Shown one piece after another: positions 1 to 64,000 of a DNA stretch of 64,000 nt. The DNA is taken from assembly GCF_001905095.1 (NCBI RefSeq), contig NZ_LWLS01000105.1, forward strand, positions 124,001-188,000, read 5' to 3'. The notes under the pieces were generated by a model, which was not told where the DNA came from, searched no databases, and worked only from the letters and a program-made list of their open reading frames with translations. The stretch's first letter is position 1. Each line of letters begins with the position of its first letter. The stretch comes from Micromonospora sp. CB01531 (GTDB lineage: Bacteria > Actinomycetota > Actinomycetes > Mycobacteriales > Micromonosporaceae). The position numbers and the translations under genes were made by a program.

Positions 1-1
1 C

Positions 2-937
2 CGGTGGGCGATCCGGCTGCTGCGCGCCGTCACCGGCCGACCCCGCATCCTGGTCAACAGCTACTGCTACCACGGCTCGGTGGACGAATCACTGATCGTG
101 GTCGGGCCGGACGGGCGATCGCGCAGCCGCGAGGGCAACGTCGGCGCCCCCTGCGACGTGACCGTGACCAGCCGGGTCGCCGAATTCAACGACCTCGACG
201 GCCTGGCCCGCGAACTCGCACACGGCGACGTCGCCGCGGTGCTGATGGAGCCGGCGCTGACCAACATCGGCATCGTGCTGCCCGAGCCCGGTTATCTCGA
301 TGGGGTTCGCGCGCTCACCCGGCAGCACGGCACCTACCTCATCAACGACGAGACGCACACCTTCTCTGCCGGGCCGGGCGGCGCGACAGCCGCCTGGGGG
401 CTGACGCCGGACGTGGTCACGATCGGCAAGGCCATCGGTGGCGGCGTCCCGGTCGGCGCGTACGGCCTGTCCGCCGAGTTGGCCGCCGCGTTGACCGGCC
501 GGGCGGACCTGGACCTGGTGGACATGGGCGGTGTCGGGGGCACCCTCGCCGGCAACCCGGTGTCGATCGCGGCCACCCGAGCCACCCTGCAGGAGGTACT
601 CACCGACGACGCGTTCGCCGGCATGATCGACGTGGCGACCGTTTTCGCCGAGGGCATTCGCAAGATCATCGAAGGGCACGCGCTGCCCTGGTCGGTGAGC
701 CAACTCGGCGCGCGGGTGGAGTACCGCTTCGCCGCGCCGGCTCCCCGCACCGGCACCGAGTCAGCGGCCTGCGCCGATCCCAACCTGGAGGACTACCTGC
801 ACGTCTACCTGATCAACCGGGGCGTCCTCCTGACCCCGTTCCACAACATGGCGCTGATGTGCCCGCAGACCACCGTCGAGGACGTCGCCCGGCACCACGA
901 GGTCTTCGCCGACGCACTCGCCGAGCTGCTGGCCTGA
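2..937 (+). CDS. Class III PLP aminotransferase, glutamate-1-semialdehyde aminomutase-like (5' end cut by window)
   Basis: The frame is open from the first bases of the window, so the N-terminus lies outside. The fragment shows family hallmarks: a YHG motif near nt 53-64, the acidic DETHT segment at nt 347-361 that contacts the PLP pyridine nitrogen, and the Schiff-base lysine in TIGKAIGGG (Lys codon nt 428-430). This pattern fits the glutamate-1-semialdehyde aminomutase/aminotransferase branch of fold-type I enzymes. The substrate cannot be told: many actinobacterial homologues are not the haem-pathway HemL. About 311 residues are visible of the usual 430-450. The gene ends at TGA 935-937. 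Family assignment is firm, specificity open. Confidence 0.85.
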   Translation, partial: RWAIRLLRAVTGRPRILVNSYCYHGSVDESLIVVGPDGRSRSREGNVGAPCDVTVTSRVAEFNDLDGLARELAHGDVAAVLMEPALTNIGIVLPEPGYLDGVRALTRQHGTYLINDETHTFSAGPGGATAAWGLTPDVVTIGKAIGGGVPVGAYGLSAELAAALTGRADLDLVDMGGVGGTLAGNPVSIAATRATLQEVLTDDAFAGMIDVATVFAEGIRKIIEGHALPWSVSQLGARVEYRFAAPAPRTGTESAACADPNLEDYLHVYLINRGVLLTPFHNMALMCPQTTVEDVARHHEVFADALAELLA

Positions 938-1051
938 CCGCTCGCCGGCAGGGCCGGTCAGGCCGGGACGGCCGCGGACGGCGACATCCGCGCGGCGCGG
1001 CCTGGCCCGACCGCGCCACCTGACGGCGGTCAGCTGGCAAGCTGGGTACTT

Positions 1052-1414
1052 GTGGATCGGAAGCAGGTGACGGGCTGGGTCGCGGCCTACGAGCAGGCGT
1101 GGCGCACGCCGGGGACCGAGGTGCTCGCCACGATCTTCACCGAAGCGGCGAGCTATCTGCAGGGGCCCTACCGGACGCCGGTCATCGGCCTGCCGGCCAT
1201 AGCCCGGATGTGGGAGGACGAGCGCGACGGCCCCGACGAGGTGTTCCAGCTGACCAGCGAGATCGTCGCGGTCGAGGGCGACACCGCGGTCGCCCGAGTG
1301 GAGGTCCGGTACGGCGAACCGGTCGAGCAGGAGTACCGCGACCTGTGGATCATGCGATTTGCCGAGGACGGGCGCTGCCGTTCGTTCGAGGAGTGGCCCT
1401 TCCAGCCGGCTTAG
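1052..1414 (+). CDS. NTF2-like / SnoaL-fold small protein
   Basis: A 120-residue protein starting at GTG 1052. It begins with a helix containing AAYEQAW, followed by a region ending in GLPAIARMWEDER and then alternating strands that finish with DLWIMRFAEDGRCRSFEEW. Length and strand order fit the cone-shaped NTF2/SnoaL fold, and the IMRFAEDGR-type ending is typical of that superfamily. Members include polyketide cyclases, ketosteroid isomerases and many uncharacterised proteins, so no reaction can be assigned. It lies 114 bp after the aminotransferase on the same strand and is convergent with the epoxide hydrolase gene. No signal peptide or membrane segment is visible. Confidence 0.6.
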   Translation: MDRKQVTGWVAAYEQAWRTPGTEVLATIFTEAASYLQGPYRTPVIGLPAIARMWEDERDGPDEVFQLTSEIVAVEGDTAVARVEVRYGEPVEQEYRDLWIMRFAEDGRCRSFEEWPFQPA

Positions 1415-1459
1415 CCGACCGTCTCCGGTGGACGCTGATGGCGCCGGTCGGCTCACCCG

Positions 1460-2683
1460 TCATCGCAGCGATCGGAAGGCCGCTCGAAGCTCCGCCGCGA
1501 ACAGTTGGGGCTGCTCCCATGCCGCGAAGTGACCGCCCCGGTCGACCTCGTTGAAGTAGTTGAGCTGTCGGTAGGCCTGCTCCGCCCAACTCCTCGGCGC
1601 ACGGTAGATCTCGCCCGGAAACACGGTCACCGCCACGGGGAGCGAGATCTCCGCCGTCTGCTGTGACGCGGCGCTGAAATAGTCGTACTTGTTCTCCCAG
1701 TAGAGCCGCGCGGAAGAGACGGCGGTGTTCGTCAGCCAGTAGAGCGAGATGTCGTCGAGGACATCGTCCCGCGCGAGGTCGCCCGCGGGTTGCCCTTCGA
1801 GCACCCGCTGGATCGCCCCGGCCGGCTGGCCATCACCGTCACCGTGGTCAAGAAGCCAGGCTGCCAGGCCGACGGGCGAATCCGTGATGCCGTAGCCCAC
1901 GGTCTGTGGTCGGGTTTGCATCATGACCCCGTAGGCGGCGTTCTTCAGGAAGAAGCCGCTCAGCGTCTCGAAGGCCCGCCTCTCGTCAGCGGACAGCCCG
2001 GCCGGGGCCGGATCGCCACCCATGATTACCTGCGCCAGGTCGCCCGGCACCGTCGCCGGCATATTCAGATGTATGCCCAGAAGCCCCGGCGGCGCCTGGC
2101 GCGCCATCGCATGCGCGACGAGTGCCCCCCAGTCGCCGCCCTGGTGCACATAACGCTCGTATCCCAGGCGTCCCATCAGCTCGGCCCAGGCGCGCGCGAT
2201 TCGGTCGGGATCCCAGCCCGTATCCTGCGGTTTCTCCGAGAAGCCATGGCCGGGCATCGAGGGTATGACGACGTCGAAGGCGTCCTCCGCCCGGCCACCA
2301 TGAGCCGGCGGGTCGGTGAGCGGACCGATGGCCTTCAGGAATTCCAGGATCGAGCCGGGCCAGCCATGGGTGATGATCAGCGGCAGAGCGTTCGGATGGG
2401 GAGAGCGGACGTGGATGAAGTGGATGTCGAGGCCGTCGATGTTCGTCATGCACTGCGGCAGGGCGTTGAGCCTCGTCTCCACCTTGCGCCAGTCGTAGTC
2501 CGCCGTCCAGTACCGGGCGAGCTTCTGAAGGTGGCTCAGCTGCACGCCCTGTGATTGATCCGGAACCGTCTCCGGATCGGGCCACCGGGTCGTGGCCAGG
2601 CGTCGGCGAAGATCGACGAGATCTCCCGCCGGGACATCAACGCGGAACGCGCGTACGTCTGTCGCCATCGTTGCTGTCGCCAT
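1460..2683 (-). CDS. Epoxide hydrolase (microsomal type, EHN domain + alpha/beta hydrolase)
   Basis: The 407-residue protein has an N-terminal EHN domain (about residues 8-115) and an alpha/beta-hydrolase core. The oxyanion-hole motif HGWPG is at 106-110, the nucleophile Asp184 in GGDWG, a candidate lid tyrosine Tyr328 in ARLYWEN, a candidate acid Glu358, and the catalytic His385 in GGHFAAWE. This is the full catalytic set of microsomal-type epoxide hydrolases, which open epoxides to vicinal diols through a covalent ester. The ATG at 2683 was chosen because AGGA precedes it by five bases. The frame stays open upstream to 2839, but that part has no family similarity. No signal peptide; probably cytosolic. 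A palindrome upstream (2819-2839) may be its operator. Confidence 0.9.
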   Translation of the reverse strand: MATATMATDVRAFRVDVPAGDLVDLRRRLATTRWPDPETVPDQSQGVQLSHLQKLARYWTADYDWRKVETRLNALPQCMTNIDGLDIHFIHVRSPHPNALPLIITHGWPGSILEFLKAIGPLTDPPAHGGRAEDAFDVVIPSMPGHGFSEKPQDTGWDPDRIARAWAELMGRLGYERYVHQGGDWGALVAHAMARQAPPGLLGIHLNMPATVPGDLAQVIMGGDPAPAGLSADERRAFETLSGFFLKNAAYGVMMQTRPQTVGYGITDSPVGLAAWLLDHGDGDGQPAGAIQRVLEGQPAGDLARDDVLDDISLYWLTNTAVSSARLYWENKYDYFSAASQQTAEISLPVAVTVFPGEIYRAPRSWAEQAYRQLNYFNEVDRGGHFAAWEQPQLFAAELRAAFRSLR

Positions 2684-2976
2684 CAGAATCCTCTTTCCGC
2701 CGACTACCTGGCGCGGTCCGGGCGGACGCCGACCTGCCTTCGACCGGAGGCGGTCGAGCGTGGCCACAACACGCAAGCCGGCCGATGCGGCGCCGGCTGG
2801 CCAGAGCACGGAATCTCCTTGGCGCCACCGAGGCGCCAATGTTCAGCCTAAGCTTCGGGCCGGGACGTGCGAGCCGGAACGCCAACCTGACGGCCGGGCG
2901 CTCTCGCCGTGACGAAGAGCTGCCGGTCGCGGTCAGCCGGACTGGCACCCGGCCGCACCGCCGAGCTGGTATCGCG
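2684..2976. other. Intergenic region between epoxide hydrolase and GNAT gene
   Basis: I see no credible gene here. It holds the epoxide hydrolase leader, the 2819-2839 palindrome and about 130 bp between that palindrome and the end of the acetyltransferase reading frame. Confidence 0.5.
2819..2839. promoter_or_regulatory. Perfect 8-bp palindrome, candidate operator
   Basis: TTGGCGCC and GGCGCCAA form a perfect inverted repeat around a 5-base centre, 136-156 bp upstream of the epoxide hydrolase ATG. The symmetry fits a dimeric regulator site. The cognate regulator is not identifiable in the window, and GC-rich palindromes also arise by chance. Confidence 0.3.
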
Positions 2977-3887
2977 TCAGCGCACGATGACGAGGTTGGC
3001 CATGTCGACCACCGGGCGGTAGCCGAGCCTCGCGTAGACCTTGTTCGAGGTCGGGTTCGCCTGGTCGGTGAACAGGCACACCCGCGCACCCTCGGCCTGG
3101 AGCCGCCGGGAAACCTCGGCGACCGCGTTGCTGGCCCAGCCGCGCCCGCGCTGCGTCGGGGGCGTGTACACCGGACCCACCCGCGCGACCCCGAACGATG
3201 GTGGCTTGGCACCCGTCAGGTGCACCGGCTGCCCTTCCTCGTCGACCCAGAACCACATCCGCCCGGCACGGAGCCGGCGCAGCAACTCCGCACGCTCGGG
3301 CGCCTTGTGCGCGCTGGCCCCCGCGGACGGCCCGCCTGTTCGTCGGCATCGCCCATGAACGCGCCGAACCACTCCGTGGCCAGGTCCACGTCGTCCTCGG
3401 TCGCGGCCACCAGGCAGCCGGGCGCGGGCTCCGGCCGGACCAGCTCGCCGAGCTCGTGCAGCCGCGTGTGTTGGCTGACCTGCACCCGCCCCCCACCGAG
3501 CCGGGTCAGCTCGGCGGCGCACAGTTCGACGACGGGAAGCGCCCCGTTGATCGCGAGCACCTCCTCCCCGCGCTCGTGCAACGTGCAGGCCAGGGCCACG
3601 GCCGCCTCGTCGGGCATCGGCAGCAGGAACGGCGGGTAGGGCGCGAACGGAGCCGTGCGCATCCCGGCACCGACCACGGCGCCGGACTCGTCCCTGACCA
3701 CCAACCACCAGTCGCGGTCGGGCTGCGCGATCCCATCGGCCTGCTGCGCCGACCGCCGGTGCGCGAAGCCGGCCACCACCGTACTGATCACCGGATCGGC
3801 GGCCAGGTGGTCACCGGCCGCGGCGAGGAACTCGCCGGGATCCGTGTGGAACTGCAGGCGCGAGGTGGCCATCGGGACAGCGGTCAT
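2977..3887 (-). pseudogene. GNAT acetyltransferase interrupted by a one-base frameshift
   Basis: Two consecutive frames together encode one GNAT protein of about 303 residues. The upstream frame (from 3887) gives an N-terminal domain ending near FGAFMGDADEQAG. The other frame then continues with AELLRRLRAGRMWFWVDE, the acetyl-CoA loop QRGRGWAS and the C-terminal NPTSNKVYARLGYRPV typical of GNAT enzymes. The switch falls at a run of five C on the plus strand (3318-3322); one extra base there restores a single frame, and the 911-base span is one short of a multiple of three. Either the gene is recently inactivated or the assembly lost a base in a homopolymer. The fold is clear, the substrate unknown. 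Confidence 0.8.
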
Positions 3888-3942
3888 CTGGGCAAACTAC
3901 CCATCCTGGTGCCACACCGGCATCGGAATTTCCACGCCGTGG

Positions 3943-5628
3943 TCAGGGCCCGGGACAGTCATCCAGGCCGATGTTGTGGTACCAGCACCCGCCGGACGGG
4001 GCGGTGTCGAAGCGCACGGCCGCGACGGCGTTGCCTTCCAGGTGGTTGTCGTGGACCCACCCGGATTCGCAGGTGCCGGCGGTGGTGATCTGGAGGCCGT
4101 GGGTCTGGGTCCGGTGGGGCTGGCTGTCCCAGACACGGTTGTTGTGGATGGTGGGGTGGTAGGTGGCAGCGGCCACGGTGATGCCGGCCCTGGTGGGCGG
4201 GGCGCCGGGTATCTCGTAGGGAGCGCCCGGCGGTGGGGTGCGGTCCGGCCAGGCGGTCAGCGCGCCGGGGCGGCGCGGCGCGAGCACCAACTTGGTCGCG
4301 GTGTTGCCCATGACGATGACCCGGTGCCCACCAGCGGTGATCCACTTGCCGCGGTGGCCGTCCGGCACCCAGTTCGCGGACGTGTCGGTGAGGGACCGTT
4401 CGGTGTAGGAGACGGTGTCGCCGCTGCCGGACGAGGCGGGCGCGGTGCGCCGGCCGTTGTTGCGGATGCGGTTGCCGGCTATGGCGACGTCGGCCAGCGA
4501 GGAGTCGGCGAGGATCCCCTCGAGGGCGTTGTCCCAGAACTCGTTGTCCTTGATGATCATGTCGGTGGCGGGCGCCTGGGGCCCGCCGGCGAGGTTGTGC
4601 TGCCAGTAGCCGTAGCGGCCGTTACGGCTGATGCGGTTGCCTTCGACGGTGTAGGGGCCCGGGGTGTTGCCGATGGCTACCCCGTCCCAGACGTTGTCCT
4701 CGATGACGCAGCCGGTCACGATGCCGCCCCGCCCGGCGACGCCCGTGGTGCCGAGCGAGGACACGTCGTAGCCGGCCTGGTGGTTGCCGATCAGGGTGCA
4801 GCCGGAGACGATGAGCCCGTCGGCGCCCCAGTCGGAGATGCCGAACCGGTTGCCCTCGGCGTGGCAGCCGATGACGCGGATCCCCCGAGGCGGGGTCCAG
4901 TCCCTGCCCTGCAGCTCGAAGAAGATGCCGTTGGTGCCGTTGCGGATCGTGGTGCAGGCGCTGACCGTGCACCGCTCCACAGGGCCCCAGCCGCCGATGC
5001 CGATGCCGATGCCGGCGCCGCCCATCCACTCGCCGTTCTCCAGCCGGCCGCAGTGCTCGATCAACAGACTGTCGACGAACGTGTCCTGCAGGAAGTCGCA
5101 ACCGAAGCCGGTGGCCGCCGTGTCGTGGATGTACAGGTCGTGAAAGCGGCCCCGCCACACGTACTGCATGCCCAGGCCCTTGGCGAGCACGTCGTACTCG
5201 GGCAGCCGCACCCCCGAGCCGTCGATCTCGAAGTACGCGAAGGTGCAGGCGGCGATGTGGTTGTCGCGGCTGGCGCCGTGTTCCCGGGCGGTGAAGTAGG
5301 CCAGCGGAGTGGGGGAGCGCGGATCGCCCGGATTGGCCAGCACGAACCGGGTGGCGGCGGCCCCCGCGCCGATCAGCGAGACACCGCTTCTCCACACGGT
5401 GCCCTTGTCCCTGATCGAGTACACCCCGGACGGGCAGTAGATGGTGCGCGGCTGACCGTCGTGGACGTAGGCGGCGCCGAGCTGGTCGACCAACCGCTGG
5501 AGTGCCGGCTGGTCGTTGGTGGTTCCGTCGCCGGTCAGGCCGTGATCGCGGGCGTTGCAGACGAAGGGGCCCGCCGCGGCGGGCCCGGTCCCGGCGCGGG
5601 GTAGACGCCTGCCTTGCGGCTGGTGCAT
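3943..5628 (-). CDS. Right-handed parallel beta-helix protein (pectate-lyase-3 type)
   Basis: 561 residues from ATG 5628, chosen because a perfect AGGAGG lies four bases upstream. The N-terminal block DHGLTGDGTTNDQPALQ is the signature of the pectate-lyase-3/phage-tailspike beta-helix superfamily. It is followed by many short imperfect coils rich in N, G and V (for example IHNNRV, ISRNGRYGYWQHN, VEGNRISRNG) characteristic of PbH1 repeats. Such proteins bind or cleave polysaccharides. No catalytic residues can be named from sequence alone, and I see no clear signal peptide from this start, which is unusual for the class. Divergent from the small membrane peptide at 5992. Confidence 0.75.
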   Translation of the reverse strand: MHQPQGRRLPRAGTGPAAAGPFVCNARDHGLTGDGTTNDQPALQRLVDQLGAAYVHDGQPRTIYCPSGVYSIRDKGTVWRSGVSLIGAGAAATRFVLANPGDPRSPTPLAYFTAREHGASRDNHIAACTFAYFEIDGSGVRLPEYDVLAKGLGMQYVWRGRFHDLYIHDTAATGFGCDFLQDTFVDSLLIEHCGRLENGEWMGGAGIGIGIGGWGPVERCTVSACTTIRNGTNGIFFELQGRDWTPPRGIRVIGCHAEGNRFGISDWGADGLIVSGCTLIGNHQAGYDVSSLGTTGVAGRGGIVTGCVIEDNVWDGVAIGNTPGPYTVEGNRISRNGRYGYWQHNLAGGPQAPATDMIIKDNEFWDNALEGILADSSLADVAIAGNRIRNNGRRTAPASSGSGDTVSYTERSLTDTSANWVPDGHRGKWITAGGHRVIVMGNTATKLVLAPRRPGALTAWPDRTPPPGAPYEIPGAPPTRAGITVAAATYHPTIHNNRVWDSQPHRTQTHGLQITTAGTCESGWVHDNHLEGNAVAAVRFDTAPSGGCWYHNIGLDDCPGP

Positions 5629-5991
5629 CGGCCCTCCTGTCCGCGAGACAGGCCGCCGCCGGCGGCGGGCCCGTGCCGTAGTGGGCGTACGCCGCAGCGC
5701 CGGCCAAGGGCGGATCGTGGTCGCGCGGGCGGCCGGAACGTCCGCGGCTCGCCAGCGCCAGCAGGAGGAGTATCCCACCGGCTCGGGTGTCCTTGACCCC
5801 GCTTTGCCGTAGGGACGCGAGCTGGACAGCCGACCAGCAGGGCGGTCAGGTCTCCCACCTGACCGCCGGACAGCGCGGTCGACCGAGCCGCCCGGCGCGA
5901 CCGGTTGGCCGCCCGCGCCGGAGCCGCCCGTTTGGCGCCCTGAACGACGGGTACGGGCGGTAAGAGGAGCGGGCAGGAGAGGTGGCGGGCG
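5629..5991. other. Divergent intergenic region with a strong hairpin
   Basis: No convincing gene. The region holds the beta-helix Shine-Dalgarno next to 5628. GGCGGTCAGGT (5841-5851) and ACCTGACCGCC (5857-5867) make a perfect 11-bp stem with a 5-base loop. No T-tract follows on either strand, so this could be a factor-independent terminator of actinobacterial type or a protein site. Confidence 0.5.
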
Positions 5992-6174
5992 ATGAACAAG
6001 AGCCGGTTCAGTGACGTGGTCGTCGGCGCGGCCGGCAACGTGGCCGGTGCGGTCGTCGACCCCCGCGAGGGATTCACCCGGCTCCGGGCGGCGGTCCCCG
6101 GCCGCACCCTCGCCACCGTGGCCGCCGGGCTGGTCATCGGCTATCTGGCGGCGCGACTCGGTCGCCGCAGGTGA
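5992..6174 (+). CDS. Small one-helix membrane protein, unknown function
   Basis: A 60-residue reading frame from ATG 5992 with a purine-rich GGAGAGG upstream. The first half is mildly polar (NKSRFSDVVVGAAGN), then one hydrophobic stretch at about residues 40-55 (LATVAAGLVIGYLAA) ends in the basic tail RLGRRR. The layout suggests a single inner-membrane helix with the C-terminus facing the cytosol. I do not recognise a family. It precedes the TPP enzyme by 249 bp on the same strand and might be co-expressed. Being this short, it could be spurious, but the ribosome site and hydrophobic helix argue for a real gene. Confidence 0.5.
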   Translation: MNKSRFSDVVVGAAGNVAGAVVDPREGFTRLRAAVPGRTLATVAAGLVIGYLAARLGRRR

Positions 6175-6423
6175 CTTCCAGGCAACGCCGGGGTGGCATC
6201 GCGGCCGGGGGAGCAGAGCGGCCATTTGCCGGTTCGCCGGCACAGGCCCGGGTAGCTGCCGGAAACTCGGGACGTGCCGGTGACACCCCGGTACGCGAGC
6301 ACCAGTCCCTGCCACGGCCCAGGTGGCACGAGGAACGGCGGCCGGCGCTGGGACTGCGCCGCGCTCCAGCGGCCGGCACCTGCGGGCGGAGACCGCGGTA
6401 ACTCCAGGATCAGGAGGCGTGAC

Positions 6424-8193
6424 GTGCAGGAGATCGTAGGCGAGAGCCTGGCCCGACGGCTGGTGGATTGGGGCGTCGACACGGTCTTCGGCCTGCCCGG
6501 AGACGGCATCAACGGCCTGATGGAGGGCTTCCGCCGGCAGCGGGACAAGCTGAGGTTCGTGCTGGTGCACCACGAGGAGGCGGCGGCCTTCATGGCCACC
6601 GGCTATGCGAAGGCGACAGGGCGAGTCGGGGTGTGCGTCGCGACGTCCGGGCCGGGGGCGATTCACCTGCTCAACGGCCTCTACGACGCCAAGCTCGACC
6701 ACGTGCCGGTGTTGGCCATCACCGGCATGCAGGAGAGCTCGGTGCTGGGTTCGCACTATCAGCAGGAGGTGCACGCGGCGTTGCTGTATCAGGATGTGGC
6801 GGAGGCCTACAACCTGATGGTGACGAATCCACAGCAGGTGCCGGGGGTGGTGGACATCGCCATCCGGCACGCTCTGGCCCGGCGCAGCGTCGCACACCTG
6901 TCCTTCCCCAATGATGTGCAGGTCGCCGCGGCGGGCGAGGACCCGTATCGGCATGTCAGCCCGGGGAAGCCGCCGATGAGCAGCCCGGTGGTGTCGCAGC
7001 CGGCGGTGTCGGCCGTGCAGGCGGATCTGGCCCGGGCGGCTGAGGTGCTCAACGCCGGGAAGAAGGTCGCGATGCTGGTCGGCGTCGGCGCCCGCCGTGC
7101 TCGCAACGAGGTCCTCGCGGTGGCCGACGCGCTGGCCAGCCCGATCGTGAAGACATTGTCGGGCAAGATGGTGGTCCCCGACGATCATCCGCTGACCACC
7201 GGCGGTCTCGGCCTGCTCGGCACCAAGCCGAGCGAGGAGCTGATGGAGGAGTGCGACACCCTGCTGATGGTGGGCACCTCTTTTCCGTACGGGAAGTACC
7301 TGCCCTCGCCGGGCCAGGCGCGGGTGGTCCAGATCGACATCGACGCGAGCCTCATCGGCCTGCGCCTGCCGATCGACGCGGCCGTCACCGCGGACGCCAC
7401 GGTGGCGTTGCAGCAGCTGCTGCCGATGCTCCAGGCCCGATCGGACCGGTCCTTCCTGACGAAGTACCAGCAGGCGCGGGACGCTTGGCGCGCGGACATG
7501 GAAGCGTTGGAGGACCCGGGCCGGGACCCGATCGCCCCGCAGTATCTGATCAGCTGCGTCGACGAGGCCGCAACCTCGGACGCCATCCTCACCTGCGACT
7601 CCGGCACCATCGCCACCTGGGCGGCGCGGCACTGGACCATCCGCGGCAACCGGGAGTTCTACCTGTCCGGCAACCTGGCCACCATGGCGCCGGGCCTGCC
7701 GTACGCGGTCGCCATGCAGCACGCGTACCCGGGCCGGCAGGTGATCGCGTTCGTCGGCGACGGCGGGTTCGCCATGCTGATGGCCGAGTTCCTCACCGCC
7801 GTCCGCCACGAGCTGCCGATCAAGGTGATCATCAACAACAACAACGCGTACGGGCAGATCCTGTGGGAGCAGATCATCCTGGGCTACCCGGAGTACGAGG
7901 TTCGGCACGGGCAGCCGGAGCCCGACTTCGCGGCCTGGGCGCGGGCCTGCGGCGGTTACGGCGTGAAGGTCACCGACCCGAAGTCGCTGTCCGGGGCGGT
8001 CCGGGAGGCTCTGGCGCATCCGGGGCCGGCGCTGGTGGACTGCGACGTCAACCCGAACGAGCCGCCGATGCCCGGCAAGGTCCGCTACGAGCAGGCCAAG
8101 CACTTCACCGAGGCATTCCTGCGTGGTGAGCCGCACAAGAAGGCGACCCTCGCCACGGTGGCCCGGGACAAGATCAACGAGTTGCGGTCATGA
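6424..8193 (+). CDS. Thiamine-pyrophosphate-dependent enzyme, pyruvate oxidase/acetolactate synthase-like
   Basis: 589 residues from GTG 6424, fixed by AGGAGG at 6412-6417. It contains the three TPP-enzyme domains: N-terminal Pyr domain with the cofactor-activating Glu51 in HHEEAAAF, a central domain, and a C-terminal PP domain with the Mg/TPP motif starting GDGGF (residue 445) and ending in a run of Asn near AYGQI. The overall pattern (GLPGDGINGLMEGF at the start) is closest to the PoxB/pyruvate oxidase branch, which decarboxylates pyruvate oxidatively, rather than to biosynthetic IlvB. Substrate is not proven. The last codons overlap the ATG of the next gene, so the two are translationally coupled and probably act on linked metabolites. 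Confidence 0.85.
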   Translation: MQEIVGESLARRLVDWGVDTVFGLPGDGINGLMEGFRRQRDKLRFVLVHHEEAAAFMATGYAKATGRVGVCVATSGPGAIHLLNGLYDAKLDHVPVLAITGMQESSVLGSHYQQEVHAALLYQDVAEAYNLMVTNPQQVPGVVDIAIRHALARRSVAHLSFPNDVQVAAAGEDPYRHVSPGKPPMSSPVVSQPAVSAVQADLARAAEVLNAGKKVAMLVGVGARRARNEVLAVADALASPIVKTLSGKMVVPDDHPLTTGGLGLLGTKPSEELMEECDTLLMVGTSFPYGKYLPSPGQARVVQIDIDASLIGLRLPIDAAVTADATVALQQLLPMLQARSDRSFLTKYQQARDAWRADMEALEDPGRDPIAPQYLISCVDEAATSDAILTCDSGTIATWAARHWTIRGNREFYLSGNLATMAPGLPYAVAMQHAYPGRQVIAFVGDGGFAMLMAEFLTAVRHELPIKVIINNNNAYGQILWEQIILGYPEYEVRHGQPEPDFAAWARACGGYGVKVTDPKSLSGAVREALAHPGPALVDCDVNPNEPPMPGKVRYEQAKHFTEAFLRGEPHKKATLATVARDKINELRS

Positions 8194-11100
8194 CCCGGGT
8201 AGCCCCTGCGCGGGTCGGACTGCCTGACCCGGTGACCCGGGCGCCCGCTCCCGCCACCGACGTGGACCTGGCCGCCCTGGCCGCCCGGCTGCGCCCGGTG
8301 GTGGACGGCGAGGTCCGGTTCGACGCCGGGTCCCGGGGTGCCTACTCGACCGACGGCTCCAACTACCGTCAGGTCCCGCTCGGCGTGGTGGTGCCGCGCA
8401 CCGTCGACGCGGCCGTCGCCACCATCGAGGTGTGCCGTGAGCTGGGCGTCCCTGTCCTCTCCCGGGGCGGGGGAACCAGCCTGGCCGGCGAGTGCACGAA
8501 CACCGCTGTGGTGATCGACTGGTCGAAGTACTGCAACCGGCTGCTCGAGGTGGACGCCGAGGCGAAGACGTGCCTGGTGGAGCCGGGCATCGTGCTCGAC
8601 ACGCTCAATGAGCTGCTGGCCCCGTACCGGCTGGAGTTCGGGCCGAAGCCGTCGACCCACAACCACTGCACCATCGGCGGGATGATCGGCAACAACTCCT
8701 GCGGGTCGACGGCGCAGCGCACCGGCAAGACGGTAGACAGCCTCGTCGAGCTGGAGGTGCTGCTCTACGACGGCACCCGGATGTGGGTCGGCGAGACCAG
8801 CGACGAGGCGTACGCCGAGATCCAGCGCCGGGGTGGCCGGCCGGCCGAGATCTACCGCCAGCTGCGCGCGCTGCGCGACGAGTACCTGACCGACCTCCGC
8901 ACCCGCTACCCACACATCCCCCGGCGGGTCTCCGGCTACAACCTGGACAGCCTGCTGCCGGAGAAGAACTTCCACGTGGCGCAGGCCCTGACCGGCTCGG
9001 AGAGCACCCTGGTCACCGTGCTGCGGGCCCGGCTGAAGCTGGTCCCGGTGGTGCCCTGCAAGGCGATGGTGTTCCTCGGCTACCCGGACATCGCCGCGGC
9101 GGCCGACGACGTGCCGCGCATCCTGCCGCATAACCCGATCACGCTCGAGGGCCTCGACGACAAGCTGATCAACTTTGAGAAGCGCAAGCACCTGCACCCC
9201 GCCGCGCTGCACCTGATCCCGCAGGGCGGCGGCTGGCTGATGCTCCAGATGGGCGGCGACACGCCGGAGGAGGCGGAGGACGCCCTCGCCCGGCTGCTCC
9301 ACGCGCTGCGGCGAGAGAACGGGCCGACCGTGCACCGCTTCGACGACGAGGCCCACGAGGAGCAGATGTGGGGGGTCCGCGAGTCCGGCCTCGGTGCCAC
9401 CGCCCGGGTGCCGGGCGAGGCGGACACCTGGGAGGGCTGGGAGGACTCCGCGGTCCCACCGGAGCGACTCGGCGACTACCTGCGCGATCTCGACACCCTG
9501 TACCGGGAGTACGGCTTCGAGCAGGCGTCCCTGTACGGGCACTTCGGGCAGGGCTGCGTCCACACCCGCATCCCGTTCAAGCTGACCACGGCCGAGGGGG
9601 TTCGCCAGTACCGCTCCTTCATCGAGCGCGCCTCGGACCTGGTCGTCTCCTACGGGGGCTCCTTCTCCGGCGAGCACGGCGACGGCCAGTCCCGGGGCGA
9701 ACTGCTGCCGAAGATGTTCGGCGAGCGAGTGATCCGCGCGTTCGGGCAGTTCAAGGCCATCTTCGACCCCGCCGACCGGATGAACCCGGGCAAGGTCGTC
9801 GCCCCCTATCCGCTGGACAGCCACCTCCGGCTGGGCGTCGACTACAACCACGGCGACGTGCCGACCCACTTCCGCTACCCCGACGACTCCGGCAGTTTCG
9901 GCCGGGCCGTGCTGCGTTGCGTGGGTGTCGGCGAATGCCGCCGACCGCACAGTGGCGTGATGTGCCCGTCGTACATGGCCACCCGGGAGGAGGAGCACTC
10001 CACCCGAGGCCGGGCGCGGCTGCTCTTCGAGATGCTCGACGGGACGGCCCGGGGTGGCGTCATCGCCGACGGGTGGCGGTCGAACGCCGTCCGGGACGCC
10101 CTCGACCTCTGCCTGGCCTGCAAGGGATGCAAGGCCGACTGCCCGGTCAACGTGGACATGGCGACGTACAAGGCGGAGTTCCTGTCCCACCACTACCAGG
10201 GCCGGCTCCGCCCCCGCGCGCACTACTCGATGGGCTGGCTGCCCGCGGTGGCCGCGGTCGCCGCGCGGGCACCACGCATGGTGAACGCGCTGGCCCAGGC
10301 GCCCGGGCTGAGCCGGCTCGCGAAGCTGGTCGGCGGGGTCGACCAGCGCCGGGAGATCCCGGTGTTCGCCGCCGAGAGCTTCCAGCGCTGGTTCGCCCGG
10401 CGGACCCCGGGCGGCGACGGCTCGCGGGGCGAGGTCCTCCTGTGGCCGGACACCTTCACCAACCACTTCCACCCCGGCATCGCCCAGGCCGCCGTCGAGG
10501 TGATGGAGGCGGCCGGCTGGCGGGTGCGGGTGCCCGACCAGGCGGTCTGCTGCGGCCTGACCTGGATCTCCACCGGGCAGCTCGGCGTCGCCAAGCGGGT
10601 GCTCCAGCGGACCGTCGACGTGCTGCGCCCGCACCTGCGGGCCGGTACCCCGGTGGTGGGCCTGGAACCGAGCTGCACGGCGGTCTTCCGCAGCGACGCC
10701 CGCGAACTCTTCCCCGACGACGAGGACGTCTCCCGGCTGCGGAAGCAGACCGTCACCCTGGCCGAACTGCTGCACGACCACACCCCGGGGTGGCAGCCGC
10801 CGCAGCTGCCCGCGCACGCGCTGATCCAGACCCACTGCCACCAGCACGCCATCCTCGGCACTGCTGCGGACCAGGCGGTGCTCGCCAAGGCGGGGGCCCA
10901 GCCGGAGTTCCTCGACTCCGGCTGCTGCGGCCTGGCCGGCAACTTCGGTTTCGAGGCAGGGCACTACGAGGTCTCCGAGGCGTGCGCCGAACGCGTGCTG
11001 CTACCGGCCGTACGGGACGCCGCCGACACCGACGTCATCCTGGCCGACGGCTTCAGCTGCCGTACCCAGGTCGAGCAGGGCACGTCTGCGGGCCGGACCG

Positions 11101-11288
11101 CGATCCACCTCGCCGAGCTGCTCCGGGCCGGCCTGCACGACGACCCGGTGACGGCCCGCCCGGAGCGACAGTGGGCACGGCGCCCGGAGCGGCCGTCCCG
11201 CGCCACCCGGCTGCTCGCCACCGGAGTCGTCGGCCTGGCCGCGCTCGCTCCGGCCGTCGCGCTCGCCCCCTGGCGCCGGAGGCGCTGA
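8190..11288 (+). CDS. Fused FAD-linked oxidase / Fe-S oxidoreductase, D-2-hydroxyacid (YdiJ-like) dehydrogenase
   Basis: 1032 residues; ATG overlaps the previous stop (ATGA). The N-terminal half is a FAD-binding type 4 oxidase (GlcD/Dld family, residues about 60-540, with the SRGGGTSLAGE and GGMIGNNSCGS loops). A cysteine cluster near 577-593 and a CLACKGCKADCP ferredoxin motif at 641-652 follow, then a GlpC-type domain with two CCG motifs (Cys787 and Cys912). Size and order match E. coli YdiJ, a D-2-hydroxyglutarate dehydrogenase; D-lactate is the alternative substrate. The C-terminus adds a hydrophobic helix and basic tail (LLATGVVGLAALAPAVALAP), suggesting a membrane anchor that would deliver electrons to the quinone pool. 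Confidence 0.85.
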   Translation: MTRVAPARVGLPDPVTRAPAPATDVDLAALAARLRPVVDGEVRFDAGSRGAYSTDGSNYRQVPLGVVVPRTVDAAVATIEVCRELGVPVLSRGGGTSLAGECTNTAVVIDWSKYCNRLLEVDAEAKTCLVEPGIVLDTLNELLAPYRLEFGPKPSTHNHCTIGGMIGNNSCGSTAQRTGKTVDSLVELEVLLYDGTRMWVGETSDEAYAEIQRRGGRPAEIYRQLRALRDEYLTDLRTRYPHIPRRVSGYNLDSLLPEKNFHVAQALTGSESTLVTVLRARLKLVPVVPCKAMVFLGYPDIAAAADDVPRILPHNPITLEGLDDKLINFEKRKHLHPAALHLIPQGGGWLMLQMGGDTPEEAEDALARLLHALRRENGPTVHRFDDEAHEEQMWGVRESGLGATARVPGEADTWEGWEDSAVPPERLGDYLRDLDTLYREYGFEQASLYGHFGQGCVHTRIPFKLTTAEGVRQYRSFIERASDLVVSYGGSFSGEHGDGQSRGELLPKMFGERVIRAFGQFKAIFDPADRMNPGKVVAPYPLDSHLRLGVDYNHGDVPTHFRYPDDSGSFGRAVLRCVGVGECRRPHSGVMCPSYMATREEEHSTRGRARLLFEMLDGTARGGVIADGWRSNAVRDALDLCLACKGCKADCPVNVDMATYKAEFLSHHYQGRLRPRAHYSMGWLPAVAAVAARAPRMVNALAQAPGLSRLAKLVGGVDQRREIPVFAAESFQRWFARRTPGGDGSRGEVLLWPDTFTNHFHPGIAQAAVEVMEAAGWRVRVPDQAVCCGLTWISTGQLGVAKRVLQRTVDVLRPHLRAGTPVVGLEPSCTAVFRSDARELFPDDEDVSRLRKQTVTLAELLHDHTPGWQPPQLPAHALIQTHCHQHAILGTAADQAVLAKAGAQPEFLDSGCCGLAGNFGFEAGHYEVSEACAERVLLPAVRDAADTDVILADGFSCRTQVEQGTSAGRTAIHLAELLRAGLHDDPVTARPERQWARRPERPSRATRLLATGVVGLAALAPAVALAPWRRRR

Positions 11289-11351
11289 CGGCGGCGCGGC
11301 CTACCGCACCGGCGCGGCCGCCGAGGGCGACGGCGCGGGCACCGCCGCCGG

Positions 11352-13145
11352 TCAGGCGGGCGGCGAACAGGGGATTGCCTGGCCGAGCGTCACCGCGGTC
11401 TCCAGCATCAGCGCGTGCACGAACGCCTGCGGCAGGTTGCCGCGCAACTGTCGCTGCTGCACGTCGTACTCCTCGGTGTACAGCCCCGGCGGGCCGCAGG
11501 CGGCGCGGCTGCGTTCGAACCACCGGTTCGCCTCGACGACGTCACCGGCCTGCCACGCGGCCAGCGCCGCCCCGTAGCCGCAGAGCAGGAAGGCGCCTTC
11601 CGCGTCCCCGAGCGGCCGGAGGTCGGGGCGGAACCGGTACAGGTAACCGTCACACTCCAACTCCCGTAGCACCGCCCGGCGGGTCGCCTCGGTACGCGGA
11701 TCCCCCTGCGGCAACGCACCCCGGATCCCGGGGAACAGCAGCGAAGCGTCGACCCGCTCGTCGTCGTACGCCCGCTGCCAGCGTCCGGACGGGTGGCGGC
11801 CGTGCGCCGCCGCGTCGGCGAGGACGGCATCGGCGAGGGCTGCCCACCGCCCGGCCAGCCCGGCCGGCGCGACGCGGGCCGCCGCCCGCAGCCCGGCCAC
11901 ACACATCAACTTCGAGTGGGTCCACGGGCGCGGCGCCAGCTCCCAGATGCCCGAGTCCGGCTGGTTCCAGCGGTCGCCGATCACCCGCGCGGTCAGCTCC
12001 ATCGCCCGCCGCGCGGCGTCGTCCAGCCGGTCGTGCCGCCCGGCGATCGCCAACAGCAGCAGGACCTCCCCGAAGACGTCGAGCTGGAACTGCCCGCCGA
12101 CCCAGTTGCCGACCCGCACCGGCGCGCCCGGATAGCCGGGCAGGAACGCCAGTTCCTCCTGGGGCGGCACCGGGCGGCCGTCGACCGTGTAGGCGGGGGC
12201 GAGCCGGTCCCCGTCCGCCAGCACCCGCTCGGTGACGAACGCCACCGCGTCGTCGAGCAGGTCGTACCGGCCGACCAGCGCACCGGCCCGGCCGGCGAAG
12301 GACTGGTCGCGGAGCCAGGCGTAGCGGTAGTCGTAGTTGCGGCCGGCCAGCGCCCGCTCCGGCAGCGACGCGGACGCCGCCGCCACCATCCCACCACCCG
12401 GCCGGGTCAGGCCGCGCAGCACGGCGTACGCGAACACGGCGTCCCGCCGCGCGTGGCCGCCGGCCAGGCCCGGCACGGCCTGCCGCCAGGCCTGCTCGGT
12501 GGTTCGCCACAGCTCGGCGGGCTCGGGCGGCGGCTCGTCGAGCGGCCGCCCGGCGATCTCCAGCACCAGGTCGTGCCGGCCGCCGGCCGGCACAGTCAGC
12601 TCGCCGCACAGCGGGCCGTCGCTGGTCTGCCCGAGCATCTCGCCACCGGAGTGCCGCAGGTACAGCCCGCCGGTGCGGGCCAGCCAGTGCCGCCCCGCCC
12701 GGCGCACCTCGCGTACCGGCTCCCGGCCGAAGTCGGCCCGCGGATCCAGCCGGATGTGCACGACCGCGTCACCGTCCACGGCGTGGATCTGACGCAGCAG
12801 CACGATCCGGTGCCGCTCGCCGGGAAACAGCAGCGCCTCCCGGCACTGGATGATCCCGTCCGTGGTCACCCAACGGCTCACCCACACCAGCGAGGCCGCC
12901 TCGTAGTGGCCGCCCCACACGAACCGCCGGTTCGCCGGCGTCACCAGGTAGTCGCCCCGCCCGCCGACCAGCCGGCTGAACACCGGGGGATCGGCCCAGC
13001 CGGGGGCGCACAGCCAGGTGACGTTCCCGTCCGGGCCGACCAGCGCGCCCCGGCGCCCGTCGGCGATCAGCGCGTACTCCCGCAGCACACTCGGGCCCCG
13101 GACATCCTCACCCGCTGGTCGGCCCGGCCCCACGTCCTGATCCAC
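11352..13145 (-). CDS. Glycoside hydrolase family 15 protein (glucoamylase/trehalase-like)
   Basis: 597 residues from GTG 13145 (GGGGAGG six bases upstream). The N-terminal SVLREYALIADGRRGALVG segment and the beta-sandwich domain are standard for bacterial GH15. The (alpha/alpha)6 barrel carries NYDYRYAWLRDQSF, the general-acid region DSGIWELAPRPWTHSKL and the general-base/C-terminal region GNLPQAFVHALM. Family members hydrolyse alpha-glucosidic bonds with inversion (glucoamylase, or alpha,alpha-trehalase in actinobacteria). No signal peptide is seen, which favours an intracellular trehalase or maltodextrin role. The gene is convergent with the dehydrogenase and divergent from the SDR gene, so it is probably monocistronic. 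Confidence 0.85.
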   Translation of the reverse strand: MDQDVGPGRPAGEDVRGPSVLREYALIADGRRGALVGPDGNVTWLCAPGWADPPVFSRLVGGRGDYLVTPANRRFVWGGHYEAASLVWVSRWVTTDGIIQCREALLFPGERHRIVLLRQIHAVDGDAVVHIRLDPRADFGREPVREVRRAGRHWLARTGGLYLRHSGGEMLGQTSDGPLCGELTVPAGGRHDLVLEIAGRPLDEPPPEPAELWRTTEQAWRQAVPGLAGGHARRDAVFAYAVLRGLTRPGGGMVAAASASLPERALAGRNYDYRYAWLRDQSFAGRAGALVGRYDLLDDAVAFVTERVLADGDRLAPAYTVDGRPVPPQEELAFLPGYPGAPVRVGNWVGGQFQLDVFGEVLLLLAIAGRHDRLDDAARRAMELTARVIGDRWNQPDSGIWELAPRPWTHSKLMCVAGLRAAARVAPAGLAGRWAALADAVLADAAAHGRHPSGRWQRAYDDERVDASLLFPGIRGALPQGDPRTEATRRAVLRELECDGYLYRFRPDLRPLGDAEGAFLLCGYGAALAAWQAGDVVEANRWFERSRAACGPPGLYTEEYDVQQRQLRGNLPQAFVHALMLETAVTLGQAIPCSPPA

Positions 13146-13274
13146 CGCCGCACCTCCCCGCAGCGTTGCACGGCACTACCCGCCCCACTCCGCCCTACAC
13201 CTCACCCGCCGTGCGCGGTTATCTCGGCCGCCGCCGGGGTAGCCAGTACGGACAGGCGACGCTGGGAGGGCGAC

Positions 13275-14294
13275 ATGCGGCGAACCAGACGGCAGGCACA
13301 GGTTGCGGTGATCACCGGCGCCAGTGCCGGAGTGGGCCGGGCCACCGCCCGGCTGCTCGCCCGGCGGGGCATCGCCATCGCGCTGCTGGCCCGGGGACGC
13401 ACCGGACTCGACGCCGCCGCCGCCGAGGTCCGGGCGGCCGGCAGCCGGGCCCTGCCCGTCGAGGTGGACATGGCCGACTACGACCAGGTCGTCGCCGCCG
13501 GGCAGCGGGTGGCGGACGAGCTCGGCCCGATCGACCTGTGGATCAACAACGCCTTCAGCTCCGTCTTCGCGCCTTTCCAGGAGACCCGGCCGGAGGAGTT
13601 CCGGCGCGCGATGGAGGTCACCTACCTGGGGTACGTGCACGGCACCCGGGTCGCGCTCGCCCACATGACGCCCCACGACCGTGGGACGATCGTGCAGGTC
13701 GGATCGGCGCTGGCGTACCGCGGGATCCCGCTGCAGGCCACCTACTGCGGGGCCAAGCACGCGATCGTCGGGTTCACCGAGTCGCTGCGGTGCGAGCTGA
13801 TGCACGACAAGAGCAAGATCAGGCTGACCATGGTCCACCTGCCCGCGGTCAACACACCCCAGTTCGACTGGCTGCTGTCCCGGCTGCCCCGCAACGCCCA
13901 GCCGGTACCGCCGATCTACGAGCCGGAGGTGGCGGCTCGGGCCATCGTGGGCGCCGCGGACCGGCCCGGCCGCCGCGAATACTGGGTCGGCGCCTCCACG
14001 GCCCTGACCATCCTGGGCAACCGCATCGCGCCGGGCCTGCTCGACCGCTACCTGGCCCGGACCGGCTACCAGTCCCAGCAGACCGACCAGTCGGCCGACC
14101 CGCACCGGCCGACGAACCTGTGGCAGCCGATCGACGGGCCGGGCGGCCACGACTTCGGTGCCCAGGGCAGCTTCACCGGGCGAGCGCACAGCCACAGCGC
14201 CCAGGCGTGGCTGTCCCGGCACCGGCTGGTCGCCGCCGCCGGCCTGACCGTGGCGGCAGGTGCGGTCGGCGCCCTGGTCGCCGCCCGCGACTGA
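13275..14294 (+). CDS. Short-chain dehydrogenase/reductase with C-terminal membrane helix
   Basis: 339 residues; ATG 13275 follows GGGAGGG. The Rossmann motif TGASAGVG (residues 14-21), the WINNAF strand, the catalytic Ser in QVGSALAY and the Tyr157-x3-Lys161 pair (YCGAK) make this a catalytically complete classical SDR using NAD(P)H. The chain is about 90 residues longer than a minimal SDR. The extension is polar (NLWQPIDGPGGHD) and ends in a hydrophobic helix (about 313-336, LVAAAGLTVAAGAVGALVAA) followed by RD, suggesting a tail anchor. SDRs with this extension are frequent in actinobacteria but have no settled substrate. Confidence 0.85.
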   Translation: MRRTRRQAQVAVITGASAGVGRATARLLARRGIAIALLARGRTGLDAAAAEVRAAGSRALPVEVDMADYDQVVAAGQRVADELGPIDLWINNAFSSVFAPFQETRPEEFRRAMEVTYLGYVHGTRVALAHMTPHDRGTIVQVGSALAYRGIPLQATYCGAKHAIVGFTESLRCELMHDKSKIRLTMVHLPAVNTPQFDWLLSRLPRNAQPVPPIYEPEVAARAIVGAADRPGRREYWVGASTALTILGNRIAPGLLDRYLARTGYQSQQTDQSADPHRPTNLWQPIDGPGGHDFGAQGSFTGRAHSHSAQAWLSRHRLVAAAGLTVAAGAVGALVAARD

Positions 14295-14361
14295 CCCTCC
14301 GTCAACCTGAGCGGTGGTCGTTGCCAGCGAGTCCGCCGGACGGACGGGTCGCGGCGAGGCG

Positions 14362-15093
14362 TTAGCGAAGGACCAGCAGGTCCAGGGCGTCGATCACCGG
14401 ACCGTGCTCCGATCGGGCAGCCCGGTGGAGCCGGGCCAGCCCGGCGGCGTACTCGTCGTCAGTGATCAGTTGCAGCGGCGTGTGCGCCTCCCGGCGCAGT
14501 CTGGTCGCGCACTCGCTCAGCGATGACGCGGTCGTCTGCGGGATCTGGTCGAATGCGGTGACGGCGAACCCGCACGCGCCGAAGGTCGCCGCGACGTCGG
14601 CCACGCTCGGAAACGTATCCAGGACCCGGATGGCCTCCGGGAAGAACCGGAACAGCGTGATCGCCTCGTGCCGGCCGGCGAAAGCTGACCGGATCAACAC
14701 CGGGCCGCCGCCGCGTACCACGCGGCGCAGTTCCCGCGCCGCGGCCGCCAGATCCGGTACATGGTGGATCACGGTCGACAGCCAGGCCGCGTCCACGCTG
14801 TGGTCGGGCAGGGGAATGTTGGCGGCGTCGCCCGGCAGCACCCGGGGATGAACGCAGCGGGCCCGCATGGCCGCGGACGGCTCGACGGCGATGACGTCCA
14901 GGTCGTCGTACCAGTCGGTGAAGGCCGCCGCCCACCTGCCCGTACCCGCGCCGAGGTCGAGCACCCGCGCGCCGGGCCTGGGGTCCAGATGCCGGGTGAC
15001 CGCCGCACGCCACGCGGCCAGCCCCTGATCAGGGATGTGGCGGGTGGCTTCGAACGCCGCGGCGGCCTCGTCGTCGTACGCGATGCGTGCCAT
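14362..15093 (-). CDS. Class I SAM-dependent methyltransferase
   Basis: 243 residues from the ATG at 15093. Motif I is VLDLGAGTG (residues 44-52), followed by the acidic end of strand beta2 (IAVEPS), GDAANIPLPDHSVDAAW and IHHVPDLAAAARELRRVV, the order typical of UbiE/methyltransf_11-type enzymes. The acceptor is unknown. The frame stays open far upstream but those residues are not family-like, and the ATG start places the first helix where expected; the ribosome site is weak. It stands alone between a convergent SDR gene and a divergent secreted-protein gene. Confidence 0.8.
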   Translation of the reverse strand: MARIAYDDEAAAAFEATRHIPDQGLAAWRAAVTRHLDPRPGARVLDLGAGTGRWAAAFTDWYDDLDVIAVEPSAAMRARCVHPRVLPGDAANIPLPDHSVDAAWLSTVIHHVPDLAAAARELRRVVRGGGPVLIRSAFAGRHEAITLFRFFPEAIRVLDTFPSVADVAATFGACGFAVTAFDQIPQTTASSLSECATRLRREAHTPLQLITDDEYAAGLARLHRAARSEHGPVIDALDLLVLR

Positions 15094-15277
15094 GGTGTCG
15101 ACCCAACCAGCCGCCTGACGTCGCGACAAGGATGGATGCCCTGACTCACATCCGCGACTCGCTTCCGATCTTTCCCAGCCGTCCGCCATTGACGAATGCC
15201 CATGCATGGATGCGATCATCTGGCGTAGCCGGCTGCGCCGGCCACCAGCCGACGCCGCGACCGCAGAGGAGTTGCCC

Positions 15278-16396
15278 ATGCATCCACGTACCTTCCGGCA
15301 TGCCGTGTTGTCCCTGGCCCTGGCGGCCACCGTGCTCGCCTCGGCGGCGGCACCTGCCCAGGCCCGTCCGGACGACGCACGGCAGGCCACCCAGGCGGCT
15401 CCGTCCGGGGTGGGTCCCGTCTTCCCGGCCACCGACCGGCTCGCCCGCGAGGTCGCCGCCGCGCTCGCCGACCCGGTCACCCGCAACCGGGTCGTCGCGG
15501 CAGTCACCGCCGGTCCGGTGGACCTGCTGACGGCCAGACTCAACTCACGGGCCGACCGCGCCGTCTGGTCGACTAACCGGGCGGTGCTGGGGGCGAAGGG
15601 GCTGCCGGCGGCCACCGGGTCGGTGCTGCAACTCCGGCTCGGGCACGAGGACATGGCCGCCGCGCTGAGCCGGGCCGAGATCCCGCTCGTGGCGGCGGCG
15701 TCCACCGACGACGCCGTGACCAGCGTGGTCGGCCACGACCCGGCCGGTGGACAGGTCCTGCTGGACCCGGTCCGGCTCCCCGACCGTCCGGTGCTCGTGG
15801 TCGAGGTCAACGTGGCCAAGGCGATGAGGTGGGGCCTGGCGCAGCTCCGGGAGGAACTGACCCTACAGGGCCGGACCGGCGTGAAGGCCGCGGTCACGAC
15901 GCAGGCCGGCTACTGGGCCACCAAGGTCAACGCCATCCGGCTGAACGATGACAAGGAGCCGTGGATCAAGGGCGGCGCCGAGATCTTCAATGTGGTCGGC
16001 GGCTTCGGCCTCGACGGCAAGGCCACGGTCAACATCGTGGAGATGCCCTACCTCGACAACGACGGCACGGTCTACTACCCCAACCAACTGCTGGTCCACT
16101 TCAACAACTACAAATACAACCTTGCCGACGTGGTGATGTGGGAGGACGACGGCGACACCAACTACCGCGACCTCGCCAAGGCGCTGATCACCGCGCTGCT
16201 GACCATCGTCGACTACGGCACCTACACCCCGCTGGTCAACGCGCTCATCGACGCGATGCCGGACAGCTGGTGGACCGACGACCCGGACTACGTGGACTCG
16301 TGGTACACACTCAGCACCGGAAGTTCCGGCCGGCTCCACGGGGCGGCCGCCAACGGTTGGATGGACGTGGCCCCGTACTGGGTGCAGCAGCTCTGA
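15278..16396 (+). CDS. Secreted protein of unknown function
   Basis: 372 residues; ATG 15278 with GAGGAG upstream. A Sec signal peptide is clear: MHPRTFRHAV, a hydrophobic core LSLALAATVLASAAA and an AQA cleavage site near residue 30. The mature part begins with a predicted helical region (LAREVAAALADPVTRNRVV) and continues with strand-rich, aromatic and acidic sequence (VVMWEDDGDTNYRDLAKAL) plus a tail containing WMDVAPYWVQQL. I do not recognise the family with confidence; no protease or hydrolase motif is evident. A perfect 13-bp terminator stem follows the stop, so it is a single-gene unit. Confidence 0.7.
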   Translation: MHPRTFRHAVLSLALAATVLASAAAPAQARPDDARQATQAAPSGVGPVFPATDRLAREVAAALADPVTRNRVVAAVTAGPVDLLTARLNSRADRAVWSTNRAVLGAKGLPAATGSVLQLRLGHEDMAAALSRAEIPLVAAASTDDAVTSVVGHDPAGGQVLLDPVRLPDRPVLVVEVNVAKAMRWGLAQLREELTLQGRTGVKAAVTTQAGYWATKVNAIRLNDDKEPWIKGGAEIFNVVGGFGLDGKATVNIVEMPYLDNDGTVYYPNQLLVHFNNYKYNLADVVMWEDDGDTNYRDLAKALITALLTIVDYGTYTPLVNALIDAMPDSWWTDDPDYVDSWYTLSTGSSGRLHGAAANGWMDVAPYWVQQL

Positions 16397-16398
16397 GC

Positions 16399-16434
16399 GG
16401 GTTGCCTCCCGTGCGGCCACGCGGGAGGCAACCC
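16399..16434 (+). terminator. Intrinsic-type stem-loop after the secreted protein gene
   Basis: GGGTTGCCTCCCG (16399-16411) pairs perfectly with CGGGAGGCAACCC (16422-16434) across a 10-base loop, three bases after the stop codon. It lacks a U-tract, as is common in actinobacteria. Confidence 0.75.
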
Positions 16435-16523
16435 AACCTCAGTCCGGTGGTGGTGTTGGCCGTTCACATTGGACGACTAGCATCCGCCGCCGACACCCGT
16501 CGAGGGCTGAGGAGAGAAGATTG

Positions 16524-17773
16524 ATGGCCAAGCGAGCTGTCGCCCTGGGACTGGCCTGCCTTACCGCCGCTGTGGTCGCGGTCGCGGCACCCCAGGCTCC
16601 GCCTCCGCCGCGGTGGAGGACCCGGCCGGGTCGGCAGCCCAGTACCACGTCGGCTTCCCCTTGTTCCGCAGCGCGAACATGTCCAGTCCGGACCGGCTGG
16701 CGAGCGGTGTGGGGTTCCACTCCTTTCGGATCCCGGCGGTGGTGAAGACCAGCAGCGGGCGCTTGCTGGCCTTCGCCGAGGGCCGCCGCCACAACAATGC
16801 CGACTACGGCGACATCAACCTCGTCTACAAGCGCATCAGGACCGCCACGAGCCACGGCGCGGCGGCGAGCGACTGGGAGCCGTTGCAGGAGGTGGTCGGT
16901 GTCGGCCCCGGCACCTGGGGTAACCCCACGCCGGTGGCCGACGGCAACACCATCTATCTCTTCATGTCCTGGAACGCCGGTGACCGCAGCTCGTCGGGCA
17001 ACGATCCGTTGCCGGACGGCACACGCACCAAGGCGATCGACTCGACCGACGCCGGTCGGCGTCACCTCTACCTGAGCAAGAGCACGGACGACGGCGCCAG
17101 TTGGTCGGCGCCGGTGAAGATGACCGCGGACCTGACGCCGAGCGGCTGGGCGTGGGATGCGGTGGGCCCGGGCAACGGGATCAAGTTGCGCTCCGGTGAG
17201 CTCGTCGTCCCCGCGCGGGGCCGCAACATCATCGGCATCCTAGGCCCGGACGGGCAGCGGCAATGGCGGTACCAGCGGTTGAGCGAGACGAACAACGAGG
17301 GCACGATCACGCAGACGCCCGACGGCAATCTCTACCGCAACGACCGGCCGAATTCTGGCAACTACCGGCGGGTGGCCCGGGGAACGCTGTCCAGTTTCGG
17401 CTCATTCGCCGACGACACCGGGCTTCCTGACCCGGAGTGCCAGGGATCGGTGCTCGCCTACAACATCGACGCGCCGGCTCGGACCATCTTCCTCAACTCG
17501 GCGTCGACCGACAGCCGCCGGGCGATGCGCGTCCGGATCAGCTACGACGCCGACGCCCGGGCGTACACCTATGGCCGCAACCTCAGCGACGCGCCGATCT
17601 CCGGCGTCGGGCACGAGGGCGGCTACTCAAGCATGACGAAGACCGCCGATTACAAGATCGGAGCGCTCGTCGAGACCGACTTCTACGAGTACGGCAGCGA
17701 CCCTCGCTCGCACCGGGCGATCGTCTGGCGGCGGTTCAACCTCTCCTGGATCGTCAACGGGCCGAACAACTGA
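16524..17773 (+). pseudogene. Exo-alpha-sialidase (GH33), frameshifted right after its signal peptide
   Basis: The body (from about 16610 to 17773) is a bacterial neuraminidase: the FRIPAVV motif with the first arginine, an Asp-box (STDDGASW), the catalytic-glutamate region (NNEGTITQTPDG) and further arginines including HRAIVWRR. It would release terminal sialic acids outside the cell. A proper signal peptide (MAKRAVALGLACLTAAVVAVAA, split here only by reading frame) starts at ATG 16524 behind GGAGAG, but in a different frame. One additional base in the CCCC run at 16590-16593 joins the two, giving about 416 residues. As written the exported form cannot be made. It may be a true mutation or a homopolymer error. 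Confidence 0.8.
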
Positions 17774-17810
17774 CCGGCCCGCTGGCGGAGCTCGTTCCGA
17801 TATCACTGGG

Positions 17811-17843
17811 CCGGCCGGGTCGGCGAACCGCCGACCCGGCCGG
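17811..17843. terminator. Bidirectional terminator between sialidase and snapalysin genes
   Basis: CCGGCCGGGTCGGCG (17811-17825) and its exact reverse complement (17829-17843) form a 15-bp stem with a three-base AAC loop. It sits between two convergent genes, so it can stop transcription from either side. Confidence 0.85.
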
Positions 17844-17864
17844 AGTGTCACCGTTGGCGCGGTG

Positions 17865-18425
17865 TCAGCGCAGCGCGCCAACGGGTGCCGGCCAACTCCC
17901 GGTGAAGACCTGGGCGGTCGTCGCGCTCCGGACCGCGGTCCGGAAGTACGAGTCGACCGTGGCGGCCTCGCCGGCACTCGGGTACGGGTTGGTGCAGCTG
18001 GTGCCGGCGCTGCCGCCGGACATCAGGATGGCGCAGTTGCCGTTGTAGTTGTCGGGCAGGCCGAGGATGTGCCCGATCTCGTGGGTCATGATCCGCAGCG
18101 GGGAGTACTGCTGGGCCTGGTAGTAGTCGATGACGACGTAGCCGTTGCCGAGGCTGTTGCGGACGGCGTACGAGCCGCCGCCGTAGGTGTAGTAGATCAT
18201 CAGGTTCGAGCCGCACTGGGCCATGTTGATGTTGTTCGTGGCGTTGTTCCAGATCGTGGCGGCCTGGTTGGCGTACCCGGCGAACGGCCCGGCCTGGCTG
18301 GTGTTGTAGCAGACGTTGCGGACGGCGGCGGAGGCCGGTGCCGAGCCGACGGCGACGGCGCCGATCGCCGCCATCGCCGCGGCGGCGAGGGTGGCGAGGA
18401 TCCGGGACATCCTGGGTAGACGCAT
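17865..18425 (-). CDS. Snapalysin-like secreted zinc metalloprotease (M7)
   Basis: 186 residues from ATG 18425 (GGAG eight bases upstream). Signal peptide with hydrophobic core (TLAAAAMAAIGAVAVGSA) and a probable ASA cleavage at about residue 33. The mature domain of about 150 residues holds the metzincin zinc motif HEIGHILGLPD (His115, Glu116, His119, third ligand Asp125) and a following Met-containing turn (AILMSGG). The Asp as third ligand and the small size are typical of snapalysin, the small neutral protease of Streptomyces. Cysteines at 39, 71 and 131 could make disulfides. A good promoter lies 45-72 bp upstream. No LysR activator gene, which accompanies snpA in Streptomyces, is adjacent. 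Confidence 0.85.
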   Translation of the reverse strand: MRLPRMSRILATLAAAAMAAIGAVAVGSAPASAAVRNVCYNTSQAGPFAGYANQAATIWNNATNNINMAQCGSNLMIYYTYGGGSYAVRNSLGNGYVVIDYYQAQQYSPLRIMTHEIGHILGLPDNYNGNCAILMSGGSAGTSCTNPYPSAGEAATVDSYFRTAVRSATTAQVFTGSWPAPVGALR

Positions 18426-18469
18426 CGTTCACGCTCCAAACTGGATGGGTCGAGCGGGGACCGGCCCAG

Positions 18470-18497
18470 CCTATAAATTGGTACGTGTCGATATCAA
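18470..18497 (-). promoter_or_regulatory. Sigma70-like promoter of the snapalysin gene
   Basis: Read on the minus strand, TTGATA (18492-18497) is followed after 16 bases by TATAGG (18470-18475), in a conspicuously AT-rich island within GC-rich DNA just upstream of the gene's ATG at 18425. Confidence 0.5.
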
Positions 18498-18536
18498 GGC
18501 CTATCTATTTAATCGCCCTGCGGTGGCGGCGTGGTG

Positions 18537-19442
18537 TCAGGCGACGCCCGCCTCGGCCGAGAGCCACCGCTGTGCGAGCTCGCGGGTTCTCCGGCGGACG
18601 CGGGCGATTCCCTCCGGGGTGTTGAACGCCGCGAAAACCGGCCACAGGAAGACGAAGACGGCGAGTTCCTCCGCCAGCAGCGCCCGCTGCAGCGTCCGGC
18701 GGTCGCACGCCCGGGTGCCCAGGTACGCGTTGACCAGCGCCGGGGGGACGGTGGTGCCGGTGGGCGTGGCGCGGACGCTGAGAAAGGCCAGGTCGGAGGC
18801 GGGTCGGCCGATGCCCGCCGCCTGCCAGTCGCAGAAGACGATGGCGCCGGCGGAGTGCACGAGGTTGGCCGTGTGGCAGTCGCCGTGGACGAAGGCCGGC
18901 GGCAGTGCTCGGGTCTGCTCCATCAGTTCGACCCGCCGGGCCAGGAGTTCACCGAGGTGGGGGAGCATTGGGGCCCAGAAGGAGTTGATCTCGTCCAGGT
19001 TCGGGTCGATGAGCGCTTCCTGCAGCGCATCGGGGTGCTGCCAGTCCGCACCCGGCGGGATCGCCATGCCGTGCAGGCCGGCCAGGTCTCGACCCAGGTC
19101 CGCCCACATGCTCGTGGTCCAGGCGGGCGCCTGTCGGGTCTCGCCCGCCGCCTCGAGCAGCACTGCCACGCCGCTCTCGGCGTCGAGGTAGTCGAGCAGC
19201 CGTGGGGCGCGTACCGGCGCGACCGGCGCAACCTCCGCGTAGAAGCGCAGCTCACGCCGGGCGGCGGCGATCGCCGGAGCGCCCAGCGTGGCGGGAGTGA
19301 CCTTGAGGTACGCGGCGTGCCCGTCGCTCGTGCGCGCGGCGTGGACGTTGGCGCCGGACCGGGATTCGAGCCGTGCTTCGGGCTTCTGGTCGGTCGTCAC
19401 CCGGAGCGTGTCGAGAACCATCGTCATGAACGCGTGTGGCAC
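18537..19442 (-). CDS. Aminoglycoside phosphotransferase/choline-kinase family protein
   Basis: A kinase-like fold protein with the Brenner catalytic loop HGDCHTANLV and the metal-binding segment CDWQAAGIGRPASDLAF, diagnostic for the APH family. The family phosphorylates small hydroxylated molecules (aminoglycosides, choline, homoserine, sugars); resistance should not be inferred from the family alone. The start is uncertain: GTG 19442 (301 residues) has GGAGGG somewhat far upstream, ATG 19427 has none, and the frame is open back to 19607, which would overlap the palindromic control region. The gene is divergent from the 19647 operon, and both could answer to the same operator at 19568-19632. 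Confidence 0.75.
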   Translation of the reverse strand: MPHAFMTMVLDTLRVTTDQKPEARLESRSGANVHAARTSDGHAAYLKVTPATLGAPAIAAARRELRFYAEVAPVAPVRAPRLLDYLDAESGVAVLLEAAGETRQAPAWTTSMWADLGRDLAGLHGMAIPPGADWQHPDALQEALIDPNLDEINSFWAPMLPHLGELLARRVELMEQTRALPPAFVHGDCHTANLVHSAGAIVFCDWQAAGIGRPASDLAFLSVRATPTGTTVPPALVNAYLGTRACDRRTLQRALLAEELAVFVFLWPVFAAFNTPEGIARVRRRTRELAQRWLSAEAGVA

Positions 19443-19567
19443 GAGAGCAGCCACCCTCCGTAACCCGGGCCCGCCGGATTGGTCGAGCCGCCATGATCGC
19501 ACCGCCTTGACGGTGCGGCGTACGTCGGGCCCTGTTGGGAGCGGCGGGGGGCGACCTCGTTCAGATG

Positions 19568-19632
19568 GGTAAAGAACTCTTGACACTGTGTCGGCTGTGC
19601 TTGACACTCGGCCGTGTCAAGAATTCTTTACC
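19568..19632. promoter_or_regulatory. Nested inverted repeats with TTGACAC boxes, candidate operator
   Basis: GGTAAAGAACTCTTGACAC (19568-19586) and GTGTCAAGAATTCTTTACC (19614-19632) are inverted copies matching at 18 of 19 positions, 27 bases apart. Inside lies a third box: TTGACAC at 19601-19607 pairs with GTGTCAA at 19614-19620 around six bases, and repeats the box at 19580-19586 exactly 21 bp (two helical turns) away. It lies in the divergent promoter region, 15 bp before the 19647 start. The HTH protein of the adjacent operon is the natural candidate ligand. Confidence 0.65.
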
Positions 19633-19646
19633 TCGGGGAGGGGTCG

Positions 19647-20075
19647 ATGGCGTTCGAGGAGAAGCGCGCCTGGATCATGGGGCTGGTGGCGGTCGCCGCC
19701 TATGCCGCGTACGTGGTGATCGTGCTCGGGCGCGCGGACGGTCACCCACTCGCGGACGTCTCCTACGCGGGCCCGCTGCTGGCGACGGTCGCCGGGTCGA
19801 TCGTGGCGTCGATCGCGCTGCACATCGTCGTCTCGGCCGTCTCGCCCGAGGGCGCCAACGAAAAGGACCAGCGGGACCGGGAGATCCACCGGCTCGGTGA
19901 CCACATCGGCCAGTCCTTCCTGATCGTCGGCGGCGTCGCGGCGCTGGCCATGGCCCTGGCCGACTGGGAGCAGTTCTGGATCGCCAACGTCATCTACCTG
20001 GGCTTCGTGCTCTCCGCGGTGGTCGGCTCGGCCGCGAAGATCGTCGCCTACCGGCGGGGGTTCCAGTCGTGGTGA
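19647..20075 (+). CDS. Four-helix integral membrane protein
   Basis: 142 residues; ATG 19647 with GGGGAGGGG just upstream. Hydrophobic segments at about 9-28, 42-64, 88-108 and 113-133 indicate four membrane helices; a charged cytosolic loop ([16 protein letters not shown]) sits between helices 2 and 3. It resembles the small membrane proteins, DUF2178-like, that often precede an XRE-type regulator in actinobacteria, and here the regulator gene overlaps its 3' end. Function is unknown; a sensory or modulating partner for the regulator is a reasonable guess from the repeated association. Confidence 0.75.
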
Positions 20076-20293
20076 AGCCGACCCGGATCACCAACTCCAT
20101 CCGGGCGTTGCGGTTCGCGCACAACGAGATGACCCAGGCCGAGCTGGCCCGCCGGATCGGCGTCACCCGGCAGACCGTCATCGCCATCGAGCAGGGCCGC
20201 TACTCGCCGTCGCTGGAGATGGCCTTCCAGATCGCCGCCGTGTTCGGGGTGCCCCTCACCGAGGTGTTCGAATACCCGCAGGAGGAATCGTGA
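20069..20293 (+). CDS. Small XRE-family helix-turn-helix regulator
   Basis: 74 residues beginning at GTG 20069 (a second GTG follows at 20072), overlapping the membrane protein gene. The HTH is complete: [36 protein letters not shown] reads as helices 1-4 of the Cro/C1 fold, followed by [10 protein letters not shown]. The protein is nothing but the DNA-binding domain, as in the YozG/YgzD-type regulators. It is the obvious candidate to bind the inverted repeats at 19568-19632. Its end overlaps the next start codon (GTGA), so the three genes are a tightly coupled operon. Confidence 0.85.
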
Positions 20294-21255
20294 AAGCGAT
20301 CGTGCAGGACCGCTACGGCTCGGCCGACGTGCTCCGCCTCGCCGACATCGACGTACCGTCGGCCGGCGCCGGCCAGGTGCTGGTCCAAGTCCGCGCGGCC
20401 GGCGTCGACCCGGGCGTCTGGCACCTGATGACCGGCCTGCCCTACCCGGTACGCCTCGGCTACGGGCTGCGCCGACCCCGCAGCCGCGTCCGCGGCATGG
20501 ACCTGGCCGGCGTGGTCGCCGCCGTCGGACCCGGAGTCGCCGGGTTCAACCCCGGCGACGAGGTGTTCGGCACCGGCGCCGGCTCCTTCGCCGAGTACAC
20601 CGTCGCGTCCGCCGGCCGGCTCGCCCCGAAGCCCGCCACCCTCAGCTTCGCGCAGGCCGCCGCCGTCCCGGTGTCCGGGCAGACCGCACTCACCGCCGTC
20701 CGCGACGCCGCCCGGGTACGCCCCGGGCAACGCGTCCTGGTCATCGGCGCAGGCGGCGGCGTCGGCTCCTACGCCGTCCAGCTCGCCAAGGCCGCCGGGG
20801 CGCACGTCACCGGCGTCTGCGGCCCCGCCAAGCTCGACCTGGTACGCGGACTCGGCGTCGACGAGGTGGTCGACTACACCCGAGCCGACCTTCCCGGCCG
20901 CCGCTACGACGCCGTCATCGACACCGCCGGCAACCGGCCGCTGTCCCGGCTGCGTCGGGTGCTCGCCCCGAAGGGCACGCTGGTCCTCGTCGGCGGCGAG
21001 GCGCGCGCCGGGAAGTGGCTGCAGGGCTTCGACCGGCAGCTGCGGGCGCTGGCCCTGTCGCCGTGGGTCGGGCAGCGGCTGGTGCCGCTGGTCGCGAAGG
21101 AGAGCAGCGACAACCTGGCTGCGCTGACCGAGCTCGTCGACGCCGGCCGGCTCACCCCGCTCGTCGACCGGACCTGGCCGCTCTCCGGCGTCCCCGACGC
21201 CATCCGTCACCTCAAGGGCGGCCACGCGACCGGGAAGGCCGTGATCATCATCTGA
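20290..21255 (+). CDS. Zinc-independent MDR oxidoreductase (quinone reductase/zeta-crystallin-like)
   Basis: 321 residues from GTG 20290 overlapping the regulator stop. GroES-like N-terminal domain ([33 protein letters not shown]), the GMDLAGVV strand and the NADPH-binding loop [15 protein letters not shown] identify the medium-chain reductase superfamily. The structural and catalytic zinc cysteines of true alcohol dehydrogenases are missing, so it belongs to the quinone reductase/enoyl reductase branch using NADPH. Probable role: reduction of reactive carbonyls or quinones, under control of the upstream HTH protein. Confidence 0.85.
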
Positions 21256-21303
21256 CCGCCGGCCGCTGCCAAACGCCGGTACCGACCACCGCTGGCCCGT
21301 TGG

Positions 21304-21924
21304 TCAGTCGCGCTCGCGGAGAACGGCGACGCCGTCGCCGGTGAGGTCATCGAGTGCGGCCTTGCGGCCGGTCATGGCCATGAGCAGCGCGATGACCGGC
21401 CCGCTGACCTCGGGGCCGCTGCCGTGCTGCCAGTCGGTGTCCGTGGCCCGCAGGGTGATGCCGCTGATCCGGCTCTTCGCGCCGATGAGCAAATTGCTGC
21501 TCTTGTAGAAGTCGGCCACCACCACCACGCGCTCGACCGGGTGTTGGTGTGGTACGCCGACGGCGCGGAAGATGTCCTCGCCGTGCACGATCGTCTCGCC
21601 GAGCCACGACAGGGTCGGGCCAGGTGGCGCCGTGCGCGCATCGACGCGTGAGCGCAGCAGGCCCACCAGCTCGGCGTTGGTCCTGCCGGCGGTGACCTGT
21701 GCGATGTCCTTGCGGACCATGCTCTGGAAGCTGAAGCCGTTGCCGACGAGCTTGGCGAAGAACTTCGGCGGTGTCATGTTCGCGGTGGCCACGAGATGAG
21801 CGACGACCTCGCGCACCGTCCAGTTCACGCACAACGACGGTTGGTCCCAGTCGGTATCGGAGAGCTTGTCCAGCGCGTCGACCAGCGACGCGCGTTCCGC
21901 CTTGATCATCTGCCAGGTGTCCAT
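21304..21924 (-). CDS. Maleylpyruvate isomerase-family, mycothiol-dependent-type protein
   Basis: 206 residues; ATG 21924 preceded by GGGGAA. The N-terminal half matches the DinB/MDMPI four-helix fold: CVNWTVREVVAHLVATAN, with the metal-ligand histidine in HL, and SWLGETIVHGEDIFRAVG, with the later histidine. The C-terminal half has the extra domain found in actinobacterial mycothiol-dependent maleylpyruvate isomerase relatives. These proteins use mycothiol, the actinobacterial thiol, often for unknown substrates, and the family is strongly expanded in this phylum. It stands convergent with the reductase gene and upstream of two other small minus-strand genes. Confidence 0.8.
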   Translation of the reverse strand: MDTWQMIKAERASLVDALDKLSDTDWDQPSLCVNWTVREVVAHLVATANMTPPKFFAKLVGNGFSFQSMVRKDIAQVTAGRTNAELVGLLRSRVDARTAPPGPTLSWLGETIVHGEDIFRAVGVPHQHPVERVVVVADFYKSSNLLIGAKSRISGITLRATDTDWQHGSGPEVSGPVIALLMAMTGRKAALDDLTGDGVAVLRERD

Positions 21925-22028
21925 GGTTCCCCAATCCTGTGATCGTCGCGGAAGGTTTAGCAGACCCCAGCGACCGGCACCATCAGGCGAGACGCTCAGT
22001 GTTCACCGCCCGGCCGGGGCGGTGCGGA

Positions 22029-22454
22029 CTACCTGCCGCCCTCGAGGAGCCGTTTGAGGTTCTGGTAGCTGGTCGGCGCCTCGCTCCCCGCCTGCCGCCG
22101 TACCAGCGGCACCAGGGCGACGCCGAGTCCGTGGCCCTCGAAGTCGAGCGTGAACGTGACTCGAGAGCGGGTGCCGTCCTCGATCGGCTCGACGGTGATG
22201 GTGGCGTTCGGGCGGATGGGTCCGTCGATGCCCCGGGCCGCCCAGCTGCGCGGCGGTTGGTTCTGGGTGATTTCCTGGCTCATCGTGCGTTCGGCGCCCC
22301 TGATCCGCCGGGTGGTGCTGAACCGCGCGTCGTCGAGCAGGCGCACCTTCACCACGTCGTGCTGCCACTCGGGAAAACGCGACGGGTCGGTGGCGTAGGC
22401 GAAAACCTCCGCTGGCGGGCGCGCGATCGCGATCGTGGAAACCAGTGGTGCCAT
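22029..22454 (-). CDS. SRPBCC (START-like) family protein
   Basis: 141 residues; ATG 22454. The opening STIAIARPPAEVFAYATDPSRFPEW is the signature of the SRPBCC/polyketide-cyclase-2 helix-grip fold: strand, helix, then F-P-x-W. The rest alternates beta strands (TITVEPIEDGTRSRVTFTLDFE) and ends in a long helix (APTSYQNLKRLLE). Such proteins bind hydrophobic ligands or catalyse small reactions; nothing shows the ligand here. It lies 27 bp downstream of the TfoX-like gene on the same strand and may share its transcript. Confidence 0.75.
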   Translation of the reverse strand: MAPLVSTIAIARPPAEVFAYATDPSRFPEWQHDVVKVRLLDDARFSTTRRIRGAERTMSQEITQNQPPRSWAARGIDGPIRPNATITVEPIEDGTRSRVTFTLDFEGHGLGVALVPLVRRQAGSEAPTSYQNLKRLLEGGR

Positions 22455-22481
22455 CGCTCCACCTTCTTTCCCTCGTGCCGG

Positions 22482-22829
22482 CTATTTCTTCTTCTTGAGC
22501 TTGGGCGGCAGGGTCGCGACGTACGCCTGCGCCTTGTTGACCCAGCGGGTCGCTTCCTCGGCGGTGAATGACGGGGGTAGCGACAGGTATCCACCCATTG
22601 GCCGCTCAGCCGGGCCGAACGGTCCCGCGCCCTCGATCTTCGCCAGTTCGGCCAGGTCGTTGGCGGCGAGCTTCACGCCGACCGACGAGCCGAACAGCCC
22701 GGCGAACATGTTGCCGTTGACGAACGCGCCGAGGTTGCCGAACATCGGCTTGACCTCGACTCCCGGCGCGTCGGCGACGATGGACCGGAAAAATTCCCGG
22801 TCAGCTTCGCTGGCCTTGGGCATCCGCAT
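22482..22829 (-). CDS. TfoX N-terminal domain protein
   Basis: 115 residues from ATG 22829 (AGGA upstream); ATG 22823 is an alternative with GAGG upstream. FFRSIVADAPGVEVKPMFGNLGAFVNGNMFAGLFG is the characteristic TfoX N-terminal fold, and the tail LPPKLKKKK is basic. Stand-alone TfoX-N proteins are common in actinobacteria; competence regulation as for Haemophilus TfoX should not be assumed. The conserved role is unknown. It is the first gene of a likely pair with the SRPBCC protein. Confidence 0.75.
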   Translation of the reverse strand: MRMPKASEADREFFRSIVADAPGVEVKPMFGNLGAFVNGNMFAGLFGSSVGVKLAANDLAELAKIEGAGPFGPAERPMGGYLSLPPSFTAEEATRWVNKAQAYVATLPPKLKKKK

Positions 22830-22978
22830 CCTCGGATCCTGCCACGCCGTGCGGCAGACGGCCGGGTTACGCGTCATCGATCCGGTACGCGATGGGCGCG
22901 TTGCCACTAGAGTCGGGTCCGCGGGGCGATGCCGGTAGGCCGGCGAGAAGGGCGGGACACCTGAAGGGGAGGGCGAGC

Positions 22979-23305
22979 GTGATCGAGGTGTTGTACTTCG
23001 ACGGCTGCCCGAGCCATGAGGTCTTCATGCCGCGCCTGCGGGCGCTGCTCGACGCCGCTGGAATTGAGGATCCGATCCACGAGCAGGCGGTGGAGACTGA
23101 CGTCGACGCCCAGGCGCACCGGTTCCTCGGCTCGCCGACGCTGCGGATCGACGGCGTGGACGTCGACCCGACGGCCGCGCACCCCACGGACTACGGCCTG
23201 CAGTGTCGGCTCTATCCGACCCCGGATGGTGTTCGTGGTACCCCGCCCGATGAGTGGATCCTGGCTGCCCTGCAGCGCCGGGGGGCCGCCTTGACGGCCG
23301 ACTGA
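22979..23305 (+). CDS. Thioredoxin-like small protein (CPxx-type)
   Basis: 108 residues from GTG 22979, behind GGGGAGGG. The first strand runs directly into a thioredoxin-like active site, VLYFDGCPSHEVFMPRLRALL, where only the first Cys of the usual CxxC is kept. A cis-Pro-like SPTLRIDGVDV strand follows, and the C-terminal GLQCRLYPTPDGVRGTPP has a second conserved Cys. This is the family of small thioredoxin-fold proteins often annotated near mercury or thiol genes. The stop overlaps the rhodanese start (TGATG), so the two proteins are made together, suggesting a sulfur- or thiol-transfer role. Confidence 0.75.
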   Translation: MIEVLYFDGCPSHEVFMPRLRALLDAAGIEDPIHEQAVETDVDAQAHRFLGSPTLRIDGVDVDPTAAHPTDYGLQCRLYPTPDGVRGTPPDEWILAALQRRGAALTAD

Positions 23306-24000
23306 TGGTCACCCGGATCGAGTTGCCGCGGCTGCGTGCGTTGCTTGACGCGGGCGCCCAACTCATCGAGGTGTTGCCCGCGGCCGAGTACGCCGACCAG
23401 CATCTGCCCGGCGCGCACAACATCCCTCTCAAGACCATCAGCCCGCACACGGCTGCAGGCCTCGACCGCGCCCGCCCGATCATCGTCTACTGCTGGGACG
23501 GCCTTTGAGACGTGAGCCCACGAGCCGCGTGCCGGCTCGAGTCCCTCGGATTCGCCGATGTCTACGACTACGCGGCCGGCAAGGTGGACTGGCTTGCGCA
23601 CAACCTGCCCATCGAGGGCGCTGCGGCCAGCTCACCTACCGTGGGTAGCTGCCTGCGCCACGACGTTCCCACCGCCCGCCCGGAGGAGGCGCTCGCCGCC
23701 GTTCGGGCCCGCGTCGACGCCTCTCCGTACCGATTCGCCCTTGTTGTCGCCGGTGACCGTACTCTGCTCGGCCGACTCCGGCACGCCGCCCTCGAAGCCG
23801 CCCCCGGCACCGCTTTGGCCCACGAGGCGATGGAGTCCGGCCCTTCGACGCTGCGTCCCCACGTAGCCTTGGCCGCCGTCGAGTCCCACCTGCGCGACCA
23901 CCACCTCACCTACGCGATCATCACCGATCCGGAAGGCCACTTGCTGGGTACGGTTCACCGAGATGACCTGACCGGAACGACCGGCTCACCTTCTCGCTGA
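23305..24000 (+). CDS. Rhodanese-CBS protein interrupted by one in-frame TGA (codon 68)
   Basis: From ATG 23305 a single frame of 232 codons runs to 24000, broken only by TGA at 23506-23508. Residues 1-67 are the first part of a rhodanese domain, up to the loop VYCWDGL with the catalytic-position Cys. After the TGA the same frame resumes with DVSPRAACRLESLGFADVYD and the rest of the rhodanese fold. It then adds two CBS motifs (about 114-225: DVPTARPEEALAAV and LTYAIITDPEGHLLGTVH). From memory, homologues have Cys at the TGA position. Options: selenocysteine, a nonsense mutation, or reinitiation at GTG 23512 producing two polypeptides. A hairpin sits 12 bases after the TGA. Translationally coupled to the thioredoxin-like gene. 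Confidence 0.75.
23521..23539 (+). promoter_or_regulatory. Hairpin just downstream of the in-frame TGA, possible SECIS-like element
   Basis: CGAGCCG (23521-23527) and CGGCTCG (23533-23539) pair perfectly over 7 bp around the loop CGTGC. The loop GU lies 21-22 bases after the TGA, within the distance range of bacterial SECIS elements. GC-rich coding DNA forms such hairpins by chance, so this is only suggestive. Confidence 0.3.
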
Positions 24001-24045
24001 TGCGCGGAAACTGCCTCCGCCACTCGTGCGCGAGCGACGCGCCGG

Positions 24046-24381
24046 CTACGGGCGGCCTTGGTGGTGAGGTTCGGGCTGGCACGTGGTGCAGAACCGGGTC
24101 GCCGGCCGAAGCGCCAGCCGCTCGATGGGGATGTCGCCGCGGCACTCCTCGCAGGTTCCGTAGCGGCCCTGTTCCAGGTAGTGCAGCGCCCGGGCGATGT
24201 CGCCCAGCGCCTGCCGCGACGCGGCGGTCAACGCGGACGCGGCCGCAAGGTCCGTCCGGTCACCGGGCAACTGGCGGGCCTGTCGGGCCAGCAGCGCCAG
24301 CTGGGTGCTGTGCCGCTCGTACTGCTCCTCCAGGACGATCCGCAGCACACCGAGCTCGTCCTGCCGGCTCACCACGTACAC
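24046..24381 (-). CDS. TraR/DksA-type C4 zinc-finger protein
   Basis: 111 residues from GTG 24381 with AGGAAG upstream. The N-terminal two-thirds is helical (LRIVLEEQYERHSTQLALLARQ, a probable coiled coil). The C-terminus has the DksA/TraR zinc finger GTCEECRGDIPIERL...FCTTC with four cysteines. DksA-like proteins reach into the RNA polymerase secondary channel. In actinobacteria many small members of this family exist, and their target is usually not established. An acidic coiled-coil tip as in true DksA is not obvious. A terminator for the neighbouring oxidase gene lies just upstream. Confidence 0.8.
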   Translation of the reverse strand: MYVVSRQDELGVLRIVLEEQYERHSTQLALLARQARQLPGDRTDLAAASALTAASRQALGDIARALHYLEQGRYGTCEECRGDIPIERLALRPATRFCTTCQPEPHHQGRP

Positions 24382-24390
24382 GATCGCTTC

Positions 24391-24436
24391 CTTTCAAAAA
24401 TGAAAGCGGGCGGAGCGCCGTGGCGCTCCGCCCGCT
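24391..24436 (-). terminator. Rho-independent terminator after the amino-acid oxidase gene
   Basis: On the minus strand a perfect 15-bp stem (arms 24405-24419 and 24422-24436) is followed by TTCATTTTTG, a good U-tract. It ends leftward transcription from 24573 before the DksA-like gene. The T-rich tail is itself a small palindrome, CTTTCA/TGAAAG. Confidence 0.85.
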
Positions 24437-24572
24437 GGGGCCGGTCATCTGCGTGTCGGCCGTCGTGAGGGCGGACGGCGCCGGGCGCGCTGCCACCGGG
24501 TCGGCGGCGTGGCGATGGGCGTGACCGTGCCCCGGCGGCCGCGAGCGACCGCCGACACGACGAGGTGACGCA

Positions 24573-25835
24573 TCAGCGCAGGGGGTCGAAGGGGCGCAGC
24601 TCGGCGGGCTGGCGACCGGTGGTGATCTGCTCGGCGAGCAGGTCGCCGGTGAGCGGGCCGAGGGTGATGCCCCACATGCCGTGGCCACCGGCGGCGAAGA
24701 CCCGCGGAGACCGGGTCCGGCCGATCAGCGGCAGCCCGTCCGGGGTGCACGGGCGCGACCCGACCCACTCGTCGGTGCGGGCGTCCAGGTCGGCGCCGCG
24801 CAGCAGCGGTCGTGCCGCCTCCGCGATGGCCAGGACCCGGCGACGGTCCAGGGGCGCCTCGGCGCTGCGGAACTCCATCATCCCCGCGACGCGCAGCCGG
24901 TCGCCCAGAGGCGTGCACGCGACGCGCTGCGCCGGGAAGTACACCGGACCGGACGGGACGTGCTCGATCGGGATGCTGAAGCTGTATCCGCGACCGGCCT
25001 GCACGACGGTCCGCACCCCGAACCGCCGGCCCAGCTCACCGAGCCAGGTGCCGGTTGCCAGCACCACGGCGTCATAGCGCTCGTCCGCGCCGGCGGAGGT
25101 CACCACCCGGACCCCCGCCCCCTCGTCGTGCACGCCGACGACGGCCGACCCGGTCACCAGCGAGGCGCCCCGGGCGCGAACGGAGTCGGCGAGCGCGTGC
25201 ACGTACTCGCCGGGGTTGATGAACCGCTGGCCATGCAGGCGGATCGCGGCGCCGATGGTGTCGGACAGCGAGGGCTCCACCTCACGCGCCTCGGCCCCGG
25301 TCAGGACGTCGAACTCGATCTCCTGCCCGGCGGAGTGGATGTGCCCCAGCTCGTCCAGCAGGACCGACCGTTCGGCCTCGGTCCGGTAGGCCGCGATGAA
25401 CGACTTCGCCTCGTGCGTCATCGACTGGACCCCGCCGGCTGCCAGGGCGTCGAACGCCCCGAACGCGCGCCGGTTCATCGGAATGTAGGCCCGCATCGCG
25501 GTCCGCCACTTCGCGGCGGTGCTGTGCCGGGTGAAGCCCGCCAGGAACCGCAGGAGCCGGGCGTCCGCGCGCGGCGGCACGTAGACCGGCGACGACGGGC
25601 TCAGGACGGCGCGCAGCCCGTAGCGGAGCACCGCCGGCTCCGGCAGGGGAGTGGTGATGCCGGGGGTGAGCCAGCCCGCGTTGCCCCACGACGCGCCGGC
25701 CGCCACGCCCGTCCGGTCGAGCACGGTGACCTGGACCCCCCGTTCCTGCAGGAACCAGGCGGTGGCCAGCCCGACCATCCCCGCGCCGATGACGGCGACG
25801 CGTTGAGGGGCGGGCGTGGGCTCGATGGCGGGCAT
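24573..25835 (-). CDS. FAD-dependent amino-acid oxidoreductase (D-amino-acid dehydrogenase/DadA-like)
   Basis: 420 residues from ATG 25835, chosen because AAGGAG lies six bases upstream. The N-terminal dinucleotide motif AVIGAGMVGLATAWFLQERG, the WGNAGWLTPG segment and the C-terminal GHGMWGITLGPLTGDLLA are those of DadA-type dehydrogenases (DAO superfamily). RPCTPDGLPLIGR is the usual active-site strand. It probably oxidises a D-amino acid or cyclic imino acid at the membrane. Divergent from a PucR/CdaR-type regulator, an arrangement that usually means the regulator controls the enzyme in response to its substrate. It ends at a strong terminator. Confidence 0.8.
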   Translation of the reverse strand: MPAIEPTPAPQRVAVIGAGMVGLATAWFLQERGVQVTVLDRTGVAAGASWGNAGWLTPGITTPLPEPAVLRYGLRAVLSPSSPVYVPPRADARLLRFLAGFTRHSTAAKWRTAMRAYIPMNRRAFGAFDALAAGGVQSMTHEAKSFIAAYRTEAERSVLLDELGHIHSAGQEIEFDVLTGAEAREVEPSLSDTIGAAIRLHGQRFINPGEYVHALADSVRARGASLVTGSAVVGVHDEGAGVRVVTSAGADERYDAVVLATGTWLGELGRRFGVRTVVQAGRGYSFSIPIEHVPSGPVYFPAQRVACTPLGDRLRVAGMMEFRSAEAPLDRRRVLAIAEAARPLLRGADLDARTDEWVGSRPCTPDGLPLIGRTRSPRVFAAGGHGMWGITLGPLTGDLLAEQITTGRQPAELRPFDPLR

Positions 25836-25968
25836 CGTTGTCTCCTTCACGACAATGGGGGATCGGCGCCAATCCTGGCCGTGCCGCGCCGGTACGTCAT
25901 TGTTCTGTCAGGCCAATGCTGGTCCTGGTGATTGGGTGAAACGAACAATGCCGAGGCACAATCGGGTG
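25836..25968. promoter_or_regulatory. Divergent control region with inverted CATTGTTC/GAACAATG
   Basis: CATTGTTC (25898-25905) and GAACAATG (25943-25950) are exact inverted copies 37 bases apart, with a further ACAATG near 25853. They lie between the oxidase and its presumed PucR-type regulator and could be a looping operator or two half-sites. No clear promoter hexamers are seen. Confidence 0.4.
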
Positions 25969-27525
25969 ATGATCACCGTGGCTGGCATCGTGGACGCGGT
26001 CGGCGCCGCGTTGCTCAAGGTCGTCATTTCCGCCGGCGAGGCGGAGGTGCGCGACGTGACCCTCGCCGAGCTCGACGAAACACCGACCGGCCAGAGCGGG
26101 GACCTCGTCCTCGGCGCCGGCGTCGCCACCCCGGACCAGGCGCTCGCCGTCATCGACCGCTGCGCGGACGCCGCGGCGGCCGGCCTCGTCCTCAAGCCTC
26201 CGCTGGCCGCACACCCCGACGTCACGTCGTCCGCCGCCGAGCGCAAGGTGACGCTGGTCGAGCTGCAGAGCCACGGATCGTGGGCCCAGCTGGTCTGGCT
26301 GCTCCGCGGGGTGATCGACAGGGCCGCCGCGCCGGGCTCGCCGGAGACCGGCGAAACCGGGGTGTACGACGAACTGTTCGCCCTCGCCGACGCGACCGCA
26401 GCCATCGTCGACGCGCCCGTGACGATCGAGGATGCCCAGTACCGGGTGCTCGCCTACTCGTCGCGGCAGGACCGCACCGACCCGGCCCGCGTGTCGACCA
26501 TCGTCGGGCGACGCGTCCCCGGCGATGTGATCGCGCACTTCCGGTCCCGGGGCGTCTTCCGCAAGCTCGCCACGGGCAGCCAGCTGGTCTTCGTGCCGCA
26601 GGGCCCGGACGGGACGCTGCCCCGGCTCGTGATTCCGATCCGTGCCGGAGGTGAGCTGCTGGGCTCGATCTGGGCCGTCGTGGAGGGGCCGCTGCCGGAC
26701 GAGCGCCTCCGCGATCTCCAGGGCGCGGCGTCCGTGCTGGCGTTGCACCTGCTCCGCCTCCGAGTGCAGGCCGACGTCGCCCGCCGGGTGTCGGCCGACC
26801 GGCTCAGGGCCGCTCTGCGGGCCCCGGCTCGGACGGGCCGGGAGGAACTGGGCCTCCCCACGGGGCCGTGGCGGGCGGTCGCGCTCGGGGCGCACGGCGG
26901 GACCGGGGAGATGGTGCACAACCTGGCCCTGTGGGAGTCGATCAGCCGCCGGCACGGGTGGCGCCAGCCACTGCTCGCGGACGTGGGAGATGTCCTGTTC
27001 GCGGTCGTGGTCGACCAGGGCGCGCTGCCCGGCTCCTGGCGGTGGCTGGAACGGCTGATCCGCGACATCGCCGTGCACGACCCAGGGCTGCGCGCGGCGT
27101 CCGGCGGCGTCGCCACGGAGCTGGTCGACCTGCCGCGATCACGCGCCGAGGCGGCGGAGCTGCTCGCCCTGCACGGCGCGGCCCGGCAGCGAGGATCCGT
27201 GCTGCGGTTCGAGGACGTCTGGGCCGAGGTCGTCGTACACCGCGTGGTCAGCACCGTGCCGCAGGAGGACCTGCTGGTCGGCGGGCCACTGCCCGACCTG
27301 ATGGCCCACGACCGCAAGCACGGCACCGACTACGTCGTCACGGTCGCCGCCTGGCTCGAACAACAGGGTGACCCGAGGAAGGCCGCCCAGCAGCTGCACG
27401 TACACCCCAACACGCTGCGGCACCGCCTGCGCCGCCTTGCCGAGGTCGTCCACCTCGACCTCGAGGCGCCGCGAACCCGGCTGGCGCTGCAGATCCAGCT
27501 CGCGGCGCTGCGCCCCGGGTCCTGA
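25969..27525 (+). CDS. PucR/CdaR-type transcriptional regulator
   Basis: About 518 residues. ATG 25969 and GTG 25966 are the likely starts, with CGAGG about 10 bases upstream; ATG 25948 would overlap the ACAATG element. The N-terminal region corresponds to the PucR sensory domain (LVLGAGVATPDQALAVIDRC). A central GAF-like/GGDEF-like region follows. The C-terminus is the PucR-type HTH with the near-invariant DYVVTVAAWLEQQGDPRKAA and HVHPNTLRHRLRRL. Members are activators of purine, proline or amino-acid catabolism. The adjacent divergent oxidase is the likely target. Confidence 0.85.
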   Translation: MITVAGIVDAVGAALLKVVISAGEAEVRDVTLAELDETPTGQSGDLVLGAGVATPDQALAVIDRCADAAAAGLVLKPPLAAHPDVTSSAAERKVTLVELQSHGSWAQLVWLLRGVIDRAAAPGSPETGETGVYDELFALADATAAIVDAPVTIEDAQYRVLAYSSRQDRTDPARVSTIVGRRVPGDVIAHFRSRGVFRKLATGSQLVFVPQGPDGTLPRLVIPIRAGGELLGSIWAVVEGPLPDERLRDLQGAASVLALHLLRLRVQADVARRVSADRLRAALRAPARTGREELGLPTGPWRAVALGAHGGTGEMVHNLALWESISRRHGWRQPLLADVGDVLFAVVVDQGALPGSWRWLERLIRDIAVHDPGLRAASGGVATELVDLPRSRAEAAELLALHGAARQRGSVLRFEDVWAEVVVHRVVSTVPQEDLLVGGPLPDLMAHDRKHGTDYVVTVAAWLEQQGDPRKAAQQLHVHPNTLRHRLRRLAEVVHLDLEAPRTRLALQIQLAALRPGS

Positions 27526-27644
27526 CCGCCGGCTCCAGGGCGCGCGGTGTCGTCACCCTGGCGGCCCGGGAAACGAGTCGCCGCGCGCTGATCTTCACGT
27601 CCCTCCTTGGTTCCGTCGCATCCGGTCCGGGCACACCTGCGCCG

Positions 27645-28457
27645 TCACTGTCCGGGTGGGCCGGGTTCGCTGCCCGTTGGGTGGTCCTGCCCGGTGGTCA
27701 GGAGCATCGTGAGCCCCTGGATGGTGGCCAGCCGAACGTTCGCCGGCATGGTGACGGACCGGTTGGTGAGGGCGGCGAGGCGGGCGGCCACGCCGGGGAC
27801 CGCCCCTCCGCCGGTGATCAGCAGCCGTCGGGGACCAACCCGGTGCGCCCGTGGGGTGAACCGGCGGACCACCGCGGCGATGGCGGGCACCTGATCGACC
27901 GCGTTGGCGACGTCGACGCGCTCGGCGGCGGTCACCGTGCCGCAGGCGAGCCGGACGACTTCCGTACGGCCGTGGCCGATGTCGACGACGACCACGTCGT
28001 CGGTCCTGGCGAGGTCGATCCGGCAGGCGAGCGCCGCCGCCAAGGGTTCCTCCACCACGGTGACCCGGCCGTCGGTCGCCCGGCGGACCGCCGCCCGCAC
28101 CAGGTTCTGCTGCCGCAGCGTCGCGGTGGCCGGCACCCCCACCAGCACCGGCGTGTGGGGACGGCAGGTCAGGTCGTTGGCGGTGACCAGGACGCGCAGC
28201 AGATGCACGCAGGCCGGGTAGTTGTCCATGACGCCGGCACGCACCGGCCACACGAGGGGAGCGTCGTCATGGGTGGCCCGGTCGAGGGCGGCACGGCCCA
28301 CCGCCCGTCGCGAACCGGGCGGTCCCCAGGCCACCACCGTGGGCTCCTCGATCACCCGCCCGAGGGTGGGCGACCAGAGCCGTACGGTCGCCGTGCCCAG
28401 GTCGATGGCGAGCATCTGCCGCAGCCCGCGACGGGCGTACGCCCCCGGGGTCAACAT
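27645..28457 (-). CDS. MreB/Hsp70-fold actin-like ATPase, short orphan form
   Basis: 270 residues from ATG 28457. The phosphate-1 motif LAIDLGTATVRLW, the connect segment and VVVVDIGHGRTEVVRLA (phosphate-2), plus LLITGGGAVPGVAARL (adenosine motif) show an actin-fold ATPase; EEPTVVAWG and EEPLAAALA are MreB-like phrases. It is about 70 residues shorter than normal MreB, lacking parts of subdomains, and no mreC, mreD or rodA neighbour is present. It may form filaments or be a degenerate paralogue. Such short MreB-like orphans occur in actinobacteria without a known role. The leader may encode one or two small proteins. Confidence 0.75.
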   Translation of the reverse strand: MLTPGAYARRGLRQMLAIDLGTATVRLWSPTLGRVIEEPTVVAWGPPGSRRAVGRAALDRATHDDAPLVWPVRAGVMDNYPACVHLLRVLVTANDLTCRPHTPVLVGVPATATLRQQNLVRAAVRRATDGRVTVVEEPLAAALACRIDLARTDDVVVVDIGHGRTEVVRLACGTVTAAERVDVANAVDQVPAIAAVVRRFTPRAHRVGPRRLLITGGGAVPGVAARLAALTNRSVTMPANVRLATIQGLTMLLTTGQDHPTGSEPGPPGQ

Positions 28458-28639
28458 GTCACCACCCCTCGGGGAGTGGTGACGTCGCCCGCGGGCGTAC
28501 GGCGACCGTCGAGCCGGTCCGGGCTCACGGCGAGGCGCCGGGTGACGGAGCTGGTCACCTGACGCCGCCGGAGCACCGGCGGACAGGCGCGGCGGATCGG
28601 GCGATCAGCCGTCAGACAGGCAGCGAGGGGCGCGGACAT
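28451..28639 (-). CDS. Possible 62-residue leader protein overlapping the MreB-like start
   Basis: ATG 28639 has a good GGAAGG upstream. The frame ends at TGA 28451-28453, overlapping the ATG at 28457, an arrangement of coupled genes. The product is Arg/Cys-rich (CLTADRPIRRACPPVLRRR) with no family I know. Composition is close to random GC-rich sequence, so it may be spurious. Confidence 0.3.
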   Translation of the reverse strand: MSAPLAACLTADRPIRRACPPVLRRRQVTSSVTRRLAVSPDRLDGRRTPAGDVTTPRGVVTC

Positions 28640-29123
28640 GGTGCCTTCCAGGAATGGTGCCGGTCCCGGACCGGCAGGGTGTCGGGGGAGATCAGGCGAT
28701 GTTGGGCACGCGCGGCGGCGCCCGATCGGCCGACCACACCGGCACGCATCCCGGGATCGACCGTTTCGCCAGCCGGAAGACGATGCACATTCCGACGACG
28801 CGGTCGGTGGCAGACACCAACGCGGCGAGCACGGCGGCCACGACCAGGATCGGCAGCCTGCGCTGCTCGACCACCTGTCGCCCGTCATGGACCCGCATCG
28901 CGACACCATAGCCCAACGCGCCACCGTGCCCGTCGGACCACGAGCGATCCCGAACGCCGTCGTGGCGGCTCCGCCCGTTGGTGTGCCGCCGGTTGGCGAT
29001 CCGCACCGCCGCCGATCAGCGCCGGATACCGCATGTCGGGTGCGGCCCGGATGGCCCGGCGCAACAGGTCGGCGTACTGCCGATAGTCGCGCACCGGGAG
29101 GCTCCAGTCGCCGCGTCGGCAGG
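28458..29123. other. Gap with only weak coding candidates
   Basis: Apart from the two small minus-strand candidates above, and a frame from GTG 29094 with a plausible N-terminus (YADLLRRAIRAAPDMRYPAL) that runs into low-quality sequence, I see no gene. CACCAC/GTGGTG arms at about 28460-28481 flank the MreB-like ribosome site. Confidence 0.4.
28692..28898 (-). CDS. Possible small single-helix membrane protein
   Basis: A 68-residue frame from ATG 28898 with one good hydrophobic stretch (LPILVVAAVLAALVSA) followed by RVVGMCIVFRLAKRS. No Shine-Dalgarno is visible. It lies just before the possible leader protein and MreB-like gene on the same strand, so it might be the first gene of that unit. 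Confidence 0.3.
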   Translation of the reverse strand: MRVHDGRQVVEQRRLPILVVAAVLAALVSATDRVVGMCIVFRLAKRSIPGCVPVWSADRAPPRVPNIA

Positions 29124-29726
29124 TCAGGCGGTCTCGCCCGCGGTGAGGTGGCGATAGCCGGGAACGGTCTCGGTGAGCCAGCCGGTGACACTGGCCAGGC
29201 CGCGCTCGTTGATCTGGGCGTCGTGAATGGTGTAAGCGTGGCGTGGCCGGATCGCCTGGGCGAACTCGATCGCCTCGCCCAGTCGCATCCAGGATGCCTG
29301 CCCCGGGATCAGCAGGGTCTGCACCGGCTCGTCGGGCACGTGCAGCGCGTCGCCCGGGTGGTAGAGGCCGTCACCCACCAGGTAACCGAGGTTGGCGCAG
29401 CCGGGCTGGCCGTCGTGCACGGCCGCGTGCCGGCCGCCGACCGCCGTCACTGGAAAGCCGGCGGCGGTGAACCGCTGCCCGACGCGGACCGGTGTCACTG
29501 ACAGCGGCGCCAGGTCGGGCAGTCGCGCGCCCTCCGGCGCGTACACCGGCACGCCGAGGCCGGCCAGCCGGAGCACGTCGACGTGGTCGGTGTGCTCGTG
29601 CGTGACCAGCACGGCGTCCGCGCCCGCGAGCGCGCGCGGCTCGCTCCAGGTACCCGGATCGATCACCAGCACCCCGCCGTCGTGCTCCACGCGTACGCAG
29701 GAATGGGTGTACTTGGTGATCCGCAT
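29124..29726 (-). CDS. MBL-fold metallohydrolase (UlaG-like)
   Basis: 200 residues from ATG 29726. The metallo-beta-lactamase zinc motif is THEHTDHVD (His43, His45, Asp47, His48), with further ligands in GGRHAAVHD, YHPGDALHVP and the final IHDAQ. The N-terminus MRITKYTHSCVRVE is that of the UlaG/L-ascorbate-6-P lactonase-like branch, which contains many uncharacterised phosphodiesterase or lactonase enzymes. Compact, cytosolic, no additional domain. It is the minus-strand gene preceding the small-ORF/MreB-like set but separated by several hundred bases, so probably independent. Confidence 0.85.
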   Translation of the reverse strand: MRITKYTHSCVRVEHDGGVLVIDPGTWSEPRALAGADAVLVTHEHTDHVDVLRLAGLGVPVYAPEGARLPDLAPLSVTPVRVGQRFTAAGFPVTAVGGRHAAVHDGQPGCANLGYLVGDGLYHPGDALHVPDEPVQTLLIPGQASWMRLGEAIEFAQAIRPRHAYTIHDAQINERGLASVTGWLTETVPGYRHLTAGETA

Positions 29727-29761
29727 TCGACGACCCTAGACCGTCGCCCGCCTACTGCTGA

Positions 29762-30985
29762 TCAGCTCCCTTGTCGGGCGGGAAGAGCAGAGGGTGATGT
29801 TGCGCCGTCACCGGGCTGGCTCGTCGGTCGGCCACTCGCGATCACCTGCCGGAAGGGCAGAGCGAGGAGAAGTGCCACCGCGACCAGGACGCTGCTCGCC
29901 CAGAGGGGACCACGTTCGGCGACACCGGTGTTCAGCGTGGCCGCGGCGATGAGTGGTCCCGCTGCGGCACCGACGTTGAGTGCTGCGGTGGCGTACGAGC
30001 CGGCCATGGTCGGGGCTCCGGCGGCCTCGTACAGCACGCGGGCGATGAGCGTGCTCCCGAGCGCGAACGAGAGCGCCCCCTGGACGAAGGCAAGGACGAG
30101 CAGGGCACCTGGGTTGGTGGCGGAGACGGCCAGGGCGACCCAGCCGAGCAGCAGAAGGGGGCCTCCGACGGCAACGACGAGACCGGGGCGATGGTCCGAC
30201 AACCGTCCGGCGGTGGTGACGCCGACGAAGGATCCGACCCCGAACAGCACCAGCACGGCGGAGACCCAGAGGGATCCCAGTCCGGCGGCGTCAGTGACGA
30301 TGGGGGCGAGGAAGGTGAAGGTGCCGAACGTCGCCGCATTCACCAGCGCGCCGAGCAGCATGACGAGGGCCAGTCGCGGACGTCGCAGCTGAGCGAGCTC
30401 ACCTCGAAGGACCGGTCCGGTCGGCCGGTCCGGCTGTCCCGCTTGTGTGGGGATTCCCCGCAGCACACCGAGGGTCGCGGGCAGGCACAGCAGGGCCACT
30501 GCCCAGAAGGTGGCGCGCCAGTCGAGCAAGGTGCCCAACAGGGCGCCGGCGGGGACCCCGGCGATGGTGGCGACGGTGGTGCCGGACAGCAGAACAGCCA
30601 GGGCGCGGCCCTTCCGGTCCGGTGGGGCCAGCCCTGCGGCCGCCGTGAGTGCGACCGCCAGGAATCCCGCGTTGGCGAGCGCTGCGACGACCCGAGTCAC
30701 CAACAGCACGACGAAGCTCCCGGTGACGGCGCCGAGGACGTGTGCCGCCAGGAACAGCCAGATGAATCCGAGCAGCGCCGAGCGTTGCGGCCAGTGGCGG
30801 GCGAGCGCGGCCATCAACGGCGCGCCGACGATCATGCCGATCGCGAAGGTTGAGGTGAGCAGACCTGCCGTTCCGACGGGGACGTCGAGGTTTGCGGCGA
30901 TGCTCGGCAGCAGGCCGGCGAGCATGAACTCTGAGGTGCCCATGGCGAAGATGGCCACGGCAAGCAGGTAGAGCGGGAACGGCAT
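29762..30985 (-). CDS. MFS drug exporter of the Cml/Cmx chloramphenicol-efflux type
   Basis: 407 residues, 12 predicted helices. The start MPFPLYLLAVAIFAMGTSEFMLAGLLPSIA, the VGAPLMAALARHWPQRSALL loop (motif A equivalent) and VVAALANAGFLAVALTAAAG closely follow the pattern of Streptomyces Cml/Cmx chloramphenicol exporters (DHA1 family). Drug specificity cannot be deduced; many relatives export other compounds. ATG 30985 has GGAG upstream. No adjacent regulator is present; the next element upstream is the IS110 insertion, about 270 bp away, which might influence its expression. Confidence 0.85.
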   Translation of the reverse strand: MPFPLYLLAVAIFAMGTSEFMLAGLLPSIAANLDVPVGTAGLLTSTFAIGMIVGAPLMAALARHWPQRSALLGFIWLFLAAHVLGAVTGSFVVLLVTRVVAALANAGFLAVALTAAAGLAPPDRKGRALAVLLSGTTVATIAGVPAGALLGTLLDWRATFWAVALLCLPATLGVLRGIPTQAGQPDRPTGPVLRGELAQLRRPRLALVMLLGALVNAATFGTFTFLAPIVTDAAGLGSLWVSAVLVLFGVGSFVGVTTAGRLSDHRPGLVVAVGGPLLLLGWVALAVSATNPGALLVLAFVQGALSFALGSTLIARVLYEAAGAPTMAGSYATAALNVGAAAGPLIAAATLNTGVAERGPLWASSVLVAVALLLALPFRQVIASGRPTSQPGDGATSPSALPARQGS

Positions 30986-31253
30986 CGAGTGACTCCGAGG
31001 TGATGAGAAATCGGATGAGACGTCTCGTCACCGCGGTCAGCGGCCCAAGGAACTCCTGACATCCCCCGACCAGCGCGGCGGGGGCAGGGCTATGGCTTCA
31101 GTGGTTCAGGGGGCTGACGGGGTGACCGAAAGCCCCCACCCTGGATGCCTCTGGGCTCGACATGGCCCACACGATACTCAACCCACCTGACTCCGGGCAC
31201 CTCGCTTCTTTTATGGACAGCTCTAGAGAGGAAAGCAACCACTGGTGGCTGCT
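30986..31253. other. Intergenic stretch left of the IS element
   Basis: Upstream region of the exporter gene. It contains no credible coding sequence and no recognisable repeat; a short open frame from 31145 has no family likeness. Confidence 0.4.
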
Positions 31254-31261
31254 CCCCCCCC

Positions 31262-31500
31262 GTTACCTTTTTGATCGTCCCCAGCCGGGGACTGCTCGGT
31301 CGCCTGGCCCGGTATGACTCTCTGCCCCTGTCGTACGCATGATCCGGGGGGTGGTGTCGCCGGGTCGGGTGGCGTCGGCGGACCGCTGATAGGGACCCGG
31401 CCACCCCGCCGTGGGGTAGGTCTCTTCGTAACGTGGATGCCGGCAGTCCGGCGCTTTGACCAGCGGCCGAGTGACCACGATGGTGGTGAGGAGGCCACGG
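31262..31500 (+). ncRNA. Candidate bridge RNA region of the IS110 element
   Basis: In the IS110 subgroup the left-end non-coding region is transcribed as a bridge RNA with target- and donor-binding loops. Here 239 bp precede the transposase start and contain several short stems: CCCC/GGGG near 31279-31290, ACCCC/GGGGT near 31403-31417 and GCCGG/CCGGC near 31439-31452. No loop could be matched to target by eye; the call rests on position, length and structure. Confidence 0.4.
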
Positions 31501-32706
31501 GTGCACGACGGGTTCGGCGTCTTTGTAGGGCTGGATGTTGGCAAGGAAGGGCACCACGCGGTCGCGCTGAACCCGGAGGGTAAGCGGCTGCACGACGCCA
31601 CACTGCCGAACACCGAGGCGGGGCTGCGCAGGTTGTTCGACAAGCTCGGCCGACACGGCCTGATCCTGGTCGTGGTCGACCAGCCCGCCTCGATCGGCGC
31701 GCTGCCCGTGGCCGTCGCCCGGGCGTGCGGGCATCAGGTGGCCTACCTGCCGGGTCTGGTCATGCGCCGTCTGGCCGACCTGCATCCGGGCACGGCCAAA
31801 ACCGACGCCCGAGACGCGTACGTGATCGCCGACGCCGCCCGAACCCTGCCGCACACGCTGCGCCGGGTCGACACCGGCGACGAGGCCCTCGCCGAGCTGG
31901 AAGTCCTGGTCGGCTACGACGACGACCTCGCCGGCGAGGTCACCCGCATCTCCAACCGGATCCGCGGTCTGCTCACCCAGATCCACCCACCCCTGGAACG
32001 GGTCCTGGGCCCGAAACTGCAGCATCCCGCAGTGCTGGAGCTGCTGTCGCGGTGCGGTGGCCCAGCCGGGATCCGCAAGGCAGGCCAGGCGAAGCTCCTC
32101 GAGATCGTCAAGGCCCGAGCACCACGCATGGGCACCCACCTGGTCGAGCAGATCCTGACCGCGCTGGACGCGCAGACCGTGGTCGTGCCCGGCACGGCCG
32201 CGGCCGAGACCGTCCTGCCTCGACTGGCTGACAACCTGCGTGATCTGCTGCGCCAACGTGATCAACTCGCCGGCCAGGTCGAGGGGATGCTTGAAGCGCA
32301 CCCTCTTGCCGGGGTCCTGACCTCGATGCCCGGCATCGGTGTCAGGACCGCAGCCCGCATCCTGCTCGAAGTCGGCGACGGCACCGCCTTCCCCACCTCC
32401 GGCCACCTGGCCGCCTACGCCGGTCTGGCCCCGGTCACCCGCCGCTCCGGCAGCTCCATCCGCGGCGAGCACCCACCGAAGGGCGGCAACAAGCAGCTCA
32501 AACGCGCCTTCTTCCTGTCCGCGTTCGCCGCGCTGGCCGACCCTGCCAGCCGCACCTACTACGACCGGAAACGCGCCGAGGGCAAGAAGCACAACGCCGC
32601 CCTCATCTGCCTCGCCCGCCGCCGGATCGACGTCCTCCACGCCATGCTCCGCACGAAAGCCCCCTACCAACCGAAACCAGCCCACGAATCCCGCCTCGCG
32701 GCTTGA
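31501..32706 (+). CDS. IS110-family transposase (DEDD RuvC-like + Tnp20 domain)
   Basis: 401 residues from GTG 31501, fixed by GAGGAG seven bases upstream. The N-terminal DEDD domain shows the first Asp in FVGLDVGKEGH, another acidic site in LVVVDQPAS and the final pair in KTDARDAYVIADAA. The C-terminal Tnp20 domain has LTSMPGIGVRTAARIL and GLAPVTRRSGSS with its catalytic serine, then GNKQLKRAFFLSAFAAL. All key residues appear intact, so the element may be active. Relatives include the Streptomyces IS110 and IS117. It inserted between the exporter and the polyamine-type cluster without disrupting either. Confidence 0.95.
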   Translation: MHDGFGVFVGLDVGKEGHHAVALNPEGKRLHDATLPNTEAGLRRLFDKLGRHGLILVVVDQPASIGALPVAVARACGHQVAYLPGLVMRRLADLHPGTAKTDARDAYVIADAARTLPHTLRRVDTGDEALAELEVLVGYDDDLAGEVTRISNRIRGLLTQIHPPLERVLGPKLQHPAVLELLSRCGGPAGIRKAGQAKLLEIVKARAPRMGTHLVEQILTALDAQTVVVPGTAAAETVLPRLADNLRDLLRQRDQLAGQVEGMLEAHPLAGVLTSMPGIGVRTAARILLEVGDGTAFPTSGHLAAYAGLAPVTRRSGSSIRGEHPPKGGNKQLKRAFFLSAFAALADPASRTYYDRKRAEGKKHNAALICLARRRIDVLHAMLRTKAPYQPKPAHESRLAA

Positions 32707-32760
32707 CGAAACCCATAGGGACACCCCCCCCGCGCCGGCTTTGTCGTGGACGCTTGGCGG

Positions 32761-34167
32761 TCAGGCTGGCCGAAAGGAGTCGCGGGCGGCGGGCGCCGCG
32801 TGCTTGATCATCAGGTGTCGGGTGACCGAGTACTCGGCGACCGCCTCCTGGCTCATGTCCTTGCCGAAGCCGGAGCCCTTGACGCCGCCGTGTGGTGCCT
32901 CGGAGGCGATCGGCAGGTGGTCGTTGATCCAGGTGACGCCGACGTCGAGGCGGTGGCTGACCCGCAGGGCCCGCGCGACGTCGCGGGTCCACACCGACGA
33001 GGCGAGGCCGTACTGGCTGTCGTTGGCCAGTCGTACCGCGTCGTCCTCGTCGTCGAAGGGAAGCACCACGACGACCGGTCCGAATACCTCGCCCTGCACG
33101 ATCTCGCTGCGCTGGTCGGCGTCGACGACCAGGGTGGGTGGGAAGAAGAACCCGGGCCCGTCCGCGGGGGCACCGCCGAGCGCGACGGTGGCGCCGTCGG
33201 CTGCGGCGCGGGCCACGAAGTCCGCCACCCGGCCGCGGTGGTCGGCGGAGATGAGCGGACCGATGTCGGTCTCGGCGGACCAGGGGTCGCCGGTGCGTAC
33301 CGTGGCCAGCGTCGCCTCGAGTGCGTCAACCGCGTCGCGGTAGGCGGACCGCTGGACGTATACCCGGGTGGCGGCGGTGCAGTCCTGGCCCGTGTTGTAC
33401 GTCGCGCCCATGGCCACGCCGGACGCCATCTCGGACAGGTCCGCGTCGTCGAAGACGACCGCCGGCGCCTTCCCGCCGAGTTCGAGGTGTACCCGCTTGA
33501 GCCCGGCCACGGCGCCGCGCATCACCTCCCGGCCGGTCCGGGTCGATCCGGTGACGCTGACCATGTCCACGCCCGGGTCCGTGACCAGGGCGGTTCCCAC
33601 CTCGGCGCCGCCGGTGACGACCTGCACCAGGCCGGCCGGCGCGCCCGCCTCCTCGATCAGTCGCGCCAACGCGAGGGTGGTGCGGGGGGTCTGCGGTGCG
33701 GGCTTGATGACCACCGCGTTGCCGGCCGCGACGGCCGGAGCGATCTTCCAGATCGCCATGATGAGCGGGAAGTTCCACGGCGCGATCGAGCCGACGACGC
33801 CGACGGGCCGGCGTACCAGCAGGGACGTGTAGCCGGCGGACAGGGTGCCGGCGCCCGTCCCGTCCAGCGAGCGTGCCGCGCCGGCGAAGAATCGTAGGTT
33901 GTCCACGCCGAACGGCAACTCGCCGTCGCGCATGACCGACGCCGGTTTGCCGGTCTCCTCCACCTCCAGACGGGCCAGTTCGTCCGCGTCCCGTTCGACG
34001 AGGTCGGCCAGGCGCAGCAGGATCCGCGCCCGGTCCGCCGGGGTGGCGTCCCGCCATTGGTCGAACGCGGTCCGGGCGGTGGCCACCCGCTTCGCGACGT
34101 CTGCGGGATCGGTGTCCGCGACCTCGCCGATGACGGCACCGGTCGCGGGGTTGGTCAGGATGGCCAC
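32761..34167 (-). CDS. NAD-dependent aldehyde dehydrogenase (gamma-aminobutyraldehyde type)
   Basis: 468 residues; ATG 34167 with GAGGAG upstream. The catalytic cysteine lies in NTGQDCTAATR, the general-base glutamate in LELGGKAP and the cofactor loop in SVTGSTRTGREV; PWNFPLIMAIWKIAPAVAAGN is conserved throughout the family. The phrase TGQDCTAATRVYVQ is that of aminobutyraldehyde dehydrogenases, which oxidise aldehydes left after amine oxidation of putrescine-like compounds. It follows the flavoprotein oxidase gene by nine bases, consistent with oxidase then dehydrogenase in one pathway. Regulation would be through the GT promoter with the TTGAAT palindrome. Confidence 0.85.
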   Translation of the reverse strand: MAILTNPATGAVIGEVADTDPADVAKRVATARTAFDQWRDATPADRARILLRLADLVERDADELARLEVEETGKPASVMRDGELPFGVDNLRFFAGAARSLDGTGAGTLSAGYTSLLVRRPVGVVGSIAPWNFPLIMAIWKIAPAVAAGNAVVIKPAPQTPRTTLALARLIEEAGAPAGLVQVVTGGAEVGTALVTDPGVDMVSVTGSTRTGREVMRGAVAGLKRVHLELGGKAPAVVFDDADLSEMASGVAMGATYNTGQDCTAATRVYVQRSAYRDAVDALEATLATVRTGDPWSAETDIGPLISADHRGRVADFVARAAADGATVALGGAPADGPGFFFPPTLVVDADQRSEIVQGEVFGPVVVVLPFDDEDDAVRLANDSQYGLASSVWTRDVARALRVSHRLDVGVTWINDHLPIASEAPHGGVKGSGFGKDMSQEAVAEYSVTRHLMIKHAAPAARDSFRPA

Positions 34168-34176
34168 GGTCGCTCC

Positions 34177-35622
34177 TCAGCTGTTGAAACCGACACCGAA
34201 GCGGTCCAGGAGCCGTAGCCACGGCCCCCGGCGCCCGTCGTGCGCGTCCGCTGCGGCGAGTGCGCGGCGGGTCAGCTCCACCACCGGGTACCGCAGCGGT
34301 TCGGGCGGGAACGGCACCGGTCGGCGCCGTACCATCTGCAGCCGGGTCCGGTCGGTGTCCCGGCCGGCCAGCAGGTCCAGCGCCACCTGCGCGCCGAAGC
34401 GGGACGCGGCCACGCCGAGTCCGGTGTAGCCGACCGCGTAGGCGATCCGCCGGTCGCGGGTGGTGCCGAAGATCGGGGTGAACCGGGTGGTGGAGTCGAT
34501 CACCCCGCCCCAGCGGTGGGTGAACCGGATCCCGTCGAGCTGGGGGAAGGTCTGCGCGAAGTGCTCGGCGAGCAGCAGGTGGGTGGTGTCGAGCTGGTCG
34601 AGGGCCGGGTCCACCCGGTTGCCGAACCGGTAGATGGCGTCGTAGCCACCGAACAGGATCCGGTTGTCGTCGGTGAGGCGGTAGTAGTGGAACTGGTTAC
34701 CGGCGTCGGTGAGGCCCTGCGCTTCGGGCCACCCCAACTGCGTCCGCTGCGCGTCGCTGAGCGGTTCGGTGACGAGGACGTAGTCGTAGACCGGCAGGAT
34801 CCAGTGCCGCAGCCGTCGCAGCGGCGGGGGATAGGCGTTGGTCCCGATGACCACCTGGCGACAGCTGACAGGTCCGCCGCTGGTCCGGACCACGACGCCG
34901 GCGCGGGACCGGTCGAAGCCGGTGACCCGGGTGTCCTCGTGGATCGTCACCCCGAGCGACTCGGCGACCCGCGCCAACCCCCAGGCCAGTCGGGCCGGGT
35001 CGACCAGGCCGCCGGCGCCGCGCAGCCGTACGCCCGCGAGGTAGGTGGGTGAGGCGACGTCGGCGCGTACCTGGCCGGCGTCGAGCAGCGTCACGTCGTC
35101 CCCGTAGGCCCGGTGCAGGTCGGCCAGGGCGGCGAGCTCGGCCACCTGGTGGGGGGCGACGGCGACGGTCGTCTTGCCGCAAAGGCGCAGACCGGCGTCG
35201 ATGCCGAACTCCTGCACGGTCTCGGCGATCGCGGCGAGGTTGTCCCGGCCGAGGCGGACCAGCGAGTCCATCTCGGTGGGCCACCGCGACAGGCCGTGGG
35301 ACAGGCCGTGGGTGAGTGAGTCCGCGACGAACCCGCCGTTGCGCCCGGAGGCGCCGAAGGCGATCCGCTCGGCCTCCACCAGCACCACGTCGGCGGCGGG
35401 GTTGTCCTGTTTGGCCAGGATGGCGGTCCACAGGCCGGTGAACCCGCCGCCGATCACCACCAGGTCGGCGGTGCGCGGGCCGGTCAGCCGGGCCCGTGGC
35501 GCCGGCCGGTCCGGACGGTCGGTCCAGAAGCTCGCCGGTGCTGCGTCGGCGATCGCCTGCCGGGCCTTCGCCCGCACCGCGGTGGCGGTGTCGGTGCGGG
35601 CAGGTGCGTACCAGTTCGTCAA
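34177..35622 (-). CDS. FAD-dependent amine oxidase of the PuuB/gamma-glutamylputrescine oxidase type
   Basis: 481 residues. The start is TTG 35622, which overlaps the glycosyltransferase stop (TTGA), so translation is coupled; other starts lack ribosome sites. N-terminal FAD motif LVVIGGGFTGLWTAILAKQDNP, then ERIAFGASGRNGGFV, TNAYPPPL, and the C-terminal HRWGGVIDSTTRFTPIFG and AVGYTGLGVAASRFGAQVALDL, all as in PuuB-type DAO-superfamily oxidases. These oxidise the amine of a modified polyamine to an aldehyde, with hydrogen peroxide formed. Because the neighbouring enzyme is a glycosyltransferase, not a glutamylation enzyme, the modified substrate could be different here. Confidence 0.8.
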   Translation of the reverse strand: MTNWYAPARTDTATAVRAKARQAIADAAPASFWTDRPDRPAPRARLTGPRTADLVVIGGGFTGLWTAILAKQDNPAADVVLVEAERIAFGASGRNGGFVADSLTHGLSHGLSRWPTEMDSLVRLGRDNLAAIAETVQEFGIDAGLRLCGKTTVAVAPHQVAELAALADLHRAYGDDVTLLDAGQVRADVASPTYLAGVRLRGAGGLVDPARLAWGLARVAESLGVTIHEDTRVTGFDRSRAGVVVRTSGGPVSCRQVVIGTNAYPPPLRRLRHWILPVYDYVLVTEPLSDAQRTQLGWPEAQGLTDAGNQFHYYRLTDDNRILFGGYDAIYRFGNRVDPALDQLDTTHLLLAEHFAQTFPQLDGIRFTHRWGGVIDSTTRFTPIFGTTRDRRIAYAVGYTGLGVAASRFGAQVALDLLAGRDTDRTRLQMVRRRPVPFPPEPLRYPVVELTRRALAAADAHDGRRGPWLRLLDRFGVGFNS

Positions 35623-36914
35623 CGACGGGCCCCGGTGCTACCCAACCGCTCGATCGCGTCGGCGGCCTGGCGCAGGCCGTCGGCGGTTCGGATCGCCGCG
35701 CCGTGCGCCGCGAGCCGGCCGCGCAGATCCTCGTCGCCGAGCAGGCGCTCGATGGCCTCGTGCAGCTGCTCGTCGGTGAACCGGTACGGGTCGAGCCGCA
35801 CCCCGAAGCCGAGTTCGTCGACCCGCTGCGCGTTGTCGTACTGGTCCCAGAACAGCGGCAGCACGATCATCGGCTTGCCGAAGTGGAACGCCTCAGTGGT
35901 GGTGTTGTTGCCACCGTGGGTGATGACCAGGTCGGCCATGGGGATGATCTTCGTTTGCGGCACGAACTCGGCACCCCACATGTTCTCGGCGAGGTCGATC
36001 TCGGCGTGCAGCGGCCCCTTGGACACGATGTAGCGGTGCGGCGTCTTGGCCAGCGAGTCGATGACCCGTCGCATCAGCTCGACGTCGGCGGAGCCGAGCG
36101 AACCGAGGCTGAAGTAGATCAGTGCGCCGTCCCGGTCGGCGAGCTCGGCCGGCATGGTGAACGCCTCGTCGGTCTCGCGGACCGACGACTCGAGCCGTTG
36201 CCAGGTCGGGTCGAGCGGCCGGGTGTCGGTGTAGTCGGCGATGCCCGGGTAGACGTAGAGGTTGAGGTCGCCGTCGTGGATGAACTCGAGGTCGGGCAGG
36301 CCGGGTGCGCCCTGCTCGCGTACCCAGGCGTCGAACTCCTCCCACACCGGACGGTGGACCCGGTCGTACTCGGCCCGGAACGCCGCCCAGCCCGACCGGT
36401 CCGCGGCCGGGTATCCGGAGAAGACCGGGGCGATGTCCGGGCCCTTGATCTCCAGCGGGTTGCAGGAGACGATCCGCACGAAGGGCACCCCGGCGGTGTT
36501 GAGCGCGGGGAAGGCGACCACGTTGTCCTCGACGATGACGTCCGGCCGTACCCGGTCGATGATGTCCAGCAGCCGCGGCTGGCAGTACTTCGCGCCGTTG
36601 ATGAGCTCGACCCACACCGGCTTGACCCAGGTCTCGAGCTGCTCGATCGTCGGCTTGCGGAACTCGGGTGCGGTGTCGCGGATGAAGTCCTTCCAGAACT
36701 GGCCGGCGTCCTGTTCCTCGGCGTTCTCGGGCGGCGGGGCGAGGTCGACCAGGTCCTCCTCGAAGCCGAGCGCGGTCAGCTTGCCCCGCCACGACGCCTC
36801 GGCCGCGAACACCACCCGGTGCCCGCGTCGGCGCAGCACGTCGCCGATGCCGATGCAGTTGTTGGTGGGGCCGTACGCGCTCTCGGGCATGAACAGAACC
36901 GTCAGCTGAGACAT
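35619..36914 (-). CDS. GT1 (MGT-type) glycosyltransferase
   Basis: 431 residues; ATG 36914 with GGGAGAG upstream. GT-B fold: N-terminal acceptor domain (LFMPESAYGPTNNCIGIGDVLRRRG) and a C-terminal donor domain carrying ALIYFSLGSLGS and the nucleotide-sugar motif HGGNNTTTEAFHFGKP followed by LPLFWDQYDNAQR. This is the UGT/MGT branch that includes OleD-like macrolide glycosyltransferases. It has no natural-product cluster around it. It is first gene of an overlapping operon with the amine oxidase and aldehyde dehydrogenase, and its promoter holds the TTGAAT palindrome. The acceptor is probably a small amine or alcohol tied to that pathway. Confidence 0.85.
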   Translation of the reverse strand: MSQLTVLFMPESAYGPTNNCIGIGDVLRRRGHRVVFAAEASWRGKLTALGFEEDLVDLAPPPENAEEQDAGQFWKDFIRDTAPEFRKPTIEQLETWVKPVWVELINGAKYCQPRLLDIIDRVRPDVIVEDNVVAFPALNTAGVPFVRIVSCNPLEIKGPDIAPVFSGYPAADRSGWAAFRAEYDRVHRPVWEEFDAWVREQGAPGLPDLEFIHDGDLNLYVYPGIADYTDTRPLDPTWQRLESSVRETDEAFTMPAELADRDGALIYFSLGSLGSADVELMRRVIDSLAKTPHRYIVSKGPLHAEIDLAENMWGAEFVPQTKIIPMADLVITHGGNNTTTEAFHFGKPMIVLPLFWDQYDNAQRVDELGFGVRLDPYRFTDEQLHEAIERLLGDEDLRGRLAAHGAAIRTADGLRQAADAIERLGSTGARR

Positions 36915-36934
36915 CGACTCTCCCGGGGGTGACT

Positions 36935-36952
36935 GTTGAATCGAAATTCAAC
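36935..36952. promoter_or_regulatory. TTGAAT-type palindrome, probable TetR operator
   Basis: GTTGAAT-CGAA-ATTCAAC is a perfect 7-bp inverted repeat with a 4-base centre, placed between the divergent glycosyltransferase and TetR genes, 20 bp upstream of the GT start codon. Related sequences occur before the importer genes at 41609-41626 and 41675-41692. Confidence 0.65.
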
Positions 36953-37031
36953 AAGGTCCTCGCTCGGCCGTCAATACGCAGGCACTATGGTGTTCGGGAG
37001 AGTGTTGACGTCGTACCTCGGATCGGTGCCC

Positions 37032-37682
37032 ATGAAGACCCGCAAGTCCCGCGCCCAGCGCCGCCAGGACCTCATCGAGGCCGCGCGCCGGGCCATGATC
37101 CAGCATGGGACCGACACGGTGCTGCTCAACCAGGTGGCCGAACAGGCGGGCCTCACCTCCGGCGCGGTCCTCTACCACTATCCCGACCTGCGGGACCTGC
37201 TGCTCGAGGCGCACCACGCCGGCATGGAACGCTTCTACGAGCTGCGGGTGAAGCGGATCGCCGGCATCTCCGACCCGGTACGGAAGCTGGTGGTGACGAT
37301 CCGCTCCGGGCTGCCCACCGACGCCGAGGACGCCGACGTGCGCCTGCTCTGCGAACTCGGCGGGGCGGCCGGCCGCAACCGGGTCTACGCCGCCCTGCTG
37401 ACCACGCTCTACGACCGGCAGGTCTCCATGTACCAGACGATCCTCGAACTCGGCGCGGCCCACGGCGTGTTCACCCTCGCCGTGCCGTCCGAGGCCATCG
37501 CCCGCAACCTGGTGGCGCTCGAGGACGCGTACGGCTACCGGATCGTGGCCCGGCACCCGACCCTGCACGCCGCCGAGGCGGTCGAGCTGATCCTGTCGTA
37601 CGCCCGGCTGGTCACCGGCAACCCGCTGGACGTACCGGAGGAGCCGGCCAAGCCCCCGCGTGCCCGGAAGGCCACGGCGTAG
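37032..37682 (+). CDS. TetR/AcrR-family regulator
   Basis: 216 residues from ATG 37032 (the frame is open upstream, and GTG 37026 is an alternative). The HTH is RQDLIEAARRAMIQHGTDTVLLNQVAEQAGLTSGAVLYHYPDLRDLLLEAHH, a canonical TetR arrangement. The ligand domain (FYELRVKRIAG onward) ends in a TetR_C-type helix set. Divergent from the glycosyltransferase operon and convergent with the importer operon, with palindromes in both promoters. It probably represses uptake and catabolic genes until the imported compound or its product binds. Confidence 0.85.
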   Translation: MKTRKSRAQRRQDLIEAARRAMIQHGTDTVLLNQVAEQAGLTSGAVLYHYPDLRDLLLEAHHAGMERFYELRVKRIAGISDPVRKLVVTIRSGLPTDAEDADVRLLCELGGAAGRNRVYAALLTTLYDRQVSMYQTILELGAAHGVFTLAVPSEAIARNLVALEDAYGYRIVARHPTLHAAEAVELILSYARLVTGNPLDVPEEPAKPPRARKATA

Positions 37683-37706
37683 CGCGGACGGCATGGCGCC
37701 CGGCGG

Positions 37707-38774
37707 TCAGGCCCGGTCGAGCAGCACGGCGTCGGCACCCGACCAGTCCACCCGGGTCTTGTCGCCGAGCCCCACCGCGGCGGCGCCGGCGACCGTGGCC
37801 AGCAGCGGCCGGTCGAGCCCGGTCACGTCCACCGCCACCCGCGTGGTGCCACCGAAGAAGGTCACGTCGCGCACCACCCCGACCAGGCCGCCGTCGGCAC
37901 CCAGGCGCACCCGCTCGGGACGCACCGCCAGGGTCGCGGTGGCCCCGACGGCGTCCGGGGCGGCGGGGCAGGGCAGCACCCCGACGTCCGGCACCCGCAG
38001 CCCGTCGGTGGTGACCACGCCGGTGATCAGGTTGTTAGCCCCGATGAAGTCCGCCACGAACAGGTCGGCGGGCCGCTCGTACAGGGGCACCGGCGCGTCG
38101 ATCTGCCGCACTCGGCCCTCGCTCATCACGGCGATCCGGTCGGCCAGCGACATCGCCTCCTCCTGGTCGTGGGTGACGACCACGAAGGTGATGCCCACCT
38201 CGTGCTGCAACCGCTTGAGCTCCAGCTGCATCTCGGCGCGCACCTTCTTGTCCAGCGCCGACAGGGGCTCGTCGAGCAGCAGCAGCCGGGGCCGCTTCAC
38301 GATCGCCCGGGCCAGTGCGACGCGCTGCCGCTGGCCGCCCGAGAGCTGGTGCGGGCGACGGCGGGCCAGTCCGGTGAGCCCGACGGTGGCGAGCACCTCG
38401 TCCACCCGTTCGCGGATCTCCCGCCTCGGCACGCCTTCGCGCTCCAGCCCGTACGCGATGTTCTTGGCCACGTTCATGTGCGGGAACAGCGCGTAGGACT
38501 GGAACATCAGGTTGACCGGCCGCCGGTGCGGTGCCATAGCGAGCAGGTCGGCGCCGTCGAGGGTCACCGAGCCGCTGTCCGGGTGCTCGAAGCCGGCGAG
38601 GATCCGCAGCAGGGTCGTCTTGCCGCAGCCGCTCGGGCCCAGCAGGGCGAAGAACTCCCCCTGGCGGATCTCCAGGCTGACCTGCTCCAGCGCCTGCACG
38701 TCGCCGAAGCGTCGACTGACGGACTGGATGCTGACCAGGGGTTCGCCGGTTGGCGCACCACGATGCTCGCTCAT
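37707..38774 (-). CDS. potA: Spermidine/putrescine-type ABC transporter ATPase
   Basis: 355 residues; ATG 38774 overlaps the preceding permease stop (ATGA). Walker A is GPSGCGKTT, the signature LSGGQRQRVALARA, Walker B LLLLDEPLSALD, and the H-loop VVTHDQEEAMS. The C-terminal TOBE domain (from about residue 240) is of the PotA/FbpC type. With the two permeases and the binding protein it completes a PotABCD-like importer energised by ATP. It is last in a four-gene operon. The symbol reflects family; the actual ligand may be a modified polyamine. Confidence 0.85.
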   Translation of the reverse strand: MSEHRGAPTGEPLVSIQSVSRRFGDVQALEQVSLEIRQGEFFALLGPSGCGKTTLLRILAGFEHPDSGSVTLDGADLLAMAPHRRPVNLMFQSYALFPHMNVAKNIAYGLEREGVPRREIRERVDEVLATVGLTGLARRRPHQLSGGQRQRVALARAIVKRPRLLLLDEPLSALDKKVRAEMQLELKRLQHEVGITFVVVTHDQEEAMSLADRIAVMSEGRVRQIDAPVPLYERPADLFVADFIGANNLITGVVTTDGLRVPDVGVLPCPAAPDAVGATATLAVRPERVRLGADGGLVGVVRDVTFFGGTTRVAVDVTGLDRPLLATVAGAAAVGLGDKTRVDWSGADAVLLDRA

Positions 38775-39541
38775 AGGGACTCCGTGAGACGGGACAGGCG
38801 CTGGGCCGCGATCACGAACGTGAAGCTGACCGCCAGCAGCAGCGTGGCCAGGGCGTTGATCTCGGGGGTGACACCGAAACGCACCATCGAATAGATCACG
38901 ATGGGCAGCGTCGGGTCCTGCGGGCCGGCGGTGAAGAAGGCGATGACGAACTCGTCGATGGACAGGGAGAAGGCCAGCAGCGCACCGGCGATGATGCCCG
39001 GGGCGAGCGACGGCAGCGTGATCCGGACGAAAGTCTGCACCGCCGTGGCGCCCAGGTCTCGGGAGGCTTCCTCCAGGGACCCGTCGATGTGGGCCAGCCG
39101 GGTGCGGACCACCGCCGCGACGAAGGCCGTGCCGAACACCGTGTGCGCCAGCAGGATCGAGTGCAGGCCGAGCGTGAACTGAACGGCGGTGTAGAAGGCG
39201 AGCAGCCCGATGGCGAGCACGATGTCGGGCAGCACCGCCGGCGCCACGGCGATCGCGTCGAGCAGCTTCGACCGCGTGTAGCGGGCGAGGCCGACGGCGA
39301 GCAGGGTACCGAGCACCGTGGACAGCGCGGTGGCGCCGGCCGCGACGACCAGCGTGTTGATCAGCCCCTCGCGCACCGCCCGGTCGTCGAACAGGCGCCC
39401 GTACCAGGCGGTGTCGAACCCGTCCCACCGGTACGGGGTCTCGGCGGCGTTGAACGACATGACCACGAGGACCACGATCGGCAGGTAGAGAAAGAGGTAC
39501 GTCAGGCCCGCCGGGACGTACAGCCAGCTGAACCTACGCAC
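38771..39541 (-). CDS. potC: Polyamine-type ABC transporter permease (PotC family)
   Basis: 256 residues with about six membrane helices. The N-terminus FSWLYVPAGLTYLFLYLPIVVLVVMSFN and the EAA loop EEASRDLGATAVQTFVRITLPSLAPGI match PotC-type permeases. The loop docks on the ATPase. Its start overlaps the end of the potB-like gene and its end overlaps the ATPase start, so all importer subunits are translated in a coupled way. Substrate inferred from the subfamily only. Confidence 0.85.
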   Translation of the reverse strand: MRRFSWLYVPAGLTYLFLYLPIVVLVVMSFNAAETPYRWDGFDTAWYGRLFDDRAVREGLINTLVVAAGATALSTVLGTLLAVGLARYTRSKLLDAIAVAPAVLPDIVLAIGLLAFYTAVQFTLGLHSILLAHTVFGTAFVAAVVRTRLAHIDGSLEEASRDLGATAVQTFVRITLPSLAPGIIAGALLAFSLSIDEFVIAFFTAGPQDPTLPIVIYSMVRFGVTPEINALATLLLAVSFTFVIAAQRLSRLTESL

Positions 39542-40457
39542 GGTTTCCCCCTGCCAGCCGTCGTGTCGCCCACGCCTGGGCCATGAGCAGCAGGACGAGC
39601 AGGGCGATCACGACGAGCGCCAGGGTCGAGCCGAACGGCCAGTCCCGCGCCTTCAGGAACTGGTCGCGGATGAGGTTGCCGACCATCACCGTGCGACCGC
39701 CGCCGAGCAGTTCGGGGACGACGAAGTTGCCCAGGCTGGGCACGAACACGAAGACACAGCCGGTCAGCACACCGGGCAGGGTGAGCGGCAGGGTCACCGA
39801 CCAGAAGGTTCGGGCCGGCCGGGCGCCCAGGTTCGCCGACGCCTCGCGGAGCTGGGGGTCGAGCCGTTCGATCGCCGAGTACAGCGGCAGGACCATCAGT
39901 GGCAGGTAGGCGTAGAGCAGGCCGCCGACGACGGCTCCGGGCGTGTAGAGCAGCTCCAACGGCCGGTCGATCGCCCCGATCCCGGTCAGCGTCCGGTTGA
40001 TCACGCCCTCGCTGTTGAGCAGGATGATCCACGCGTAGGTGCGGATGAGGAAGTTGGTCCAGAACGGCAGGACCACGAGGACGAGCGCCACCGTGCGCCA
40101 GCGGCGGGGGAGCCGGGCGATGAGGTACGCGGTCGGATAGCCGAGCAGCAGCGCGAGCAGTGTGGTGAGCCCGGCCAGCTTCACCGAGGTCCAGATGACG
40201 CCCAGGTAGAGCCCGTCGGCGACCCGGGTGAAGTTGTCCGTCGAAGCCTCGTACACGATCCCACCGAAGCGGCCCCGGTGGAACAGCGTGTAGCTGAGCA
40301 CGAGCGCGAGCGGCACGAGCAGGAAGACCACCAGGTAGCCCAGCCCGGGCCCGAGGGTGGCCAGCCGCCCGGCGAGGCGCTCCCGTCGGGCGGCGCGCCG
40401 CCCGCGCGGACCGACGTCCGTGCGGGCGGCGCGCTGGGGGGTGAGAGTTGAGCTCAC
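39534..40457 (-). CDS. potB: Polyamine-type ABC transporter permease (PotB family)
   Basis: 307 residues from GTG 40457, which overlaps the binding-protein stop (GTGA). After an Arg-rich cytosolic N-terminus (PRGRRAARRERLAGR) come six hydrophobic helices, the first being LGPGLGYLVVFLLVPLALVL. The EAA loop is LREASANLGARPARTFWSVTLPLTLPGV. The RTYAWIILLNSEGVIN segment is typical of PotB permeases. It forms the channel heterodimer with the PotC-like protein. Confidence 0.85.
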   Translation of the reverse strand: MSSTLTPQRAARTDVGPRGRRAARRERLAGRLATLGPGLGYLVVFLLVPLALVLSYTLFHRGRFGGIVYEASTDNFTRVADGLYLGVIWTSVKLAGLTTLLALLLGYPTAYLIARLPRRWRTVALVLVVLPFWTNFLIRTYAWIILLNSEGVINRTLTGIGAIDRPLELLYTPGAVVGGLLYAYLPLMVLPLYSAIERLDPQLREASANLGARPARTFWSVTLPLTLPGVLTGCVFVFVPSLGNFVVPELLGGGRTVMVGNLIRDQFLKARDWPFGSTLALVVIALLVLLLMAQAWATRRLAGGNRA

Positions 40458-41569
40458 TTGCTGGCCGACACCTCGGTCGCGATCCGGGTGTACGCCGGCG
40501 CGGCGTCACCCAGGTCGACCGGAACCTCGCCCTTGAGCAGCTCGGCGGGGGGCGTCTTCAGCTCCGGGTGGGTGTCCAGCAGCTTGGCGTCGACCTTGGC
40601 CATGGCCGCGGCGTTCGGCACCTTGTAGAGGATGTTCTCGGCGGCCCAGGAGTGGTTGCCCGGGTCGAGGATGTAGTTGATGAAGGCGTGCGCCGCCTCC
40701 TTGTTCTTCGATGTCTTCAAGACCACCATGGTGTCCACCCAGAGGTCGCTGCCCTCCTTGGGCACCACGAACTTGATCTTCGGGTCGTCGGTGGGGCACC
40801 AGCCGTCCCACGCCTCGACCAGGGCGGCCTCGCCGGACTTGAGCCGGTCGCCGAAGGTGGTGTCGTCGTAGGCCAGCAGCGTCTTCTTCGCGGTGAGCAG
40901 CTTCTGCTTCACCTGCTCCAACTGCTCGGCGTCGGTGGTGTTAGCCGAGAAGCCGAGCACCTTCTGGGCCGGCAGCATGAGCCACCGTTCGGTGGCCATC
41001 ATGGTCACCTTCTTGGCCAGCTGCGGCCTGGGCGAGAGCAGGTCCTCCCAGCTGTCGGGGGTGTAGCCGGTCAGGTCGGTGCGGTAGCACAGGCCGGTCG
41101 TGCCCCAGGTGTACGGCACGGAGAACTTGTTGCCCTTGTCGTACGCCAGTTGCCCGGCCTCCGGGTAGAGGTTCTTGAGGTTGGGTACGAGATCGGTGTG
41201 AATCGGCTCGAGCAGGCCCTGCTCGGCCAGCGCCTGGGCGAATTGTCCGGAGACGAACGCGACGTCGATGCCACTGTCCGCGCCCGCGGTCAGCTTCGCC
41301 ATGATCTCTTCGTTGGTGGCGTGCTTGGTGACGGTGACCGCCGGACCCTTCGCCGTCTTGAACTTCTCGGGAAGATCCTCCGGCATGTAGCCGTCCCAGT
41401 TGGAGACCGTGAGCTTCTGCTTGCTCAGGTCCGCGTTCGGGTCGAGGGCATCCGGGCCGGCGGCGCCGGCGTTGTCGGAGCCACCGCCGCACGCCGCCAC
41501 GGCGAGCACGAGGCCCGCGACGAGGGCGGCTGAAACGGCGGTACGCCGGGCACTTCTGAACGGCAACAC
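40454..41569 (-). CDS. potD: Polyamine-type substrate-binding lipoprotein (PotD/F family)
   Basis: 371 residues from GTG 41569, chosen because GGGAG lies six bases upstream. A lipoprotein signal peptide ends in AVAACGGG, giving a lipid-anchored cysteine. The mature protein shows LTVSNWDGYMPEDL, VPYTWGTTGLCYRTDL, PDSWEDLL and a C-terminal FINYILDPGNHSW, features of PotD/PotF-type binding proteins. Ligand contacts cannot be read by eye, and relatives bind polyamines, opines or other cationic amines. It heads the importer operon; two TTGAAT-related sites lie in its upstream region. Confidence 0.8.
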   Translation of the reverse strand: MLPFRSARRTAVSAALVAGLVLAVAACGGGSDNAGAAGPDALDPNADLSKQKLTVSNWDGYMPEDLPEKFKTAKGPAVTVTKHATNEEIMAKLTAGADSGIDVAFVSGQFAQALAEQGLLEPIHTDLVPNLKNLYPEAGQLAYDKGNKFSVPYTWGTTGLCYRTDLTGYTPDSWEDLLSPRPQLAKKVTMMATERWLMLPAQKVLGFSANTTDAEQLEQVKQKLLTAKKTLLAYDDTTFGDRLKSGEAALVEAWDGWCPTDDPKIKFVVPKEGSDLWVDTMVVLKTSKNKEAAHAFINYILDPGNHSWAAENILYKVPNAAAMAKVDAKLLDTHPELKTPPAELLKGEVPVDLGDAAPAYTRIATEVSASK

Positions 41570-41608
41570 TCGGCACTCCCGTCGAGAGTCGAGACAGTGC
41601 ACCGGAGT

Positions 41609-41692
41609 GTTGCAATGCAAGTCAACGTGCGCAAGACTCGTGCCGCCTTTTGTAGCCGACTTTTTACGCCGGAAACTGAACTTGGATTCAAC
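41609..41692. promoter_or_regulatory. Two TTGAAT-like sites in the divergent importer/kinase promoter
   Basis: GTTGCAATGCAAGTCAAC (41609-41626) agrees with the 36935-36952 palindrome at 13 of 18 positions. ACTGAACTTGGATTCAAC (41675-41692) shares its full right half ATTCAAC and TGAA of the left half. They lie between the binding-protein gene and the kinase-like gene, suggesting that the TetR protein controls both directions. Confidence 0.5.
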
Positions 41693-41702
41693 ACATGCCC
41701 CA

Positions 41703-42770
41703 GTGCCGCCCGGTGCCTCCGCCGCGCTCGTCGAGGCCCTCGCCACCGGAGGCGCGATCACCGGCCTACGGGTGCGTCGCTTCGTCCCGCTCGCCCGAGG
41801 TCCCCTCGGGGAACGACTGATCACCGTCGACCAGACCAACACCTCGGTCGTGGTGGGCGAACGCGTCGTGGTCAAGTGGATGCGCCCCGTTGCGACGCCC
41901 GACCGCGCCCCCGACCTGCTCGCCCACCTGGCGGCCGCAAACTTCACCCGTACGCCCACCCCGTACGCGGCCGTCTACCGGGACGAGCCGGATGGCGGTC
42001 TGGCGGCGGTCGTGACCGGCTTCCTGCCGGATGCCGCCGACGGGTGGGACTGGTGCGTCGACGCCCTGCTCCACCAGCTCGACGGGGGACCGCCCGCCGA
42101 TCTGGCCGGCGACCTCGGGGCGCTGGCCGCCGAACTGCACTGTGCCCTGGCCACCCCGTCCGAGGCCATCCCGGCGCCCGTGGCGGTCAGCCATCGGGAC
42201 TGGGCGGCCGACGGCCTGGCCGTCCTCGACCAGGCACGCCGGCTCGTCGCCGCCGCCGACGACGAGGACGCCCGGTGGTTCACCGCCCGGGTGCCCCGGC
42301 TCGCCGCCGACATCTGGCGGTCCCGCGAGGTGGACCGGGCGTACGTCATCCAACCGCACGGCGACCTGCACGTGGGACAGGTGCTGCGCTGGCGAGGCGG
42401 CCTCGCGGTGACCGACTTCGACGGCAACCCGACCCTCGCGGCGGCCGCCGGCGGCACCCTCACCGAACCGGCCGCGCGGGACGTGGCGCAGCTGCGCACC
42501 AGCCTGCTGCACGTCGGGCAGATCGCCAACCGGCGGACCGAAGGCCGGCACCGGCCCGCCGTCGCCGACTGGTGCCGGCGCGGCGTCGACGACCTGCTCG
42601 CGGCCTACCTCCGCACCCTGCACGAGCGCGGCATGGCGCACCTGTTCGACGAGCGGCTGCTGCGACCGTTCGAGGTCGAGCAGGAGTGCCGCGAGCTGTG
42701 CTACGCCGCCCGTTTCCTGCCCCGCTGGCGGTACGCCCCGATGGGCGTCCTGCGTAGCTGGTACGACTGA
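41703..42770 (+). CDS. Maltokinase/glucosamine-kinase-like phosphotransferase
   Basis: 355 residues from GTG 41703. The protein-kinase-like fold shows VVVKWMRP (ATP-binding Lys), the catalytic loop QPHGDLHVGQVLRW and the metal motif VTDFDGNP, a combination characteristic of the actinobacterial maltokinase and glucosamine-kinase group rather than general APH enzymes. The following SIS gene strengthens the glucosamine-kinase reading, since the two are paired in other actinobacteria as I recall. No Shine-Dalgarno precedes the start; the mRNA may be leaderless, as an operator-like element lies only 10 bp upstream. It would convert glucosamine (or another amino sugar) to its 6-phosphate with ATP. 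Confidence 0.7.
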   Translation: MPPGASAALVEALATGGAITGLRVRRFVPLARGPLGERLITVDQTNTSVVVGERVVVKWMRPVATPDRAPDLLAHLAAANFTRTPTPYAAVYRDEPDGGLAAVVTGFLPDAADGWDWCVDALLHQLDGGPPADLAGDLGALAAELHCALATPSEAIPAPVAVSHRDWAADGLAVLDQARRLVAAADDEDARWFTARVPRLAADIWRSREVDRAYVIQPHGDLHVGQVLRWRGGLAVTDFDGNPTLAAAAGGTLTEPAARDVAQLRTSLLHVGQIANRRTEGRHRPAVADWCRRGVDDLLAAYLRTLHERGMAHLFDERLLRPFEVEQECRELCYAARFLPRWRYAPMGVLRSWYD

Positions 42771-42784
42771 CCCGAGGAGAAACC

Positions 42785-43762
42785 GTGGACCCCCGCCTGT
42801 TCCTGGCCGACCTGGAAGCCAAGCCGGAGTCGCTGCGCCGCCTGGCCGCGACGCTCACCGACGGCGACCCGTGGCACGGGCTGCCCGACCGGGTCGAGCG
42901 GGTCCTCCTGCTCGGGATGGGCAGTTCCCGCTACGCGGCCGAGATGGCCGCACTGCGGCTGCGCGCCGCGGGTGTCGACGCGGTCGCCGAGTACGCCTCG
43001 ACCGCCACCAGCTATCCGCCCGGGCCGCGGACCCTGGTGGTGGCCATCTCCGCCACCGGGACCAGCCAGGAGACCCTCGACGCCACCAGCCACTACCAGG
43101 GTTCGGCCCCACTCGTCGCGCTGACCAACGTGCCGGACTCGCCGCTGGCGAAGGTGGCCGACCTCGTGGTCCCGATGCACGCCGGCGTCGAGGCCGGCGG
43201 GGTGGCCTGCCGGACCTTCCAACACACCCTGGTGCTGCTGCTGGATCTGGTGGCCCGACTGACCGCGCAACGGGCCGCCCCGGGTGACCGCCGGCGGGAC
43301 ATCGCGGGCCTGGCCCGGCGCGCCGCGGACGCCACCGAGGATCTGCTGACCCGCCGGGACGAATGGCTGCCCGTGGCCGTCGAAGTCCTGGACGGTCCGC
43401 ACGGCGTCTACACCCTCGCGCCGGCCGAGCGGCTCTCGTCGGCGATGCAGTCGGCGTTGATGGTGCGCGAGGGTCCCCGCCGTCCCGCCGACGGATGCGA
43501 GACGGGGGACTGGTCGCACGTCGACGTCTACCTCACCAAGACACTCGACTACCGCGCCCTGCTCTTTCCCGGCTCCCGCTACGACGGACCAGCGCTGGAC
43601 TGGCTGCGGCAGCGGGCGGCCACGGTGCTCGCCGTCGGCGCCGAGGTTACCGGCGCCGCAGCGACGGTCCGCTATCGCGGCGACGACGAGCCCGCCGTAC
43701 GCCTGCTCACCGAGACGCTGGTCGCCGAGCTCGCGGCCGCCCGGTGGTGGGCTGACTCCTGA
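42785..43762 (+). CDS. SIS-domain sugar-phosphate isomerase/deaminase-like protein
   Basis: 325 residues from GTG 42785, GAGGAG five bases upstream. Two SIS domains: RVLLLGMGSSRYAAEMAALRLRAAG and VAISATGTSQETLDAT in the first, WLPVAVEVLDGPHGVYTLAPAER in the second. This is the isomerase half of GlmS and relatives, without the glutaminase domain. It may isomerise or deaminate an amino-sugar phosphate made by the kinase encoded 14 bp upstream. The pair thus forms a small amino-sugar module next to the amine importer. Confidence 0.8.
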   Translation: MDPRLFLADLEAKPESLRRLAATLTDGDPWHGLPDRVERVLLLGMGSSRYAAEMAALRLRAAGVDAVAEYASTATSYPPGPRTLVVAISATGTSQETLDATSHYQGSAPLVALTNVPDSPLAKVADLVVPMHAGVEAGGVACRTFQHTLVLLLDLVARLTAQRAAPGDRRRDIAGLARRAADATEDLLTRRDEWLPVAVEVLDGPHGVYTLAPAERLSSAMQSALMVREGPRRPADGCETGDWSHVDVYLTKTLDYRALLFPGSRYDGPALDWLRQRAATVLAVGAEVTGAAATVRYRGDDEPAVRLLTETLVAELAAARWWADS

Positions 43763-43811
43763 AAGCGTGATCAGCTCCGACGCGTTGCTGTGTTCGAGGC
43801 CAGTGAACTTC

Positions 43812-43840
43812 TTGACTGTCTAACTGAATCCGGCTTTAAA
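43812..43840 (+). promoter_or_regulatory. Sigma70-like promoter of the amine oxidase gene
   Basis: TTGACT (43812-43817) and TTTAAA (43835-43840) are separated by exactly 17 bases in an AT-rich stretch, 44 bp before the amine-oxidase ATG. The oxidase therefore has its own promoter, apart from the kinase-SIS pair. Confidence 0.55.
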
Positions 43841-43883
43841 TGTCGGGCACGCCAGCTCAGGCGTTCGCGACCGGAGGTCAGTC

Positions 43884-45494
43884 ATGAGATCCAGAGGTCG
43901 AACACCACTCACCAGCCGCCTGCGTGCCACGCTCGCCGCGCACGCCGAATCCGAACGGACCGGCATCCCGGTCGACGAAGTCATCGAGATGCACGCCGCG
44001 GGGCTGTCCCGCCGCAAGCTGCTCGGCGGCGCCGCCGCCGTCGGGGCCGCCACCGTCGCCGCGGCGGCCGGCCTGCCCCGCCCCGTCAGCGCGGCGGCCG
44101 CGCCCGCCCCGCCGCCGTCGGTGACCATCGTGGGAGCGGGTCTCGCCGGCATCCGCGCCGCCCACTGGCTCTACAAGGTCAAGGGGATCCGGGCCGCCGT
44201 ATACGAGGGCAGCTCCCGGATCGGCGGCCGCTGCTACACCCTGCGGAACTTCTTCGACGACGGCGTTGTCGTCGAGCACGGCGGGGCATTCATCAACACC
44301 GAACACAACACGATCCGCAACCTCGCCAACAGCCTCGGACTCAGCCTCCGCGACGTGGGCGGCGGCAACCAGCCACCCGGCGGGGACAGGTACTGGATCG
44401 ACGGAGCGGACTACCCCTACAGCGCGGCGAACGCCGACTGGGGTCAGGTCTACCAGGCGTTCAAGGCCGCTCAGCAGGCGGCGCCGTACCCGCAGCGGTA
44501 CGACAGCTACACGGCGAGGGGCCTGGCGCTGGACAACCAGACGGTCAACCAGTGGCTGGACGCCAACGTGCCGGGCGGTCTCTCCAGCCGCTTCGCCAAG
44601 CTCATGCAGAGCAACGCCGTCGCCGAGTACGGCATGGATCCGGACCAGCAGTCCGCGCTCAACCTGATCTACCTGCTCGCCTGGAACGGGCCGAACTCAC
44701 TGGCCCCGCTCACCGGCGGCGACGAGAAGTACACCATCATCGGCGGCAACGACCAGCTACTGACCGCCATGCACGCCCAGTTGCCGGCCGGCACCGTCAC
44801 CCTGGACCGAAAGCTGGTGGCGGTCAAGGCGAACGCCAACGGCTCGGTGACCTGCACCTTCCAGGCCGGCAACACGTTTGTCGACGTGACCTCCGGCAAG
44901 GTCATCCTCGCCCTGCCCTTCACCATGCTGCGGGAGTGTGACCTGTCCAAGGCCGGGTTCTCGACCGTGAAGATGCGCTCCATCAACGAGTTTGACCTGG
45001 GCAGCAACGCGAAGATCCACGTCCAGTTCACCCGGCGGCCCTGGGTGACGCAGGGCTACGGCGGCTCCACCTACACCAACGTCACCGGATTCCAGTGCGC
45101 CTGGGACGACGCGGTCAACCAGGCGACCACCACCGGCGTGCTCTGCGAGTTCCCGGGCGGCAGCCAGACGAAGGCGTGGACCGGCGCGCCGTTCGGCGCG
45201 GCACCGGCCGCCGAGGTCACGTCGTTCCTGACCCAACTGGAACCCATCTACCCGGGCATCACCGCCGCCTACAACGGCAAGGCATACCGGGACGCCTGGC
45301 CGCTCAACCCCTGGTCGAAGGGCGCCTACTCGAGCCTCAAGCCGGGCCAGTACACCCGCTTCTTCGGCATCGAGGCCGCCCGCGAGGGCAACGTCCACTT
45401 CGCGGGCGAGCACACCTCGATCGAGTACTTCGGCTACCTCAACGGGGCGGTCGAGTCCGGCGAGCGCGCCGCCAAGGAGGTCACCGGCCCGTAG
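43884..45494 (+). CDS. Tat-exported flavin monoamine/polyamine oxidase
   Basis: 536 residues; ATG 43884 with GGAGGT upstream. A long N-terminal region leads to the twin-arginine motif LSRRKLLGGAA (Arg43, Arg44) and a hydrophobic stretch with a PVSA-AA cleavage region near 70, so the folded, FAD-loaded enzyme should be exported. The catalytic body has the dinucleotide motif VTIVGAGLAGIRAAHWLY, RIGGRCYTL, VEHGGAFI and the C-terminal HFAGEHTSIEYFGYLNGAVESGERAA, all typical of the MAO/PAO family. It would oxidise amines outside the membrane and produce hydrogen peroxide. It closes the amine cluster and is followed by a terminator. Confidence 0.85.
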   Translation: MRSRGRTPLTSRLRATLAAHAESERTGIPVDEVIEMHAAGLSRRKLLGGAAAVGAATVAAAAGLPRPVSAAAAPAPPPSVTIVGAGLAGIRAAHWLYKVKGIRAAVYEGSSRIGGRCYTLRNFFDDGVVVEHGGAFINTEHNTIRNLANSLGLSLRDVGGGNQPPGGDRYWIDGADYPYSAANADWGQVYQAFKAAQQAAPYPQRYDSYTARGLALDNQTVNQWLDANVPGGLSSRFAKLMQSNAVAEYGMDPDQQSALNLIYLLAWNGPNSLAPLTGGDEKYTIIGGNDQLLTAMHAQLPAGTVTLDRKLVAVKANANGSVTCTFQAGNTFVDVTSGKVILALPFTMLRECDLSKAGFSTVKMRSINEFDLGSNAKIHVQFTRRPWVTQGYGGSTYTNVTGFQCAWDDAVNQATTTGVLCEFPGGSQTKAWTGAPFGAAPAAEVTSFLTQLEPIYPGITAAYNGKAYRDAWPLNPWSKGAYSSLKPGQYTRFFGIEAAREGNVHFAGEHTSIEYFGYLNGAVESGERAAKEVTGP

Positions 45495-45523
45495 TCGACG
45501 GGACGCCAGCGGCAGCGCGTGAC

Positions 45524-45569
45524 GGTGCTGCCTCAACGGGGGTGCCGCCGGTGGGCATGAGGCAGCACC
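45524..45569 (+). terminator. Terminator after the amine oxidase gene
   Basis: GGTGCTGCCTCA (45524-45535) is the exact reverse complement of TGAGGCAGCACC (45558-45569), 30 bp after the stop codon. The 22-base loop could fold further. Confidence 0.7.
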
Positions 45570-45847
45570 ACACGCCCGGCTTCTGCTCAGCCGGGTGCAC
45601 GAAGGTATCGACCCGCCACGACGAGTGTGCGGCGCTACGAACTTGATGACGAGAATGAATCGGACTGGGCCTGGGGTTGTTTCTCGTCTGGTCGTGTCGA
45701 GCTGATGGCGTAGACGAGTCAGCCCACCGGCACCTGCGAACGATTCAATGGAAAGTAGCTTGCGCGAGGCGTGGCTGGACCTGCTGGGTGGCCGGATCCG
45801 GCCATCGTGAATGTCTTCACAGGAGGGACACGAGCACGTAGCCTGCC

Positions 45848-45859
45848 TGAAACGATTCA
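45848..45859. promoter_or_regulatory. LacI-type operator before the first GH78 gene
   Basis: TGAAACGATTCA lies 15 bp upstream of the GH78 start and is identical at all 12 positions to the site before the ABC genes (58754-58765). The near-palindrome with a central CG is what LacI-family proteins bind. Confidence 0.7.
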
Positions 45860-45874
45860 TGGGCGGAGGCAGGC

Positions 45875-48682
45875 GTGACACCTCAGACTCCCGGATCCCC
45901 GCTGCTCGCCAGGCGCCGGACGGCGTTGGCCCTGGCGGCGGCGACCGCCGTCGCCACGGTCGTCGCCGGGGCCCCACCGGCCTCGGCCGCCCGAGGTCAC
46001 GCCCCGGGCGCCCCGGCCGCGCTGACGGTCGACGACCGGACCCACCCGCTCAACGTCGAGGGCACCCCGCGCTTCGGCTGGCTGCCACAGGACGCCGACC
46101 CGGGGGAGACGCAGACGGCCTACCGGATCACCGTCAGCGAGTCCGGCGGCGACCAGGTGTGGGACTCCGGCAAGGTCGTCTCGGACCAGCAGTCCTATGT
46201 GCCCTACGGCGGGCCCGCCCTGCGCGCCGGCGCGGCGTACCAGTGGTCGGTGCGCACCTGGGACCGCACCGACCAGCAGTCCCCGCCCGGCACCGGCGCC
46301 TTCGAGACCGGCATCTCCGACACCCAGTGGGAGGGCGCCGCCTGGATCCGCCGCACCACCACCGAGGCCGACGACTACACCCTGGCCCGCACCGAGGTAC
46401 GCCCCAGCGCCAGCCCGGTGGTCCGGGCCCGCTCCTACACCGCCGCCGACCACACCTACGAGCTTTACCTCAACGGCACCCGCGCCGACCGGGGCACCTC
46501 CTTCGGCTACCCCGGCGAGGACTACTACCAGGCCGCCGACGTCACCGACCTCGTGACCGCCGGCGAGCCGCTGGCCATCGGGGTGCGCTACCACTGGTAC
46601 GGCAGCGGCCAGGGCCGGCCCGCCGGCGCCCGGGGCCTGCTGATGAAGCTGGTGGTCGAGCACGCGGACGGGACCCGGGAGGTGTTCGTCACCGACGGAT
46701 CGTGGCGGGTCGCTCGGGACACCCAGTTCGTCGCGAACGCCGAGCGCCGCAACGGCGAGGGCGACCGGGTCGAGCGGCAGGACGCCCGCGCCGAGGTGAC
46801 CGGCTGGACGTGGCCCGGCTACGACGACAGCGTCGCGCCGTTCAGGGCCGCCGAGGTGGTCGGCGCGCATCCGAACGCGGCGTACCCGCGGCTGATCGGG
46901 CAGGAGACCCGGCTGGCCGAGACCACGGTCGCTCCGGTCGCACTGCGTACCGCCGACGACGGCACGGTGGTCGCCGACTTCGGGGTGGTCATCCCGGCCC
47001 GCCCCGCCGTACGGTTCGACGCCGGCGTGGCCGGTCGCACCGTGACCGTGCGGGCCGGCTACACCCTCACCGACACCGGCCGGGTCGCCACGTCGACCCT
47101 GCAGTCGCAGGGCACCAACATGAGCTTCCCCTACCTGCAGAAGGACGGCCCGCAGCAGTTCCGCGCCTTCACCCACCTCGGCTTCCGCTACCTGGAGATC
47201 CCCGACGCGGGCGAGGAGATCGCGCTCGACGACATCTCCGCCGTGGTGGTGCACAGCGACGTCCCCGCCGGCCGGGAGGCCAGCTTCGCCAGCTCGGACG
47301 CCACCCTCGACGCGGTGTGGACGATGATGAAGCGGTCCGCGCTCTACTCCGTGCAGGAGGCGTTCGTCGACACGCCCACGCGGGAGAAGGGCCAGTTCCT
47401 CGGCGACGCCGCCAACATCTCCTACGCCACGATGGGTGCCTTCGGTGAGCGTGACGCCACCCAGCAGGCCATCCGCGAGTTCCTCCGCTCCGCCGCCCGC
47501 TACTGGAACGCCGGCAACGACCGGGGTCGGTACAACGCCGTCTACCCCAACGGCGACGGCAAGCGGGACATCCCCGACTACTCCCTGATGTTCGTCGACT
47601 GGGTGTGGCGGTACTGGACCGAGACCGGCGACCGGGCGCTGCTGGCCGAGGCGTATCCGGCGATCCGCGACACCGCCGACTACGTGCTGCGCCACATCCC
47701 GGCCACCGGCCCGACGGCCGGCCTGGTCACTGAACTGGCCGGCGGCAGCGGCGCCTACCGCTACGGCATCGTCGACTGGCCGGAGCCCGGCCGGTTCGGG
47801 TACGACATGTCCGCCGCCGCCCGCACGACCATCAACGCCCAGGGTGCCGACGTGCTGCGAACGACCGCCCGGATGGCCGAGGCGCTCGGCCGCCCCGCCG
47901 CTGAGGTCACCTCCTACGACGGCCGGGCCGCCGACCTCGCCGCGACGATGAACGCCAAGCTGCGCCGCGCCGACGGCAACTACGTCGACGGGCTGTCGGC
48001 CACCGGCGCGCAGAGCGGCCACGCCGGCCAGCACGCCACCTCGTACGCGATCGCCCACGGCGTGGCCCCCCAGGCCGACCTGCCGGCGCTCGCCGACCAC
48101 CTCTCGGCCATGGGCATGAAGCAGGGGCCGATGACCGCACACTGGCTGCTGGCCGCGCTCGCCGACGCCGGCCGGCCCGACGCGGTGCTGCGGCTGCTGA
48201 CCAACCCCGACGACCTGGGCTGGGCGAACATCCTCGCCCAGGGCGGCAGCTTCACCTGGGAGGCCTGGACCCTCGACCCGGGCACCAACTTCAGCCAGTC
48301 CCACGGTTGGGGCGCGCAGGCCGTGGTCGACGTGCAGGAGACCCTGCTCGGCGTCCGCACCGCCGCCCCGGGCGCCGCCGTGGTGGACGTGGCGCCGCCC
48401 GCTGTCGGGCTCGACCACGCGTCCGGTGTCGTGCCCACCCAGCGCGGACCGGTGCGCCTCGACTGGCGGCGCACCGGTGCCGGCCTGCTGGTCGACCTCG
48501 AGGTGCCGGTCAACGTCACCGCCCGGGTGGCCCTACCGGTCACCGAGGGCAGGTCCTACCGGGCCGCCGGTCCGAGCAAGGCCACCTTCATCGGGATCGA
48601 GAACGGCCGTGCCGTGTTCGAGGTGGGCTCCGGCCGGTCCAGCTTCCACCCGGTCGCCGACTCGGCCGCCCAGCCCCGCTGA
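45875..48682 (+). CDS. Exported alpha-L-rhamnosidase (GH78), first of three
   Basis: 935 residues; GTG 45875 behind GGCGGAGG. Signal peptide with core TALALAAATAVATVVAGA and a SAA cleavage region near 38. After an N-terminal beta domain (FGWLPQDADPGETQTAYRI, VWDSGKV) and a jelly-roll containing YELYLNGTRAD, the (alpha/alpha)6 barrel has the GH78 acidic signature FVDTPTREKGQFLGD, with Asp and Glu of the active site. The C-terminal beta domain ends near FHPVAD. It would remove terminal L-rhamnose from glycosides or cell-wall polymers outside the cell. First gene of the three-gene operon; the operator overlaps its leader. Confidence 0.85.
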   Translation: MTPQTPGSPLLARRRTALALAAATAVATVVAGAPPASAARGHAPGAPAALTVDDRTHPLNVEGTPRFGWLPQDADPGETQTAYRITVSESGGDQVWDSGKVVSDQQSYVPYGGPALRAGAAYQWSVRTWDRTDQQSPPGTGAFETGISDTQWEGAAWIRRTTTEADDYTLARTEVRPSASPVVRARSYTAADHTYELYLNGTRADRGTSFGYPGEDYYQAADVTDLVTAGEPLAIGVRYHWYGSGQGRPAGARGLLMKLVVEHADGTREVFVTDGSWRVARDTQFVANAERRNGEGDRVERQDARAEVTGWTWPGYDDSVAPFRAAEVVGAHPNAAYPRLIGQETRLAETTVAPVALRTADDGTVVADFGVVIPARPAVRFDAGVAGRTVTVRAGYTLTDTGRVATSTLQSQGTNMSFPYLQKDGPQQFRAFTHLGFRYLEIPDAGEEIALDDISAVVVHSDVPAGREASFASSDATLDAVWTMMKRSALYSVQEAFVDTPTREKGQFLGDAANISYATMGAFGERDATQQAIREFLRSAARYWNAGNDRGRYNAVYPNGDGKRDIPDYSLMFVDWVWRYWTETGDRALLAEAYPAIRDTADYVLRHIPATGPTAGLVTELAGGSGAYRYGIVDWPEPGRFGYDMSAAARTTINAQGADVLRTTARMAEALGRPAAEVTSYDGRAADLAATMNAKLRRADGNYVDGLSATGAQSGHAGQHATSYAIAHGVAPQADLPALADHLSAMGMKQGPMTAHWLLAALADAGRPDAVLRLLTNPDDLGWANILAQGGSFTWEAWTLDPGTNFSQSHGWGAQAVVDVQETLLGVRTAAPGAAVVDVAPPAVGLDHASGVVPTQRGPVRLDWRRTGAGLLVDLEVPVNVTARVALPVTEGRSYRAAGPSKATFIGIENGRAVFEVGSGRSSFHPVADSAAQPR

Positions 48683-48757
48683 TCACCCGTCCGGCCGCCC
48701 ATCGGTCCGGACGCCCACGAAAGTTGGTGCGGACCGCCGCACAGAAGGGTTTGGACC

Positions 48758-51700
48758 ATGAAGCTCACGACGCGGCGCCGACCCCTGCTCTCCGCGGTCG
48801 TCGCACTGCTCCTCGGGCTGACGCCGGCGGTGGTGACGGCGGCCCCGGCCGCCGCCGCACCGGAGGCTCCCCAGCTCACGGTGACCGGCCTGACCACCGA
48901 GCGGGCGACCGACCCGATCGGGCTCGACGTGGCGCAGCCCCGCCTCGGCTGGCGGATCGAATCCGCCGTCCGGGGCGTGCTCCAGGAGTCGTACCAGGTC
49001 CGCGTCGCCACCAGCCAGGCCCGCCTCGACGACGCCGACGTCTGGGACAGCGGCCGCGTCACGTCCCGGCGCAGCACCCTCGTCCCGTACACCGGCCCGG
49101 CACTGCAACCCCGCACCCGCTACCTCTGGCAGGTCCGGGTGTGGGACACCGCGGGCCGCGCCTCCGGGTGGAGCGCCCCGGCCTCGTGGGAGACCGGCCT
49201 GCGGGGCGCCGAGGGCTGGCGGGCCGACTGGATCGGGCTGCCCCCGCCCACCGAGTCGTGGCGCGACTACACCGTGCAGACCACGGTGCGCCTGGAGCGC
49301 GACGCGGCCGGAATCTATCTGCGCGCCCACGGCCCGACCAACGCCTACATGTGGCAGTTCTCCAGCACCGGCGGCACGGCCAAGCTGCGCCCGCACGTGC
49401 GCGTCAACGGCGCCTGGACGGTGCTCAAGGAGGTGCCGCTCGGCGCGGTCGTGCCGCCCGACAAGCTCACCGCCCCGCACACCCTGCGGATCACGGCGGC
49501 CGGCGACACCATCACCACCTGGGTCGACGGCACCCAGGTCGACGTCACCCGCGACACCCGGCACCAGGGCGGCTCGGTCGGCCTGCGCACCGACGGAGCT
49601 GAGACCGGGGTCTTCTCCGACTTCTCCGTGACCAGCGGCGCAGACACCCTCTTCGCGGCCGCGCTCACCGACGGCGAGAACCCGTTCGGCGGCGGCACCC
49701 CCACGTCGAGTGGGCTGCGGGTCACCGGCAACACCGAGGCCATGCTCACCGCCCTGGACGCGAACCCGCTGCTGCGCCGCGGCTTCCGGGTCGACGGGGA
49801 GGTCGCCCGCGCCCGGATCTACGCCACCGCGCTCGGCGTCTACCAACTGTCGCTCAACGGGCAGCGGGTCGGCGACCACGAACTGGCACCCGGCTGGACC
49901 GACTACCGCAAGCGGGTGCAGTACCAGGCGTACGACGTGACCCGGCAGCTGCGCCACGGCGACAACGCGCTCGGCGCCATGCTCGGCGACGGCTGGTACT
50001 CCGGCACCATCGCCTCCTTCGGCACCGACCACTACGGCTCCCGCCCGCACCTGGGGGCCCAACTGGTCATCGACTACACCGACGGCCGCACCGAGACGGT
50101 CCGTACCGACGGCTCCTGGCGTGCCGCACCCGGGCCGTTCCTGCTGAGCGACCTGATCCACGGCGAGACCTACGACGCGCGCCGGCTGCCGGCCGGCTGG
50201 GACCGGCCCGGCTTCGACGACGCCGGCTGGTCGGCCGCCACCGTCGACGCCCCCGGCGCGACCGGCCCGATCGTCGCCCAGGTCGACCCGCCCGTGCGGG
50301 TCGCGCAGGAGCTGCCGGCGCGGGCGCTGACCCAGCCCACCCCCGGCACCTGGATCTTCGACCTCGGCCAGAACATGGTGGGCAAGGTGCGGCTGAAGGT
50401 CGACGGGCCCGCCGGCACCACCGTGCGGATCCGGCACGCCGAGGTGCTCAACCCCGACGGCACCGCCTACACCGCCAACCTGCGGTCGGCCCGGGCCACC
50501 GACCACTACACCCTCCGCGGCGGCGGCGCCGAGGTCTACGAACCCACGTTCACCTTCCACGGCTTCCGCTACGTCGAGCTGACCGGCTACCCGGGCACCC
50601 CCGACCTCTCCACCGTCACCGGCCTGGTCATGCACACCGACGGGGAGCTGACCAGCGAGTTCGAGACCTCCAACGCGATGGTGAACCAGTTGCACAGCAA
50701 CATCACCTGGGGGCAGCGCGGCAACTTCCTGTCCATCCCCACCGACACGCCCGCCAGGGACGAGCGGCTCGGCTGGACCGGCGACATCAACGTCTTCGCC
50801 GAGACCGCGACGTTCAACATGGACAGCCTGACGTTCCTCACCAAGTGGCTGCAGGACCTGCGCGACGCGCAGTCCGCCAACGGGGCGTACCCCGACGTCG
50901 CACCCCGCGCCTGCTGCGGCGACGGCGCGACCGGCTGGGCCGACGCCGGCATCACGGTGCCGTACACGCTCTGGCAGCGTTACGGGGACACCGGGGTGAT
51001 CGAGGAGCACTACGCGTCGATGGTGCGGTACGCCGCCTGGCTGCAGAGCACCAGCTCCGGCAACCGGCGCACCAACGCCGGCCCGTACCTCGACTGGCTC
51101 AACCTCGACGACCCGACGCCCGCCGGCGTCATCGGCACCGCGTACTACGCGTACAGCGTCCGGCTGCTCGGGGAGATGGCCGCGGCCATCGGCCGGGACG
51201 CCGACGCGGCCCGTTACGCGGCGCTGGCCAGGGACATCGGCAAGGCCTTCGTCGACGCGTACGTTTCGGCCGACGGCACCGTCCAGGGCGACAGCCAGAC
51301 CGGGTACGTGCTGGCCATCGGCATGGACCTGCTGCCCGAGCCGCTGCGCGGCAAGGCCGCCGACCGGCTGGTCGACAACGTCCGCCGCCACAACTGGCAC
51401 CTGTCCACCGGCTTCCTCGGCACCCCGGACCTGCTGCCGGCGCTGAGCGACACCGGGCACCTCGACGTCGCCTACCGGCTGCTGCTCAACGACACCTACC
51501 CGTCGTGGGGCTACGAGATCGCCAAGGGCGCGACCACGGTCTGGGAGCGCTGGAACTCGATCATGCCGGACGGCAGCTTCGGCGACGTGTCGATGAACTC
51601 GTTCAACCACTACGCCTACGGCGCCGTCGGCGACTGGATGTACCGGACCGTCGCCGGCATCCAGCCCGACTCCGGCAATCCCGGCTACACCCACCTCACC

Positions 51701-53416
51701 TTCGCGCCCCAGCCGGGCGGCGGCCTCACCTCGGCCCGGGCGTTGTACCGCACCGCTCAGGGCGTGATCGGCAGCAACTGGAACCTCGACGCCCGCAGCG
51801 ACCTGCGGCTACACGTCACCGTCCCGGCGAACACCACCGCGACCGTGCGCATCCCGGCACCCGGGCGGCACGCGGTGACCGAGGGCGGCCGGCCGGCGGA
51901 CCAGGCCGACAGCGTGCGGTTCGTCCGGATGGACGGCGGGACCGCCGTCTACGAGATCGGTTCCGGCGCCTACTCCTTCGCCGTCGACCGGGTGCTGGGC
52001 GACCTGGGCGAAACCGCCGACGCGGTGCAGGCGCTGTCGGCGCTGACCGATGAGCTCGCCGACGACCTGGGCCGACCGGTGGCCGCGCACCTGCGGGCCC
52101 AGCTGCGGAAGCTCGCCGACGAGACCACCGCGGCGCGGACCGCGTACCTGGGCGGCGACAGCGCTGCCGCCGCCGGCGAGGTGCACCACGCCCTGGCCAC
52201 CGCCGCCGACCTGAACCGGTGGCTGCGTACCCAGGCCGGCGTCGGCCGCGTCGCCGCAGCCCACACCGAGCGGTTCAACACCCTGCTCACCCGGGTCGAC
52301 CAGCGGCTCTCCGCGGCGTCGTCGGCCCTGGTCGGCGCCGTGGTCAAGCTGGACCTGCCGGTGGGTGAGAGGCTGCCCGGCGACGTCGTCCGGGCCAGCG
52401 TCGTGGTCGCCAACGGCGGCACCGCACCGATGACCGGGGTGACATCCGACCTGCGCGTTCCCGCCGAGTGGACGGTGACCCCGGTCGGCGACCGGCCCAC
52501 CACCGTCGCCCCCGGCGCCACCGTCAGCCACCGCTACGACCTGCGCGTCCCCGCCGGCCAGTCCCCGGCCGACGTGGTCGTCGACGGTTCGGCCAGCTAC
52601 CTCCTCCAGGGCGGCGCCGCCACCCTGCCCGTCGCGGGCACGATCACCACGGCGCCGGCCGTGGTCATCGAATCGGCGTCCGCCACCCCCGCCGCCGTGG
52701 CTCCCGGCGCCGCGACCACCGTCGGCGCCGTGCTGCGCAACCGGGCCGCCGTGCCGGTGACCGGGCAGCTCACCACCACGGCGCCCGACGGCTGGCGGGT
52801 GGCGTCGCCGACCGCCCGGTACGACCTCGCACCCGGCGCGGAGACCACCGTGTCGACCGTCGTCACCGCACCGGTGACGGTGACGGAAGGGCCGGCGGAG
52901 CTCACCATGGCCACCGGCGGCACGGACGCCGAACGGCGCACCCTCGCCGTCCCGGTCCGGTTCACCAACCCGCCGGCCGGCGCGTACGACCACGTCGACC
53001 TCGGCGACGCGGCCTCCGAGCAGGCGCACCACCTGACCGCCTCGACCCACTCGGGCACCAACACCGAGGCCGGGCTGACCCGCCGCTACACCAACGTCAG
53101 CTACCCCGACGGCTGGTTCGAGTTCGACCTCGCCGTCGCACCCGGCGAACCGTTCGTGCTGCGCGCCGTCGAGACGTACGACCAGGCGCAGCTGAAGGAC
53201 TACGAGATCGTCGTCGACGGGGTGGTGGCGCACGCCCGCTCCTGGCGGCGCACCGCGGGCGGGGCCGGCACGGTCAGCTACCAGTTCGTCGTCGACCTCC
53301 CGGACGCGACCCGCGACGGGGTGGTGCGGGTGCGGTTCCGGGACACCGGTGACGGCTACGACCCGTCGATCGCCGACGTCTGGTCGGCACCCCTGCCCGC
53401 CGGCTCGCCGTCCTGA
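48758..53416 (+). CDS. Very large exported GH78 alpha-L-rhamnosidase with extra domains
   Basis: 1552 residues. Signal peptide (core LLSAVVALLLGLTPAVVTAAPAAA). The usual GH78 N-terminal domain (PRLGWRIES, VWDSGRV) is followed at about 165-310 by an inserted concanavalin-like beta-sandwich (DYTVQTTVRLERDAAGIYLRA to VGLRTDGAETGVFSDFSV), as in LamG/DUF1080 proteins. The catalytic barrel carries LSIPTDTPARDERLGWTGDINVF. After residue 1080 come a helical segment (DDLGRPVAAHLRAQLRKLADE), two NEW3-like beta domains (NGGTAPMTGVTSDLRVPAEW; RNRAAVPVTGQLTTTAPDGW) and a final beta domain starting YDHVDLGDAAS. Likely binds complex polysaccharide. Second gene of the operon, 75 bp after the first. Confidence 0.85.
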   Translation: MKLTTRRRPLLSAVVALLLGLTPAVVTAAPAAAAPEAPQLTVTGLTTERATDPIGLDVAQPRLGWRIESAVRGVLQESYQVRVATSQARLDDADVWDSGRVTSRRSTLVPYTGPALQPRTRYLWQVRVWDTAGRASGWSAPASWETGLRGAEGWRADWIGLPPPTESWRDYTVQTTVRLERDAAGIYLRAHGPTNAYMWQFSSTGGTAKLRPHVRVNGAWTVLKEVPLGAVVPPDKLTAPHTLRITAAGDTITTWVDGTQVDVTRDTRHQGGSVGLRTDGAETGVFSDFSVTSGADTLFAAALTDGENPFGGGTPTSSGLRVTGNTEAMLTALDANPLLRRGFRVDGEVARARIYATALGVYQLSLNGQRVGDHELAPGWTDYRKRVQYQAYDVTRQLRHGDNALGAMLGDGWYSGTIASFGTDHYGSRPHLGAQLVIDYTDGRTETVRTDGSWRAAPGPFLLSDLIHGETYDARRLPAGWDRPGFDDAGWSAATVDAPGATGPIVAQVDPPVRVAQELPARALTQPTPGTWIFDLGQNMVGKVRLKVDGPAGTTVRIRHAEVLNPDGTAYTANLRSARATDHYTLRGGGAEVYEPTFTFHGFRYVELTGYPGTPDLSTVTGLVMHTDGELTSEFETSNAMVNQLHSNITWGQRGNFLSIPTDTPARDERLGWTGDINVFAETATFNMDSLTFLTKWLQDLRDAQSANGAYPDVAPRACCGDGATGWADAGITVPYTLWQRYGDTGVIEEHYASMVRYAAWLQSTSSGNRRTNAGPYLDWLNLDDPTPAGVIGTAYYAYSVRLLGEMAAAIGRDADAARYAALARDIGKAFVDAYVSADGTVQGDSQTGYVLAIGMDLLPEPLRGKAADRLVDNVRRHNWHLSTGFLGTPDLLPALSDTGHLDVAYRLLLNDTYPSWGYEIAKGATTVWERWNSIMPDGSFGDVSMNSFNHYAYGAVGDWMYRTVAGIQPDSGNPGYTHLTFAPQPGGGLTSARALYRTAQGVIGSNWNLDARSDLRLHVTVPANTTATVRIPAPGRHAVTEGGRPADQADSVRFVRMDGGTAVYEIGSGAYSFAVDRVLGDLGETADAVQALSALTDELADDLGRPVAAHLRAQLRKLADETTAARTAYLGGDSAAAAGEVHHALATAADLNRWLRTQAGVGRVAAAHTERFNTLLTRVDQRLSAASSALVGAVVKLDLPVGERLPGDVVRASVVVANGGTAPMTGVTSDLRVPAEWTVTPVGDRPTTVAPGATVSHRYDLRVPAGQSPADVVVDGSASYLLQGGAATLPVAGTITTAPAVVIESASATPAAVAPGAATTVGAVLRNRAAVPVTGQLTTTAPDGWRVASPTARYDLAPGAETTVSTVVTAPVTVTEGPAELTMATGGTDAERRTLAVPVRFTNPPAGAYDHVDLGDAASEQAHHLTASTHSGTNTEAGLTRRYTNVSYPDGWFEFDLAVAPGEPFVLRAVETYDQAQLKDYEIVVDGVVAHARSWRRTAGGAGTVSYQFVVDLPDATRDGVVRVRFRDTGDGYDPSIADVWSAPLPAGSPS

Positions 53417-53437
53417 CCCGACATCGAGGAGACACCC

Positions 53438-56400
53438 ATGGCTCAGACACCACCGGTCCCGCCACAGGGGACCGAACTCACCCGCCGATCGCTGCTCGGC
53501 TGGGGCGTCGCCGGCGCGGGAGCCGTCGCGCTCGGCGCGGGCATCGCCGAGCCGGCGGCGGCCGCACCGCCCCCCGGGGTTGGTGCCGGCCCGCTCTCGG
53601 TCGGCCGCCCCCGCACCGAGTACGCCGACCAGCTTCTCGGCACCGACGTCGCCCAGCCCCGCTTCTCCTGGACCGGCACCGCCCCCGGCCACGGTGCCAC
53701 GCAGAGCGCGTACCAGGTGCTGGTGGCCACCCGTGCCGACCGGCTCACCCCGGACGCGGCCGACGTCTGGGACTCGGGCCGGGTGGCCTCGGCGCGGTCG
53801 GTCGGCGTGCCGTACGCCGGCCCGCCCCTGGCCCCGCGGACCCGCTACCACTGGACGGTGCGGGTCTGGGACGGCGCCGGCCGGGAGACGGGGTGGAGCA
53901 CGCCGACCTGGTTCGAGACCGGTCTGCTGGACGAGGGCTTCGGCGCGGCCCGCTGGGTCGGCGCGCAGCCGGACGTCGCGCAGGCACCGCTCGACTTCGC
54001 CGGGGCGTCGTGGATCTGGTCGCCCGGGGCCAGCTCGAGCAACGCGCCGGCCGGTACCCGCTGGTTCCGGGGCCGGCTCGCGGTGCCCGCCGGGGTCGAG
54101 ATCGCCGCCGCGCACCTCGTCGTCACCGCCGACGACGACTACACCGCCTACCTCGACGGGCGTCAGGTGCTGCACGCCCCGCAGCAGACCGACGGCTGGA
54201 AGAGCGCCGAGCTCGCCGACGTCACCGAACTGGCCCGCGCGGCCGTCGGCCGCACGCTCACCCTGGCCGCGGTGGCCACGAACCGGCCCGGCCCGTCGGT
54301 GAACCCGGCCGGCCTGCTGGCCAAGCTGGTGCTGGTGACCGCCGCCGGGCAGCGGCTCGTGCTGGTCACCGACGGCTCCTGGCGCAGCTCGGACACCGAA
54401 CGGCCGGGCTGGCAGGAGGCCGGGTACGACGACGCCGGCTGGGCCGCCGTGGCCGTGCTCGCCCCCTACGGGCAGGGGCCGTGGGGCGGCAACGTCACCG
54501 TGCCCCAGCCCCGGTCCCTGGACCTGGCCGGCGCCTCCTGGGTATGGGGGCCGGGCGCCACGGTGAACAACGCGCCCGTCGGCCCGCGCTGGTTCCGCGG
54601 CCGGCTGACCCTGCCCGCGGGGCACGACGTCGCCTCCGCCCGGCTGATCATGAGCGCCGACGACGATTTCACCGCGTACCTGGCCGGTCGGCTCACCCTG
54701 TCGGCGCCCCAGCAGACCGACGGCTGGCGCACCGCCCGGGTCGCGGACGTCACCGAGCTGGCCCGCCAGGCCGTCGGCGGTGACCTGGTGCTGGCCGCGA
54801 TCGCCACCAACCGGGCGGGTGCGTCGGTCAACCCCGGTGGCCTCATCGTGAAGCTCGTCGTACGCACCACCGACAGCCGGGAGCTGGTGCTGGTCACCGA
54901 CGCCGGCTGGCGGACCACCGGCACCGTCGAGTCCGGCTGGGAGCAGCCGGGCCACGACGACTCGGCCTGGTCGCCGGCGGTCGTGCTCGCTCCGTACGGG
55001 CAGGGACCGTGGGGCAGTGGCATCGAGCCGCCGGTGGAGGAGCGGCCCGCCCCGCTGCTGCGGCGCGCGTTCCGGCTGACCAAGCCGGTGACCCGCGCCC
55101 GGCTGTACGCCAGCGGCGTCGCCTACCAGGTGCTGCACGTCAACGGGAAGCGGGTCGGCACCGCGGTGCTGGACCCGGGGTTCACCGACTACGACGACAC
55201 CGTCCTGTACGTGACGCACGACGTCACCGACCTGCTGGCCGAGGGGCAGAACGTCCTCGGCGCCGAGCTGGGCCGCGGCTTCTACGGCATGACCACCCGC
55301 AACGTGTGGCGCTGGCACCAGCCGCCCTGGCACGGCGAGCCCCGGCTGCTCGCCCGCCTCGTCGTGGAGCACCCGGACGGGTCGCGCACCGAGATCGTCA
55401 GCGACGACGCCTGGCGGATCACCGCCGGCCCCACCCTGTCCAACTCGCTGTTCGCGGGGGAGACCTACGAGGCCCGGCAGGAGCCGGCGGGCTGGACGAC
55501 TGCCGGGTTCGACGACGCCGGGTGGGCCCGGGCGAGCGTCCTGGACGCCCCGGCCGGCACGCTGCGCGCCCAGGAGCACGAGCCGATCCGGGTGGTGGAG
55601 TCCGTCGCCCCGGTCGCCCTCAGCTCGCCGCGCGCCGGTGTCTGGGTGGCCGACTTCGGCCGGACCACCGCCGGCTGGGTCCGGCTGCGCACCACCGCCC
55701 CGGCCGGCACCACGATCCGCATCCTGTACGGCGAGAAGCTGCGCGCCGACGGCACCGTCGAGGCGTCCAACGGCAACGTGCAGAGCGCCCGCTTCCAGCA
55801 GGACGAGTACGTCGCCCGGGGCGGCGGCGAGGAGGTGTGGGAGCCGCAGTTCTCGTACAAGGGCTTCCGCTACGTGCAGCTCGACGGCCTGCCCGGCGCG
55901 GCCACCACCGGCACGGTCACCATGCGGGTGGTGCACTCCGACGTCCGGGACGTCGGCGAGTTCCGGTGCAGCGAACCGCTGTTCGAGCAGTTCGAGCAGA
56001 TGATGCGCCGTACGGTGCGCAACAACCTGCACGGCATCCCCACCGACACCCCGATGTACGAGAAGAACGGCTGGACCGGTGACGCGCAGGTGGCCGCGCC
56101 CACCATGGCGGGCCTGCTCGACCTGTCCCGGTTCTTCACCAAGTGGCTCGGCGACCTGCGCGACAGCCAGGTCACCTCCGGGCAGGTGCCGGTGATCGTG
56201 CCCAGCGGCGGCTGGGGCTACCAGGAACTCGCCCCGGCGCCGGAGTGGACGACGGTCTACCCGTTCCTGCTGCGCGAGATGCACCGCTGGTACGGCGACG
56301 ACCGGCTGCTGCGCCAGCACTGGCAGCCGGTGGTCGACTATCTGGACTGGGAACTGGGGCGGCTGCGCGACGGCCTGGCTGTGACCGCGCTCGGGGACTA

Positions 56401-57286
56401 CCTGTCGCCCGGCACCGGGGGCAACCCGCCCGAGGACACCCGGCTCACCGCGACCGCGTACCTGCACCGGGCGCTGGTGGCCACGGCCGAGGTCGGCGAG
56501 CTGACCGGACAGAACGGGCCGGCGGCCCGGTTCCGCACCGCGGCCGCGGGGCTGCGGAACCGGCTGAACGAGACGTTCCTGGACCGGACGCGCGGGCTGT
56601 ACCGCACCGACCGCGATCCCGGCTACCGGCAGACGTCCAACGCGGTGCCGCTGGCGTTCGGGCTGGTGCCCGACGACCTGGTCGGGAAGGTGGTGGACAA
56701 CCTGGTCGCCGACATCCGGGAGCGGGGCTGGCACCTCAACACCGGCTGCCTCGGCACCAGCGTGCTGCTGCCGGTGCTGACCGAGCACGGCCACGCCGAC
56801 GTGGCAGCCCGGGTGGCCCGGCAGCGGACCTACCCGAGCTGGGGCTACTGGGTGGACAACGGCGCCGACACCATGTGGGAGATGTGGCCGACGTCGACCC
56901 GCTCGCGCCAGCACTACTTCCACGGCACCGTCGTGCAATGGCTCTATGAGCACGTGGCCGGCCTGCGGCCGGTCGCCGACGGCTGGGCGCGCATGGTGGT
57001 GCGGCCGGACGCCCGCGCCGAGGTGTCCGCCGCATCGGCGGCGGTGGACACGGTCCGCGGCCGGGCGTCGTCGGCCTGGCGGCGCCAGGACGGCGGGTTC
57101 GAGCTGACCGTGCAGGTGCCGGTCGGCGCCACCGCCGAGGTGCACGTGCCCGCCGCGCGGGCCGAGGACGTCGAGGCGTCACCGGGCGGGCTGGTGACCG
57201 CCCGCCGGATGGCGGACGGTTACCTGGTGCACACGGTGGGCGCGGGAACCTGGCGGTTCGTCAGCAGTTCCGCGCCGACTGCCTGA
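53438..57286 (+). CDS. Tat-exported GH78 alpha-L-rhamnosidase with internal domain duplication
   Basis: 1282 residues; ATG 53438 with GAGGAG upstream, 21 bp after the previous gene. The Tat motif LTRRSLLGWG (Arg16, Arg17) and hydrophobic core mark export in folded form, unlike the other two enzymes. The fibronectin-like N-terminal domain (PRFSWTGTAPGHGATQSAYQV) is followed by two copies of a jelly-roll domain (codons starting nt 53990 and 54518, period 176 residues), each with WFRGRL, DDD(Y/F)TAYL, QQTDGW and APYGQGPWG. The barrel includes IPTDTPMYEKNGWTGDAQV, the GH78 catalytic signature. It probably acts on a different rhamnoside. Confidence 0.85.
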   Translation: MAQTPPVPPQGTELTRRSLLGWGVAGAGAVALGAGIAEPAAAAPPPGVGAGPLSVGRPRTEYADQLLGTDVAQPRFSWTGTAPGHGATQSAYQVLVATRADRLTPDAADVWDSGRVASARSVGVPYAGPPLAPRTRYHWTVRVWDGAGRETGWSTPTWFETGLLDEGFGAARWVGAQPDVAQAPLDFAGASWIWSPGASSSNAPAGTRWFRGRLAVPAGVEIAAAHLVVTADDDYTAYLDGRQVLHAPQQTDGWKSAELADVTELARAAVGRTLTLAAVATNRPGPSVNPAGLLAKLVLVTAAGQRLVLVTDGSWRSSDTERPGWQEAGYDDAGWAAVAVLAPYGQGPWGGNVTVPQPRSLDLAGASWVWGPGATVNNAPVGPRWFRGRLTLPAGHDVASARLIMSADDDFTAYLAGRLTLSAPQQTDGWRTARVADVTELARQAVGGDLVLAAIATNRAGASVNPGGLIVKLVVRTTDSRELVLVTDAGWRTTGTVESGWEQPGHDDSAWSPAVVLAPYGQGPWGSGIEPPVEERPAPLLRRAFRLTKPVTRARLYASGVAYQVLHVNGKRVGTAVLDPGFTDYDDTVLYVTHDVTDLLAEGQNVLGAELGRGFYGMTTRNVWRWHQPPWHGEPRLLARLVVEHPDGSRTEIVSDDAWRITAGPTLSNSLFAGETYEARQEPAGWTTAGFDDAGWARASVLDAPAGTLRAQEHEPIRVVESVAPVALSSPRAGVWVADFGRTTAGWVRLRTTAPAGTTIRILYGEKLRADGTVEASNGNVQSARFQQDEYVARGGGEEVWEPQFSYKGFRYVQLDGLPGAATTGTVTMRVVHSDVRDVGEFRCSEPLFEQFEQMMRRTVRNNLHGIPTDTPMYEKNGWTGDAQVAAPTMAGLLDLSRFFTKWLGDLRDSQVTSGQVPVIVPSGGWGYQELAPAPEWTTVYPFLLREMHRWYGDDRLLRQHWQPVVDYLDWELGRLRDGLAVTALGDYLSPGTGGNPPEDTRLTATAYLHRALVATAEVGELTGQNGPAARFRTAAAGLRNRLNETFLDRTRGLYRTDRDPGYRQTSNAVPLAFGLVPDDLVGKVVDNLVADIRERGWHLNTGCLGTSVLLPVLTEHGHADVAARVARQRTYPSWGYWVDNGADTMWEMWPTSTRSRQHYFHGTVVQWLYEHVAGLRPVADGWARMVVRPDARAEVSAASAAVDTVRGRASSAWRRQDGGFELTVQVPVGATAEVHVPAARAEDVEASPGGLVTARRMADGYLVHTVGAGTWRFVSSSAPTA

Positions 57287-57293
57287 GGACGGC

Positions 57294-57334
57294 GACGGCG
57301 CCGGTCGCGCGGGGGAGCGCGGGCCGGCGCCGTC
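57294..57334. terminator. Terminator between the GH78 operon and lacI
   Basis: GACGGCGCCGG (57294-57304) and CCGGCGCCGTC (57324-57334) form a perfect 11-bp stem. An inner CGCGC/GCGCG extends it. It lies eight bases after the third GH78 stop, between convergent genes. Confidence 0.75.
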
Positions 57335-57423
57335 GCGCTGTAGCCGTCGTGGCACGTGATCCTGGCCGCCTCCAGGGCCAGGCGGGCGGGCGACCATTCG
57401 CCGGCGCCTGCGCGGGCCCGAGG

Positions 57424-58452
57424 TCAGCGCCGGGTACGCCGGGGCTGCTCGCTGGAGCGGCGGACGACCAGCTCCGGCTGGAACACCACGTGCCGGTGCC
57501 GGTGCGTCTCGCCGGACCGCGCCTCCTCCAGGAGCAGCTGGGCCGCCGTGCGGCCGAGCTGCTCGCGGGGTTGACGCACCGACGACAGCGGCACCGCCGC
57601 CGCGCCGGCGAACTCGATGTCGTCGTAGCCGACGATGGCCACGTCGGCGGGCACCCGCAGGCCGCGCTCCGTCACCTCCTGCAGCACGCCCAGCGCGATC
57701 AGGTCGTTGGCGCAGAACACGGCGGTGGGCCGCTGCCGGGCCGGCAGGGCCAGCAGGTCCTCGGCGGCGCGCCGCCCGGCGGCGACGGTCAGGCTGGTGG
57801 TGGTCGCCACCCGCAGTTCGGCGCCGCCGCGTTCCTCCAGCGCGACCGCGGCCCCGGCGTGCCGTTCGGCGACCTGGGCGATGGAGAACGGGCCGCCGAG
57901 GTACGCGATGCGCCGGTGGCCCTGGTCCAGCAGGTGGTCCATGGCCAGCCGGCCGCCGAGCACGTCGTCGACGGCCACCGAGCAGCGGCTGGCCCGGCCG
58001 GAGCCGCGGTCGACGAGCACCACCGGGATGCCCCGGTCGATGAGCTTGTCCAGGTTGGGTTGGGGGCCGTGGCCGACCGGGGTGATGAGCACCCCGCGGA
58101 CCCGCTGCTCCTCCAGCAGTTCCAGGTGCCGGCGTTCCCGGGCGCTGTCCTCGCCGCTGTTGCAGACGACGAGCATCGCGCCGGCCTCCTCGACCACCTG
58201 TTCGGCGCCGCGCACCACGTCGGTGAAGAACGGGTTGGCCACGTCCAGCACGACGATGGCGACGGTCCGGCTGTGCCCGGCGCGCAGTTGGCGGGCGGAG
58301 TCGTTGCGGACGTACCCGAGTTCGGTGATGGCGTCGAGCACCCGCTGCCGGGTGGCCGGGGCGACCGTGTCGGGTCGGTTGAGCACGTTGCTCACCGTGC
58401 CGAGGGAGACGCCGGCGTGCCGGGCCACCTCCTTGATGTTCGCCGCTGCCAT
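57424..58452 (-). CDS. LacI-family repressor of the rhamnose locus
   Basis: 342 residues from ATG 58452, with GGGGAG close upstream. The N-terminal HTH and hinge read NIKEVARHAGVSLGTVSNVLNRP. The periplasmic-binding-like core has VAIVVLDVANPFFTDVVRGAEQ and the dimer-core CANDLIALGVLQE, ending in VGYDDIEFAGAAAVPLSSVRQPR. It probably releases DNA on binding L-rhamnose or a derivative. A related operator (58590-58601) lies in its own leader, suggesting autoregulation, and identical ones precede the ABC and GH78 operons. Confidence 0.9.
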   Translation of the reverse strand: MAAANIKEVARHAGVSLGTVSNVLNRPDTVAPATRQRVLDAITELGYVRNDSARQLRAGHSRTVAIVVLDVANPFFTDVVRGAEQVVEEAGAMLVVCNSGEDSARERRHLELLEEQRVRGVLITPVGHGPQPNLDKLIDRGIPVVLVDRGSGRASRCSVAVDDVLGGRLAMDHLLDQGHRRIAYLGGPFSIAQVAERHAGAAVALEERGGAELRVATTTSLTVAAGRRAAEDLLALPARQRPTAVFCANDLIALGVLQEVTERGLRVPADVAIVGYDDIEFAGAAAVPLSSVRQPREQLGRTAAQLLLEEARSGETHRHRHVVFQPELVVRRSSEQPRRTRR

Positions 58453-58589
58453 GGCTCCCCTGACGATCGGTGCGGTGGGTGGTTGCGGCCCGCTCTCGGG
58501 TGCGGGCAGGGGTCGCGGTGCTGCCGCGGCCGTACGGGGCGCCGGTCGGAACGGGGCCGACCGGGCGACGACGGGGAGTCTATAGCGTC

Positions 58590-58601
58590 TAAAACGTTTC
58601 A
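58590..58601. promoter_or_regulatory. LacI-type operator before lacI
   Basis: TAAAACGTTTCA matches the TGAAACGATTCA sites at 10 of 12 positions and is closer to a symmetric TGAAACGTTTCA. It is 138 bp upstream of the lacI start, in the lacI-ABC divergent region. Confidence 0.65.
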
Positions 58602-58753
58602 TCCAGTCGGTCGAGCCTGCCGGCGCGCCTCCGTCGCAGGCCTTGGGACGTGTTACCGCACGACCTCGTCACCCCCGCTGGCAACAGTCTAGAAATCGCC
58701 GGGAAACCCTTGACGGTCACGAATGTCGACCCCTACCGTCCTTGCACAACCCG

Positions 58754-58765
58754 TGAAACGATTCA
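58754..58765. promoter_or_regulatory. LacI-type operator before the sugar ABC genes
   Basis: TGAAACGATTCA lies directly upstream of AGGAGGGG and the ATPase ATG at 58778, so a bound repressor would block the leader. Identical to the site at 45848-45859. Confidence 0.7.
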
Positions 58766-58777
58766 GGAGGGGATCGG

Positions 58778-60301
58778 ATGAGCCCCGGCGCACCGGGCGC
58801 GGACAGCGCTCCGCTGCTGGAACTGGACGGCGTGACGAAGTCCTTCGGGGCCGTCGCTGCGCTGCGGGGGGTGCACCTGGCGCTGCACCCCGGAGAGGCC
58901 CACGCCCTGGTCGGGGAGAACGGGGCCGGCAAGTCCACCCTGGTCAAGACCCTCGCCGGAGCACACGCCCCCGACGCCGGCCGGATGACCCTCGACGGTC
59001 GACCGCTGCAGCTGCGCGGCCCCGCCGACGCCCGCGCCGCCGGCATCGCCGTCATCTACCAGGAGCCGACCCTGTTCCCGGACCTGTCGGTCGCGGAGAA
59101 CATCTTCATGGGCCGGCAACCGCTGCGGGGTCTGCGGCGCATCGACACCCGGGCGATGAACCGGGACGCCGAGCGGCTGTTCGAGCGCCTCGGCGTCCGG
59201 ATCGACCCCGCCCGCCCCGCGCGCGGGCTGTCCATCGCCGACCAGCAGCTCGTCGAGATCGCCAAGGCGCTCTCCTTCGACGCCCGCATCCTCGTCATGG
59301 ACGAGCCCACCGCCGCGCTCTCCGGCGTCGAGGTGGAACGACTCTTCGGCGTCGCCCGGTCGCTGTGCGAGCGCGGCGCCGCCGTGCTGTTCATCTCGCA
59401 CCGCTTCGACGAGGTCTTCGACCTGTGCCAGCGGATCACCGTACTGCGCGACGGCGCGTGGGTCTCCAGCGACCGGGCCGCCGACCTCACCGTCGACGAG
59501 GTGGTGCGGCGCATGGTCGGCCGCGAGGTGTCCTCGCTCTACCCGAAACAGGACGCGCCGCTGCGCGACACCCTGCTGGAGGTGCGCGGGCTCAGCCGGG
59601 CCGGCGTCTTCTCCGACGTGTCCTTCTCGGTTCGCGGCGGCGAGATCGTCGCCCTGGCCGGGCTGGTCGGTGCCGGACGCAGCGAGGTCGCCCGCGCCGT
59701 CTTCGGCGTCGACCGCTACGACGCCGGTGAGGTACGCGTGGCCGGCCGAGCCCTCCCGCCCGGCAACCCGGGCCGGGCGATCGCCGCCGGCATGGCCCTG
59801 GTGCCCGAGGACCGCCGCCAGCAGGGCCTGGTCATGGAGCTGTCGGTGGAGCGCAACGCCACCCTCGCCCGCCGCCGGGCGCTGAGCCGGCTGGGCCTGC
59901 TCCTCGGCGGCGCCGAGCGGGCCGAGGCCCGCCGCTGGACCCGTCGGCTGCAGGTCAAGGCCTCCCGCCTCGCCGCGCCGGTGGCCACCCTCTCCGGCGG
60001 CAACCAGCAGAAGGTGGTGCTCGCCAAGTGGCTCGCCACCGAACCCCGCATTTTGATCATCGACGAACCCACCCGCGGCATCGACGTCGGCACCAAGGCC
60101 GAGGTCCACCGGCTGCTGTCCGAACTGGCCGGCGAGGGGCTGGCCATCCTGATGATCAGCAGCGAGCTGCCCGAGGTGCTCGGCATGGCCGACCGGGTGC
60201 TGGTCATGCACGAGGGACGGGTGGTCCGCGAGCTGCCCCGGGCCGAGGCCGACGAGACCTCCGTGATGTACGCCGCCACCGGCCAAGGAGCCATCTCATG
60301 A
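58778..60301 (+). CDS. Rhamnose-type sugar ABC importer ATPase (tandem domains)
   Basis: 507 residues; ATG 58778 after AGGAGGGG. Two ABC domains. The first has Walker [10 protein letters not shown], the signature-like [15 protein letters not shown] and Walker B ILVMDEPT. The second has a variant Walker A region ([12 protein letters not shown]), signature [15 protein letters not shown] and [16 protein letters not shown]. This is the RbsA/XylG/MglA architecture, in which the second domain is degenerate. With two separate permeases and a binding protein, and a mutarotase next door, rhamnose is the likely cargo (RhaT-like). It begins the inducible operon. Confidence 0.85.
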
Positions 60302-60449
60302 GCGAGCGTCAGCGAGCGAATCAGTGCAGTGCCGTGGTGCCTCATGACGGCACTGCACACAGTCCGACCTCCGGCCGAGGCCCCGGCGACGGTGCGGCAC
60401 AGACCGGCGCGGCCGGGGCTCGGACCGTTCGGCGAAGCGGATTGCCGGC
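60302..60449 (+). other. Intercistronic spacer with strong stem-loop
   Basis: GTGCAGTGCCGT (60324-60335) pairs perfectly with ACGGCACTGCAC (60347-60358) around an 11-base loop. Before it GCGAGCGtcAGCGAGCG (60302-60318) is a short direct repeat. No ribosome site or gene is present. The hairpin may process or stabilise parts of the mRNA, or be a small mobile repeat. Confidence 0.6.
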
Positions 60450-61502
60450 ATGAGTCTCACCGACACCGGCGCGCCCGCCCAGGCGGCCGAGAACCCGCCA
60501 CCCGGACCCGGCCGGCGACGCGGCCTCACCGAGCGGCTGCTCGCCGTCCGCGAACTGAGCCTGCTGCTCGCCCTCGGCGCGCTGATCCTGGTCACCACGC
60601 TGCGCAACGACCGGTTCCTCAGCGGCCAGAGCATCAAGGACCTGCTGCTCGGCTGCGCCATCCTGGTGATCCTCGCGGTCGGCCAGACGCTGGTCATCGT
60701 CACCCGCAACGTCGACCTGTCCGTCGGGTCGATCCTGGGGCTGGTCGCGTTCGCCACCGGCGAGCTCTTCCTCGCCGCGCCCGGCACCCCCTGGCCGGTC
60801 GCGCTCCTGCTCGGCGTCGCCCTCGGCGCGGTCTGCGGAGTGGTCAACGGCGGCCTGATCGCGGTGGCCAAGGTCCCAGCCCTGGTCATCACCCTCGGCA
60901 CCCTCTACGCCTTCCGCGGGATCGACTACTACTGGGCGGCCGGCCGGCAGATCAACGCCGCCGACATGCCCCGCTCGTTCCTGCGGCTGGGCAACCAGAC
61001 GGTGCTCGGCGTACCCGCGCTCTTCCTGGTCGCGCTCATCGTGGTCGCCGCCGTCGGCTTCTACCTGCGCTCCTACCGCAGCGGCCGCGAGCTGTACGCC
61101 ATCGGCTCCGAGCCGGCCGCCGCCCGGCTGTCCGGTATCCCGGTCGGTCGGCGGGTCTTCGCCGTCTTCGTCGCCAACGGCGCGCTCGCCGGCCTCGCCG
61201 GGGTGCTCTACGCCGCCCGGTTCGGCACCCTCGACGCGGCCGCCGGCACCGGCCTGGAACTGCAGGTCGTCGCCGCCGCGGTGGTCGGCGGGGTGGCCAT
61301 CTTCGGCGGCAGCGCCTACGGCGCGGCGCTCGGCGCCGTCCTGCTCACCACGATCGGCAGCTCGCTGGCCGTCCTGCGCATCGACCCGTTCTGGCAGCAG
61401 GCCGTGGTCGGCGCGCTCATCCTCGCCGCCATCGGCCTGGACCGGCTCCTGGCCCTCCGGATGGCGGCCCGGCTCCGAGGGAGGAGCGCACATGGCGCAT
61501 GA
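60450..61502 (+). CDS. Rhamnose-type sugar ABC importer permease 1
   Basis: 350 residues; hydrophobic helices throughout, beginning LSLLLALGALILVTTLRND. RNVDLSVGSILGLVAFATGEL and LVITLGTLYAFRGIDYYWAAGRQI are typical of RbsC-type permeases. About ten membrane helices fit the family. Its last codons overlap the next permease start. It builds the translocation pore with that protein, with sugar specificity set by the binding protein. Confidence 0.85.
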   Translation: MSLTDTGAPAQAAENPPPGPGRRRGLTERLLAVRELSLLLALGALILVTTLRNDRFLSGQSIKDLLLGCAILVILAVGQTLVIVTRNVDLSVGSILGLVAFATGELFLAAPGTPWPVALLLGVALGAVCGVVNGGLIAVAKVPALVITLGTLYAFRGIDYYWAAGRQINAADMPRSFLRLGNQTVLGVPALFLVALIVVAAVGFYLRSYRSGRELYAIGSEPAAARLSGIPVGRRVFAVFVANGALAGLAGVLYAARFGTLDAAAGTGLELQVVAAAVVGGVAIFGGSAYGAALGAVLLTTIGSSLAVLRIDPFWQQAVVGALILAAIGLDRLLALRMAARLRGRSAHGA

Positions 61503-62553
61503 CAGCCTGTACGCCGCACCGCCGTCCGCCGCGGACACCGAGCGGGAGGCGGGCCGCCTGGCGGGCCTGCGCGGCGCGCTCGGTTCCTGGGACGCGGCGA
61601 TCGTGGCCGCCCTGGTGGTGGCCGTAGTGCTGGCCGGCCTGTCGGTGCCGAACTTCGCCACCGGCCGCAACGCCCAGTTCCTGCTGCTCGACCTGGTGCC
61701 GCTGGCCCTGCTCGCGCTGCCCATGACGCTGATCGTGATCACCGGCGAGATCGACCTGTCGGTGGCCAGCATGGTCGGCCTGGGCAGCACCCTGATGGGG
61801 CAGCTGTGGCTGTCCAGCGGCCTGTCGCTGGAGCTGATCTGCGTGCTGGTGGTGCTGCTCGGCGCCGCGTTCGGCGCGGTCAACGGCCTGTTCGTCACTG
61901 GGTTCGGCCTGCCGTCGCTGGCGGTGACCATCGGCACCCTCGCCCTGTACCGGGGACTGTCCTTCGTCGTGCTCGGCGACCAGGCGGTGGCCGACTTCCC
62001 GGCCAGCTGGACCGCTGCCGCGGTGCAGACCATCCCCGGCACGTCGATCCCGGCCGCGGTCGTCCCGGTGCTGCTGCTGGCGCTGGTGTTCGGCGTCGTG
62101 CTGCACGCCACGCCGGCCGGCCGGGCGCTGTACGCCATGGGCAACAACGACGAGGCCGCCACGTTCGCCGGCGTGTCGGTGGCCCGGACCAAGTTCTGGC
62201 TGTTCGTGGTCTCCGGTGCGGTCTGCGGGCTGGCCGGGGTCTTCTGGACCCTGCGTTACGCCAGCGCCCGCGGCGACAACGCCACCGGCCTGGAGCTGAC
62301 CGTGGTGACCGCGGTGCTGCTCGGCGGGGTGTCCATCTTCGGCGGCCGCGGCGGGCTGCTCGGCGTGGTGGCCGGTGTCCTGCTCCTCGGGGTCCTGCGC
62401 AACGCCCTGCAGCTCGCCGACGTGGACGCCAACGCGCTGACCATCGTCACCGGAACCCTGCTGATCGTCTCCGTGGTACTGCCCAACGCCGTCGCGGACG
62501 TCCGCGCCCGGCTGCACCGCCGACGGCAACGCGCGCACCTCACCGCGTCGTGA
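61492..62553 (+). CDS. Rhamnose-type sugar ABC importer permease 2
   Basis: 353 residues; ATG 61492 lies 11 bases inside the end of permease 1. Helices begin with AAIVAALVVAVVLAGLSVPNFA. TGEIDLSVASMVGLGSTLMGQLW and GLPSLAVTIGTLALYRGLSFVVLGD are RbsC-family sequences. It is homologous to permease 1 but distinct, as in RhaP/RhaQ heterodimers. A basic C-terminus (RARLHRRRQRAH) faces the cytosol. Confidence 0.85.
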   Translation: MAHDSLYAAPPSAADTEREAGRLAGLRGALGSWDAAIVAALVVAVVLAGLSVPNFATGRNAQFLLLDLVPLALLALPMTLIVITGEIDLSVASMVGLGSTLMGQLWLSSGLSLELICVLVVLLGAAFGAVNGLFVTGFGLPSLAVTIGTLALYRGLSFVVLGDQAVADFPASWTAAAVQTIPGTSIPAAVVPVLLLALVFGVVLHATPAGRALYAMGNNDEAATFAGVSVARTKFWLFVVSGAVCGLAGVFWTLRYASARGDNATGLELTVVTAVLLGGVSIFGGRGGLLGVVAGVLLLGVLRNALQLADVDANALTIVTGTLLIVSVVLPNAVADVRARLHRRRQRAHLTAS

Positions 62554-62588
62554 CCGTCTCCGCACCCCACCTCCCTGGAAGGATAACG

Positions 62589-63671
62589 ATGTCCACCTAC
62601 AGACGACTCCGCGTCGGGGCCACCGCCGTCACCCTCGCCGCGCTGCTGCTCGGCTCCGCCGCCTGTGGCGGCACCACCCGGGAGAACTCCGGCAACGACA
62701 CCGGCGGCGGCGCGCAGGCCAGCGGCGCCGCCAACCCGGACGCCAAGCTCAAGGAAGGGCTCAAGATCGCCTTTCTGCCGAAGCAGGTGAACAACCCCTA
62801 CTTCACCACCAGCGACAACGGTGGCAAGGAGGCGATCACCGAGATCAAGGGCGAGTACAAGGAGGTCGGGCCCTCCGAGGCCAGCGCCTCGTCCCAGGTC
62901 AGCTACATCAACACCCTGTCGCAGCAGGGCATGGACGTGATCGTCACCTCGGCCAACGACCCCAACGCGATCTGCGGCGCGCTGAACCAGGCGAAGGCGG
63001 CCGGCGCCAAGATCGTCACCTTCGACTCCGACACCAAGCCGGAGTGCCGCCAGATCTTCGTCAACCAGGTGACCGCCGAGGGCATCGCGGAGAACCAGGT
63101 CAAGCTCATCTCCGAGCAGATCGGCGGCGCGGGCGAGATCGCCATCCTCTCCGCCACCGCCAACGCGACCAACCAGAACGCCTGGATCGCGCTGATGAAG
63201 GAGGAGCTGAAGAAGCCCGAGTACAGCAAGCTCAAGCTGGTCACCGTGGCCTACGGCAACGACGACGACCAGAAGTCCTTCCAGGAGACCCAGGGCCTGC
63301 TGCAGTCGTACCCGAACCTGAAGGGCATCATCTCCCCGACCACCGTCGGCGTGGCCGCCGCCGCCCGCTACCTCAGCGGGTCGCAGTACAAGGGCAAGGT
63401 CAAGCTCACCGGCCTGGGCACCCCGAACCAGATGCGCGAGTACGTCAAGGACGGCACCGTCGACGGGTTCGCCCTGTGGAACCCGGCCGACCTCGGCTAC
63501 CTCGCCGCGTACGCCGGCGCGGCCCTCGCCTCGGGCCAGATCACCGGCGCCGAGGGCGACAAGTTCAAGGCCGGAAAGCTCGGCGAGTTCACCGTCGGCA
63601 AGGACGGGGTGGTCGTCCTCGGCCCGCCCACCGTGTTCGACAAGAACAACATCGACCAGTTCCAGTTCTGA
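62589..63671 (+). CDS. Rhamnose-type sugar-binding lipoprotein
   Basis: 360 residues from ATG 62589, with GGAAGGA upstream. Lipobox LLGSAACGG after a hydrophobic signal. The mature protein opens with LKIAFLPKQVNNPYFTTSDNGG, the periplasmic-binding fold of the ribose/rhamnose (RhaS) class, and has VDGFALWNPADLGYLAAY. N-x-P-Y-F is a typical sugar-contact motif. A stem-loop follows the gene, which may protect its mRNA and permit higher yield of the binding protein, as seen in other ABC operons. Confidence 0.85.
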   Translation: MSTYRRLRVGATAVTLAALLLGSAACGGTTRENSGNDTGGGAQASGAANPDAKLKEGLKIAFLPKQVNNPYFTTSDNGGKEAITEIKGEYKEVGPSEASASSQVSYINTLSQQGMDVIVTSANDPNAICGALNQAKAAGAKIVTFDSDTKPECRQIFVNQVTAEGIAENQVKLISEQIGGAGEIAILSATANATNQNAWIALMKEELKKPEYSKLKLVTVAYGNDDDQKSFQETQGLLQSYPNLKGIISPTTVGVAAAARYLSGSQYKGKVKLTGLGTPNQMREYVKDGTVDGFALWNPADLGYLAAYAGAALASGQITGAEGDKFKAGKLGEFTVGKDGVVVLGPPTVFDKNNIDQFQF

Positions 63672-63678
63672 CCGCCCT

Positions 63679-63711
63679 GGCGGTGCCGGCGCCGGTCGCG
63701 CCGGCACCGCC
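63679..63711 (+). terminator. Stem-loop between the binding protein and mutarotase genes
   Basis: GGCGGTGCCGGCGC (63679-63692) pairs exactly with GCGCCGGCACCGCC (63698-63711) around CGGTC. Only 24 bp later the mutarotase gene starts, so it may act as a partial terminator or mRNA stabiliser. Confidence 0.65.
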
Positions 63712-63735
63712 CCGGGGGCGCCCGACGGGAGAACC

Positions 63736-64000
63736 ATGCCCCGCGTCTGCTTCACCCTGCAGGTCGACCCGGCCCGCCTCGACGAGTACCGCGCCCGGCA
63801 CGAGCGGGTCTGGCCGGAGATGCTCGCCGCCCTGGCCGAGTGCGGCTGGCACGACTACTCACTGTTCCTGCGCGAGGACGGCCTGCTCGTGGGGTTCCTG
63901 GTGACCGACGACTTCGCGGCGGCCCAGGCCGCCATGCAGGCCCGTGACGTCAACGCCCGCTGGCAGGCGGAGATGGCGTCCTACTTCCTCGACCTCGACC
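63736..64000 (+). CDS. rhaM: L-rhamnose mutarotase (3' end cut by window)
   Basis: 88 residues of about 105 are present from ATG 63736, with GACGGGAG upstream. VCFTLQVDPARLDEYRARHERVWPEMLAALAECGWHDYSLFLRED fits the RhaM fold, including the conserved His in ARHE and the WPEML and GWHDYSLFL strands. The enzyme interconverts alpha and beta L-rhamnopyranose so that the isomerase can act. Its location directly after the binding protein is the best evidence that the importer carries rhamnose. Further catabolic genes (isomerase, kinase, aldolase) probably follow outside. Confidence 0.85.
   Translation, partial: MPRVCFTLQVDPARLDEYRARHERVWPEMLAALAECGWHDYSLFLREDGLLVGFLVTDDFAAAQAAMQARDVNARWQAEMASYFLDLD

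Follow-up and report, generated by a model that had tools for sequence, protein, structure and literature searches.

Zhang et al. 2026 (PMC13188914) list five forms of rhodanese-like selenoproteins (forms 1-5) in their Table 1, where CBS domains are not mentioned. These forms contain selenocysteine (Sec) in a rhodanese domain, as does the protein described here, but none of them is listed as a CBS fusion. The present protein is encoded in a window of 64,000 nucleotides, the whole stretch of Micromonospora sp. CB01531 DNA that was analyzed. Form 1 (reference WP_010941598.1) has the motif UxxS, which reads U-D-V-S in the window protein; going by the motif description alone, form 1 could be related to this protein. 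Form 5 (TsoB) is characterized by UxxxxU, whereas the corresponding motif here is C-x4-U, with U-x4-U in eight Chloroflexota loci, and the TsoB model NF045694 gave 27.1 bits against a cut-off of 805. Likewise, the form 3 model NF041203 (rhodanese-related (seleno)protein, CxU) scored only 17.6 bits against a cut-off of 115, and the motif here has the C-x4-U spacing. For forms 1, 2 and 4, the comparison covered their catalogue descriptions. No model of NCBIfam release 20.0 was passed by the protein, the best selenoprotein models staying far under their cut-offs, and none of the papers searched combined a selenoprotein with rhodanese and CBS domains in such a way.

The two halves of the protein also resemble described non-selenoproteins. 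BH2092 from Bacillus halodurans (PDB entries 3nhv and 3o3w) shares 28% identity with residues 1-110 and contains YCWGPAC, a C-x4-C arrangement whose two Cys align with Cys63 and Sec68. However, BH2092 is a single-domain protein without Sec and without a CBS pair, and the titles of its entries give no function. The CBS-pair regulators MgtE, OpuCA, AcuB and DarB share the fold of the C-terminal half, while in the window protein this pair is fused to a rhodanese domain. In addition, SaoL (a MerB-like organometallic lyase) and HgcA/HgcB are listed in PMC13188914 as selenoproteins linked to organomercury chemistry. In some lineages the gene described here also stands beside MerB-type genes, but in this case Sec is located in the rhodanese-CBS partner.

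A rhodanese-CBS gene with one in-frame UGA

The original prediction described a rhodanese-CBS frame interrupted by a single TGA directly after YCWDGL, and both the coordinates and the Pfam matches agree with this description. The frame starts with the ATG at 23305-23307 and its stop codon ends at 24000; the TGA at 23506-23508 lies directly 3' of the YCWDGL codons, and there is no further stop or frameshift within the gene. All features are collected in Table 1.

Table 1. Features of the rhodanese-CBS locus in window coordinates, and homologous loci of particular composition or context.
Feature	Position or loci	Strand	Basis
DF family (seleno)protein gene, thioredoxin-like FDGCP motif, Cys form	22979..23305	+	NCBIfam NF049942
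Rhodanese-CBS gene, predicted selenoprotein	23305..24000	+	231 residues with Sec68; open frame with one TGA
Rhodanese domain, residues 10-98	23332..23598	+	Pfam PF00581 and fold match
Cys63 (TGC), rhodanese loop catalytic position	23491..23493	+	invariant Cys in alignment A1
UGA predicted to be read as selenocysteine 68	23506..23508	+	TGA 114/117 loci, TGC 3/117
Putative bSECIS hairpin, arms 23521-23527 and 23533-23539, loop CGUGC	23521..23539	+	pairing, codon freezing, slid-partner control
CBS pair (Bateman module), residues 109-225	23629..23979	+	PF00571 in relatives and fold match
Double-TGA loci	L124, L125, L134, L135, L141, L150, L152, L156		TGAs 15 nt apart, one downstream hairpin
Loci with the gene in or beside mer genes	L186 (NZ_AP018921.1), L082, L087, L088, L045, L091, L149		MerR, MerB, MerA

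Residues 10-98 match the Pfam family Rhodanese (PF00581) with an E-value of 4.8e-13 and 49.9 bits (gathering score 22.2). The CBS match of the window copy alone is weak, covering residues 175-222 with 23.3 bits, just below the gathering score of 24, and PF00571 was matched by all 23 of the 23 members of alignment A1. The AF2 model of the read-through protein has a pLDDT of 92 and is confident everywhere except for the last residues. The closest solved structure to residues 1-110 of this model is BH2092 (3nhv, Z 18.3), while residues 109-229 resemble the CBS pairs of MgtE, OpuCA, AcuB and CBSX (Z 15-17).

Immediately upstream, the DF gene scores 107.2 bits with NF049942 (cut-off 70). Its stop codon TGA (23303-23305) overlaps the rhodanese ATG in the sequence TGATG (23303-23307); therefore, the two genes are probably co-translated. 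The same arrangement is repeated in the other Micromonospora carriers. No Sec was found in the adjacent DF gene in the 33 loci checked; although the family is named for a Sec member, all 33 neighboring copies contain Cys. Downstream, a DksA/TraR C4-type zinc-finger gene (24046-24381, minus strand) is convergent with the rhodanese-CBS gene.

The codon aligned with 23506 is TGA in 114 of the 117 fetched homologous loci and TGC in the other three (L076, L077 and L111), whereas TAA, TAG or a sense codon for another amino acid occurs in none of the 117. Since the search sets overlap, some records were found more than once; 99 loci are distinct in the sequence around the site (96 TGA, 3 TGC). The homologues span Actinomycetota, Chloroflexota and other phyla, with identities down to approximately 40%. 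Among 101 relatives searched, a congener with 85% protein identity has the same TGA, and eight of 160 genomes of the genus contain an orthologue: six of these have the TGA, at 72-100% identity, and two lack it, at 45-47%. Approximately 50 homologues with exactly one TGA, mostly 38-59% identical, were found in 396 sampled Actinomycetota genomes. Scanning 84,980 species genomes yielded 80 additional loci, ranging from Micromonospora, Pseudonocardia, Thermoleophilia and Rubrobacter through to Chloroflexota and Dormibacterota; Rokubacteria, Acidobacteria, Bacillota and Proteobacteria were each represented by one MAG carrying that label. A Nonomuraea homologue from a plasmid collection (L189) has Cys at the site.

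In the Cys homologues, the rest of the frame is continuous. The original prediction expected homologues to have Cys at this position, which holds for those without TGA; however, the sampled rhodanese-CBS family appears from its codons to consist mostly of Sec members, and Cys forms are rare. On the tree, Cys replaces Sec68 twice among Sec members, as judged by SH-aLRT support only and with an unsure root. The family is unusual in its Sec majority and few Cys forms, with two changes to Cys needed on the tree. It adds a widespread selenoprotein to phyla with few catalogued ones.

Many independent genomes share the TGA, which rules out a read error. One substitution, TGC to TGA, would suffice to produce a pseudogene, but the recurrence of this TGA across 114 loci from several phyla refutes a nonsense mutation for the family. 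Moreover, both halves of the gene are under purifying selection, with dN/dS of 0.32-0.47 5' of the TGA and 0.19-0.43 3' of it, and the window gene has no other lesion. Decay of the gene is accordingly the explanation to which we assign the least credence, close to none.

The second alternative is the synthesis of two proteins: translation would stop at the UGA after 67 residues of rhodanese, and a separate CBS protein would begin at GTG 23512. In RefSeq, Pseudonocardia autotrophica and P. broussonetiae are indeed annotated with two CDSs, and the second codon after the TGA is ATG in 59 of 96 homologues. However, most of the remaining homologues have a codon for Leu, Ile or Val there, and the first product would be cut through the active-site loop of the rhodanese fold, without the helices and strand that follow. 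It would also leave unexplained why the site is always TGA among the stop codons and never TAA or TAG, why Cys homologues form a single frame, why the hairpin described below is frozen and why a clade with two TGAs exists. We therefore regard split synthesis as very improbable. Both this alternative and the nonsense mutation had been named in the original prediction.

A conserved hairpin and the Sec machinery

The hairpin that had been predicted 12 bases downstream of the TGA was located as described. It has the sequence CGAGCCG/CGTGC/CGGCTCG with a 7-bp stem, and the distance from the UGA to the loop is 19 nt. According to the bSECIS model of PMC13188914, the loop comprises 3-9 nt, the upper stem 4-16 bp and the spacing 16-37 nt, with a G within the first two loop positions that is mostly followed by G or U. 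The window hairpin lies within these limits, with 7 bp, 19 nt and the 5-nt loop CGUGC, in which G at position 2 is followed by U.

Of the seven stem pairs, six are intact in 99-100% of the 96 distinct TGA homologues, while the arms are disrupted in all three Cys homologues. Synonymous codon bias was evaluated at 106 sites where a four- or six-fold degenerate amino acid is conserved. The seven most biased sites are residues 71, 72, 73, 74, 75, 77 and 78, which form the stretch from just past Sec68 through the hairpin. R77 is encoded by CGG in 92 of 92 homologues, A74 by GCC in 93 of 96, A75 by GCG in 93 of 96 and L78 by CTC in 91 of 96; the top codon thus has a share of 95-100% at these four positions, whereas elsewhere its median is 52% and its highest value 78%. 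Since any synonym would serve the protein equally well, these nearly frozen codons point to selection on the hairpin as an RNA element.

Shifting the 3' arm in a slid-partner control reduced pairing from 97% to 20-46%. G-U variants occur in the stem, and in L068, L070 and L071 one C-G pair is replaced by a compensatory U-A. Because the stem hardly varies, classical covariation is thin, and the shuffle control was modest, with 28 of 500 shuffles reaching the observed score. For 23500-23560, the RNAfold minimum-energy structure is a different hairpin, paired in another way (z -1.9), and the conserved hairpin appears if folding begins at the UGA. As the minimum-energy fold of this one sequence can prefer a competing hairpin, the case made here is one of conservation and not of energy. 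An Rfam scan of the locus gave no match near the gathering score, and the hairpin was therefore judged by codon freezing and pairing counts.

The original prediction proposed a search of the genome for selA, selB, selC and selD, and all four genes are present in the 9.24 Mb source genome. One cluster contains selC, selA (404 bits) and selB (263 bits), with the tRNA-Sec scoring 74 bits and carrying the anticodon TCA according to ARAGORN, and selD is located at C1:526997 (383 bits). The cluster lies beside fdhA of an adjoining formate dehydrogenase cluster, a gene that itself contains a UGA in frame, within the diagnostic IUHS context. This fdhA (QARIUHS; L012, G000 C13:112000-131000) is split by a naive ORF caller.

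Of the 46 genomes with the TGA gene, 43 contain selB and/or tRNA-Sec above the cut-off. Neither was found in G440, G296 and G351, which are TGA-carrying incomplete MAGs (73-94% complete). The phylum-wide tRNA-Sec search under-detects, with few candidates scored per genome; therefore, selB and a narrower re-search were used instead. In Micromonospora, tRNA-Sec was detected in 147 of 160 genomes, and G568 has two such genes above the cut-off. The distant Cys form occurs in two Micromonospora genomes (L076 in G507 and L077 in G588) despite the presence of tRNA-Sec and selB in both. As tRNA-Sec is nearly universal in this genus, Cys-form genomes included, the presence of the machinery does not separate Sec from Cys forms there.

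A full-length product would equally be expected if the UGA were read as another residue, such as Trp, or were leaky without selenocysteine. However, homologues lacking the TGA have Cys at the site and never Trp, the selected hairpin is lost together with the TGA, and the genome encodes the Sec machinery. Such decoding is thus very improbable. Selenocysteine, as originally proposed, is instead supported by the shared TGA, by Cys in the non-TGA homologues, by the conserved hairpin and by the machinery. On this comparative evidence, we are highly confident that 23305-24000 is an intact selenoprotein gene with UGA 23506-23508 read as Sec. SelB, bound to the hairpin and carrying Sec-tRNA-Sec, would decode this codon, and the predicted product of 231 residues would combine an N-terminal rhodanese domain containing Cys63 and Sec68 (C-x4-U) with a C-terminal CBS pair.

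Active-site loop and mercury-gene context

The TGA had been placed in the rhodanese active-site loop, which is correct, and Sec68 (Cys63 + 5) occupies the final position of this loop. This placement needs one refinement, as Cys63, which follows the strand IIVYC and which we take to be the canonical rhodanese catalytic residue, is still encoded by TGC. Eight Chloroflexota loci have TGA at both positions (YUxDxLUD, U-x4-U). These loci cluster together on the tree (with an unsure root and SH-aLRT as the only support) and possess the same single hairpin, approximately 34 nt from the first UGA. Because this distance is still within the published range, one hairpin might serve both UGAs. Since exchange between sulfur and selenium is seen at both ends of the motif and BH2092 has C-x4-C, Cys63 and residue 68 may constitute a redox pair. 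The family offers a natural C-x4-C, C-x4-U and U-x4-U series in one active site, which makes the benefit of Sec over Cys directly testable.

Among 116 loci, 32 have DF homologues nearby, 18 have MerR-type regulators and 10 have MerB-like ORFs. The curated cut-offs were passed in Pseudonocardia by MerA (504 vs. 454 bits, L082) and MerB (256 vs. 193 bits, L087), and in a second family by MerB (207 vs. 193 bits, L045). On a P. autotrophica plasmid typed as mobilizable, the order is merR, merB-like, DF and rhodanese-Sec-CBS. The window itself contains DF but no mer genes. The apparent linkage to mer genes is limited to a minority of loci (MerB-like ORFs at 10 of 116), and in these lineages it would tie selenium to mercury handling.

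With respect to function, we consider the chances about even that the product is a thiol/persulfide redox protein with a selenenylsulfide center, that a ligand of the CBS pair controls it, and that some lineages have come to use it in mercury handling. Cys63 and Sec68 would form a reversible selenenylsulfide, or else a persulfide center, and the protein would act as an oxidoreductase or sulfurtransferase for thiols or persulfides, with its activity set by an adenylate bound to the CBS pair. Recruitment into mercury or organomercury resistance operons would have followed in some lineages; there, the selenolate could accept Hg(II), hand it on or shield the thiol pool. A broader proposal, which we advance tentatively and with less conviction, is that of a new Sec-dominated rhodanese-CBS family, widespread in Actinomycetota and Chloroflexota, that would perform selenium-based (organo)mercury/persulfide chemistry under adenylate control, with one Chloroflexota clade in which a single hairpin may serve two UGAs and give a U-x4-U diselenide.

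In RefSeq, the Pseudonocardia plasmid homologues are annotated as two adjacent genes, rhodanese-like and CBS domain-containing (L186, 8001-8669; L187, 438-1103). As the RefSeq records examined show two truncated genes, such rhodanese and CBS fragments should be merged in annotation.
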